Notes under the pieces: generated by a model
Told to the model about the DNA's origin: nothing
Database searches by the model: none
The model's input: the letters and a program-made list of their open reading frames with translations, nothing else
In this document: in pieces, positions 1 to 37,030 of the stretch
Numbering within the stretch: position 1 is the first letter of the stretch
Layout of the letters: each line of letters opens with the position of its first letter
IMG/VR virus record: IMGVR_UViG_3300008259_000411
Span: 1 to 37,030 of that record
Length of the DNA: 37,030 nt
Reading direction: 5' to 3' (one strand)
DNA from: a virus
Position numbers and translations under genes: made by a program

Positions 1-114
1 CCAGCACGGGGTGATGCTGCGGGGATTGATTGTGAAGTAATCTTTTTAGCATTGGATCAACCTAAAGACGTAAGAAAACTTTTATCACTTGAACTGACAG
101 GAGCGTGGGTAAAT
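1..114. repeat. Left copy of 114-bp end redundancy (circular genome)
   Basis: Bases 1-114 are identical to 36917-37030. The repeat lies inside the large terminase frame, and the frame is continuous when one copy is removed. This marks a circular assembly or circularly permuted genome of about 36,916 bp rather than a gene-free physical terminal repeat. Confidence 0.95.
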
Positions 115-1200
115 GAAGCTCGTGAACTTCCTAAAGCTGTTATTGACGGACTTACTCATCGTGTGGGTCGATATCCGACGCAACGTGATGGAGGACCTAC
201 TTGGCATGGTGTGTGGATGGATACTAATCCAATGGATGATGACCACTGGTGGTATCGACTAGCTGAGAAAGATAAACTATCTGGCAAGTATGCATGGCAA
301 TTCTTTAAACAACCTGGGGGTGTGACTGAAGTATCTCCAGGTGATCTACCAGAGAATCCAGAAGCAAACGATCATATATTTTCTGGTGGTCGTTGGTGGA
401 AGATAAATCCTAAAGCTGAAAATGTAGGCAATCTACCAGCTGGCTATTACATGCAGATGTTAGGCGGTAAAAACTTAGATTGGATTAAATGTTATGCCGA
501 AGGTAAATACACATACGTTCAAGAAGGTAGACCCGTATGGCCAGAGTATGACGATCATGCTATGAGTGGTGAAGTAGACTATGATCCAGATCATGCATTA
601 CAAGTGGGTCTTGACTTTGGTTTAACTCCAGCAGCAGTGGTAGGCCAAAGATTACCTAATGGTCGATGGGTTATCTTAGATGAGATTGTTACATTCGATA
701 TGGGGCTTGAAAGATTTGGTCAGCAGTTATTAGCAGAACTCAATGCCAAGTATCCTAAAGCACAAGTTATGTTATGGGGTGACCCAGCTGGTATGCAACG
801 AGATGCTATTTATGAAGTCACAGCATTTGATTATTTACGCACATTAGGATTACGCGCACAGCCAACACCATCTAATGATTTTAAAGTTAGACGAGAAGCC
901 GCAGCTGCACCTATGCAAAGATTAATTGCTGGTAAACCAGGATTAATTGTTAATACTAAATGCAAGATGATTCGTAAATCCTTAGCCGGTGGTTATCATT
1001 TCAAGCGCGTATCAGTCGGTGCTGGTCAAGAACGATTTAGAGATGCGCCAAATAAAAACGAACACTCACACGTAGGTGATGCATTTGGATATCTATTGCT
1101 AGGTGGTGGTGAACATAAGCGTATGACTAAGAGTCCATTGTCAGCATCAACTATTATTGCTCAAACTGTAGCATCATCAGAGTTCAATGTATTCGATTAG
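1..1200 (+). CDS. terL: Terminase large subunit, C-terminal part (gene starts at 36563 across the join)
   Basis: DNA-packaging motor that translocates and cuts phage DNA at the portal. Joined to the segment at 36563-36916 the protein is 517 residues. This part opens with a Walker B-like stretch (VIFLALD, about residues 131-137 of the joined protein), then the coupling-type segment GAWVNEARELP. The RuvC-like nuclease domain follows, with acidic residues in GLDFG (about 323), WGDPAG (about 379) and HVGDAFGY (about 480). All expected motifs are present and the length is normal for podovirus terminases. There is no start codon here because the real start is at the other end of the window. It overlaps the next gene by 14 bases. 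Motifs are seen directly; the role follows from the family. Confidence 0.95.
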   Translation, partial: PARGDAAGIDCEVIFLALDQPKDVRKLLSLELTGAWVNEARELPKAVIDGLTHRVGRYPTQRDGGPTWHGVWMDTNPMDDDHWWYRLAEKDKLSGKYAWQFFKQPGGVTEVSPGDLPENPEANDHIFSGGRWWKINPKAENVGNLPAGYYMQMLGGKNLDWIKCYAEGKYTYVQEGRPVWPEYDDHAMSGEVDYDPDHALQVGLDFGLTPAAVVGQRLPNGRWVILDEIVTFDMGLERFGQQLLAELNAKYPKAQVMLWGDPAGMQRDAIYEVTAFDYLRTLGLRAQPTPSNDFKVRREAAAAPMQRLIAGKPGLIVNTKCKMIRKSLAGGYHFKRVSVGAGQERFRDAPNKNEHSHVGDAFGYLLLGGGEHKRMTKSPLSASTIIAQTVASSEFNVFD

Positions 1201-1672
1201 TCCAGAAATCTTAGCGGGATTACCACATGTAAAAGGTAGCTATTATATGCCTTTTCATCCAGATCATTTAGATACTTTAGACGATATCGATGAATATGTA
1301 AATGCTATGGGATATGAGGAATTTAAAGCTCAAATTATTAATCAAGCTAGTCGTGGACCCGTTATTACAGCATTTTATTATGGACGACCAGCTGCCGTAT
1401 TTGGCTGTGGCATATTGTGGCATGGTGTAGCAGAAGCATGGTCTTTGCTTACACAGCAAGCTAAGCGATATCCAATAGCGACACTTAAGGGCGCAAATTC
1501 ATTTTTAGATATCTGTTGGGTTACGTTTAACTTGCACAGATTGCAAATATCTGTTAAAACTAGTGATGCTGTGGCTTTACGTTTTGCAAGAGCTTTAAAG
1601 TTCGTTGAAGAAGGTATTATGGAAAAGTATAGTCCAGATCAGCAAGATTATACATTACTTAGGAGATTATGA
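1187..1672 (+). CDS. T7 gp13-like / GNAT-fold virion assembly protein
   Basis: 161 residues that resemble the T7 gp13 family, which has an acetyltransferase-like fold and is needed to assemble internal virion proteins. Visible signs are the N-terminal segment on position and elevation (YEEFKAQI), a central FYYGRPAAVFGCG strand pair like the GNAT core, and a C-terminal ALRFARALKFVEEG helix-strand typical of GNAT folds. The start ATG lies inside the terminase gene, so the two are translationally coupled. It sits where gp13-like genes often sit in this phage group, after terminase and before small head genes. Enzyme activity is not implied. Confidence 0.7.
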   Translation: MYSISPEILAGLPHVKGSYYMPFHPDHLDTLDDIDEYVNAMGYEEFKAQIINQASRGPVITAFYYGRPAAVFGCGILWHGVAEAWSLLTQQAKRYPIATLKGANSFLDICWVTFNLHRLQISVKTSDAVALRFARALKFVEEGIMEKYSPDQQDYTLLRRL

Positions 1673-1673
1673 C

Positions 1674-1928
1674 ATGGGCATGTTAATGGGCGGTGGAGGC
1701 AAGCCAGATACTTCGGCTGCTGAAGCTAGTTTAGCCTTGCAAAAAAAGCAAGCAGCGGACGCTGAAGCAAGAGCATTGGAAGAAAAACGTATGTTAGCAG
1801 AACAGGCTGCTGGCAGACGTAGAGCTAGAGGAGCATCTGGAGAACGAGTATTATTATCAGAAGCAAGACTAACTCCAGAAACCGGCATTGAAGAAACATT
1901 GGGCGTTAAAGAAACAACAACATCTTAA
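1674..1928 (+). CDS. Small Ala/Glu-rich coiled-coil protein, probable head/tail accessory
   Basis: 84 residues. The start at 1674 is chosen because AGGAG lies at 1661-1665; an upstream non-ATG extension would run into the previous gene. The N-terminus is glycine-rich (MGMLMGGGGKP), followed by an Ala/Gln/Lys/Glu-rich helix (about residues 15-50) likely to form a coiled coil, and an acidic tail. I do not recognise a family. Position in the cluster between terminase and portal suggests a minor virion or assembly protein, as with small genes next to the T7 gp6.7-7.3 region, but this is inference. Confidence 0.75.
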   Translation: MGMLMGGGGKPDTSAAEASLALQKKQAADAEARALEEKRMLAEQAAGRRRARGASGERVLLSEARLTPETGIEETLGVKETTTS

Positions 1929-1938
1929 GGAGAAAATT

Positions 1939-2142
1939 ATGGGCGGACGTTCATCATCACCACCACCACCACCACCACCAGAACCAGTAAAACCAGTAGT
2001 TACCGATACAGCAAAAGCTGAAGCTTCAGCATCTGCGGCAAGTAAACGTGCAAGACAAAGACGATCATCTTTACTTGTATCAGCTACAACGCCAGAATCA
2101 TTAGGCACTGGTGAATCATTAGGCACTGGCGGAGGCGTATAA
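1939..2142 (+). CDS. Proline-rich small protein with C-terminal GESLGT repeat
   Basis: 67 residues. A strong ribosome site (AAGGAGAA, 1927-1934) fixes the start at 1939. The protein begins MGGRSSS, then has a run of seven prolines, an Ala/Ser/Lys-rich middle with RARQRR, and ends in a tandem ESLGTG duplication. The duplication is visible in DNA as two copies of GAATCATTAGGCACTGG. It resembles its upstream neighbour in ending (both have a basic RxRR segment followed by LLS or LLVS), so the two may be distant paralogues. The ATG of the next gene overlaps its stop. Function unknown; low-complexity virion accessory is the best guess. Confidence 0.7.
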   Translation: MGGRSSSPPPPPPPEPVKPVVTDTAKAEASASAASKRARQRRSSLLVSATTPESLGTGESLGTGGGV

Positions 2143-2300
2143 TGAAAGACAACAAAATGCAAGCCAAAGTTAAGAAAGTTATGCGTGAGTATAAAAAAGG
2201 CACGCTTCATTCTGGCAAAGGTGGACCAGTTGTTAAATCACAAAAGCAAGCCGTTGCTATTGCAATGAGTGAAGCTGGAATGGCTAAAAAAGGATATTAA
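2142..2300 (+). CDS. DUF6496-like small basic protein
   Basis: 52 residues. The sequence carries the signature seen in many phage and bacterial DUF6496 proteins: a VMREYKKGTLHSG segment, then a GGPVVKSQKQAVAIAMSEAG block, ending in a lysine-rich tail. The start at 2142 overlaps the previous stop as TAATG. The family has no known function; such genes are common in phage genomes near structural genes. I am fairly confident of the family and have no basis for a specific role. Confidence 0.75.
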   Translation: MKDNKMQAKVKKVMREYKKGTLHSGKGGPVVKSQKQAVAIAMSEAGMAKKGY

Positions 2301-2301
2301 T

Positions 2302-2454
2302 ATGAAAGAAGTCTGGGATAAGGAAAGACCAAAAGATTTAGGTAAGCCTAAAAAATTATCACCTATGCAAAAAGCAGCAGCAAAGCAAATGGCTAAAAAA
2401 GCTGGTAGACCATATCCTAATCTTGTGGACAACATGAGGGCATCTAAAAAATGA
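2302..2454 (+). CDS. Small basic conserved phage protein
   Basis: 50 residues, very rich in lysine. It has a KKLSPMQKAAAKQMAKKAGRP helix-like stretch followed by PYPNLVDNMRA. The latter segment is a pattern I associate with small conserved phage proteins lying near DUF6496 genes, but I cannot name a family. The start ATG at 2302 comes one base after the previous stop. The gene ends in an ATGA overlap with the next gene, so the cluster is translationally coupled. Possibly DNA-binding given its charge; that is inference only. Confidence 0.7.
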   Translation: MKEVWDKERPKDLGKPKKLSPMQKAAAKQMAKKAGRPYPNLVDNMRASKK

Positions 2455-2609
2455 AAGCAGAATTATCAGTAGAGTTAGATGACGACGATATTAAATCTAG
2501 CGCTAAATTTGTTGAGCAAGCTGTAAAACTTATGATGAAATATTCAAAAGATAAAAAGCAAGGCTTAATGGATTCAGAAGAAGATATGATGGAAGATAAT
2601 GGCGATTAA
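2451..2609 (+). CDS. Small acidic protein, unknown
   Basis: 52 residues. It starts in an ATGA overlap with the previous gene (2451-2454) and overlaps the next start by 11 bases. The N-terminus is MKAELSVELDDDD, the middle a short amphipathic helix (AKFVEQAVKLMMKYSKDKK), and the C-terminus is strongly acidic and Met-rich. Its opposite charge to the two upstream basic proteins is notable. No family recognised. Confidence 0.65.
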   Translation: MKAELSVELDDDDIKSSAKFVEQAVKLMMKYSKDKKQGLMDSEEDMMEDNGD

Positions 2610-3183
2610 TATATTACGTGAGTCGGATACTACTAAATCACGACATGTTAATCCAGCTTATGTAGATAAAGATGGAATTAGTTATATTGCTAGTTCTGAT
2701 AAACCATTTCCTAATATAGATGTAAATCATTTACGTCTACATGAAGGACGTGCATTTTATTGTTATAAGTTATATCCAAACTCAGCTCAATTAGCTGCCG
2801 GTGCAAGTATTGATATTGCAGTCGCATGGGCTAGTGGAATTAAGCCACATCTTGTATATGATGCAAATTGTGGTGGTGATGCAGAAATATATTTATATGA
2901 AGGAGCTGTAGTGACTGGTGGCACAGCATTAACATCTTTTGCTAGAAATAGAACAACTGCTATTACAAGTGCAAGTGCAATATTGCTTAATCCTACAGTG
3001 ACATCAGTAGGCACATTATTAGAAGCAGAGTTTATTGCTGGAGGCACTGGTAAAAAATCTGGCGGTGGTATTGCTGGAACAACAGAGCAAATATTAGCAC
3101 CATTAACAACATATTTATTTAGATTAACTAATGTGAACGGAACAGATCACATGGCTTACTTACATTTAGAATGGTATGAATAA
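2599..3183 (+). CDS. Probable virion structural protein (beta-rich)
   Basis: 194 residues. The sequence is rich in beta-type residues, with alternating hydrophobics and Thr/Ser/Gly turns. It has one Cys-containing stretch (YDANCGGDAEIYLYEG) and a C-terminal strand ending HMAYLHLEWYE. It lies between terminase and portal in the head gene cluster, and proteins of this kind in related podoviruses are often annotated as virion or head decoration proteins. I cannot prove this from sequence. The start at 2599 overlaps the upstream gene; the stop overlaps the next ATG. Confidence 0.7.
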   Translation: MAINILRESDTTKSRHVNPAYVDKDGISYIASSDKPFPNIDVNHLRLHEGRAFYCYKLYPNSAQLAAGASIDIAVAWASGIKPHLVYDANCGGDAEIYLYEGAVVTGGTALTSFARNRTTAITSASAILLNPTVTSVGTLLEAEFIAGGTGKKSGGGIAGTTEQILAPLTTYLFRLTNVNGTDHMAYLHLEWYE

Positions 3184-3455
3184 TGACATTAAAAAAACAT
3201 CAAAATCCTAAAGGTGGTTTAAATGAAGCTGGAAGAAAGTATTTTGAAAAAAAAGAGGGCGGAAATCTACAATCACCAGTCAAGAGCGGTGTTAATCCTA
3301 GGCGTGTGTCTTTTGCTGCTCGCTTTGGTGGAATGGCTGGTCCGTTGGTAGATGAAAAAGGTAGGCCTACAAGATTGAAGTTAGCATTAAAAGCATGGGG
3401 ATTTGGTAGTAAAGAATCAGCCAAGAAATTTGCAAATACACATAAGAAAGATTAA
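3183..3455 (+). CDS. DUF6321-like small basic protein
   Basis: 90 residues. The order KGGLNEAGRKYF, GGNLQSPV, NPRRVSFAARFGGMAGPL and DEKGRPTRLKLALKAWGF matches a widespread small phage protein family that I know as DUF6321-like. Function is unknown. It is strongly basic. The start overlaps the previous stop (TAATG at 3181-3185), and the stop lies two bases before the portal start, so it belongs to the same operon. Confidence is good for family resemblance, none for function. Confidence 0.75.
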   Translation: MTLKKHQNPKGGLNEAGRKYFEKKEGGNLQSPVKSGVNPRRVSFAARFGGMAGPLVDEKGRPTRLKLALKAWGFGSKESAKKFANTHKKD

Positions 3456-3457
3456 TT

Positions 3458-5041
3458 ATGGCAGAAATGATGAGATTATCCGCAGAGGATGTTTTAAAAC
3501 GACACGATAAAGCTCTTACTAAAAAAGAGGACTTTAGAAACTTATACGAAGAATGTTATGAGTTTGCATTGCCACAACGTAATCTTTACGATGGCTATTA
3601 TGATGGTAAAACATCTGGCCAGAAAAAGATGAATCGTGTATTTGATGCAACAGCTATTAACTCTACACAACGATTTGCTAATCGTATGCAATCTGGCATA
3701 TTCCCACCACAACGTAAATGGTGCAGATTAGAGCCAGGCACAGATATTCCAGAAGCAAGAAAACAAGAAGCACAAGCAGCGCTAGATGTGTATGCAGATA
3801 AGATGTTTGCTGCATTAAAGCAATCTAACTTTGATATTGCTATTGGTGAATTCTTACTTGATTTATCTGTAGGCACTGCTGTGATGATGGTGCAACCAGG
3901 TGATGATATTAATCCAATTAACTTTATTCCTGTGCCACAATTCTTAGTATCATTTGAAGAAGGTGCTAATGGTCAAGTAGATAATGTATATAGACGTATG
4001 CGTCTTAAAGGCGAGTCTATTATGCGTCAATGGCCAGATGCAAATATTCCAGCAGACTTACAAAAGAAAATAGATCAAAAGCCAACAGATGAATTAGATT
4101 TTATTGAGGCTACTATTTTAGATCAAAAGCGTGGTGATTTTTGTTATCACGTGATTCATAAAGAATCTAAGACTGAATTAGTCTATAGACGAATGAATAC
4201 TAGCCCATGGATTGTATCACGTTATGCAAAAGTAGCTGGTGAAATCTATGGCCGTGGTCCATTAATTACTGCATTACCAGATATTAAAACACTTAATAAG
4301 ACATTAGAGCTTGTATTAAAGAACGCATCATTAGCAATCTCTGGCGTTTATACAGCAGCAGATGATGGCGTATTGAATCCTAATACAGTTAAGATTGTTC
4401 CTGGCGCTATTATTCCCGTAGCACGTAATGGTGGCCCACAAGGAGAATCTCTAAAAGCATTGCCAAGAGCTGGCGATTTTAATGTATCACAAATCATTAT
4501 GAATGATTTACGTATGAGCATTAAACGTATATTACTAGATGAATCTTTACCACCAGACAACATGTCAGCACGTTCAGCTACGGAAGTGGTAGAAAGAATG
4601 AAAGAATTATCACAAAATCTAGGATCGGCTTTTGGCAGACTTATTAACGAAACTATGATTCCATTAGTCACTAAGATACTATCAGTCATGGATAGTCGTG
4701 GTATGATTAACTTGCCATTAAAGGTTAATGGACTTGAAGTTAAGGTGTCAGCAGTAGCTCCACTTGCTATGGCTCAAGCTATGGAAGATGTGCAGAACGT
4801 ATTACAATATGCACAGATCGCTCAAGGCGTAGGACCACAAGGTCAATCTATGATTAAAATAGATTCTATGTTAGAGTTAATTGCAGAGAAGTTAGGTATA
4901 CCACAACGCATACTTAATACAGCAGAAGAACGTATGATGATTCAGCAACAACAAATGCAAATGGCTGCTGTGGCAGCTCAAGCAGCACCAGAGCAAGTTC
5001 CAGAGATGGTTAAAGGTGCTATGCAACAAGGAGCTATGTAA
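3458..5041 (+). CDS. Portal (head-tail connector) protein, T7 gp8-like
   Basis: 527 residues, close to the 536 of T7 gp8. It forms the dodecameric ring at one vertex through which DNA is packaged and to which the tail attaches. Recognisable portal features are the N-terminal helical segment with YEFALPQRN and RVFDATAINSTQRFANRMQSG, the FDIAIGEFLLDLSVGTAVMMV block, the IYGRGPLITALPDIKTLNKTLE segment, and a C-terminal Gln/Met/Ala-rich region (MIQQQQMQMAAVAAQAAPEQ) typical of the barrel. The stop overlaps the next start. Family assignment is firm. Confidence 0.92.
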   Translation: MAEMMRLSAEDVLKRHDKALTKKEDFRNLYEECYEFALPQRNLYDGYYDGKTSGQKKMNRVFDATAINSTQRFANRMQSGIFPPQRKWCRLEPGTDIPEARKQEAQAALDVYADKMFAALKQSNFDIAIGEFLLDLSVGTAVMMVQPGDDINPINFIPVPQFLVSFEEGANGQVDNVYRRMRLKGESIMRQWPDANIPADLQKKIDQKPTDELDFIEATILDQKRGDFCYHVIHKESKTELVYRRMNTSPWIVSRYAKVAGEIYGRGPLITALPDIKTLNKTLELVLKNASLAISGVYTAADDGVLNPNTVKIVPGAIIPVARNGGPQGESLKALPRAGDFNVSQIIMNDLRMSIKRILLDESLPPDNMSARSATEVVERMKELSQNLGSAFGRLINETMIPLVTKILSVMDSRGMINLPLKVNGLEVKVSAVAPLAMAQAMEDVQNVLQYAQIAQGVGPQGQSMIKIDSMLELIAEKLGIPQRILNTAEERMMIQQQQMQMAAVAAQAAPEQVPEMVKGAMQQGAM

Positions 5042-5307
5042 TGGCTGGATGGGAAGATTTAGAACAAGGATTGCCACTAGATGTTAGAGATGTTAATCAA
5101 GCTAGAGAAGATTTAGATAGATTAGCATTACGTGTATTAGGTGGTGACGATGGAAAGAAGTTAATGGATTGGTTACGCCAATCTGTTTTAGAGCAACCAG
5201 TTGCCTTGCCTGGTAGCGATTCTAGTTATGCTTACTACCGAGAAGGTCAGAACAGCATAGTCAGAGATTTAGAAGCAAGGTTAATTCGTGCAAGGAAAAT
5301 CAAATGA
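5041..5307 (+). CDS. Bbp19-like small head-associated protein
   Basis: 88 residues following the portal gene. The pattern GDDGKKLMDWLRQ, then YYREGQNSIVRDLEARL resembles the phage Bbp19-type family (named from Bordetella phage BPP-1), which usually sits next to portal and scaffold genes in podoviruses. The exact role is unknown. It overlaps the portal stop by one base and the scaffold start by four (ATGA). Mostly helical and rich in Arg and Asp. Confidence 0.65.
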   Translation: MAGWEDLEQGLPLDVRDVNQAREDLDRLALRVLGGDDGKKLMDWLRQSVLEQPVALPGSDSSYAYYREGQNSIVRDLEARLIRARKIK

Positions 5308-6086
5308 CAGACGACGTAATCGAGCCTAGCAGCTCTGAGGAAGTTTCTCAAGACTCTGGCCTACTCGATAATGTAAATGTAGAACCAGCAGCAAACACAG
5401 ATCCAAACGCAACAGCAATATCACATCTTGATACTCCAGAAGATGATGATGGCCCATTAGAAAGACCAGATTGGTGGCCAGAAAACTTTTGGAAAAAAGA
5501 TGATGCAGAACCAGATCTAGAAGCGATTGCAAAATCATGGACAGATCTTCGTAAGCAAATCTCACAAGGTAAACACAAAGCACCAGCAGATGGTAATTAT
5601 GACTATTCAGCTTTTGGCAATACACCAGAAGATGATCCTGTTCGTGGCCATGTAGCAACATGGGCTAAAGAACATGGTGTTAGCCAAGCTGCATTAGATG
5701 ACTTAGTAAAACCTATTGTAGAGATGAATGCTAACTTAGCACAAACATCTACATTCAATGTAGAACAAGAGCGTAAATCTTTAGGCCCTAATGCTGATGC
5801 TAGAATTAAAAGCATTGTGCAATGGGGAACAGGCTTAGTTCAAAAAGGTGTATGGAGTAAAGACGACTTTGAAGAATTCAAGTTTATGGGTGGAACAGCT
5901 AAAGGGATATCTGCTTTAGAGAAACTTCGTGGTGCTTATGAAGGCCGAGTGCCAACAGATAGCTCTCCAGAAGGAAACGCTCCAACAAAAACTGAACTTT
6001 ATCAATTGGTCGCTGATCCAAGATACCAGACAGATAAAGCGTTTAGAGAGAAAGTAGAGAAACAATTCCAAGAAGCTTTTGGTTAA
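5304..6086 (+). CDS. Scaffold / capsid assembly protein
   Basis: 260 residues. Scaffolds guide capsid shell formation and leave before maturation. Signs here are a long acidic, disordered N-terminus (about residues 1-60, with EDDDGPLERPDWWPENFWKKDD), a middle helical region, and a short basic C-terminal helix (DKAFREKVEKQFQEAFG), which is typical for coat binding. Its place between portal and capsid genes and its end at a strong terminator also fit. T7 gp9 is somewhat longer (about 307 residues). Assignment rests on position plus composition. Confidence 0.8.
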   Translation: MTDDVIEPSSSEEVSQDSGLLDNVNVEPAANTDPNATAISHLDTPEDDDGPLERPDWWPENFWKKDDAEPDLEAIAKSWTDLRKQISQGKHKAPADGNYDYSAFGNTPEDDPVRGHVATWAKEHGVSQAALDDLVKPIVEMNANLAQTSTFNVEQERKSLGPNADARIKSIVQWGTGLVQKGVWSKDDFEEFKFMGGTAKGISALEKLRGAYEGRVPTDSSPEGNAPTKTELYQLVADPRYQTDKAFREKVEKQFQEAFG

Positions 6087-6105
6087 AACGCAAATAGCTT
6101 CAAAT

Positions 6106-6132
6106 AGCCCCCTTGATTGGGGGCTTTTTTTT
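6106..6132 (+). terminator. Rho-independent terminator after scaffold gene
   Basis: Perfect 7-bp stem AGCCCCC (6106-6112) / GGGGGCT (6119-6125), loop TTGATT, followed by a run of eight T. It separates the portal-scaffold transcript from the capsid transcript. Confidence 0.92.
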
Positions 6133-6150
6133 GCATTTTACACAAAACAC

Positions 6151-6179
6151 TTGCACATTTTTGTAAATTGTGTTAAAAA
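6151..6179 (+). promoter_or_regulatory. Sigma-70-type promoter for the capsid transcript
   Basis: TTGCAC (6151-6156), 17-base spacer, TAAAAA (6174-6179) preceded by TG one base upstream (extended -10). It lies directly after the terminator and about 140 bases before the capsid ATG. Candidate by pattern; not proven. Confidence 0.55.
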
Positions 6180-6213
6180 TCCTCCAAGGCTAATTGCATT
6201 CGCAACCCTTCAC

Positions 6214-6273
6214 ACAAGTAGCGTCTTGTCGGCTGGCTATCGTAAATAGCAAGCAACGGCCCAGAACGTCTGG
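6214..6273 (+). promoter_or_regulatory. Structured 5' leader of capsid gene (three hairpins)
   Basis: Three small hairpins follow one another in the 5' untranslated region: ACAAG/CTTGT (6214-6229, loop TAGCGT), GCTAT/ATAGC (6236-6250, loop CGTAA), and CCAGA/TCTGG (6261-6273, loop ACG). The remaining leader is T-rich and ends with AGGAG (6311-6315) six bases before the capsid ATG. It may stabilise the capsid mRNA or help its translation; the function is inferred. Confidence 0.4.
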
Positions 6274-6321
6274 CTAACCAAAGCGATAAACTTTATTTTT
6301 TATCAATTCTAGGAGAATAAC

Positions 6322-7161
6322 ATGGCTATTGGATTATCTAATGCTTTTGTAACCCTCTTTGATGCCGAAGTTAAACAGGCTTACCAAGGTAAGGCAAAGT
6401 TAGTTGGTGCAGTTCGCCAAAGACGCGGCGTTGAAGGATCAGTAGTAAAATTTCCTAAAGTAGGCAAAGGTGTTGCTACTTTAAGAGTTCCACAAACAGA
6501 CGTAACACCTCTAAATGCTGGCTGGAGCCAAGTAACTGCTACTTTAGCAGATTGGAATGCAGCTGAGTATTCAGACATTTTTATGCAACAAAAAGTAAAC
6601 TTTGACGAAAGACAAGAGTTAGTGCAATTAGTATCTAACGCTATTGGCCGTCGTCAAGACCAAATGATTCTTGATGCACTTGCTGCATCTGGCACATCAT
6701 TAACTGTTGGTAACGACATTGGCACAACAGACTCTAACCTTAACGTAGCTAAATTACGTGAAGCTAAACGTCTATTGGACAAAAACAACGTTCCACCAGA
6801 AGGTCGTCACATTGTTATCCATGGTAACAACTTGGCATCATTACTTTCAGAAACAGCAGTAACTTCTTCTGACTTTAATACAGTTAAGGCTCTTGTAGCT
6901 GGTGAACTTAATACATTCTTAGGTTTCACATTCCATGTATTAGGTGATCGTTCAGAAGGTGGTTTAGCAATTGATGGTTCTTCAGACAGAACAGTATTTG
7001 CGTTCCATAAAGACGCTGTTGGTTATGCTGAAGGTATTGCACCTAAGACAGAGATCAATTACATTCCAGAAAAGACATCATTCCTTGTGAATGCAATCTT
7101 CTCTGCGACTGCAACAACGATCGATGCTGAAGGTATTGTTCAATTAACTTGCCGCGAATAA
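6322..7161 (+). CDS. Major capsid protein (HK97-type fold)
   Basis: 279 residues. It builds the icosahedral shell. Features are an N-terminal segment ending before VKFPKVGKG, an E-loop/P-domain-like stretch (DFxxAEYSDIFMQQKVNFDERQELVQ region) with the long helix NAIGRRQDQMILDALAA, and an A-domain with GRHIVIHGNNLASLL and FLGFTFHVLG. It ends on strands VNAIFSATATTIDAEGIVQL. This matches phage coat proteins of podoviruses related to BPP-1 or pelagiphages. It has its own promoter, structured leader and strong SD (AGGAG), as expected for the most abundant virion protein. Context and motifs agree. Confidence 0.88.
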   Translation: MAIGLSNAFVTLFDAEVKQAYQGKAKLVGAVRQRRGVEGSVVKFPKVGKGVATLRVPQTDVTPLNAGWSQVTATLADWNAAEYSDIFMQQKVNFDERQELVQLVSNAIGRRQDQMILDALAASGTSLTVGNDIGTTDSNLNVAKLREAKRLLDKNNVPPEGRHIVIHGNNLASLLSETAVTSSDFNTVKALVAGELNTFLGFTFHVLGDRSEGGLAIDGSSDRTVFAFHKDAVGYAEGIAPKTEINYIPEKTSFLVNAIFSATATTIDAEGIVQLTCRE

Positions 7162-7173
7162 GGAGAATAAAAC

Positions 7174-7390
7174 ATGGCTTATTCATCAACTGGTTTATCT
7201 GCTGCTGGCGGTCAATCTAAAGCTGGTAATGCACCACAGCTCTGGACATACTCTAGCGCAGACGCGCGATTTAATTTATGTATTTGATACAACCAATACT
7301 CTTGGTCATCTTGTATATGTAAATGCTAACAGTGGCACAGTAGTAGATGTAACTGATGGTCTTGCTGTAACTTCTACAGACTCAGATTAA
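7174..7390 (+). pseudogene. Disrupted small head protein gene after capsid (deletion/frameshift)
   Basis: A strong SD (AGGAGAATAAAAC before the ATG at 7174) starts a frame reading MAYSSTGLSAAGG, then NAPQLWTYSSADA, that stops early at 7285-7287 after 37 codons. From 7268 another frame continues in register with what a full protein should contain (DLIYVFDTTNTLGHLVYVN, ending VTSTDSD at 7388-7390). The two halves differ by one base of frame and look as if a piece is missing at about 7262-7270. Intact small genes of this kind commonly follow podovirus capsid genes. It may be a true mutation, a mixed-strain assembly error, or a rare frameshift. Confidence 0.65.
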
Positions 7391-7417
7391 TCAGAGTAGT
7401 AAATATGTAACTATGGG

Positions 7418-7444
7418 TAAGGTGGGTGTTTTGCACTCACCTTA
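7418..7444 (+). terminator. Stem-loop between capsid cluster and tail tube A gene
   Basis: An 11-bp stem TAAGGTGGGTG (7418-7428) / CACTCACCTTA (7434-7444), with one G-U pair and a TTTTG loop. The tail behind it is only weakly T-rich (TTCTC), so partial termination or an mRNA-stabilising end after the capsid genes is as likely as full termination. Confidence 0.55.
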
Positions 7445-7466
7445 TTCTCACATCTGGAGATAGAGT

Positions 7467-8081
7467 ATGGCAGCTGGAGATTCAGCATTATCAGTTTGTT
7501 CTGATGCACTAATATTATTAGGCGCTAAGCCTATTGCTTCTTTTACGGAAGGCACTGATGAATCATCTGCTTGCGATAGACTTTATGCAGATGTAAGAGA
7601 TCAAGCTTTAACTTTATATCCATGGTCATTCTCATTTAAAAAAGTTCAATGTGCTAGACTGGTCACTACACCGGTTACCGAATACAAATACGAATATCAA
7701 CTTCCAGCAGATAGATTAGCTTCACCAAGAGCAGTTTATGATGCTAATGAAGTAGGATCGCCAGTTAGAAATGATTACAGAATCATGGGCGATAAATTAT
7801 TAACAGACTATGAAGAAGTATGGGTAGATTACCAATACTCTGTGACAGAGCCAAATATGCCTGTCTATTTCATTCAATTACTTAAATACTTAATGGCATG
7901 GCATTTATGTGTGCCTATTACAGATCAAGTAGAAAAAGCTCAATATTGGCAAGCTGTAGCTACAGGATCACCAGGCGAAAATGGTCGTGGTGGTTATATG
8001 CGTCAAGCTATGAATATTGATGGCCAAGGACAACCAGTAAACGCGATACAAGACTTCTCATTAATTAATGTGAGGTATTAA
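7467..8081 (+). CDS. Tail tubular protein A / adaptor, T7 gp11-like
   Basis: 204 residues, near the 196 of T7 gp11. It forms the ring joining portal to nozzle. The N-terminal SVCSDALILLGAKPIASFTEG and CDRLYADVRDQALTLYPWSFSFKKVQ segments are hallmarks of this family, followed by YEYQLPADRLASPRAVYD and IMGDKLLTDYEEVWVDYQY. It has an ATG preceded by TGGAGA at 7453-7458. The stop overlaps the next gene start by one base, as is usual for gp11-gp12 pairs. Confidence 0.9.
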   Translation: MAAGDSALSVCSDALILLGAKPIASFTEGTDESSACDRLYADVRDQALTLYPWSFSFKKVQCARLVTTPVTEYKYEYQLPADRLASPRAVYDANEVGSPVRNDYRIMGDKLLTDYEEVWVDYQYSVTEPNMPVYFIQLLKYLMAWHLCVPITDQVEKAQYWQAVATGSPGENGRGGYMRQAMNIDGQGQPVNAIQDFSLINVRY

Positions 8082-10084
8082 TGGCTCGCTTTGTTACAGT
8101 TCAAACTAACTTCACCACAGGCGAATTAGATCCTCTATTACGCGCTCGAATAGATTTAAAATCATACGAGAATGCATTAGAAACAGCACAAAACGTATTC
8201 TGTCAGCCACAAGGTGGTATCACTCGTAGATCTGGCACACGTTATATTAACTCACTTCCAAACGCTGGATCTGAATCAGCAGCTAATGGTGTTCGTCTAG
8301 TAGCTTTTGAATTCTCAACATCAGATAGTTATATGCTTTGTTTTACACATAATCGTATGCATGTGTATAAAAATGGCGCATTAATTACTAACATTAATGG
8401 ATCTGGTAATGATTACCTTAGCACTTCTGGTGTTAGCTTAACATCTGCTAGATTAAATGAAATGTGCTGGACTCAATCAGCAGATACATTGATTATCACA
8501 CACGAAGATATTAATCCCGTTAAGATTGTGCGTGGTGCTACAGACGCATCATGGACAGCTACAGCTATTACATTTGATAGCATTCCTAAATATGCATTTA
8601 GCATTTCATACTCTAACCCAGCTGGAACATTAACACCATCAGGTATTTCTGGTAAGGTCAAGCTTACTGCATCTACAGGAACGCCATTCTCAGCAGCGTC
8701 AGTAGGCCAATATATTAATGTTATTCCACAAGGCCGTGCAAAGATTGTTCAGTATCTTACAGCAACTACAGTTAATGTAGTAACCGAGTTTCCATTCTTT
8801 GATACTACTGCTATTGCTAGTGGTGATTGGGAAATAGAATCTGGTTATGAAGATGTATGGTCAGCATCTAAAGGATGGCCAAGAACAGCTACATTCCATC
8901 AAGGTCGTTTATATTTTGGTGGATCTAAATCAAGACCATCAACTGTATGGGGATCTATTGTAGGATTATTTTTTGACTTTGATCCTACAGAAGGATTAGA
9001 TGATGATGCATTGGAAGCTACATTAGATACTAATACATTTAATGCTATTACAGATATTATCTCTGGTCGAGATCTTACTATGTTTACTACAGGCGGTGAG
9101 TTTTATGTGCCACAACAAGGTCTAGAACCTATTACGCCTACATCATTTTTCTTGCAAGCTACAAGTCGTAATGGATCAAAACCAGGTATAAGAGTTCAGC
9201 AATTAGAAAATGGTATTTTATTTATTCAAAGACAAGGTAAGTCTTTAGCAGAAATTCAATACTCAGATACTCAGCTTACTTATGTTACATCAAAGATATC
9301 GCTATTATCTGGACACTTATTAAAAACACCTAAACGCATGGCATTAAGACGCGCTGTAGATACAGACGAAAACGATATGCTTCTTGTAGTCAATGGTGAT
9401 GATGGCACTATGGCAGCTTATTCATTAATGAGATCACAAAATGTTATTGCACCATCGGAACTTATTACATCACAAGGATCTTTTATAGATGTTAGCGTTG
9501 ATATTACTACTATATATGCAGTTGTTAAAAGAACCATATCTGGCACAGATCAATACTATGTGGAAAAAGTAGAGCATAGTTTATTAACAGATAGTGCCAA
9601 AACAGGCGGAGTAGCTTCATCAGTATCTATGAGCCATCTAGTAGGCAAAGAAGTTAATATCATTCTTGATGGTATTGTGCAAGCTAATCAAACAGTGCCA
9701 GCTGGTGGGACAGTATCATTCCCTAGAGCATCAACATCATCTTATGAAGTAGGATTGCCAATTGTTGTGCAAGCGACTACAATGCCGATAGATCTTAAAG
9801 TTCAATCTGGCACAAGACTTGGATTTAAAAAACGTATTGTTGAAGTTAATGCATTGGTATTAGAAACACAAAATATGGTTATTAATAACATAGAAGTTCC
9901 ATTTAGATCATTTGACACACCATTAACATTAGACGCAGATGTGCCAGAGTTTACAGGCACAAAAGTATTGCATGGTATATTAGGGTATAGTAACGAAGCT
10001 AAGATTACTATTACACAAAATGCACCATTAAAATTTACCTTACTAGGTATGGAATATAAAGTAGCAGTTACTCAAGGAGCATAA
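8081..10084 (+). CDS. Tail tubular protein B / nozzle, T7 gp12-like
   Basis: 667 residues (T7 gp12 is about 794). It forms the tail nozzle. The N-terminus TNFTTGELDPLLRARIDLKSYENAL with FCQPQGGITRRSGTRYIN is the typical opening of this family, followed by repeated beta segments (WPRTATFHQGRLYFGGS) and a long beta-rich C-terminus. It directly follows tail tube A and overlaps it by one base. Shorter than the T7 protein but complete at both ends. Confidence 0.9.
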   Translation: MARFVTVQTNFTTGELDPLLRARIDLKSYENALETAQNVFCQPQGGITRRSGTRYINSLPNAGSESAANGVRLVAFEFSTSDSYMLCFTHNRMHVYKNGALITNINGSGNDYLSTSGVSLTSARLNEMCWTQSADTLIITHEDINPVKIVRGATDASWTATAITFDSIPKYAFSISYSNPAGTLTPSGISGKVKLTASTGTPFSAASVGQYINVIPQGRAKIVQYLTATTVNVVTEFPFFDTTAIASGDWEIESGYEDVWSASKGWPRTATFHQGRLYFGGSKSRPSTVWGSIVGLFFDFDPTEGLDDDALEATLDTNTFNAITDIISGRDLTMFTTGGEFYVPQQGLEPITPTSFFLQATSRNGSKPGIRVQQLENGILFIQRQGKSLAEIQYSDTQLTYVTSKISLLSGHLLKTPKRMALRRAVDTDENDMLLVVNGDDGTMAAYSLMRSQNVIAPSELITSQGSFIDVSVDITTIYAVVKRTISGTDQYYVEKVEHSLLTDSAKTGGVASSVSMSHLVGKEVNIILDGIVQANQTVPAGGTVSFPRASTSSYEVGLPIVVQATTMPIDLKVQSGTRLGFKKRIVEVNALVLETQNMVINNIEVPFRSFDTPLTLDADVPEFTGTKVLHGILGYSNEAKITITQNAPLKFTLLGMEYKVAVTQGA

Positions 10085-10086
10085 AG

Positions 10087-10740
10087 ATGTCATTTTTAGC
10101 AGCAGCACCGGCGATGGGAATTGTAGGCTCTACAGGAGCTATAGGCCCTACATTATTATCTAGTGCCATAGCGCCTACAGCTATTACCGCAGCATCAACG
10201 GCTGCTATTGCCCCTAGCTTTTTAACAGCAACACCATCATTCTTTGGTGGAATTACAAGCGCATTTCAAAATGTATATAATGCTGTTCAGCCATATACGC
10301 CTATGTTATCTGCTGCTGGACAAGTATTTCAAGGCCTTAATGCTTTGCAAGCTGGACAAACACAAGCCAGCATGTATCGATTACAACAAATACAACTTGA
10401 ATCTAAATTAATTAATGACAGACTAAACATGACTCGTCAGTCTAATGACGTATTAAGACGACTTAATGCAGCTAACGCATCAGCTGTAGCTAGAGGTTAT
10501 GCTGGTGGTGTTAAAGGATACGAAGGATCTAGCGCTATGCTTATGGCACTAAACGATAAGTATGCTGGACAAGACTTAGAAGTTATACAAGAAAACATTA
10601 AAACATCTGGCACTTATGGTCAGATTCAAGATAGCATGCTTACAACGGCAGCAGATAAAGCAATTTCTGGATCTTATTCTGAAGCCTTTGCAAGCGTTGG
10701 AAAAGCATTTTATTTATATAGCACACTAAAAACAGCTTAA
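10087..10740 (+). CDS. Internal virion protein, T7 gp14-like
   Basis: 217 residues. In T7, gp14 is ejected and forms the outer-membrane channel part of the DNA ejection conduit. Here a hydrophobic, Ala/Gly/Thr-rich N-terminus (residues 1-60) is followed by a helical region with YRLQQIQLESKLINDRLNMTRQSND and VARGYAGGVKGYEGSSAML, then a final helix. Size and order (after nozzle, before the large internal proteins) match gp14. It starts two bases after the upstream stop, with GGAGC upstream. Confidence 0.75.
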   Translation: MSFLAAAPAMGIVGSTGAIGPTLLSSAIAPTAITAASTAAIAPSFLTATPSFFGGITSAFQNVYNAVQPYTPMLSAAGQVFQGLNALQAGQTQASMYRLQQIQLESKLINDRLNMTRQSNDVLRRLNAANASAVARGYAGGVKGYEGSSAMLMALNDKYAGQDLEVIQENIKTSGTYGQIQDSMLTTAADKAISGSYSEAFASVGKAFYLYSTLKTA

Positions 10741-10749
10741 GGAAAAGTT

Positions 10750-12948
10750 ATGGCAGAGAGTCCACGTTATCAAAGGGCAAATGTAATATATGCTGATATG
10801 CCTAATATTCAGCCAACAGGGCTACAAGAAGAACTAGCATCTAGTAGACGTATTAGTTCTGCTCTTGACCAAATGATTGGCATTACTACCGACATTGGTA
10901 AAAGATATGCTATGGAAGCTGCTGGTAAATATAGCATTGAAAATCCAATAACAAAAGAACAATTGCTAGAAGCTCAAAAGACAAATGCCAATCCTATTGC
11001 TAAAGATCTTAAAGGCGGAACAATATTTAATGATACTTTAAAGAAAGTATATGCTCAACAAGCATCATCAGAGTTTACTCAAATAGCTTATACGCATTTT
11101 GAAGATGTATTAAAGCAAGTAGAGAATGGAACGCTATCAGATCCAGAGTCTATTAGACAATCACTTGATGCTATTATCAAACCACAATCACAAATATTAA
11201 GTAACATTGATGTTGAAACTGGTGTTGGTTATGATGCTAAAGCTACTGCTTATGCTAACACATACTTTAAACAAGCTAACAAAGAATTAGAAAGACAAGC
11301 TAGAGAACGCATTGATTTATTATCTAACGATACTATTAATGCCAAAGTTAAACAATTTGAATTAGCTTCACTTAATGAATCAGATCCTGTTATCTTAAAG
11401 AATTTATTAGATACACATTTAGAGGATGCAGATGGCACATTCAAACAAAGTAATCATCGTGTTGCTCTTTATGGCCAATTACAGCAAAGATTAAATTATG
11501 TATTAAATAATCGTTTTGCTGAGTATATGGCTAGTATAGCTGGATCAGAAGCTAATGCTATGAAAATGCTTCAAAAGAATAATGCTAAAGCATATACATC
11601 ATTTTGGAAATCAAAAACAGCAGAAGAACAAGATGACCTAAGACAATTTGTGTTAAAAGAAATTAGATTTAGAAATGCTGGTGCAGAAGAATCTGAACGT
11701 CAATTTAAATCTAAACTTAATACTATAGAAGGAATGCTTAAGGATGGCGTTGAGCCAGACAATGAAAGTCTACAATGGATTATGACTAATGTAGGCTCAT
11801 TAAGCCCAGATAGCTTAGTAAGAAAAGATGTTGATATTTTAACTACAAAAGTAAAGATCTATAAAGACTTAAACAGCATGTCTTTGTTAGATAGAGAAGC
11901 TTATGAACAAAAGATTACATCTAATAGAACAGCAGATAATTATGCTTTAGTTGAATTTGTAAAAGACTCTAATAGTAAATATAGAGATAGTTTATCTAAA
12001 GATTTTATTGGCACAATGAAGAAACAAGATAAATACAAAGGAAGTGCATTAGACTTTTCATTGCCAGACTCTAGATTTCAACCTCAAGTAGATGAGAGAA
12101 TTAAAACAGCTGATCTATTTGGTAGAGTTAATAACGTTAAGCCAAGTTATTTAGATGAAGGCGAAATAGAATCATTTAGAGCTGAATATCAAAAAGCAAG
12201 CACACAAGATAAACAATTAATTATGGGTCGTATAGTTAAAACATTTGGCTCAAAGGCTGGTGTAGTATTTGACCAACTATCTCCTAAAGATCCAGTTATG
12301 GGGCATCTTGGTGGATTATTTGTCAATCAATCAAATAAAGAAACTCTTGATGCTGTTATTAAAGGGCAAGACATTATTAACTCTGGAATCAAGTATGATG
12401 TTAATAAATTAACAGAATCATCTGCTATTAGAAACGTTATAGGTGATGCATTTTATGATGTGCCTAAAATACAAACAGCAGTGATTGAAACAGCTAAAGC
12501 ATTATATGCAGAAGAAGCTGTTAGAAAGAACTATGCTAAATTCAATGGATCAGCATTTGAAGAAGCTTTGCAAAAAGCTGCTGGTCAAAAGTCTGGTCCA
12601 GATGGAAAATTGTATGGTGGCATTATTAAACATAATGGCGTAAAAGTATCTATTCCGTCTAGCATTCCAACAAAAGAATTTGATAATGTAATGGATAAGG
12701 CTACATTGGCAGACTTTAGATATGCCTCTGATAACTTTGCTATGCGTAAAAATACCAATGGATTATTTGATGACAATAATCTTGAGTATACATCAGACAA
12801 GCTTAAAGAAGCTGTATTGATACCTATTGATAGTAACAGAGCTAAATTGCGTATAGGCAATTCATTACTAACACTTAAGGGTGGATACGACTTAGTGATT
12901 AATCTTGATGTTTTATATAGAAAACTTAAGGACGAGAAAAGACTTTAA
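10750..12948 (+). CDS. Internal virion protein, T7 gp15-like
   Basis: 732 residues, near the 747 of T7 gp15. Almost entirely helical and highly charged, with no recognisable enzyme motif. In T7, gp15 forms the periplasmic tunnel during DNA ejection. The assignment rests on length, helical composition and position between gp14-like and the largest internal proteins. SD GGAAAA is at 10741-10746. The stop overlaps the next ATG (TAATG at 12946-12950). Confidence 0.7.
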   Translation: MAESPRYQRANVIYADMPNIQPTGLQEELASSRRISSALDQMIGITTDIGKRYAMEAAGKYSIENPITKEQLLEAQKTNANPIAKDLKGGTIFNDTLKKVYAQQASSEFTQIAYTHFEDVLKQVENGTLSDPESIRQSLDAIIKPQSQILSNIDVETGVGYDAKATAYANTYFKQANKELERQARERIDLLSNDTINAKVKQFELASLNESDPVILKNLLDTHLEDADGTFKQSNHRVALYGQLQQRLNYVLNNRFAEYMASIAGSEANAMKMLQKNNAKAYTSFWKSKTAEEQDDLRQFVLKEIRFRNAGAEESERQFKSKLNTIEGMLKDGVEPDNESLQWIMTNVGSLSPDSLVRKDVDILTTKVKIYKDLNSMSLLDREAYEQKITSNRTADNYALVEFVKDSNSKYRDSLSKDFIGTMKKQDKYKGSALDFSLPDSRFQPQVDERIKTADLFGRVNNVKPSYLDEGEIESFRAEYQKASTQDKQLIMGRIVKTFGSKAGVVFDQLSPKDPVMGHLGGLFVNQSNKETLDAVIKGQDIINSGIKYDVNKLTESSAIRNVIGDAFYDVPKIQTAVIETAKALYAEEAVRKNYAKFNGSAFEEALQKAAGQKSGPDGKLYGGIIKHNGVKVSIPSSIPTKEFDNVMDKATLADFRYASDNFAMRKNTNGLFDDNNLEYTSDKLKEAVLIPIDSNRAKLRIGNSLLTLKGGYDLVINLDVLYRKLKDEKRL

Positions 12949-15311
12949 TGGGGATTTACTATACAGAAGTTGATACGTCTACCTATGCCAAAGGAAGCTT
13001 TGGTGGGGAAGATACTGGCTTTATAGAAAACATTAAAGCGTCTTATCGCGCAGAAGATGCGTTTGGTGATGACAACTCTAAAGCTGTAGCTTTAGACAAA
13101 GTATGGTATCCAACTAAAAAGAAATTCTTAGAGCGCGTTAAAATGCCAGACGTTGAAAAGACTAAGTTGTTTGGCGCATTAGATAATTTTACAGTATTCA
13201 ATAAGCCTTATGTAGAAACTGTTAATAACTCTATAAAGTATATTAAAGAGAATCCAGATTTATTTCCAGAAGAAGAATTCCAAAACATAACGCTTGAATC
13301 TTTAGAAGAACAAGCTAAAGAGTATACACGTCAAAAGTTAGAAGATAGAGATAGTATTGCATCACGTCAAACGTTTAGTGGCGGTGTTGGTGAGTTTATA
13401 GGAACGGCAGCTGGAGCTACTTCATTTACAGACGCATTAAGCTTGGCAGTGCCTACAAAGAAAATACCATATCTAAATACTTTAATTAATAAGATGTTTC
13501 AAAACGTCATTATTAATACTGGAACAGAAGCTGTTAAGTATCCAGAAATTAAATCATGGACTGAAGAAGTTACAGGCGATCAATATACATTTGATGAGTT
13601 TTTACAGCATGAACGTGATGTTGCTTTAGGCACTGTAGCTTTTACTGGTGCATTTGAAGGTCTTGCTAAAACACCAAAAGTGTATAGATTTACTAAAGAC
13701 AAAACATTAAAAGGCATTGAATTATTACAAGATGCTTATGCTAAAAAATTTGGCGAGAAAGCAGAAAAGAATGTAGATCTTGAAGCTATTAAAGCTAGAG
13801 ATGAAATTGATACATACATTAATAGCACTAACCCAATTAACAATGATGCTGGTAACTTAGAGCATCAAAATAGATTAGATCAAACTGTAGATGCTATGTC
13901 TACTAAAGACTTAACTAAGCTACCTAAAGATCCACCATCTGATCCTAAAGTGCCTAAAGACATTTATCACTATGAGCGAGATAAAGATCATATTAAATTT
14001 TATGATCCAAATGAAATCAAGGTAGATGCTGAAACATTTCAGTTTAAAGCTGGTGGTGATATTTATGGCGTTACTGAAAGATTAAAAGATGTTAAGCAAT
14101 GGGACCCTATTAGTGCTAATACAGTCATTGTGTATGAAAAGGCTGATGGCGATAAGTTTATTGTAGATGGTCACCAAAGATTAGCTTTAGCTAAAAAACT
14201 ACTTGCAGAGAATCCAGATCAAAAGATAGATATTATAGGCTTTCCATTAAGAGAGATAGACAATGTATCTATGGAAGAAGCTAAGATCATTGCTGCATTT
14301 AAGAATATTAGAGAAGGCACAGGCACAGCTATAGACGCAGCTAAGATACTTAAAGTATCTCCAGATCTATTAGGCACATTACCGCCAAGATCAGCATTAG
14401 TTCAACAAGCCCAAGGCCTTATACAGTTAAGTGATGATGCATTTAGATTAATCAATAATGACGTTATTCCAGCTAACTATGGTGCTATTGTTGGCAGAAA
14501 CATTACAGACCCAGCAGACCAGATTGCAGTTATAGAAATGCTTAAGAGATTAGACCCATCTAATAATAATCAAGCAGAAGCTATTGTTAGACAAATGAAG
14601 GAAACAGGCTTTTCTAAAGCTACACAAGAAAGTCTATTTGGCGAGGAAGTTATATCTGAAAGCCTATTGCTAGAACGTGCAAAGATATTAGATACATCAA
14701 TGTCAGTCATTAAGAATGATAAGCAATTATTTAAAAGCTTAATTGAAAATGCTGACAAAATAGAAGAATCTGGTAACGTATTAAACAAAGTTAATAATCA
14801 ATCAAACGAGGCTATATATGCAAAAGCGATCCAAATCATCAAGGCAAACGCGAATACCAAAGGACCAATCTCAGAGTCCCTCACAAATCTCGCAAAAGAA
14901 TTTAAAGAAGGCGGAAGCAAAGGTTTACAAGGATATGCCAGAGAGTTTGCCAACAGAGTCAGAGAATCGATTGCAAAGGGCGAGTATGATAGGATCACAA
15001 CTAGCGGAGATGGCATCGATATCGCAGTTGCGAAGGAAGCAGATAAGGTCAGCGAACCCGCAGCAAGAGAGTTAAGTTTATTTGACGAAGGCTTAGGATC
15101 TAAAGGCGAGAAAGAACAAGCTAAATCTTTAGATGTGATTGCTAAAGAAGAAATGCAAATGGCTCCAGAGATGGCTGATGTTCCAGTCTATGTAGAAAAG
15201 ATAGATCCCAATACAGGCGGTGTTATTCAAACAACACAAACTGTTAAACAGATTATGGATGAATTGGCTCAAGACGAAAGAGCGCTAAATCGATTGAAAG
15301 GTTGTATTTAA
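12948..15311 (+). CDS. Internal virion / polyvalent protein with ParB-like domain
   Basis: 787 residues. The N-terminal half is helical and includes a hydrophobic stretch (GEFIGTAAGATSFTDALSLA, about 148-167). Residues about 345-480 look like a ParB/DdrB-type nucleotide-binding domain, with VDGHQRLALAKKLL as the clearest motif, preceded by strands ISANTVIVYEKADGDKF. Such domains occur in phage polyvalent proteins that enter the cell with the DNA. No lytic transglycosylase motif, as in T7 gp16, is visible. Codon use changes sharply at about 14818-15072, matching a second open frame listed separately. It ends in TAATG with the next gene. Confidence 0.75.
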   Translation: MGIYYTEVDTSTYAKGSFGGEDTGFIENIKASYRAEDAFGDDNSKAVALDKVWYPTKKKFLERVKMPDVEKTKLFGALDNFTVFNKPYVETVNNSIKYIKENPDLFPEEEFQNITLESLEEQAKEYTRQKLEDRDSIASRQTFSGGVGEFIGTAAGATSFTDALSLAVPTKKIPYLNTLINKMFQNVIINTGTEAVKYPEIKSWTEEVTGDQYTFDEFLQHERDVALGTVAFTGAFEGLAKTPKVYRFTKDKTLKGIELLQDAYAKKFGEKAEKNVDLEAIKARDEIDTYINSTNPINNDAGNLEHQNRLDQTVDAMSTKDLTKLPKDPPSDPKVPKDIYHYERDKDHIKFYDPNEIKVDAETFQFKAGGDIYGVTERLKDVKQWDPISANTVIVYEKADGDKFIVDGHQRLALAKKLLAENPDQKIDIIGFPLREIDNVSMEEAKIIAAFKNIREGTGTAIDAAKILKVSPDLLGTLPPRSALVQQAQGLIQLSDDAFRLINNDVIPANYGAIVGRNITDPADQIAVIEMLKRLDPSNNNQAEAIVRQMKETGFSKATQESLFGEEVISESLLLERAKILDTSMSVIKNDKQLFKSLIENADKIEESGNVLNKVNNQSNEAIYAKAIQIIKANANTKGPISESLTNLAKEFKEGGSKGLQGYAREFANRVRESIAKGEYDRITTSGDGIDIAVAKEADKVSEPAARELSLFDEGLGSKGEKEQAKSLDVIAKEEMQMAPEMADVPVYVEKIDPNTGGVIQTTQTVKQIMDELAQDERALNRLKGCI
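14818..15075 (+). CDS. Candidate overprinted basic protein inside internal virion gene
   Basis: An 85-residue frame in +1 register with the host gene. It begins at an ATG with GAGG six bases upstream (14808-14811). The product is rich in Ser, Gln, Lys and Arg (MQKRSKSSRQTRIPKDQS at the start), with no hydrophobic segment. Exactly over this interval the host frame switches from T/A-ending codons to C/G-ending ones (ATC, GCG, CTC, GTC), and it returns to normal after the stop at 15073-15075. That coincidence suggests selection on the second frame. An imported DNA block is the main alternative. Not proven to be expressed. Confidence 0.35.
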   Translation: MQKRSKSSRQTRIPKDQSQSPSQISQKNLKKAEAKVYKDMPESLPTESENRLQRASMIGSQLAEMASISQLRRKQIRSANPQQES

Positions 15312-17809
15312 TGGCATTTAAAGATTGTATTGTTAATGGAGCTAATGACGGCGATCTAACGCCAGAACAAGCTAAAGCTGCTCAAGAGATGCATGAGCAA
15401 AGGCTTAGCTTACATAAAGGCCAAATGAGCGATGATGCGGCAGAAGTCTTAGCAACTAAAGAAACGCTACAAGCATTAGAAAATCAACTAAGCCATAAAA
15501 GACGTGTATTACTTTTATCTAAAGAAAAGCAAGCTGACATAGCTCGTAAGCTATTTGGAGAAGATGGTTATCGTGGTGGTAATAAAGCTGGTCAAGGAGC
15601 GCAAGCATTAATCAGCGGTGATAGATATGCTACATACAGTAATGTAGAAGCTAGACAAAAATCTATATTTGGTCAGTATCTATCTTACATGGATCAAGCA
15701 TTAGGCACATTTAGAAGGCGTGGTGTTACAGGCAATATGGCTAACATAGATACGCTATATGATGTCGTAAAAGAATTATGGGGAGCAGATACAAAAAGTT
15801 CCGTTGCTAAAGAAATAGCAGAGGCATGGACTAAGACAGCAGAGCTTGCTAGACAAAGATTTAATAAAGCTGGTGGAGCTATTGTTAAGTTAGATACATG
15901 GAGATTGCCACAAAAGCATAATGGCTTGGCTATTCTTAAAGCTGGCCGTGATACATGGACTAAATTTGTTACGCCATTACTTGATCTCAATCTTATGAAG
16001 AATGAGAAAACAGGACTAGCATTTACTAAAGAAGAATTATCACTTGCTCTTAATGAAGTATATGACACTATAGGCACTGATGGATATAGTAAGGTTAAAC
16101 CATCTGGACAACTATACACAGGCGTAAGGTCTGTATCTAATCGTTATTTAGATCATAGATTCTTAGTATTTAAAAATGCTGATGCATGGATTGAATATCA
16201 AAAAGCATTTGGAGATCCAGATGTATTTAATACTATGATTAGCTATTTACATAAGATGTCACACGATACAGCATCTATGGAAATACTAGGGCCTAATCCT
16301 AATTCAACTATGAACTTTATCAGACAGACTGTTATGAAAGATGCTGCTGAAAAGGGACTTGCAACTAAAAATGAAACACTTGTAATTAAGGCTGAAAAAG
16401 AACTTAACTTTATGGATGAGATGTGGCAAGTCTTTAATGGCTCTGCATATGCATCTGCTAATGATGTTGTGCCTAGAACATTCCAAGGTGTGCGTAATCT
16501 TATTAACTCTGCATTCTTAGGTGGCACAGCAATTACATCACTTAGTGATTTATCTTACCAAAGAATAACTGCTAAAGCTAACGGCATACCAACTAATCGT
16601 GTAATGCGCCGTATATTGAAAAACCTTAATCCATTAGATGTAGAGGAGCGTGGTCGTTTAGCATCTCGTATGGGATTAATTGCTGAATCATGGATTGGCT
16701 TAGCTCAAGCTCAAGCGCGATTTGCTGGAGAGATTACAGGGCCAGAAATTACACAACGTATATCTGACGTAGTGATGAGAGCCTCTGGATTATCAGCATG
16801 GACACAAGCTGGAAGATTTGCTTTTGGTATGGAGTTTATGGGCTACTTATCAGATAACGTAGGGAAAGCATTTGCTGAATTAGATAAGCCATTACAAAGA
16901 GGATTAAGACGTTATGGCTTTGATGAAGCTAAATGGGATCTATTACGTAAATCAGATCTATACGAATTTGAAGGATCTAAATTTTTACGTCCAGAGGAAA
17001 TACGTTTAGCTACTCACTTAAGTGAAGATGAAGCACAAGAATTATCTACAAGATTCTTAGAGATGATTCAAACAGAAACAGAATTTGCTGTGCCAACAGT
17101 GACTGTAAGAGGTAAGGCTACATTGATAGGTGCATCTCAAGCTGGCACTATCTTAGGTGAAATCTCTCGTAGCTTTGCTATGTATAAAAACTTTGCTGTG
17201 ACGCTATATCATACTCATATTATGAGAGCGCTTTCAGAAGCTACATTAAAAGGCAAGGCTGGATCTGTAGGCGACTTAGTTATATCAAGTATGCTTATGG
17301 GTGGATTAGTATTGCAATTACAAGAAATGCGTAAGGGCAGAGATCCAAGAGCTATGGATACAAAAGAATTCTGGGGAGCTGCTTTATTACAAGGTGGTGG
17401 CTTAGGTATATATGGCGACTTATTGTTTAGTAACGTTAATCGTTATGGCGCTGGCCTAGAAGATACATTAGCTGGTCCAGTTATTAACTTATTAAACAAT
17501 CTTAAGAACTTAACTATAGGTAATATATCTCAAGCATTAAAAGGCGAAGATACTAATGTAGCCAGCGAAACACTTAAAATGATACAAACCTATACTCCCG
17601 GCTCAACTTTGTGGTATTTAAACCTTATGATGCAAAGAGAGATATGGGAAAGAATGCAGCTATGGATTGATCCTAATTACATGGATAGATTGAATAGAAT
17701 GCAGAATAAATACTTTAATGAAACAGGGCAAGAGTTCTGGTGGAAACCTGGCTATGATGCTCCAGATCGTGCGCCAGAGATATCTAGCAAAACTTTATTG
17801 ACACAATGA
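15311..17809 (+). CDS. Large internal virion protein (gp16-like position)
   Basis: 832 residues when started at the ATG at 15311, which overlaps the previous stop as TAATG; an in-frame TTG nine bases earlier is less likely. Mostly helical. Conserved-looking parts are KLDTWRLPQKHNGLAILK, NRYLDHRFLVFKNADAWIEY, AFGDPDVFNTMISYLHKMS and GPNPNSTMNF. Hydrophobic stretches near the C-terminus (GSVGDLVISSMLMGGLVLQL and LLQGGGLGIYGDLLFS) could touch membrane. I place it as the largest ejected internal protein, with the two genes 12948-17809 together covering the T7 gp16 role. Enzyme motifs are not evident. Confidence 0.7.
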   Translation: MAFKDCIVNGANDGDLTPEQAKAAQEMHEQRLSLHKGQMSDDAAEVLATKETLQALENQLSHKRRVLLLSKEKQADIARKLFGEDGYRGGNKAGQGAQALISGDRYATYSNVEARQKSIFGQYLSYMDQALGTFRRRGVTGNMANIDTLYDVVKELWGADTKSSVAKEIAEAWTKTAELARQRFNKAGGAIVKLDTWRLPQKHNGLAILKAGRDTWTKFVTPLLDLNLMKNEKTGLAFTKEELSLALNEVYDTIGTDGYSKVKPSGQLYTGVRSVSNRYLDHRFLVFKNADAWIEYQKAFGDPDVFNTMISYLHKMSHDTASMEILGPNPNSTMNFIRQTVMKDAAEKGLATKNETLVIKAEKELNFMDEMWQVFNGSAYASANDVVPRTFQGVRNLINSAFLGGTAITSLSDLSYQRITAKANGIPTNRVMRRILKNLNPLDVEERGRLASRMGLIAESWIGLAQAQARFAGEITGPEITQRISDVVMRASGLSAWTQAGRFAFGMEFMGYLSDNVGKAFAELDKPLQRGLRRYGFDEAKWDLLRKSDLYEFEGSKFLRPEEIRLATHLSEDEAQELSTRFLEMIQTETEFAVPTVTVRGKATLIGASQAGTILGEISRSFAMYKNFAVTLYHTHIMRALSEATLKGKAGSVGDLVISSMLMGGLVLQLQEMRKGRDPRAMDTKEFWGAALLQGGGLGIYGDLLFSNVNRYGAGLEDTLAGPVINLLNNLKNLTIGNISQALKGEDTNVASETLKMIQTYTPGSTLWYLNLMMQREIWERMQLWIDPNYMDRLNRMQNKYFNETGQEFWWKPGYDAPDRAPEISSKTLLTQ

Positions 17810-17824
17810 TCAAATTAGTATAGA
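17798..17824 (+). promoter_or_regulatory. Possible promoter before tail fibre gene
   Basis: Perfect TTGACA (17798-17803) and TATAGA (17819-17824), but with only a 15-base spacer, about 40 bases before the tail fibre ATG. It overlaps the end of the preceding gene. Weak candidate because of the short spacing. Confidence 0.3.
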
Positions 17825-17865
17825 CAAATAACAGAATATAGTTAAAATAAGGCAAAGGAAAAATT

Positions 17866-19989
17866 ATGGCTGATTATGCAATAACCAATGTGGCAAGACG
17901 TGTGGTCTATACTGGCTCTGCTGGTGTAGGTCCTTACGCATTTTCGTTCCCTGTATTAGTAAATACAGATATTGCAGTATACAAGAATACCACACTATTA
18001 ACATTAACAACAGATTACACTGTAAGCATTAGTTCAACTACAGGAACTGGATCAGTTACATTAGTATCAGCCGCTACTGGATCTGATCGTATCACTATTG
18101 TAGGTGCAAGAGCTATTCAACGCTCAACAGACTTCGTAACTGGTGGCGACTTCTTTGCCAACACACTTAACACTGAATTAGACTCAGAAGTTATCTTTGT
18201 TCAACAAGTAGCTGAAACAGCAGAGCGTTCATTACGCGCTCCTGTAACAGATCCTACAACAATTAACATGACATTGCCATTGAATACTGCTCGTGCTAAT
18301 AAAACACTTGCATTCGATTCAGATGGTAACCCTATTGTAGGTGAGCAAATTGGTGACTATCGTGGTAACTGGGCAGCTGGCACAGCATACAATAAACGAG
18401 ATCTAGTTAAGGATACTACTACCAATAATATCTATATCTGTTTAACAGCACATACATCTACTGGTAGCCAACCACTTACAACAAATACAGACTCAGCTAA
18501 ATGGGGATTAATTGTAGATGCTGCTGCATCTTCAAATGCTGCATCTAACTCATCTAATGCTGCAAATAACTCTAGCAACTTTGCTAACAATGCTAGTAAT
18601 TCAGCCAATGCTTCATCTAATCATGCTAACAATGCTAGCAACTTTGCTAATAACGCATCTAACTCAGCTAATACAGCTTCTAATGCTCAAGCTAACGTAG
18701 CTGCTAATGCAAGTGCTGCATCTAACAGTGCTAATAATGCTTCTAACTTTGCTAACAACGCTAGCAATAGTGCAAATGCTTCTAGCAATCATGCTAATAA
18801 CTCATCTAATTTTGCAAATAACGCAAGTAATAGTTCTAATAGCGCTAGTGGATTTGCGAATAACGCAAGTAACTTCGCTAACAATGCATCGAATAGTGCT
18901 AATGCTGCGGCAGCTTCATCGACTACAGCTAATACAGCAGCTAATAATGCAACTAATGCATCAAGCAATGCAAGTAACCATGCAAGCAATGCATCAAACT
19001 TTGCAAACAATGCAAGCAATTCAGCTAACAGTTCTTCTGGATTCTCTAACAATTCAAGTAACTTTGCCAATAATGCAAGCAATAGTGCTAACGCAGCAGC
19101 GTCTGCACAAGTAGCGGCAGAGTCAGCTCGTGATGCTACATTAACTGCATACGATAACTTTGATGATAGATATCTAGGAGCTAAGACATCTGATCCAACA
19201 TTAGATAATGATGGCAATGCTCTCGTTGCTGGTGCATTATATTTCAATAGTGTTGATGGCGCTATGAAAGTATACACAGGATCAGCATGGGTAGCTGCTT
19301 ATGTATCTGGCACTGGATTCTTATCTGCTGCTAATAACTTATCTGATGTAGCTAATACTAGCACAGCAAGAACAAATCTTGGTCTTGCTATCGGCACCAA
19401 TGTTCAAGCATATGATGCTGAATTAACAGCCATTGCTGGATTAACTTCTGCTGCTGATAAAGGCATTCAATTTACTGGTTCTGGCACAGCTGGCACATAT
19501 GATTTAACATCTGCTGGTAAAGCATTGTTAGATGACGCTGATGCTTCAGCACAAAGAACTACTTTGGGATTAGGCACATTAGCTGTCATTAGTCCTACAG
19601 GAACTGCATCATCATCAACATTCCTTCGTGGTGACAATGCATGGACAACAGTATCAGTTACACCTACTGCTGTATCAGATCAAACTAACTCATCTACAGG
19701 ATACTTTGACTTACCAGCTGGAACTACAGCAGAAAGACCAGGATCACCAACATCTGGTAACATGCGCTATAACACCAGCACAAATAGTTTTGAAGGATAC
19801 AATGGATCTGCATGGGGATCTATCGGTGGTGGCGCAGCTGCTGGTGGTGCAATTTATGAAAACACATTAACAATTAGTTCTAACTACACATTAACAACAA
19901 GCACCAATGGCATGTCTGTTGGCCCAATCACAGTCGCTTCTGGCGTAACAGTTACAGTTCCTAGCGGACAACGCTGGGTAGTATTATAG
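17866..19989 (+). CDS. Tail fibre protein with T7 gp17-like N-terminus and Asn/Ser/Ala heptad shaft
   Basis: 707 residues. Residues 1 to about 125 (ITNVARRVVYTGSAG, PYAFSFPVLVNTDIAVYK, FANTLNTELDSEVIFVQQVAE) match the T7 tail-fibre N-terminal domain that anchors the fibre to the tail. About residues 163-218 look like a small carbohydrate-binding module (YRGNWAAGTAYNKRDLV, NIYICLTAHTSTG, KWGLI). Residues about 222-410 are an unusual shaft of seven-residue repeats made almost only of Asn, Ser and Ala. The C-terminus has fibre repeats of the LGLGT type (AYDAELTAIAGLTSA, ARTNLGLA). SD AAGGAAAA is upstream. It binds the host surface, probably together with the genes that follow. Confidence 0.88.
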   Translation: MADYAITNVARRVVYTGSAGVGPYAFSFPVLVNTDIAVYKNTTLLTLTTDYTVSISSTTGTGSVTLVSAATGSDRITIVGARAIQRSTDFVTGGDFFANTLNTELDSEVIFVQQVAETAERSLRAPVTDPTTINMTLPLNTARANKTLAFDSDGNPIVGEQIGDYRGNWAAGTAYNKRDLVKDTTTNNIYICLTAHTSTGSQPLTTNTDSAKWGLIVDAAASSNAASNSSNAANNSSNFANNASNSANASSNHANNASNFANNASNSANTASNAQANVAANASAASNSANNASNFANNASNSANASSNHANNSSNFANNASNSSNSASGFANNASNFANNASNSANAAAASSTTANTAANNATNASSNASNHASNASNFANNASNSANSSSGFSNNSSNFANNASNSANAAASAQVAAESARDATLTAYDNFDDRYLGAKTSDPTLDNDGNALVAGALYFNSVDGAMKVYTGSAWVAAYVSGTGFLSAANNLSDVANTSTARTNLGLAIGTNVQAYDAELTAIAGLTSAADKGIQFTGSGTAGTYDLTSAGKALLDDADASAQRTTLGLGTLAVISPTGTASSSTFLRGDNAWTTVSVTPTAVSDQTNSSTGYFDLPAGTTAERPGSPTSGNMRYNTSTNSFEGYNGSAWGSIGGGAAAGGAIYENTLTISSNYTLTTSTNGMSVGPITVASGVTVTVPSGQRWVVL
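18529..19104 (+). repeat. Degenerate 21-bp repeat coding for Asn/Ser/Ala heptads
   Basis: About 25 seven-codon units of the type NASNFAN, NASNSAN, ASSNHAN, with occasional interruptions (NVAANAS, AAAASST). The protein repeat is much more regular than the DNA, since synonymous codons vary (AGT, AGC, TCT, TCA for Ser). This points to old repeats held by selection on the protein. The shadow frames over this block are by-products. Confidence 0.85.
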
Positions 19990-19998
19990 GAGAAATAG

Positions 19999-20457
19999 AT
20001 GGCTTCAACAACAATTGCTACTATATCATCTACAGGATTATCTACACAAGTAGGTGCACCAGCATTTAGCGCTTATCAAAATTCTGCTCAAACATTATCT
20101 GGCTCAACAACAACTAAAATTACTTTTGACACAGAAGAATGGGATACAAATTCTAATTTTGCATCTTCAAGATTTACCCCAACTATAGCTGGATACTATC
20201 AAATTAATGGAGGTATACAAGTAAATGCTACTGCTTGTGTTATTAGTTTATTTTTATACAAAAACGGCTCTTTATATAAATTTCTTGTTACTTCTAATAA
20301 TTCAAATTTATCTGGAGCATATGGTTCTAGTTTAGTTTATTTAAATGGTTCTACTGACTATGTAGAAATTTACGCTTCTGTTGCAACGGGTCAAGCATTG
20401 AATGTAAATGGAACTGCGGGCAGTTGGTTTAATGGTGCAATGGTAAGGAGTGCATAA
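19999..20457 (+). CDS. C1q/TNF-like receptor-binding tail protein
   Basis: 152 residues. After a short Thr/Ser-rich start, the pattern PAFSAYQNSAQTLSGSTTTKITFDTEEWDTN, then FTPTIAGYYQINGGIQVN, ISLFLYKNGSLY and GSWFNGAMVRS follows the strand order of C1q-type jelly rolls, which occur as trimeric tips on phage fibres. It has its own SD (AGGAGAAATAG before 19999) and follows the fibre gene, so it probably forms a second tip protein rather than a fused domain. A role in host recognition is inferred. (In this entry the first motif is given in overlapping parts; the key residues are F, W, Y and G of the strands.). Confidence 0.75.
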   Translation: MASTTIATISSTGLSTQVGAPAFSAYQNSAQTLSGSTTTKITFDTEEWDTNSNFASSRFTPTIAGYYQINGGIQVNATACVISLFLYKNGSLYKFLVTSNNSNLSGAYGSSLVYLNGSTDYVEIYASVATGQALNVNGTAGSWFNGAMVRSA

Positions 20458-20627
20458 TGACATTATTTGAAAAGATTAAATCAATATATCCAGAATTAAC
20501 TGATGCAGACTTTATCCCATTTACGGGAACAATATTATTACAAAACGACTCTGATGGTCGTGGAGATTACATAGCTAAATGGGAACATCCTACACTAGCT
20601 AAACCAACACAGGAGCAATTAGCATGA
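20457..20627 (+). CDS. XkdW-like small tail-associated protein
   Basis: 56 residues, ATG overlapping the previous stop. The order IYPELTDADFIPFTGTILLQ, then DSDGRGDYIAKWEHP and KPTQEQLA resembles the XkdW-type family of small phage tail-region proteins, which often end in a Pro-x-Pro-Thr-x-Glu-x-Leu element. They may act as chaperones for the neighbouring fibre protein; the function is not known. The gene overlaps the next start by four bases (ATGA), which supports coupled expression with the fibre-type gene that follows. Confidence 0.7.
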   Translation: MTLFEKIKSIYPELTDADFIPFTGTILLQNDSDGRGDYIAKWEHPTLAKPTQEQLA

Positions 20628-21235
20628 GTTCAGTAGTCATTGCTGGTAACACCAGCGGATCAGTAACACTATCAGCACCAGACGTTGCTGGCACTACTAC
20701 ACTTACGTTGCCATCAACAAGTGGTAATGTTATTACAAGTGCTAATATTAGCTCTAACTTACCAGCTGGTAGCGTATTGCAAGTTGCAAGCACTACAAAG
20801 ACAGATACATGGTCAGCATCTACTCCAAATTGGGTTGATATTACTGGCATGTCAGTATCAATCACTCCATCTAGCACATCAAATAAAATATTAGTTTTAG
20901 TTAATTTGTCTTTTATGACTACAGGTGGTGCTGCACATGGATATAGAATTGTTAGAAATTCTACAGCAATTTCTATTGGAGATGCTGCTGGATCTAGACC
21001 AAGATTCTCTGGCTCTGTGCAAGATGGTAATGTTAATACAAGCTTTATATTAAGCTCAGCTACAACTCATTTAGATTCACCATCATCTACAAGTTCAGTT
21101 ACATATAAGTTGCAAGCATTTGGAACATATGCTGGGTCAGCTATGTATGTTAATACATCAAGTGCTGATAGAGATAATACAGAATATGATGGAAGAACTA
21201 CATCATCAATAACAGTAATGGAGATTAAAGGATAA
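20624..21235 (+). CDS. Fibre-type receptor-binding protein (beta-rich)
   Basis: 203 residues. The N-terminal SSVVIAGNTSGSVTLSAPDV and AGTTTLTLPSTSGNVIT segment is a common attachment motif of marine and freshwater phage fibre proteins. The rest is a beta sandwich with ILVLVNLSFMTTGG, GYRIVRNSTAISIGD and a C-terminal SSITVMEIKG strand, similar to C1q-like or jelly-roll tips. It starts in ATGA with the upstream small protein and overlaps the next gene by one base. Likely one of several alternative host-binding proteins. Confidence 0.7.
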   Translation: MSSVVIAGNTSGSVTLSAPDVAGTTTLTLPSTSGNVITSANISSNLPAGSVLQVASTTKTDTWSASTPNWVDITGMSVSITPSSTSNKILVLVNLSFMTTGGAAHGYRIVRNSTAISIGDAAGSRPRFSGSVQDGNVNTSFILSSATTHLDSPSSTSSVTYKLQAFGTYAGSAMYVNTSSADRDNTEYDGRTTSSITVMEIKG

Positions 21236-21501
21236 TGAATAAACATGAAGCTATATATAAACTTTATCCTAATGTTGCATACATTAATGATGAAGTTCCA
21301 TATGACAAAGATGGCAATGTAGTTGCTATCAATGTATCTTTAGTAGATGCAGAGGTAGCTAAATATGCATACGTTACACAAAGACAACAAGCATATCCAT
21401 CTATCGTAGACCAACTAGATACTCTCTATCATGGTGGCTATGACTCATGGAAAGCATCTATAGATGTAGTTAAGAATAAGTATCCTAAAGGAGCAGCATA
21501 A
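21235..21501 (+). CDS. Small tail-fibre-associated protein, possible assembly chaperone
   Basis: 88 residues. The C-terminal half AYPSIVDQLDTLYHGGYDSW followed by KASIDVVKNKYPK is a recurring motif in small proteins next to phage fibre genes. The N-terminal half predicts short strands (VPYDKDGNVVAINVSLVD). I read it as an accessory or chaperone for the fibre proteins on either side. One-base overlaps at both ends tie it to the same operon. Confidence 0.65.
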   Translation: MNKHEAIYKLYPNVAYINDEVPYDKDGNVVAINVSLVDAEVAKYAYVTQRQQAYPSIVDQLDTLYHGGYDSWKASIDVVKNKYPKGAA

Positions 21502-22493
21502 TGTCAATGATTTTAGATGGCTCAAACGGAGTCACGTTCCCATCATGGACTACTAGCACTAGACCATCTAGCCCCACGACAGCTATGACTGGATACAATA
21601 CAACTCTTAATGTAATGGAAGTGTATACAGGAACTACATGGATAGCAGTTGGTGAGCAATCAACTTATTATTCAATAGATTTTTTAGTGGTCGGAGGCGG
21701 TGGTGGCGGTGGCTGTGGAACTAATGCTGGAAACGTAGAAGGTGGCGGTGGTGGCGGTGCTGGTGGGTTTAGAACATCTACTCAAACAGCAAATGTTGGC
21801 ACAGTAATTACAGTGACAGTGGGAGATGGAGGCGCTGGAACAACCACTGCTGGTGCTAGTGGAACATCAGGTGTTGCTTCTTCAATTTCAGGATCTGGAT
21901 TAACAACAATATCTTCTGCTGGTGGCGGAGCTGGAGGCGGTAATGGTATTGTTGGAAGTAGTGGCGGATCAGGCGGAGGCGGTGGTGCTGGAACTGGCAA
22001 TGCTGCTGGCGGAGCTGGTAACACTCCAAGCACTTCACCAAGTCAAGGAAGTAATGGTGGTGCTGGTTCTGGTGGTGGTAATGCTGGAGGTGGTGGTGGA
22101 GCTTCCGCAGTTGGTGGAACGGGTGCAGGCACTGGTGCTGGCGGAGCTGGGTCATCTTCTTCTATAACAGGCTCTGCAATAACTTATGCGGGAGGTGGTG
22201 GAGCTGGTAGTGCAACCAATCTTAATGCTGGTGGAAATGGAGGCGGTGGTGCTGGAGCAAGGGGACTTACATCTCCTATAGCAGCAGTAGCTGGAACTGC
22301 TAACTTAGGTGGTGGTGGAGGCGGGGGTTCAATTGCTGGAACTTCTGTAAGTGCTTCAGGTGGTAAAGGCGTTGTGATATTAAGCGTTCCTACTGTAAAC
22401 TATTCTGGAACAACAACAGGCTCTCCAACAGTTACAACATCATCAGGAAAAACAATTTTAACATTTAATGGATCAGGGAGTTATACAGTATAA
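21501..22493 (+). CDS. Glycine-rich tail adhesin
   Basis: 330 residues. After an N-terminal fibre-type segment (about residues 1-55, SNGVTFPSWTTSTRPSSPT), the protein has a strand DFLVVGGGGGGG followed by about 220 residues of Gly-rich, Ala/Ser-containing sequence. It ends GKGVVILSVPTVNYSG. This matches the glycine-rich domain family found in phage adhesins, where polyglycine helices pack into a sandwich with variable loops that bind receptors. Gly codons are mixed GGA, GGC and GGT, so the run is not a simple DNA repeat. Variation would be expected in the loops. Confidence 0.75.
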   Translation: MSMILDGSNGVTFPSWTTSTRPSSPTTAMTGYNTTLNVMEVYTGTTWIAVGEQSTYYSIDFLVVGGGGGGGCGTNAGNVEGGGGGGAGGFRTSTQTANVGTVITVTVGDGGAGTTTAGASGTSGVASSISGSGLTTISSAGGGAGGGNGIVGSSGGSGGGGGAGTGNAAGGAGNTPSTSPSQGSNGGAGSGGGNAGGGGGASAVGGTGAGTGAGGAGSSSSITGSAITYAGGGGAGSATNLNAGGNGGGGAGARGLTSPIAAVAGTANLGGGGGGGSIAGTSVSASGGKGVVILSVPTVNYSGTTTGSPTVTTSSGKTILTFNGSGSYTV

Positions 22494-22888
22494 TGGCTTC
22501 TTTTGCAAAAATAGGATTAAACAACAAAGTAATTGAAGTGCTTTCAGTTGTCAATAATGTTCTGCATGATTCCAATGGAATCGAACAAGAATCAATTGGC
22601 ATAGACTTCTTAACTAAACTTACTGGCTATCCAGTGTGGGTTCAAACTTCATATAATACTTATGGTAATCAACATAAGTTAGGTGGCACACCACTTCGTG
22701 GAAACTATGCTGGCATTGGTTATACATACGATGAAACTAACGATGTATTCTATGCACCTAAACCCTATCCATCATGGATACTAAACACATCAACATGGTT
22801 ATGGGAAGCTCCAGTTGCCATGCCAACAGATGGCGGGTATATATGGAATGAAGAATTAGGTAATTGGTCATCTGTTATTGAAGGGTAA
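22493..22888 (+). CDS. Conserved tail-region protein, unknown function
   Basis: 131 residues. The order MASFAKIGLNNKVIEVLSVVN, NYAGIGYTYDETNDVFYAPKP and YPSWILNTSTWLWEAPVAMP is a pattern I know from small proteins near fibre genes of many aquatic phages; none has a known function to my knowledge. Rich in Trp, Tyr and Pro. It overlaps the adhesin stop by one base. Tail or fibre accessory is the likely role. (The first motif is quoted only for its pattern; key residues are the FA, N and V positions.). Confidence 0.65.
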   Translation: MASFAKIGLNNKVIEVLSVVNNVLHDSNGIEQESIGIDFLTKLTGYPVWVQTSYNTYGNQHKLGGTPLRGNYAGIGYTYDETNDVFYAPKPYPSWILNTSTWLWEAPVAMPTDGGYIWNEELGNWSSVIEG

Positions 22889-22890
22889 TT

Positions 22891-23052
22891 ATGGTTAAGC
22901 ACGACTTAGAATCACGCCTAAGCACACATGAGGAGATCTGCGCGTATCGTTATGAAACGATTAATGCGCGTCTTAAAAGACTAGAACAAATCCTATTAGG
23001 CACTGCTGGTTTTGTCATTGTATTCTTACTTACACAACTATTCAATAAATAA
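22891..23052 (+). CDS. Small membrane protein of lysis region (coiled coil plus one TM)
   Basis: 53 residues, too short for most gene callers. The start at 22891 comes two bases after the previous stop. The N-terminal two thirds is charged and helical (HDLESRLSTHEEICAYRYE, NARLKRLEQ). The C-terminus is one hydrophobic helix (LLGTAGFVIVFLLTQLF) followed by NK. This is the layout of XhlA-type lysis accessory proteins. It opens the lysis cassette, so a holin accessory or antiholin role is plausible but not shown. Confidence 0.65.
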   Translation: MVKHDLESRLSTHEEICAYRYETINARLKRLEQILLGTAGFVIVFLLTQLFNK

Positions 23053-23053
23053 C

Positions 23054-23395
23054 ATGAAGCTACTTACCAAGCAAAACTTGCGTAAGATGTATGCATGTTT
23101 TGTAAGGCTTCCTCCATTCAATGGATACAAGATGCCAGCACCACATAAGGTGAACTTCAGTATTATCAATACAAAAGGTGAAGTGCTAGGATACTTTCTT
23201 ACAGAGCCTACACGCATACAAATAGATGTATCTAATGATACATATCTAAAGATATCTGAAACATTAATGCATGAGATGATTCATTGTATGCTTTGGTATC
23301 ATGGCAACAATGACTTCGATGCACATGAAAAGAAGTTTAACAAATATGTTAATATGATTTGTGAATTATACGGATTTAATAAGGAGGAGTTTTAA
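23054..23395 (+). CDS. SprT-like zinc metallopeptidase
   Basis: 113 residues from the ATG at 23054. It contains HEMIH (residues 73-77), the zinc-binding HExxH motif, and a third probable ligand in FDAHEKKF (His91), as in SprT-like proteins. The fold is short, without the C-terminal zinc ribbon of full SprT. Such proteins occur in phages, but the substrate is unknown. Here it sits between two small membrane-type genes of the lysis cassette and ends right at the holin start. Family is well supported; role open. Confidence 0.8.
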   Translation: MKLLTKQNLRKMYACFVRLPPFNGYKMPAPHKVNFSIINTKGEVLGYFLTEPTRIQIDVSNDTYLKISETLMHEMIHCMLWYHGNNDFDAHEKKFNKYVNMICELYGFNKEEF

Positions 23396-23761
23396 GTGGA
23401 CCCAATTACTATACTTGCTGCACTAGGACCAGTGGCTGTTGATTTAGGCAAATCACTTATCAATAAATTTATAGCACCAGATCAATTCAAACCAGCAACC
23501 ATAGAACAATATGCTCAAATGAAACAGATTGATCTTGAGTTCTTTAAGGTGATGAATGAAGCTGGTGGTGGCAATCCATCTTATCCATGGGTAGAAGCTG
23601 TGATTAGACTCATGCGCCCAACCATAGGATTGTTAGTATTAACAACATGGGTTATCATGCATTTAAAATCTATTGCAACACCAGAGGTAGATAACTTTGC
23701 TAGTGCTGTAGGATTCTATTTATTTGGCGAGCGTTCTTTATTTCATATTAAGAAGAAATGA
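23396..23761 (+). CDS. Holin, 3-TM GTA-type
   Basis: 121 residues, starting with GTG at 23396 behind a very strong SD (AAGGAGGAG, 23381-23389). The N-terminus is hydrophobic (ITILAALGPVAVDLGKSLI), the middle polar, and the C-terminal half has RLMRPTIGLLVLTTWVIM and a second hydrophobic stretch NFASAVGFYLFGERSL. This is the pattern of the three-TM holins found in gene-transfer agents and many phages. It forms inner-membrane holes that let the endolysin out. It overlaps the endolysin start by four bases, which fits. Confidence 0.75.
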   Translation: MDPITILAALGPVAVDLGKSLINKFIAPDQFKPATIEQYAQMKQIDLEFFKVMNEAGGGNPSYPWVEAVIRLMRPTIGLLVLTTWVIMHLKSIATPEVDNFASAVGFYLFGERSLFHIKKK

Positions 23762-24195
23762 ACTTATCACCACACTTTACATTAAAGGAACTGACAGCAT
23801 CAGAGATAGCAGATAGACATGGCATAGATAATATACCATCAGATCCATCTATCATAGCTAACTTAAAAACATTAGCGAAAGGATTAGAGCATGTTAGAAC
23901 TTTACTTAATAGACCTATTCTTGTTAATAGTGCTTATCGTTGCATTCATGTTAATCAGTTACTTGGGAGCAAACCGACAAGCCAGCACGTCAAGGGATTG
24001 GCGGCAGATATTATCTCTCCCCTTTTTGGATCACCTTCAGAAATTATTAAAAAGATTGTATCAAGCACTATTGAATACGATCAAGTTATCTTGGAGTTTG
24101 ATCGCTGGATACACATTAGCTTTGCTGAAGAAAATAAAGAGCCTCGTAAGCAAGCATTGATTATAAATACCAAAGGCACTAGACAATATAAATGA
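23758..24195 (+). CDS. Endolysin, M15-type zinc peptidase
   Basis: 145 residues. It should cut the peptide cross-links of peptidoglycan. The N-terminus HFTLKELTASEIADRHGIDN is typical for this phage group. Zinc ligands are visible in SQHVKGLAADI (His77, Asp84) and in WIHISF (His119), with YDQVILEF before the last. Length is right for single-domain M15 endolysins. There is no signal peptide, so it relies on the holin. A second open frame with a membrane helix runs inside it and is listed separately. Confidence 0.88.
   Translation: MNLSPHFTLKELTASEIADRHGIDNIPSDPSIIANLKTLAKGLEHVRTLLNRPILVNSAYRCIHVNQLLGSKPTSQHVKGLAADIISPLFGSPSEIIKKIVSSTIEYDQVILEFDRWIHISFAEENKEPRKQALIINTKGTRQYK
23891..24160 (+). 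CDS. Candidate membrane protein embedded in endolysin gene (+1 frame)
   Basis: An 89-residue frame starting at an ATG with AAAGGA (23878-23883) seven bases upstream. Residues about 5-27 are a clean hydrophobic helix (YLIDLFLLIVLIVAFMLISY). After it comes a basic, amphipathic region (RQASTSRDWRQ, then LQKLLKRLYQALL). No spanin is found elsewhere, and embedded lysis genes are known in other phages, so a spanin- or holin-like role is possible. A caution: NNT-rich codons in the main frame tend to give hydrophobic residues in this register by chance. Confidence 0.3.
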   Translation: MLELYLIDLFLLIVLIVAFMLISYLGANRQASTSRDWRQILSLPFLDHLQKLLKRLYQALLNTIKLSWSLIAGYTLALLKKIKSLVSKH

Positions 24196-24207
24196 TATGT
24201 GATATCG

Positions 24208-24235
24208 TTTCGTAATCCATTTTGAGGATACGAAA
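24208..24235 (+). promoter_or_regulatory. Hairpin covering the ribosome site of the phosphoesterase gene
   Basis: TTTCGTA(A)TCC (24208-24218) pairs with GGATACGAAA (24226-24235) with one bulged A and a 7-base loop. The 3' arm takes in part of the GAGGA SD (24224-24228) and the A of the ATG at 24235. It could hold translation down until melted or processed. Seen directly; effect inferred. Confidence 0.5.
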
Positions 24236-24939
24236 TGAAATACAAATCAGTATTAGTCATATCAGATCTACATATTCCATATCATCATCCAGATGCATTC
24301 AACTTTCTTAAAGCGCTCAAGACAAAATACAAACCCGATCTCGTTGTTAATATTGGTGACGAGCTTGATATGCATGCGATGTCTATGCACGATAGTGATC
24401 CGGATCTATTCTCTGCTGGCCATGAGTTGGCAGCGTCTATTGCATACGTTCAAAGCTTAGAAAAGATATTCCCCAAGATGACGATTGTGCATAGCAATCA
24501 TTCATCTATGCTATACAGACGTGCATTAAAGCATGGCGTTCCTAAAGGTTACCTTAAAGACTACAATGATTTCTTAGGCATTGGTAAAGGCTGGCAATGG
24601 GTAGAGGATCATACCATTACATTATCAGATGGATCACGTTGCTTCTTTACACATGGCTTATCAGCTGACGTATTAAAAGTAGCTATGCAATACGGAATGA
24701 ATACTGTGCAAGGCCACTACCATACTAAGTTTAGTATTGGATATTATTCTAATCCAGATGCGTTAGTCTGGGGTATGCAAGTAGGATCTTTAATCAATCA
24801 AAAGTCTATGGCATTTAACTATGCTAAAAACTTTAAGACTAGATTCATCGTAGGATGTGGAATGATTATAGATGGCCAACCTAAATTAATGCCTATGGTA
24901 TTAAAGACAAACGGAAGGTGGCATGGTAAACTGGTGTAG
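24235..24939 (+). CDS. Calcineurin-like metallophosphoesterase
   Basis: 234 residues. The metal-binding motifs appear in order: SDLHIP (Asp11, His13), GDE (Asp42), SNH (Asn88, His89), FFTHG (His140) and GHYH (His161, His163). The usual GNH(D/E) is here HSNHSS, so the residue after His is Ser. These phage enzymes may hydrolyse nucleotides, nucleic acid ends or modified phosphates; the substrate cannot be read from sequence. Placed after lysis genes at the end of the plus-strand arm, with its start in the hairpin described above. Confidence 0.85.
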   Translation: MKYKSVLVISDLHIPYHHPDAFNFLKALKTKYKPDLVVNIGDELDMHAMSMHDSDPDLFSAGHELAASIAYVQSLEKIFPKMTIVHSNHSSMLYRRALKHGVPKGYLKDYNDFLGIGKGWQWVEDHTITLSDGSRCFFTHGLSADVLKVAMQYGMNTVQGHYHTKFSIGYYSNPDALVWGMQVGSLINQKSMAFNYAKNFKTRFIVGCGMIIDGQPKLMPMVLKTNGRWHGKLV

Positions 24940-25139
24940 TGGAAAACCCTACATCAGAACAATTAAGTGCTTTAGATAAACTCATAGGTCGCAAGATATG
25001 GGATATCGAAATCGTTGAAGAAGATAATGAAGCTTACGTTAGAATTTTTTTCAGCGAAAATGAGGATGATTTCATACTCATCTATGCTCAGTATATGGAA
25101 ATGTCCATAGTCACACCAAAACCACCACAGCTACACTAA
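24939..25139 (+). CDS. Small acidic protein, unknown
   Basis: 66 residues, starting GTG in a TAGTG overlap with the previous gene. The N-terminal NPTSEQLSALDKLIGRKIWD is followed by an acidic beta-like stretch (IEIVEEDNEAYVRIFFSEN) and a Pro-rich end. No family recognised. It is the last plus-strand gene before the convergent minus-strand block. Confidence 0.55.
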   Translation: MENPTSEQLSALDKLIGRKIWDIEIVEEDNEAYVRIFFSENEDDFILIYAQYMEMSIVTPKPPQLH

Positions 25140-25147
25140 AAATGACC

Positions 25148-25178
25148 CACAGAATCGCACCATAACGAACGATCTGTG
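25148..25178. terminator. Stem-loop between convergent gene blocks
   Basis: CACAGAATCG (25148-25157) pairs with CGATCTGTG (25170-25178), with a bulged A. It lies between the converging genes ending at 25139 and 25203. There is no T-tract on either side, so it may work with Rho or only as an mRNA end; termination is inferred from place. Confidence 0.35.
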
Positions 25179-25202
25179 AGCCACCTATACCATCATATCA
25201 AA

Positions 25203-25394
25203 TTAATGCAATCGTGAGTCTGGCTGCACTACAGTAATGTCTGTGGGGCCTTCAAGATGTTGCGATACTGTTCCAGCTGTAAATGTATCAAATAAGATAT
25301 CCATTAGCTCTTTTGTAATCTCTAAATGAGGGTAATGCTTCTTAACGATATCTATCCATACAGCAAATACATCATTTGCATCTAATACTTCCAT
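25203..25394 (-). CDS. Small acidic protein, unknown
   Basis: 63 residues. On the minus strand AAGGAGAA precedes the ATG at the right end, a good ribosome site. The N-terminal part is helical (VFAVWIDIVKKHYPHLEIT and KELMDILFDTFTAG), then a polar end with SQHLEGPTDITVVQPDS. I see no known family. It is the last gene of the minus-strand block and may be co-transcribed with the glycosyltransferase. Confidence 0.6.
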   Translation of the reverse strand: MEVLDANDVFAVWIDIVKKHYPHLEITKELMDILFDTFTAGTVSQHLEGPTDITVVQPDSRLH

Positions 25395-25406
25395 AAGTTT
25401 CTCCTT

Positions 25407-26120
25407 TTATAATTGACCTTCAAATTTATATGACCCTATGTGTCCAAGTTTAACCCATGGAGCAGCCCATATTTTTATACCATTTAACCTAGCTAATCTA
25501 CAGAAGTGATAATCCTCTGATAATAATCTATTGGAGTCTGGCTCAATAGATGTTGCAAAGTATTCTGTCACTATCTCTTGCTGTGTTGGTAACATGTCAT
25601 TGGTATAGGTAGGGCAATGTGGTTTAAGTAAATCAAAGACTTCTCTTTTGATAAGCATAAAGCCTGTGCCACCATTGAATATTTCCACTGGCTCTGATTT
25701 GTTTTCAATAGGCGTATCTACATAGTTAAGTTTATTAATAACTAGATCACCAGTATAGTATTTAAGATCCTCTCCAATGATTCCTTGAGCCAATGCATTG
25801 TTAATCTTTTCCCATGCAATACGCTTCTTAGGATAGACACCACAGATAACATCTTTGTCAGCATCAATCATAGATAAAATATCCTCTGCCCTATAACTAA
25901 TGTCAGCATCAATGAACATCAAGTGAGTGCATTCAGTATCATAAAACATTTTAACTAGGCCATTCCTAGCTCTAGTAATCAGTGATTCGTTATAAAGAAA
26001 CTGCCAGTTGTAGCCAATTCCTTTATCTAAAAACAATTTAGTTGCATTGATGTGGCCAATCGCATTCTCTCCTGTGCATACACCACCATACATAGGAATG
26101 CCTATAAATATATTACTCAT
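25407..26120 (-). CDS. GT-A fold glycosyltransferase
   Basis: 237 residues. The N-terminus IFIGIPMYGGVC is a nucleotide-sugar binding strand, then LITRARNGLV and LMFIDADISY with the DxD motif (Asp71, Asp73). Later come FNGGTGFMLIKREVF and LSEDYHFCRLARLNGIKIWA, matching GT-A enzymes seen in many phages. The acceptor is unknown: host surface sugar, phage DNA or a virion protein are all possible. It could help exclude other phages by changing the surface. Placed in the minus-strand block between a small unknown gene and a SleB-like hydrolase. Confidence 0.8.
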   Translation of the reverse strand: MSNIFIGIPMYGGVCTGENAIGHINATKLFLDKGIGYNWQFLYNESLITRARNGLVKMFYDTECTHLMFIDADISYRAEDILSMIDADKDVICGVYPKKRIAWEKINNALAQGIIGEDLKYYTGDLVINKLNYVDTPIENKSEPVEIFNGGTGFMLIKREVFDLLKPHCPTYTNDMLPTQQEIVTEYFATSIEPDSNRLLSEDYHFCRLARLNGIKIWAAPWVKLGHIGSYKFEGQL

Positions 26121-26144
26121 TGTGTTTATCTTCCATGATTTTCC

Positions 26145-26492
26145 TTAATAAAATATATGATTATTAATAACAACCTTAATAGGCTTGCCCCATTGGTTAG
26201 GTAATGCAACACTATGAAAGTGTGTGCTACCACGGCTAGTATCTTTAATCTGTTTGTTTAGAATTTTTTCAGCTAAATCTAGATATGGGCGCAACTTCTG
26301 CATGTCATAATCTTTTGGCTTAGTAGTCCACTCAAATTGATATGGCCTATACACTTCAAGACATACCTTATTGCGATCAAAGTTAGCTCTGCGATACAGA
26401 ACATAACCCACTGCCACTTGCCCACTAACTGGCTCTGAACCAGCTTCATGGGCAATCGTTAATGCCATACACATCATTGCTGCACTTATCAT
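26145..26492 (-). CDS. SleB-like cell wall hydrolase
   Basis: 115 residues. The order ALTIAHEAGSEPVSGQVAVG, YVLYRRANF, PYQFEWT and GSTHFHSVALPNQWGKP follows the cell wall hydrolase 2 (SleB) family, which cuts the glycan strand. Glu16 in AHEA is the likely catalytic acid, and HFH (91-93) is the C-terminal signature. A short hydrophobic N-terminus (MISAAMMCMALTIA) could serve for export, but it overlaps the catalytic part. It is a second wall-active enzyme, away from the lysis cassette and on the other strand. It overlaps the next gene by four bases (ATGA). Confidence 0.78.
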   Translation of the reverse strand: MISAAMMCMALTIAHEAGSEPVSGQVAVGYVLYRRANFDRNKVCLEVYRPYQFEWTTKPKDYDMQKLRPYLDLAEKILNKQIKDTSRGSTHFHSVALPNQWGKPIKVVINNHIFY

Positions 26493-26779
26493 TTTATCTT
26501 ACCTTGTAAAATAAAGAACTCTTTTACACCAAGACTCTGCATTAACTTTCTCTTAACATAGTCTTTGTGATAACCAGCGACAGATAAACATATATCTCGC
26601 AAGTCTTGAGGCTCTCTAGTTAAAAAGCTTATTGCATTGTATCTCTCCAGTGACGTGCATTTATTACTTAATGCATCATGCATAGCACTTGAAAACAATG
26701 CGATAAATAATTTGCCTTCCGGAGTGAACCGATATAAATCGGTAATGTCTAACACGGCTTGATCTTCTGCGTCTAACAT
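26489..26779 (-). CDS. Hypothetical protein
   Basis: 96 residues. Helical, with TPEGKLFIALFSSAMHDALS near the N-terminus and REPQDLRDICLSVAGYHKDY near the middle. I do not recognise the family. AAAGGGAA lies before the ATG on the minus strand. It shares a four-base overlap with the SleB-like gene, so both are probably made from one transcript. The pqqA promoter on the other strand lies just upstream of it. Confidence 0.65.
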   Translation of the reverse strand: MLDAEDQAVLDITDLYRFTPEGKLFIALFSSAMHDALSNKCTSLERYNAISFLTREPQDLRDICLSVAGYHKDYVKRKLMQSLGVKEFFILQGKIK

Positions 26780-26819
26780 AAATTCCCTTTCATTAGGTTT
26801 CTTTAATGTTTTTCTCTAT

Positions 26820-26847
26820 TTGTGAATGCATCTTAGCAGCCTATGAT
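26820..26847 (+). promoter_or_regulatory. Promoter for pqqA
   Basis: TTGTGA (26820-26825), 16-base spacer, TATGAT (26842-26847). Transcription would start near 26854, just before the SD AAGGAG (26856-26861) and the ATG at 26869. The flanking genes are on the other strand, so pqqA needs its own promoter. Confidence 0.55.
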
Positions 26848-26868
26848 TATCTCGAAAGGAGAATCATC

Positions 26869-26940
26869 ATGTGGACAAAACCAACAGCTACTGAAATGCG
26901 TTTCGGCTTCGAAGTTACAATGTATGTAATGAATAAGTAA
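26869..26940 (+). CDS. pqqA: PqqA, pyrroloquinoline quinone precursor peptide
   Basis: 23 residues, starting MWTKPTATEM, then RFGFEVTMY, ending VMNK. This is the standard PqqA pattern. The conserved Glu15 and Tyr19, spaced E-x-x-x-Y, are the residues that the radical SAM enzyme PqqE joins, with PqqD as peptide chaperone, on the way to PQQ. PQQ serves periplasmic dehydrogenases such as methanol dehydrogenase. No other pqq gene is present, so the host must supply the rest. It has a good SD (AAGGAG) and a plausible promoter. Its 3' end overlaps by 26 bases the end of a minus-strand gene. It looks like an auxiliary metabolic gene; the alternative is a host sequence carried as an attachment site. 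Confidence 0.88.
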   Translation: MWTKPTATEMRFGFEVTMYVMNK

Positions 26941-27115
26941 GCCAAGCCATTAGGCCAAAGGCAATGCCTACGGAGATCTTTGTTGCTCTCCAGACGCGTT
27001 GCCTTTTTTCTTTTGGTGACTCCAAAGTGACTTCGTATTCGTAACCATTAACCTCTTTAAATGTGCGTGGAAAACGCCATTCAAAAGCATTGAAGTTAGT
27101 TCTTATTTGTTTCAT
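26915..27115 (-). CDS. Small membrane protein, unknown
   Basis: 66 residues. The N-terminal 40 are basic and aromatic (FNAFEWRFPRTFKEVNGYEYE), and the C-terminus holds one hydrophobic helix (KISVGIAFGLMAWLTYSL). Minus-strand GAAAGGATAATA precedes the ATG and lies within the end of the ERF gene. Its last 26 bases run into the 3' end of pqqA on the opposite strand, a tail-to-tail overlap. Role unknown. (The aromatic segment is quoted for composition only.). Confidence 0.6.
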   Translation of the reverse strand: MKQIRTNFNAFEWRFPRTFKEVNGYEYEVTLESPKEKRQRVWRATKISVGIAFGLMAWLTYSLHTL

Positions 27116-27117
27116 TA

Positions 27118-27768
27118 TTATCCTTTCGTTTTGTTGATTCTAGTGGCTTGTCTGCCTATGTATAGAACCTTCTTATCTACGGGTAAGCGGTCTAATGTCG
27201 GTAAGTTTACGTCTACTAGCGCTTTGAGTTTTGCTATCTTATCCTCTGTTGAAAGGCTAGAATTAACTAGCTGTTCTGACATTGCATCAAAATTCTTCTC
27301 CCATGTCAATAGATCCGGGCAACTAATTGGGTCTTTTCCTGGAATAAAGAAGGATAATGCATTAGTTTGTGGCTTTTTTACCACACTGCCAGACCTTTCT
27401 GTAGCTAAATTACCATCATCATCCTCTGGGGCTATGCCACAAGTAGCCATAAGGCTATATCTACGGGCATATGTCAATGCACTACCATAACCTTGAGGAT
27501 CTTGTTTAGGTGCTGGCACATGTAATATACCACCACTTAACTGCTCACCAGATTCATGCAATAGGATTGTTTCAATCTTAATACCATTCTCAGAATCGTG
27601 AGTTTGTTGGATCAATGCAATCCCATTGTTGTTTAATGCATCAAGCACTGCTTCAATACATCCATCTAAAGCCACATACTTTGATCTAAAGTGTGGATTC
27701 GTTGATGTCTTGAGTGCTGGTGCAAACTCTTTTTGTGCCTTAACAAAGGCTGCTGCGATAACTTTCAT
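27118..27768 (-). CDS. ERF-family single-strand annealing protein
   Basis: 216 residues. ERF proteins anneal single strands in phage recombination and genome circularisation. Signs are the N-terminal FVKAQKEFAPALKTSTNPHF and RSKYVALDGCIEAV segments and the signature QGYGSALTYARRYSLMATCG followed by IAPEDDDGN. The C-terminal part is more variable. SD AAAGGAGA is upstream. It lies downstream of the YqaJ exonuclease with only a 45-residue gene between, an exonuclease-annealase pair as in lambda Red. Confidence 0.88.
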   Translation of the reverse strand: MKVIAAAFVKAQKEFAPALKTSTNPHFRSKYVALDGCIEAVLDALNNNGIALIQQTHDSENGIKIETILLHESGEQLSGGILHVPAPKQDPQGYGSALTYARRYSLMATCGIAPEDDDGNLATERSGSVVKKPQTNALSFFIPGKDPISCPDLLTWEKNFDAMSEQLVNSSLSTEDKIAKLKALVDVNLPTLDRLPVDKKVLYIGRQATRINKTKG

Positions 27769-27770
27769 GT

Positions 27771-27908
27771 TTACTCATCTCCTTTAAAAAAATCTTTTAC
27801 ATCATTCCAAAACTTAGCTAATACTAACGTGCCACATATAAAAATTAACGTTAATAAGCCACCACAAGCTAACAACCCTATTGTTACATAATTAAAACAT
27901 TCACTCAT
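27771..27908 (-). CDS. 45-residue single-TM protein
   Basis: A small gene between the exonuclease and the annealase, with ATGA overlap to the upstream stop and SD for ERF at its own end. The product is mainly one hydrophobic helix with cysteines (YVTIGLLACGGLLTLIFICG, then TLVLAKF), followed by a charged tail NDVKDFFKGDE. The overlaps make it a credible gene. Function unknown. Confidence 0.6.
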   Translation of the reverse strand: MSECFNYVTIGLLACGGLLTLIFICGTLVLAKFWNDVKDFFKGDE

Positions 27909-28855
27909 ATACGATCCCTTATAGATAATTTAGATTGGCGAATGACATAAGCTTCTTTAGCTGGCACAGTCTTTGCTGGCTGTGCTTTGTAATGACGCAT
28001 AGGCCATGATATTTTGTAACGTCCAGCATTACATATTTCAGCATCACGCATTTGATCCATGATGTTGCGTTGAAGCCTATCAATTGCTTCTTCTGCTTCT
28101 GTGATAGCCTCTCTTAATGTAATAATCTTTTCAGCTTGTAATTCAATTTCTGGGATCTCGACTGTTGCTTTCTCTGCATTGTCAAAGATCCTTACTGCCT
28201 CTGCGCTTGTTGCCAATGGATACCAGTCAATCTCAGAATCGCGCTTATACTTTTCTAGCTTCTCGCTAAACTCCATAGCTGCCTGTCTTACCATGTTTAC
28301 TTGATCTTCATTGTATTCATATAAAAAGATCCTTAACTTTGTGCCTTTGTATAACACACAAAGCGCTCCCCATGAAGCTTCCATAATGTCCATCTGTCCT
28401 TGTAATTGAACAACACCACGATAGACTGCTGGTGTATCTTCAACTTCTTGGCCTGTAAGTTTAGCTTCAAGTATGCCTGTGCCATTTAACTTAATTGAAT
28501 CTTTACCCATAACATAAATACCCTTTTCTATGTCAGTAAAAATCTCTTGGCCACTGCCTGTTGCTGTGCCATCAAGACTGCAAGCTAATGGAATATCTTT
28601 ATGAAAGTATGGTTTATCGTGTTCTAAATCATACGATTCAATTCCGAGCCTTGTTGCTGACTCTTTTAAAATATCTTTTTCTAACCTATTGCCCCACTCC
28701 ATAGCTTCGTTGCTAATAAACTCTGGCTCTTTACCATGTAATGCATCAATAGATACTTTTAACTCGTCATTAGCTGTGCGAAATTTGCTAAATCCAAGCA
28801 CTGCCGGAAGTCTGCTGCATGACAGAATGTCATTCGGTGTTAATTTTCCTACCAT
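27905..28855 (-). CDS. YqaJ-type recombination exonuclease
   Basis: 316 residues. It has the lambda-exonuclease-like core: ILSCSRLPAVLGFSKFRT at the start, EWGNRLEKDIL with Glu59, SLDGTA with Asp95, GILEAKL with Glu130 and Lys132 (the D...ExK active site), and YRGVVQLQGQMDIM with Gln150. It degrades one DNA strand from a duplex end to expose the partner for annealing. The C-terminal 100 residues form a coiled coil. It works with the ERF protein encoded downstream. Overlaps both neighbours by a few bases. Confidence 0.87.
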   Translation of the reverse strand: MVGKLTPNDILSCSRLPAVLGFSKFRTANDELKVSIDALHGKEPEFISNEAMEWGNRLEKDILKESATRLGIESYDLEHDKPYFHKDIPLACSLDGTATGSGQEIFTDIEKGIYVMGKDSIKLNGTGILEAKLTGQEVEDTPAVYRGVVQLQGQMDIMEASWGALCVLYKGTKLRIFLYEYNEDQVNMVRQAAMEFSEKLEKYKRDSEIDWYPLATSAEAVRIFDNAEKATVEIPEIELQAEKIITLREAITEAEEAIDRLQRNIMDQMRDAEICNAGRYKISWPMRHYKAQPAKTVPAKEAYVIRQSKLSIRDRI

Positions 28856-29544
28856 AGATTTATATCCTCTCTTAATTTATGAATGTTACACATTAAACGA
28901 TACACACTTCCTCTATTCCACTTCTTACGCTGATATGTAAGTATGCCTAATGCATTGAGATCTTCTGCATACTTCTCTGGATCAAAGCGATCATTTCTAG
29001 CCTTGATAATTTGTATTACATCTATCATACCAATCGCAAATTCTGCGGCCTTGCGCCTTGTTGCATCTCCACCAGATTGTGAAATTCTTTTAATATCTTT
29101 AGGTGGTGCGCCTAGTTTTACACCACGGGCTTTAGCTGCTTGTAATGCGTTCTTGGTATTGATTGAGATCTGTCGCCTTGTTTCTTCATTTAAGACAGCT
29201 CGGATATGTAATTCAAAAATAGAAGCTTGAGGGCTTTCAGCAACCACAATGCTGTTAGGTGGTAATTCTTCCAATAGTTTAGACATCAATGCAACGGATC
29301 TTGTAAGACGGCATTGTTTGGCCACTAATAATTTGCAACTGCGATCATTTTTCAGCATGTCAAGGGCTACGATTAAATTGACACGATCATTTTGGCTACC
29401 AGATTCTATGTCTGTTAATTCTGTAATGATTTCTGCGCCTTGTTGCTGAGCGTATGAAAAGCAAATTTGTTTTTGAGCCTCGAGGCCTAGTCCAGATTGG
29501 CCTTGCTTGTCTGTTGATACTCTATAATATGCGATAAATTTCAT
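28849..29544 (-). CDS. Serine recombinase (resolvase/integrase type)
   Basis: 231 residues. The N-terminal catalytic domain is clear: KFIAYYRVSTDKQGQSGLGL with Ser10 as nucleophile, GSQNDRVNLIVALDML and AKQCRLTRSVALMSKLLE with the conserved arginines. The C-terminal part has a helix-turn-helix type end (LNALGILTYQRKKWNRGSVY). Length is that of a small recombinase rather than a large integrase with a long zinc domain. It could integrate the phage, resolve multimers or invert DNA; no inverted site is obvious. SD GAAAGGAA is upstream, after the terminator. Confidence 0.85.
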   Translation of the reverse strand: MKFIAYYRVSTDKQGQSGLGLEAQKQICFSYAQQQGAEIITELTDIESGSQNDRVNLIVALDMLKNDRSCKLLVAKQCRLTRSVALMSKLLEELPPNSIVVAESPQASIFELHIRAVLNEETRRQISINTKNALQAAKARGVKLGAPPKDIKRISQSGGDATRRKAAEFAIGMIDVIQIIKARNDRFDPEKYAEDLNALGILTYQRKKWNRGSVYRLMCNIHKLREDINLW

Positions 29545-29572
29545 TGATTATCTTATTCCTTTCATGGATATA

Positions 29573-29604
29573 AAAAAGACTAGGCATGATTTTACCATGC
29601 CTAG
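29573..29604 (-). terminator. Rho-independent terminator (minus strand)
   Basis: Perfect 9-bp stem CTAGGCATG (29580-29588) / CATGCCTAG (29596-29604), followed on the minus strand by a T6 run (29573-29578). It ends the transcript of the peptidase operon and separates it from the recombination genes. Confidence 0.88.
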
Positions 29605-29621
29605 ATATTTATTGCAACCTA

Positions 29622-30590
29622 TTAAAATGGTAATGCTTCTGGATCGTGTAATGCTTCATAAGGTGAATAGGCGTCTTGCATATAGCCTATCTGCGCTATA
29701 AGATCTTCAAGTGCATAAGCAACGTCGCGTGGATCGGTATTTTTAATCCATTTAACTAGCTGTTTATGATCCAGATACATCAGATCTTCGTATGTAAAAA
29801 AATCATAATCATAATTCCATTTTGGCATTTTGCTTTCTGGTTTTCGCTTCGTTGGAAGTTTAATCGTATGCCATTGGATAGATACCATGCGATCGCGTAA
29901 TGCTTCCAGATACGTTATATCAAGGGTTTCTTTGCTGTTATGTTCATCTTTATAACCGATTGATATATTGCTACACTCACCGATCAAGTGAGTGTATTCT
30001 GCCGTGTCTGTATAGATGCCATTCGGATCAATCTTATGATTCATATTAAGTAAGTTTATAAAAGCATTACAAAAATCATCAGATGCACATCTGCCACCAG
30101 ATTGATGACTTATGACTGATTCATTATTCCGGCGATCAAATGCTATTGCATGGGTAAAAGATTTAAGAAAATCTGGATATTCTTCTGCAATTCCAGAAGA
30201 TCCTATACAGCCTTTTTCTTCTCCCCTATGAAATACATAAGTTCCGGATATATCGTTGGCGATCATCTCCAGCAATAACCAGACACCAGCACCATTATCA
30301 GCACCTAGACAATCTGAAGATTCATCTACAAAAGCCGTTCCAAAATCATCAACATAAACATTTTGTTTAGTGATCTCCGGTCGTGTTCGGTGCATGGTGT
30401 CAATATGGCATGACCATAAGATATTGTTTTTATCGTCTTTCTTATTGATAACGTGTTTATATGCCAAGACTTCGCCAGACTTGCTTTTTATTGGCTGAAA
30501 TCCTTTCATATATTTGGATATAAAATACTTTTCGCCTTTAGATTCATGCTCACGGCGAATTGTTAAAATATCAAGTAATCGCTTGTTCAT
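29622..30590 (-). CDS. M28/M20-type zinc aminopeptidase-like protein
   Basis: 322 residues. Five metal ligands of the co-catalytic zinc peptidase family can be placed: His62 in SCHIDT, Asp98 in LGADNGAG, Glu125 in GEEKGC with catalytic Glu124, Asp152 in AFDRR, and His217 in DEHNS. The last 75 residues form an extra acidic and aromatic tail. Such peptidases are unusual in a genome this small. A substrate could be a phage or host peptide, or an inhibitor. It overlaps the 520-residue gene by 20 bases, so the two are made together, and a terminator follows it. Confidence 0.8.
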   Translation of the reverse strand: MNKRLLDILTIRREHESKGEKYFISKYMKGFQPIKSKSGEVLAYKHVINKKDDKNNILWSCHIDTMHRTRPEITKQNVYVDDFGTAFVDESSDCLGADNGAGVWLLLEMIANDISGTYVFHRGEEKGCIGSSGIAEEYPDFLKSFTHAIAFDRRNNESVISHQSGGRCASDDFCNAFINLLNMNHKIDPNGIYTDTAEYTHLIGECSNISIGYKDEHNSKETLDITYLEALRDRMVSIQWHTIKLPTKRKPESKMPKWNYDYDFFTYEDLMYLDHKQLVKWIKNTDPRDVAYALEDLIAQIGYMQDAYSPYEALHDPEALPF

Positions 30591-32133
30591 TTTCTAACCC
30601 TTTCTGGATTTCTTCGTTTAATGTTTCAAAATTATCTGCATGGCATTTTGTGCCGTCTGGAAGATCGCGCACATCATCTTCATGCGCATAATTGTTTCCG
30701 TCTTTATCTTCGTGATCTAATGCAACAGCATAGCCGTGATAGATATAACCCATTGAAGTGCTAACTAGATCATCAAGCGAATAATATTCGCCGTCGTGTT
30801 CGCACATATAAATATTATAATCATGGATATAATTAATGTCGTAAAAATCATCACCGATTTCTACGCAATCTTCATTCCTAACGTAATTGCACTCATTCCC
30901 ACGCGTATAAGCCCAAGTGTAATGCCTATCACAATGACTGCAAATGTGATTTTCATCAAGATCATCATAATGATATGAATCACCACAGCAATCGCAAGAT
31001 TCATAATTTTCATCATCATCATCATCTTCATCACGCCACGTTGTGCCGTCTGTATGATTCAATGACAATTCGCCGTCGTGATTGACTTTAATATAATGTT
31101 CGCCGTCTATTGACTTATAATCGCCAAAAGGCTCATCACCACTTCCCCAATCTACATAAGGCGCAGACCAACAGCCATCATCATGCCACCAAGTTTTTAA
31201 TAATACACCCATAAGATCGCCACGCGTATATCCGTTGGATTCTAAATAAGATTTTAAAAAAGTGCCTTCTGCTGATTGATCTGGTGCTGGATATATTCTG
31301 ATCCATTGTAAATCATCTGGATCATCTTCGCGCACAATGCAACGTGCTTTGATAGAATCACCGGATTGAAGATATGCCAGACGTAATACTGATTTATCAT
31401 GCGCATAAGATCTGATATATGGTTTCGCTTTATTTTCTGTAGTCATGCAAGACTTAAATTCACAATCTGCATATATTCTGCTCCAGCCGTTTGGATCGTT
31501 GGATTCAATGAATTTAACATTCCAGCCGGATCGCGCTTCTAATCTGGCATTATGCTTTTCCACCATGATTTTAATCTGCGCTTCATTAAGTCCTAGATGA
31601 TCTTTATACTTATTTAGGTATTTACCTAACTTCGTTTTGATAACCTTATTCAAGCGCAAGTGTTCAAGCGTAGGATAATAGGCTATTAATACCGGATCTT
31701 CCGTTGATTCATGGATATTATGTAATACTTGGATATTTTGCTGTTTTGATAATAAAAAGGCATTATTATCTATTTCGCCTAGATAGTCGGCATAAGGCAA
31801 GTGCAACCATTCGCCATTATCCCATTTTTGCTTTATTTCAAATAATCTAGGCTCTAACTTTCTGGTTAGAGTGCTACTGCAATTATATTTGATCCAATTA
31901 ATATATTGAATTTCCGGATCAATGTTATCTTTCTGGCTTTTTAACTTCGCGATAAATTCTGCGACGCTTCTGCCAATATGCTTATCGTTATTTATATCGC
32001 TTTTATATCTTCTTTTAAAATCAAATTTTGAATCATTCGCATGGATATTTTCATGTATGAATGACTTAATATCTATCTTCTTATAACGTTCTTCAAATAT
32101 GAGATTGTTATAATGCGCTAGTCTTGCTTCCAT
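30571..32133 (-). CDS. 520-residue protein with zinc-finger C-terminus, unknown
   Basis: The N-terminal 200 residues are helical. The middle (about 205-290) has SCMTTENKAKPYIRSYAHDK, then LAYLQSGDSIKARCIVR and IRIYPAPD, a pattern I have seen in several large phage proteins of unknown function. About residues 370-410 form an acidic linker followed by paired cysteines (CDCCGDSYHYDDLDENH, then CSHCDRHY), a likely zinc ribbon, and further Cys/His-rich segments. It might bind nucleic acid or protein. It is in one operon with the peptidase and two tiny membrane proteins. No named family can be given. Confidence 0.7.
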   Translation of the reverse strand: MEARLAHYNNLIFEERYKKIDIKSFIHENIHANDSKFDFKRRYKSDINNDKHIGRSVAEFIAKLKSQKDNIDPEIQYINWIKYNCSSTLTRKLEPRLFEIKQKWDNGEWLHLPYADYLGEIDNNAFLLSKQQNIQVLHNIHESTEDPVLIAYYPTLEHLRLNKVIKTKLGKYLNKYKDHLGLNEAQIKIMVEKHNARLEARSGWNVKFIESNDPNGWSRIYADCEFKSCMTTENKAKPYIRSYAHDKSVLRLAYLQSGDSIKARCIVREDDPDDLQWIRIYPAPDQSAEGTFLKSYLESNGYTRGDLMGVLLKTWWHDDGCWSAPYVDWGSGDEPFGDYKSIDGEHYIKVNHDGELSLNHTDGTTWRDEDDDDDENYESCDCCGDSYHYDDLDENHICSHCDRHYTWAYTRGNECNYVRNEDCVEIGDDFYDINYIHDYNIYMCEHDGEYYSLDDLVSTSMGYIYHGYAVALDHEDKDGNNYAHEDDVRDLPDGTKCHADNFETLNEEIQKGLENEQAIT

Positions 32134-32151
32134 ATAATTATCCTTTCTGGA

Positions 32152-32241
32152 TTATCTTTTAAAGAATGATAAAACTAATATTGCTATTAAATAGATTAAA
32201 ACAAATACATAAAACAAGATAAAAGCTTTTACGTATTTCAT
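32152..32241 (-). CDS. 29-residue single-TM peptide
   Basis: A tiny gene in ATGA overlap with the one upstream. Almost entirely one hydrophobic helix (KAFILFYVFVLIYLIAILVL), ending SFFKR. Its credibility comes from the overlap and from the next gene starting right after with its own SD (GAAAGG). Function unknown. Confidence 0.45.
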   Translation of the reverse strand: MKYVKAFILFYVFVLIYLIAILVLSFFKR

Positions 32242-32393
32242 AGATCGTTCGCCATGCAAACAATTAAAGCGATCGTTTCAATGATAAAGATCACGGAGCA
32301 TATAACAAGCCAAGACGTTTCTGGCTTATACCAATGATCGCGATCTAATGGCTTACGTTTATATGACGCTGGATCGTATGGATTGTAATACAT
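32238..32393 (-). CDS. 51-residue single-TM protein
   Basis: First gene of the minus-strand operon. The ribosome site is CCAGAAAGGATAAT before the ATG at 32393. The N-terminus is polar (MYYNPYDPASYKRKPLDRD), followed by one hydrophobic helix (SWLVICSVIFIIETIALIVC). It overlaps the next small gene. Possibly an early membrane-acting protein, for example in exclusion; there is no direct evidence. Confidence 0.55.
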   Translation of the reverse strand: MYYNPYDPASYKRKPLDRDHWYKPETSWLVICSVIFIIETIALIVCMANDL

Positions 32394-32438
32394 ATTATTA
32401 TCCTTTCTGGATTTAAAATGCCATTATTGGCTAGGTGA

Positions 32439-32514
32439 ATATATCACGATATATCATAAAAAGATATATTATTTTGTTATAATGCTGAATATGAATATAT
32501 CAAAAAGTTATATC
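32439..32514. promoter_or_regulatory. Operator cluster of ATATATC boxes in divergent control region
   Basis: The 7-mer ATATATC or its complement GATATAT occurs at 32439-32445, 32448-32454, 32449-32455, 32463-32469 and 32495-32501, with TTATATC at 32508-32514. The first two form a 16-bp palindrome with AC at its centre; the pair at 32449/32463 is another inverted repeat around ATAAAAA. This is typical for repressor sites between divergent transcripts. The regulator may be the winged-helix protein next door. Confidence 0.55.
32475..32483 (+). promoter_or_regulatory. Extended -10 promoter for the winged-helix gene
   Basis: TGTTATAAT gives a perfect extended -10. The -35 region (CATAAA at the expected place) is poor, as allowed for extended -10 promoters. 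The start of transcription would be about 32490-32491, at the ATG, so the mRNA may be leaderless. The box lies next to the ATATATC operators. Confidence 0.6.
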
Positions 32515-33123
32515 ATTCCAGACGCGATAAAGATTAAAAAGATCCGTAATGAAGATCAACGGCACTTCGTGGTTATTCCAAGACGTGCATTATTGAATAA
32601 AAAGATAACCGGTGAAAATTTAAGAGTGCTAGGCGTGTTAGCGTCTTATTGTAATAAGTCTGGATATAGTTTCGTTTCATTAAAGACAATCGCTGGTGAT
32701 CTGAATTGCACTATTCAAAACATTCATAAGCACCTTAAAAGACTTGAAAAGCACGGCATAATTGAATCGTTTAATAATTACTTTCCGGCTTTAAAAGGTA
32801 ATACAAGGCGCATTATCTACAATGAAAAGATCAAGCATGAAGATTTAAAGCATGATGATTTATCTAATAACGATATATTGCAGATCCAGAAGCACACTGC
32901 CTTAATAAACAGCATTGAAGCGATTGATACTGAATCAGATAAGGTTAAACAATCAGACAATTCAAGCATTGATCCTATGCTAGTCATTTTTGAATATGTT
33001 AAGAGTGAGAGTGATCTGTTAGCGATTGAGAAAGCCCTAGCGTCTGGATTAGATCCTAAAGTGCTAGAAGCGCGTCTATCTAGTGGCTTATCAGTGCATG
33101 ATGCTATTAATTTCAAGGGCTAA
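32491..33123 (+). CDS. Winged-helix DNA-binding protein (regulator or initiator)
   Basis: 210 residues from the ATG at 32491. An ATG nine bases earlier lies inside the -10 box, so the second is preferred. The domain at about residues 25-105 reads VIPRRALLNKKITGENLRVL, YSFVSLKTIAGDLNCTIQNI, HKHLKRLEKHGIIESF: a winged helix with recognition helix in TIQNIHKHLKRL. The C-terminal part is helical and acidic. It may control the divergent promoters with their ATATATC boxes, or start replication, as do some phage winged-helix proteins. No SD is visible upstream. Confidence 0.75.
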   Translation: MNISKSYIIPDAIKIKKIRNEDQRHFVVIPRRALLNKKITGENLRVLGVLASYCNKSGYSFVSLKTIAGDLNCTIQNIHKHLKRLEKHGIIESFNNYFPALKGNTRRIIYNEKIKHEDLKHDDLSNNDILQIQKHTALINSIEAIDTESDKVKQSDNSSIDPMLVIFEYVKSESDLLAIEKALASGLDPKVLEARLSSGLSVHDAINFKG

Positions 33124-33642
33124 TTGTTCGTTTAGCTATCAGAAAATAATCAATAGTAATACATTAACGCTCTGAATCGTGCATGGCTCTAGGCTTCTAT
33201 CAGAAACAGGCACCTTTCCCCCCCACCCATGCCTCTTATACTGAGGGTATCCCACACAATTTTTCGCTAGAAATTACAGAATTGATAACAAAGGTAGTCT
33301 GTAAGATGGTATGTCTTAGCAAAAGCAAACCTTACCTTAGGATTTCCTTTATAAATATATAGACTAAATACAAACCAAAGAGGATGATATCAAGAGCTTT
33401 GTAGACAATATAGATGAGCATGATGTAGTTCGTGCCGAAATAGAACCTAACCCGATAATAAAACAGTATTGTTAAATTATCTTACTAACCTTTTAGGGTT
33501 GTAGCTTCTCGTTTATCTAGGTGACATAGATGGCACTACGTTTATCCCTATCTGTCAGCTACTACATTTAGGAGGGCTGGGTCATGGCCCCGTTATGTGT
33601 AATATAAGTTATATTTATTTTTAAGTCAAGTTATAAATACTA
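33124..33642. other. About 520 bases without a convincing gene
   Basis: This stretch holds a direct repeat CTATCAGAAA (33136-33145 and 33197-33206), a run of seven C (33218-33224) between GCATGG and CCATGC, and a frame at 33368-33475 without a start codon (DDIKSFVDNIDEHDVV). It also has a folded element at 33501-33562, a GC-rich hairpin at 33574-33590 (GGGC/GCCC) and an A+T-rich stretch from 33600. An origin of replication, attachment site or small RNA could lie here. No tRNA cloverleaf was found. Confidence 0.5.
33501..33562. other. Folded/repeated element, possible small RNA or origin
   Basis: GTAGCT (33501-33506) and AGCTAC (33557-33562) close a 62-base element. Inside, GACA (33523-33526) can pair with TGTC (33553-33556). 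The octamer CGTTTATC occurs twice, at 33510-33517 and 33539-33546. Two readings are possible: a structured RNA or an iteron-like origin. Confidence 0.35.
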
Positions 33643-33671
33643 TTGACTAGGATATCTTTGTGATATATATT
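33643..33671 (+). promoter_or_regulatory. Strong promoter for the plus-strand early operon
   Basis: TTGACT (33643-33648), 17-base spacer, TATATT (33666-33671): 5 of 6 matches in each box with ideal spacing. The predicted start of transcription is at or beside the ATG at 33678. Confidence 0.75.
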
Positions 33672-33677
33672 ACTGAC

Positions 33678-33866
33678 ATGAGCAAAGGATCAACACCAAG
33701 ACCATTTACAGACAGAGAAGTATTCGAAGCTAACTTCGATAAGATCTTTGGTAAGAAGAAACCATCTCCTAAAATAAAAATTGCACATCCAGACAGTATT
33801 AAAGAATATGAATACCAACTTAATAAGTCTACCGGTGAAGTAGAGAAGAAGTTTGATGGAAACTAA
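33678..33866 (+). CDS. Conserved small phage protein, first gene of early operon
   Basis: 62 residues from the ATG at 33678. The opening MSKGSTPRPFTDREVFEANF, then DKIFGKKK is a recurrent start of small proteins in many phages, without a known role to my knowledge. A GTG 18 bases upstream lies within the promoter spacer and is rejected as a start. There is no SD, and the promoter places the mRNA start on the ATG, so translation is probably leaderless. It overlaps the methylase gene by 11 bases. Confidence 0.7.
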   Translation: MSKGSTPRPFTDREVFEANFDKIFGKKKPSPKIKIAHPDSIKEYEYQLNKSTGEVEKKFDGN

Positions 33867-34302
33867 ACCTAATTCAGAACAATTTAATAATATACATTTT
33901 AGTAGCAAAACTGATTTGTGGGCTACACCACAAGTATTTTTTAATAAATATGATGAAATCTATGGATTTACTTTAGATGTTTGTGCTACAAAAGAAAATG
34001 CTAAATGCTCAAGTTATTTTATTAAAGAGCAAGATGGATTAAAACAGGAGTGGTTTGGTGTATGCTGGATGAATCCACCTTATGGTAGAAATATTAAAGA
34101 CTGGGTTAAAAAAGCATATGAATCTAGTCTTAATGGTGCAACTGTAGTTTGCTTGTTACCAGCAAGGACAGATACTTCATGGTGGCATGATTATTGCATG
34201 AAAGGTCAAATAGAGTTTATTCGTGGAAGATTAAAGTTTGGAGATGCAAAAAATAGCGCTCCATTTCCATCTGCTGTTGTGGTATTTAAAGATGGATGCT
34301 AA
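33856..34302 (+). CDS. Phage N6-adenine DNA methyltransferase (Dam-like)
   Basis: 148 residues. It shows LWATPQVFFNKYDEIYGFTL, the SAM-binding-type strand LDVCA (40-44), the catalytic NPPYGRN (73-79) and GRLKFGDAKNSAPFPSAVVV: the usual order of the short phage Dam family. These enzymes methylate adenine, often in GATC, and may protect phage DNA from host restriction. The start at 33856 is the first ATG; an upstream TTG is less likely. The first gene upstream overlaps it. It is somewhat short for the family but has all core parts. Confidence 0.87.
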   Translation: METKPNSEQFNNIHFSSKTDLWATPQVFFNKYDEIYGFTLDVCATKENAKCSSYFIKEQDGLKQEWFGVCWMNPPYGRNIKDWVKKAYESSLNGATVVCLLPARTDTSWWHDYCMKGQIEFIRGRLKFGDAKNSAPFPSAVVVFKDGC

Positions 34303-34543
34303 AGAATGGATGCAGTCCATGGCCAAAGCTTTTGGTAAGTATGAGTATAAAGTTAAATACCAAAATGAGAAAGGCCAAGTAGAATTAAAGAGTCCTGGGT
34401 GGCGAGATGATCCACCTAATCTAAAAGAGTATAAAGCAATAGATTGTATTTTGCCTGTCTATTTGAGAAACGATAAACCACAGGCCAAAGGTAAAGATAA
34501 GAAAAAGATAGTCAAGCAAATAACCAAGTATAAGGAGATATAA
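34292..34543 (+). CDS. Hypothetical basic protein
   Basis: 83 residues from the ATG at 34292, overlapping the methylase end by 11 bases. The sequence has FGKYEYKVKYQNEKGQVELK and SPGWRDDPPNLKEYKAID, and ends in a lysine-rich tail (KGKDKKKIVKQITKYKEI). A longer version would need a start inside the methylase gene and is rejected. Family not recognised. Its stop overlaps the next gene start by one base. Confidence 0.6.
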   Translation: MDAKEWMQSMAKAFGKYEYKVKYQNEKGQVELKSPGWRDDPPNLKEYKAIDCILPVYLRNDKPQAKGKDKKKIVKQITKYKEI

Positions 34544-34716
34544 TGTCCACAGAATTAAAACCATTCCTAGTTAGACTGACACCATCTAGTGTTGAGTTAT
34601 TAAACAAAGCAGCTAAAGAACAAGAAAAGCCTAAAGCTAGTATTATCAATGATGCAATTAAAGCGTATCTTTCTAAAGACTCAGATATTAATTCAAGACT
34701 GAATAAGATACTTTAA
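34543..34716 (+). CDS. Ribbon-helix-helix (CopG/Arc-type) DNA-binding protein
   Basis: 57 residues. ATG at 34543 with TAAGGAGA upstream. The short strand KPFLVRLTPSSVELLNKAA followed by two helices (KEQEKPKASIINDAIKAYL) fits the ribbon-helix-helix fold, which binds DNA as a dimer. It is small enough to be an early transcription regulator. No operator can be assigned to it. Overlaps the next start as TAATG. Confidence 0.7.
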   Translation: MSTELKPFLVRLTPSSVELLNKAAKEQEKPKASIINDAIKAYLSKDSDINSRLNKIL

Positions 34717-34889
34717 TGGCTGAATCATATTGGCATACAGCATTCCATGAGATGGTTAATGCTAGAGAAAAGATGAAAGATCCTAAAGCTTGGGCATATC
34801 GCATTCTGGAGAACCCGTCTAAGTATCCGGACATTGCACAACGATTTGCACAAGAAGCATTGTTTCCGAAAGGGATCATGCATAAATGA
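34716..34889 (+). CDS. Small hypothetical protein
   Basis: 57 residues. Begins in the TAATG of the previous stop. The sequence is helical with a Lys/Arg-rich middle (EMVNAREKMKDPKAWAYRIL) and QRFAQEALFPKGIM at the end. Not recognised. It overlaps the RusA gene by four bases (ATGA), as part of the early operon. Confidence 0.6.
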   Translation: MAESYWHTAFHEMVNAREKMKDPKAWAYRILENPSKYPDIAQRFAQEALFPKGIMHK

Positions 34890-35230
34890 TAGTAGAGCTA
34901 CCTTATCCACCATCAGTGAATACATATTGGAGAGCCAATGGTAAAAGAAGATTTATATCAAAGGAAGGGCAATTATTCAAGACAGCCGTGCAAGCCATCT
35001 GCCTTCGGGACAAAGTGGGATCGTTTGGGGATGCTCGCCTTTCTGTTAATATTTATATTCATCCTAGAAGTAGGCGTATATTTGATCTCGATAATTGCTT
35101 GAAGGCAATATTAGATGCACTCATGGCAGCCAATGTATATGATGACGATTCACAGATTGATATGTTATCGATTGCAAGAAGTGATCCAATTAAAGATGGA
35201 AAGGCTGTGGTAAGTATTAATGAAATCTAA
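34886..35230 (+). CDS. RusA-type Holliday junction resolvase
   Basis: 114 residues (E. coli RusA is 120). It cuts four-way DNA junctions during recombination or packaging. The N-terminus ELPYPPSVNTYWRANGKRRF and the active-site stretch RIFDLDNCLKAILDAL (Asp67, Asp69, Lys73) with YDDDSQI (Asp86-88) are all present, at the spacing known for RusA. It complements the exonuclease/annealase pair on the minus strand. The start overlaps the previous gene. Confidence 0.88.
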   Translation: MIVELPYPPSVNTYWRANGKRRFISKEGQLFKTAVQAICLRDKVGSFGDARLSVNIYIHPRSRRIFDLDNCLKAILDALMAANVYDDDSQIDMLSIARSDPIKDGKAVVSINEI

Positions 35231-35411
35231 ACCAGAAGCTACATTTGAGGAAGCACCCGTTGGTCAGTTTGGCCATAGATTTTGTTCTACATGTTATGCT
35301 CATGTTAAAAGTGATGGTGGCATGTGGAAGGTATCACCGAAGAAAACTAATAGACGCTGGATCTGCGCTAGGTGTCTAGAGAAAAGAGTTAAAGGCGCAC
35401 CCGTTAAATAG
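35220..35411 (+). CDS. Zinc-ribbon small protein
   Basis: 63 residues. Two CxxC pairs (CSTC at about 22-25 and CARC at about 49-52) point to a zinc ribbon, separated by the basic stretch WKVSPKKTNRRW. It starts 11 bases inside the RusA gene end. Function unknown; nucleic-acid binding or regulation is possible. Confidence 0.6.
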   Translation: MKSKPEATFEEAPVGQFGHRFCSTCYAHVKSDGGMWKVSPKKTNRRWICARCLEKRVKGAPVK

Positions 35412-35420
35412 GAGATTAAA

Positions 35421-35687
35421 ATGGCAGAACAGAAACCACGTAAACCAGGCACAGGCGTTGCATTCGTAAATAAAAACAAAAAAGAAGATTGGCATGCTGA
35501 TTGGACTGGTGAATTTGCAGCACATGATGGCACATTATATTTTCTGAATGTATCTAAAAAAGTAGGTGGCCATAGTGGTCAAGAATATATTACTGTAAGC
35601 TTAGGTAAGCCAAGAACTAAAACAACTTATCCAAGTAATGCAGCACCTACAAACTTTGATGATCTTCCAGAAGATTTACCATTCTAA
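35421..35687 (+). CDS. SSB-like small DNA-binding protein (candidate)
   Basis: 88 residues. The middle (WHADWTGEFAAHDGTLYFLN, HSGQEYITVSLGK) predicts five strands like a small OB fold. The C-terminus ends in DDLPEDLPF, an acidic tip like that of bacterial SSB proteins. It has an SD (AGGAG, 35411-35415). An SSB would complete the recombination set. Sequence similarity to true SSB is weak, so I mark it as candidate only. Confidence 0.5.
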   Translation: MAEQKPRKPGTGVAFVNKNKKEDWHADWTGEFAAHDGTLYFLNVSKKVGGHSGQEYITVSLGKPRTKTTYPSNAAPTNFDDLPEDLPF

Positions 35688-36157
35688 TGACAGATGAAGT
35701 CAAAACAAAAAAGCCGATCCCTTCTCTTGCTGGCTATGGTGGTGTCCGTAGCTTGCAAAAGAAACTTGAACGTTCAACTACGCTACAACAGAATCGTGAA
35801 GCTGTTAGCTACTCTCTTTTATGTATGGCGAATACAAAGCTTACTGATATTATGGAATGGGACGAGCAAGGCAATATTAAAGTTAAACCAAGCAAGGATA
35901 TACCAGACCACGCCTTGCAAGCTATCAAGAGTATTAAGTCAAACACTAAGACAGATAAAGAGGGCAATAGCTATACAACTCTTGACATAGAGCTGTGGGA
36001 TAAAGTTGGTGTATTACGATTACTTGCCAAAGCTTCTGGTTTGTTAGATAATCCGGAAGAATCAGATAAACCAAGCGTATTAGGTATTAACATACGCGCA
36101 CCCGAGGTAATAGATAATGGCGAAGCTACAGGACCCAATAACCAAGATACTGAATGA
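35687..36157 (+). CDS. terS: Terminase small subunit (probable)
   Basis: 156 residues. It precedes the large terminase gene by two small genes. The segment ALQAIKSIKSNTKTDKEGNS followed by LDIELWDKVGVLRLLAKASG resembles the central and C-terminal part of the terminase small subunit family, which binds the packaging site and regulates the large subunit. The N-terminal basic part (LAGYGGVRSLQKKLERS) could bind DNA. It overlaps its upstream neighbour by one base and the next gene by 41. Confidence 0.65.
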   Translation: MTDEVKTKKPIPSLAGYGGVRSLQKKLERSTTLQQNREAVSYSLLCMANTKLTDIMEWDEQGNIKVKPSKDIPDHALQAIKSIKSNTKTDKEGNSYTTLDIELWDKVGVLRLLAKASGLLDNPEESDKPSVLGINIRAPEVIDNGEATGPNNQDTE

Positions 36158-36419
36158 TCGTCAAGTAACGCATGGTGGTTATTTACCTAAATGTGTTTTC
36201 ATTCAAATGGTCAAAGAGCAGATGCGTGATAGAAACGCAAACTGGGATAGATTAGATCCAGATATGCAAGAATCATTAGATATGGTAATTCATAAGATTA
36301 GTCGCATACTTTATGGTGATCCATATCATACTGATAACTGGTTAGACATAGCTGGTTATATTATGTTAGTAGGTAATCGTTTACAAATTGAGGAGGAATT
36401 TAATGAGCGCACCAAATAG
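36117..36419 (+). CDS. DUF6378-like protein
   Basis: 100 residues. The pattern ILNDRQVTHGGYLPKCVFIQ, then LDMVIHKISRILYGDPYHTD and NWLDIAGYIMLV matches the small phage DUF6378 family as I know it. A MazG-like all-helical pyrophosphatase role has been suggested by its acidic and His residues, but this is inference. The start at 36117 has GAGGTAA upstream and lies inside the terminase small subunit gene. It ends inside the next gene. Confidence 0.7.
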   Translation: MAKLQDPITKILNDRQVTHGGYLPKCVFIQMVKEQMRDRNANWDRLDPDMQESLDMVIHKISRILYGDPYHTDNWLDIAGYIMLVGNRLQIEEEFNERTK

Positions 36420-36570
36420 TTTAGAAGATCGTATCCAGAAATTGCGGGATCAATACGCTTTAAATAACATTTATCAAACGGAGTCTTTACAAATCATTGA
36501 TGCTTTGCAAGCTCAAATACAAGTGCTTAACCAATTACTAGCGCTTGAGATTAAAGACATCGATGGCTAA
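36403..36570 (+). CDS. Small coiled-coil protein before large terminase
   Basis: 55 residues from the ATG at 36403, with a strong SD AGGAGGAA at 36391-36398. Almost fully helical with leucine/isoleucine spacing (RIQKLRDQYALNN, SLQIIDALQAQIQVLNQLLA), suggesting a dimeric coiled coil. It overlaps the terminase start by eight bases. Possibly an accessory to packaging, by position only. Confidence 0.6.
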   Translation: MSAPNSLEDRIQKLRDQYALNNIYQTESLQIIDALQAQIQVLNQLLALEIKDIDG

Positions 36571-37030
36571 AACAAAAGAAACATCTCAGAAGGCCATTCA
36601 TGGCCCTGGGATTGATTTAGACTTTTCAACAGCACCAACTACTTGGCAGTTCTTACAGTCAGATGCATTTGTGCGTGGACTGATGGGGCCAGTAGGATCT
36701 GGTAAATCCTATGCATGTGCTGCAGAGATTATGATGCGTGCAGTCAGACAGAAGCCATCTCCAGTAGATGGTATTCGTTATACACGATTTGTGATTGTGC
36801 GTAACTCATATCCAGAATTAAAAACAACAACGATTAAAACATGGCAAGATTTATTTCCAGAAAACACTTTTGGTCCGATGCTATATACTCCTCCTATTAC
36901 TCATCACATTAGACTCCCAGCACGGGGTGATGCTGCGGGGATTGATTGTGAAGTAATCTTTTTAGCATTGGATCAACCTAAAGACGTAAGAAAACTTTTA
37001 TCACTTGAACTGACAGGAGCGTGGGTAAAT
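36563..37030 (+). CDS. terL: Terminase large subunit, N-terminal part (continues at position 1)
   Basis: The ATG at 36563 begins the ATPase domain. The first 156 codons are seen here, of which the last 38 repeat the start of the window. Walker A is GPVGSGKS (residues 42-49). An adenine-binding-type motif lies before it (STAPTTWQF), and the segment FVIVRNSYPELKTTTIKTW with the RNSYPELK arginine is typical of phage terminases. The Walker B-like motif follows at 131-137, in the shared part. The joined gene, 36563-36916 plus 1-1200, gives 517 residues. Confidence 0.95.
   Translation, partial: MAKTKETSQKAIHGPGIDLDFSTAPTTWQFLQSDAFVRGLMGPVGSGKSYACAAEIMMRAVRQKPSPVDGIRYTRFVIVRNSYPELKTTTIKTWQDLFPENTFGPMLYTPPITHHIRLPARGDAAGIDCEVIFLALDQPKDVRKLLSLELTGAWVN
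36917..37030. repeat. Right copy of 114-bp end redundancy
   Basis: Identical to bases 1-114 and in frame with the terminase gene. It marks the circular join; the second copy should be removed when the genome is closed. Confidence 0.95.

Follow-up and report, generated by a model that had tools for sequence, protein, structure and literature searches.

The locus considered here raises the question of whether a reading frame of 85 codons, lying entirely within a much longer gene of a podovirus, encodes a protein of its own and, if so, what this protein might do. The whole stretch of DNA that was analysed (hereafter the window; IMG/VR virus record IMGVR_UViG_3300008259_000411, positions 1 to 37,030, 37,030 nucleotides) carries the two frames on the same strand (Table 1). 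Nested genes are usually dropped by gene callers, and the phage families that they form therefore stay unseen. Overprinting itself is already known, and its occurrence among viral genes has been reviewed (PMC8227390); what is new here is a nested protein of 85 amino acids, which is in none of the family libraries searched. Judging from the comparison of related sequences, we consider it very likely that the inner frame is a real, selected and previously unannotated protein-coding gene, overprinted on an older host gene.

Table 1. Coordinates of the host gene, the inner gene and their parts in the window.
Feature	Position	Strand	Description
Host (outer) gene	12948..15311	+	787 aa; ParB/Noc-like (DdrB-type) domain
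Inner overprinted gene	14818..15075	+	85 codons + TAA; frame +1 of host gene 12948-15311
Shine-Dalgarno core GAGG	14808..14811	+	six bases 5' of inner ATG
Inner residues 1-40	14818..14937	+	Lys/Arg/Ser/Gln-rich basic tail; predicted mostly disordered; low-confidence helix 21-38
Inner residues 45-79	14950..15054	+	predicted long helix; most conserved part
Host residues 677-702	14976..15053	+	predicted disordered linker over inner helix; pLDDT 33-42

The host gene and the frame nested in it

The host gene is situated between tail-tube/core genes and the gene of a phrog_684 virion protein, with a tail fibre gene also nearby, and belongs to the head/ejection gene cluster of a podovirus. The label 'internal virion protein', given to it by the first-pass annotation, is fair by gene order, though more exactly the product is a carrier of a DdrB-type ParB/Noc-like domain. 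The protein matches phrog_10691 (E 1e-58); no Pfam or NCBIfam model matched it at the thresholds used. The model of its domain resembles Noc and ParB (Foldseek, probability 1.00), a DGHQR motif is present, and a ParB-type fold and an active-site motif are found together beside virion genes, which is the combination by which the DdrB type is recognised. The kind of domain, the DGHQR motif and the virion-gene neighbours are shared with the DdrB-type ParB polyvalent proteins of PMC5512222, the sections of which used here mention no nested gene, and many members of this class are devoid of the inner gene.

The inner frame, present with its start and ribosome site where it had been predicted, begins with the ATG at 14818-14820 and ends with the TAA at 15073-15075. 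Its length alone is only mildly unusual and proves little, since a +1 frame of at least 85 codons was found in 0.7% of 5000 synonymous shuffles; the proof comes from conservation. The product is, as expected from the first reading of the sequence, very basic and rich in Ser and Gln (pI 10.5, net charge +8.5, Ser+Gln+Thr+Asn 38%). An antisense frame in the same region, 14798-15016(-), was discarded, as it is interrupted by stops in the relatives.

The host codons over the inner interval were claimed to shift to C and G endings, and sliding windows of 84 codons along the host gene bear this out: the maximum of G/C-ending codons falls in the one starting at 14802 (37 vs a median of 18 over all such windows) and the minimum of T-ending codons in the one starting at 14820 (14 vs 31), values that none of 5000 synonymous shuffles matched. 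Relatives of low and of high GC content have a codon shift at this interval too, which rules out an imported block as its source; in GC-rich relatives it goes toward C/A and away from G. We ascribe the unusual host codons to selection on the inner frame, because the third base of the host codon is the second base of the inner one; T at this site would place hydrophobic residues in the basic tail of the inner protein.

Conservation of the inner frame and selection on it

One viral contig (L001) encodes a host protein 95% identical and an inner protein 93% identical to those of the window, and other viral contigs hold more distant relatives of the host protein, six at 67-70% identity and over seventy at 41-57%; altogether the viral-contig relatives number roughly 400. 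The loci L007-L012 (host protein ~68% identical) have the same ATG, ribosome site, frame and stop region, and their inner proteins show strong conservation of KNLKKAEAKVYKD and QLRRKQ. The inner frame is present in all of L007-L085, being cut by the contig end in L046, and most relatives have GAGG, AGGAG or AAAGGAG as the ribosome site before its ATG. In L032 a short form without the first part of the basic tail begins at a later ATG (4911) behind the strong site AAGGAGG, and in L165 and L167 the start (near 2980) has moved upstream, where AAGGAG forms a new site; the peptide of these two is also found in L168 and L169. Selection seems to act less on the position of the start than on keeping the C-terminal helix translatable.

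Conservation was scored in 32 sequences of <80% nucleotide identity, picked by similarity to the host gene of the window; these relatives are mostly metagenomic, interrelated and not phylogenetically independent. Over 14838-15017 they contain 1 stop in the inner frame against ~57 expected, and the counts of +1 stops in the flanking bins of the host gene are at expectation. Across the three bins of the overlap, 1 stop in the +1 frame is to be compared with 89 in the +2 frame, the host frame being open in all 32 sequences. The similarity of the inner peptides exceeds that of a synonymous-shuffle null by z of 15 to 35 within the overlap and mostly of 1 to 7 upstream; the flanking bins lie slightly above zero, probably because this null takes no account of how context affects codon choice. 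In the last third of the overlap conservation is higher in the inner frame than in the host frame (scores of 1.33 and 0.65, respectively, over 15018-15077). At host column 697 the inner residue is K in 31 of the 32 sequences, and at column 671 it is S in all of them, beside columns at which the host residue is free to vary, and the inner motif L-[QR]-[RK]-K (host residues 694-697) is kept at a place where the host residues mostly vary.

The synonymous sites, whose examination in relatives had been proposed at the first pass, proved to be constrained in the overlap only. For 26 disjoint pairs of close relatives, divergence inside the overlap is 0.039, 0.016 and 0.045 at host positions 1, 2 and 3, as against 0.035, 0.014 and 0.157 outside it, so that third positions alone diverge 3.5-fold less there (chi-square p 6e-20), positions 1 and 2 being unchanged. 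We regard this drop as a signature of dual coding, since the third host position coincides with the second inner one. The ATG and the ribosome site are also stronger than under the synonymous null (combined z -7.7), in a test made conservative by L057 and L074, which were scored at an ATG later than the true start. The claim of overprinting with selection on the inner frame holds on all these points: both frames are kept open, the inner peptide is under protein-level selection beyond that of the host frame, the host third positions are constrained, and the gene has, as read from the sequence, its own conserved start and ribosome site.

Programmed frameshifting in the host gene might in principle give access to the +1 frame and yield a ParB-inner fusion, and in the window this frame is indeed open from 14785, i.e. 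from 33 bases 5' of the inner ATG. However, the ATG and its Shine-Dalgarno site are conserved, +1 stops occur upstream at varying places, and in L165 and L167 the start moved along with its ribosome site, all of which makes such a fusion highly improbable. That the frame is an untranslated shadow of an RNA element, an imported block or a codon constraint of the host protein is scarcely credible, for, although similarity in the +2 frame is also raised over the interval, as any local nucleotide constraint would have it, only one of the two frames lacks stops, which an RNA element (no Rfam match was obtained) would not bring about, the start signals are kept, inner conservation exceeds that of the host, and relatives of different GC share the codon shift.

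Distribution and age of the inner gene

An HMM of the inner gene, built from viral contigs only, was run on held-out relatives from bacterial genomes and gave matches at the same spot in L086 (5e-17), L091 (5e-11), L105 (5e-9) and L088 (4e-8). In L086, L088, L091, L095 (Mameliella), L096, L105 and L108 (Oceaniglobus) the inner frame beats all 200 synonymous shuffles made for each; in L087, L092, L094, L098, L099, L102 and L109, and likewise in L089, L097 and L106, the inner-profile score is not above the shuffles. Searches with inner-protein profiles yielded 88 loci, each nested in frame +1 of an ORF with a ParB domain, and no stand-alone inner gene was among these 88 matches (one locus is cut by the contig end). 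The nested family is kept across phages whose host genes share only ~40-50% identity, and strong comparative proof is combined with wide spread in aquatic (marine and freshwater) phages and prophages.

In the one named phage record with an inner-gene candidate, the gene is unannotated. The record of Dunaliella viridis virus SI2 (L003), labelled as a green-alga virus, contains a podophage-type cluster homologous to the window (34% to the protein of 15302-17809), and the virus is probably a bacteriophage. A candidate inner gene at 5845-6132, behind ACGAGG, exceeds all 200 shuffles but is weak (13.6 bits); this virus probably carries a diverged inner gene and was, with caution, scored as having it in the tree. 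Ruegeria phage 45A6 (L004) and L090 were ambiguous and were excluded from the carriers.

Host homologues with stops in the inner frame, which the first-pass annotation had named as evidence against the gene, do exist (e.g. L094, L099, L101 and L110), but only as distant relatives in other branches, ~33-50% identical to the domain of L040, and they therefore date the gene rather than refute it. On an unrooted tree with long branches, based on the host domain outside the overlap, the presence of the inner gene is strongly clustered and takes at least 4 changes. As the host protein is more widely distributed (a search for it in plasmids found none), the inner gene is most likely the younger of the two by sequence comparison, with loss in some branches being possible on an unrooted tree. 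Many relatives with the same virion genes have no inner gene, which indicates that it is inessential to virions of this kind; and, as some relatives carry it and others do not, the origin of a gene through overprinting can be tested directly in this group.

The lambda-type Rz1 gene, nested inside Rz, is a known overprinted phage gene. Like Rz1, the inner gene is small and complete, occupies the +1 frame of a longer phage gene and has a start and a ribosome site of its own, and its frame is probably younger than that of the host. Unlike Rz1, it has neither a lipoprotein signal nor a spanin context; the host gene and the protein are different, and no sequence relation between the two systems was found.

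Predicted structure and possible role of the inner protein

Searches with 36 members of the inner family gave no significant Pfam or PHROG match, and the weak scattered ones (down to 0.013, e.g. TrcR) were taken as chance. No sequence match in PDB, no tblastn match in phage records and no structure match were found for the inner protein, nor was a published description of this nested gene among the titles and abstracts listed by the literature searches. In the wider family the inner helix has the motif S-x-x-Q-L-x-x-A ... A-L-S-M-L-x-R-K. AlphaFold models, resting on shallow alignments of 35-36 sequences, give this helix pLDDT block means of 91-97 over residues 51-80 and leave the N-terminal part at low confidence; the host domain is confidently helical to residue 676 and then disordered over 677-702, the host conservation being near zero at many columns of this linker. 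In the models order and disorder thus appear complementary, the inner helix lying over the disordered linker of the host protein and the disordered inner tail over host helices, so that two proteins sharing one stretch of DNA show a neat structural partition. We put at about even the chance that the inner protein represents a previously undescribed, nested-only family, its folded part fitted onto the disordered host linker, which would act as a dedicated component of the DNA-ejection machine or else partner the injected ParB protein.

As to the role, podophage virions eject small proteins, such as gp6.7 and gp7.3 of T7 (PMC11784390). In gp7.3 the N-terminus, unresolved and for the most part positively charged, lies next to DNA and the C-terminus is ordered; gp6.7 has short helices that dock on core proteins (PMC11784390). 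The predicted inner protein is likewise a small podovirus protein of similar plan with its gene among core and tail genes; unlike it, gp6.7 and gp7.3 are encoded by stand-alone genes, and the general searches showed no sequence similarity between them and the inner protein. The virion gene neighbourhood and a layout in which a helix follows a basic disordered tail, a loose physical resemblance, lead us to suggest, tentatively, that the inner protein may be a small basic accessory of the virion or of ejection, similar to these two. Translation of its gene would start internally on the late virion mRNA, at the ATG and Shine-Dalgarno site of the inner frame; the protein would be an accessory of the virion core or of the DNA-ejection apparatus or channel, with the C-terminal helix docked on one of the larger proteins (core, tail or ParB) and the disordered basic tail in contact with DNA. 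If so, many podoviruses would have in their infection machinery a small protein that has so far been missed.

Small, basic and fast-evolving proteins are common in phages, and the inner protein could be one that acts early or counters defence by blocking a function of the host cell; it would be produced late and then delivered, or else be made within the cell. The host gene does fall within the class of injected conflict proteins as outlined in the relevant sections of PMC5512222. However, the inner gene sits in a late virion cluster and, in contrast to most counter-defence genes, is conserved among phages that have diverged widely, and such a function seems unlikely to us. Also doubtful is a role as partner or restrainer of the host protein's ParB domain, and not as a virion component, in which the inner protein would, for example, keep a ParB-type nuclease/NTPase inactive in the producing cell. 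All matches of the inner profile are within ParB-domain ORFs, and ParB-type domains in injected phage proteins are thought, in the same sections of PMC5512222, to be NTP-regulated DNases; but this co-occurrence is explained by nesting alone, as an overprinted gene cannot easily leave its host gene, and many ParB-domain proteins exist without the inner gene.

Other features of the window may be mentioned. Another +1 nested ORF, of 135 codons (18707-19114, +), lies inside the tail-fibre gene 17866-19989; it has no counterpart in L001 and is probably due to chance. A +1 ORF of 89 codons (23891-24160, +) lies inside the endolysin-like gene 23758-24195. Endolysin-type matches occur at two places, in the latter gene (+; phrog_894) and at 26145-26492 (-; phrog_938). 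The segment 21601-22320, inside the gene 21501-22493 (phrog_2295 match), has a GC content of 0.47-0.55, well above the rest of the window, and a strong G skew.
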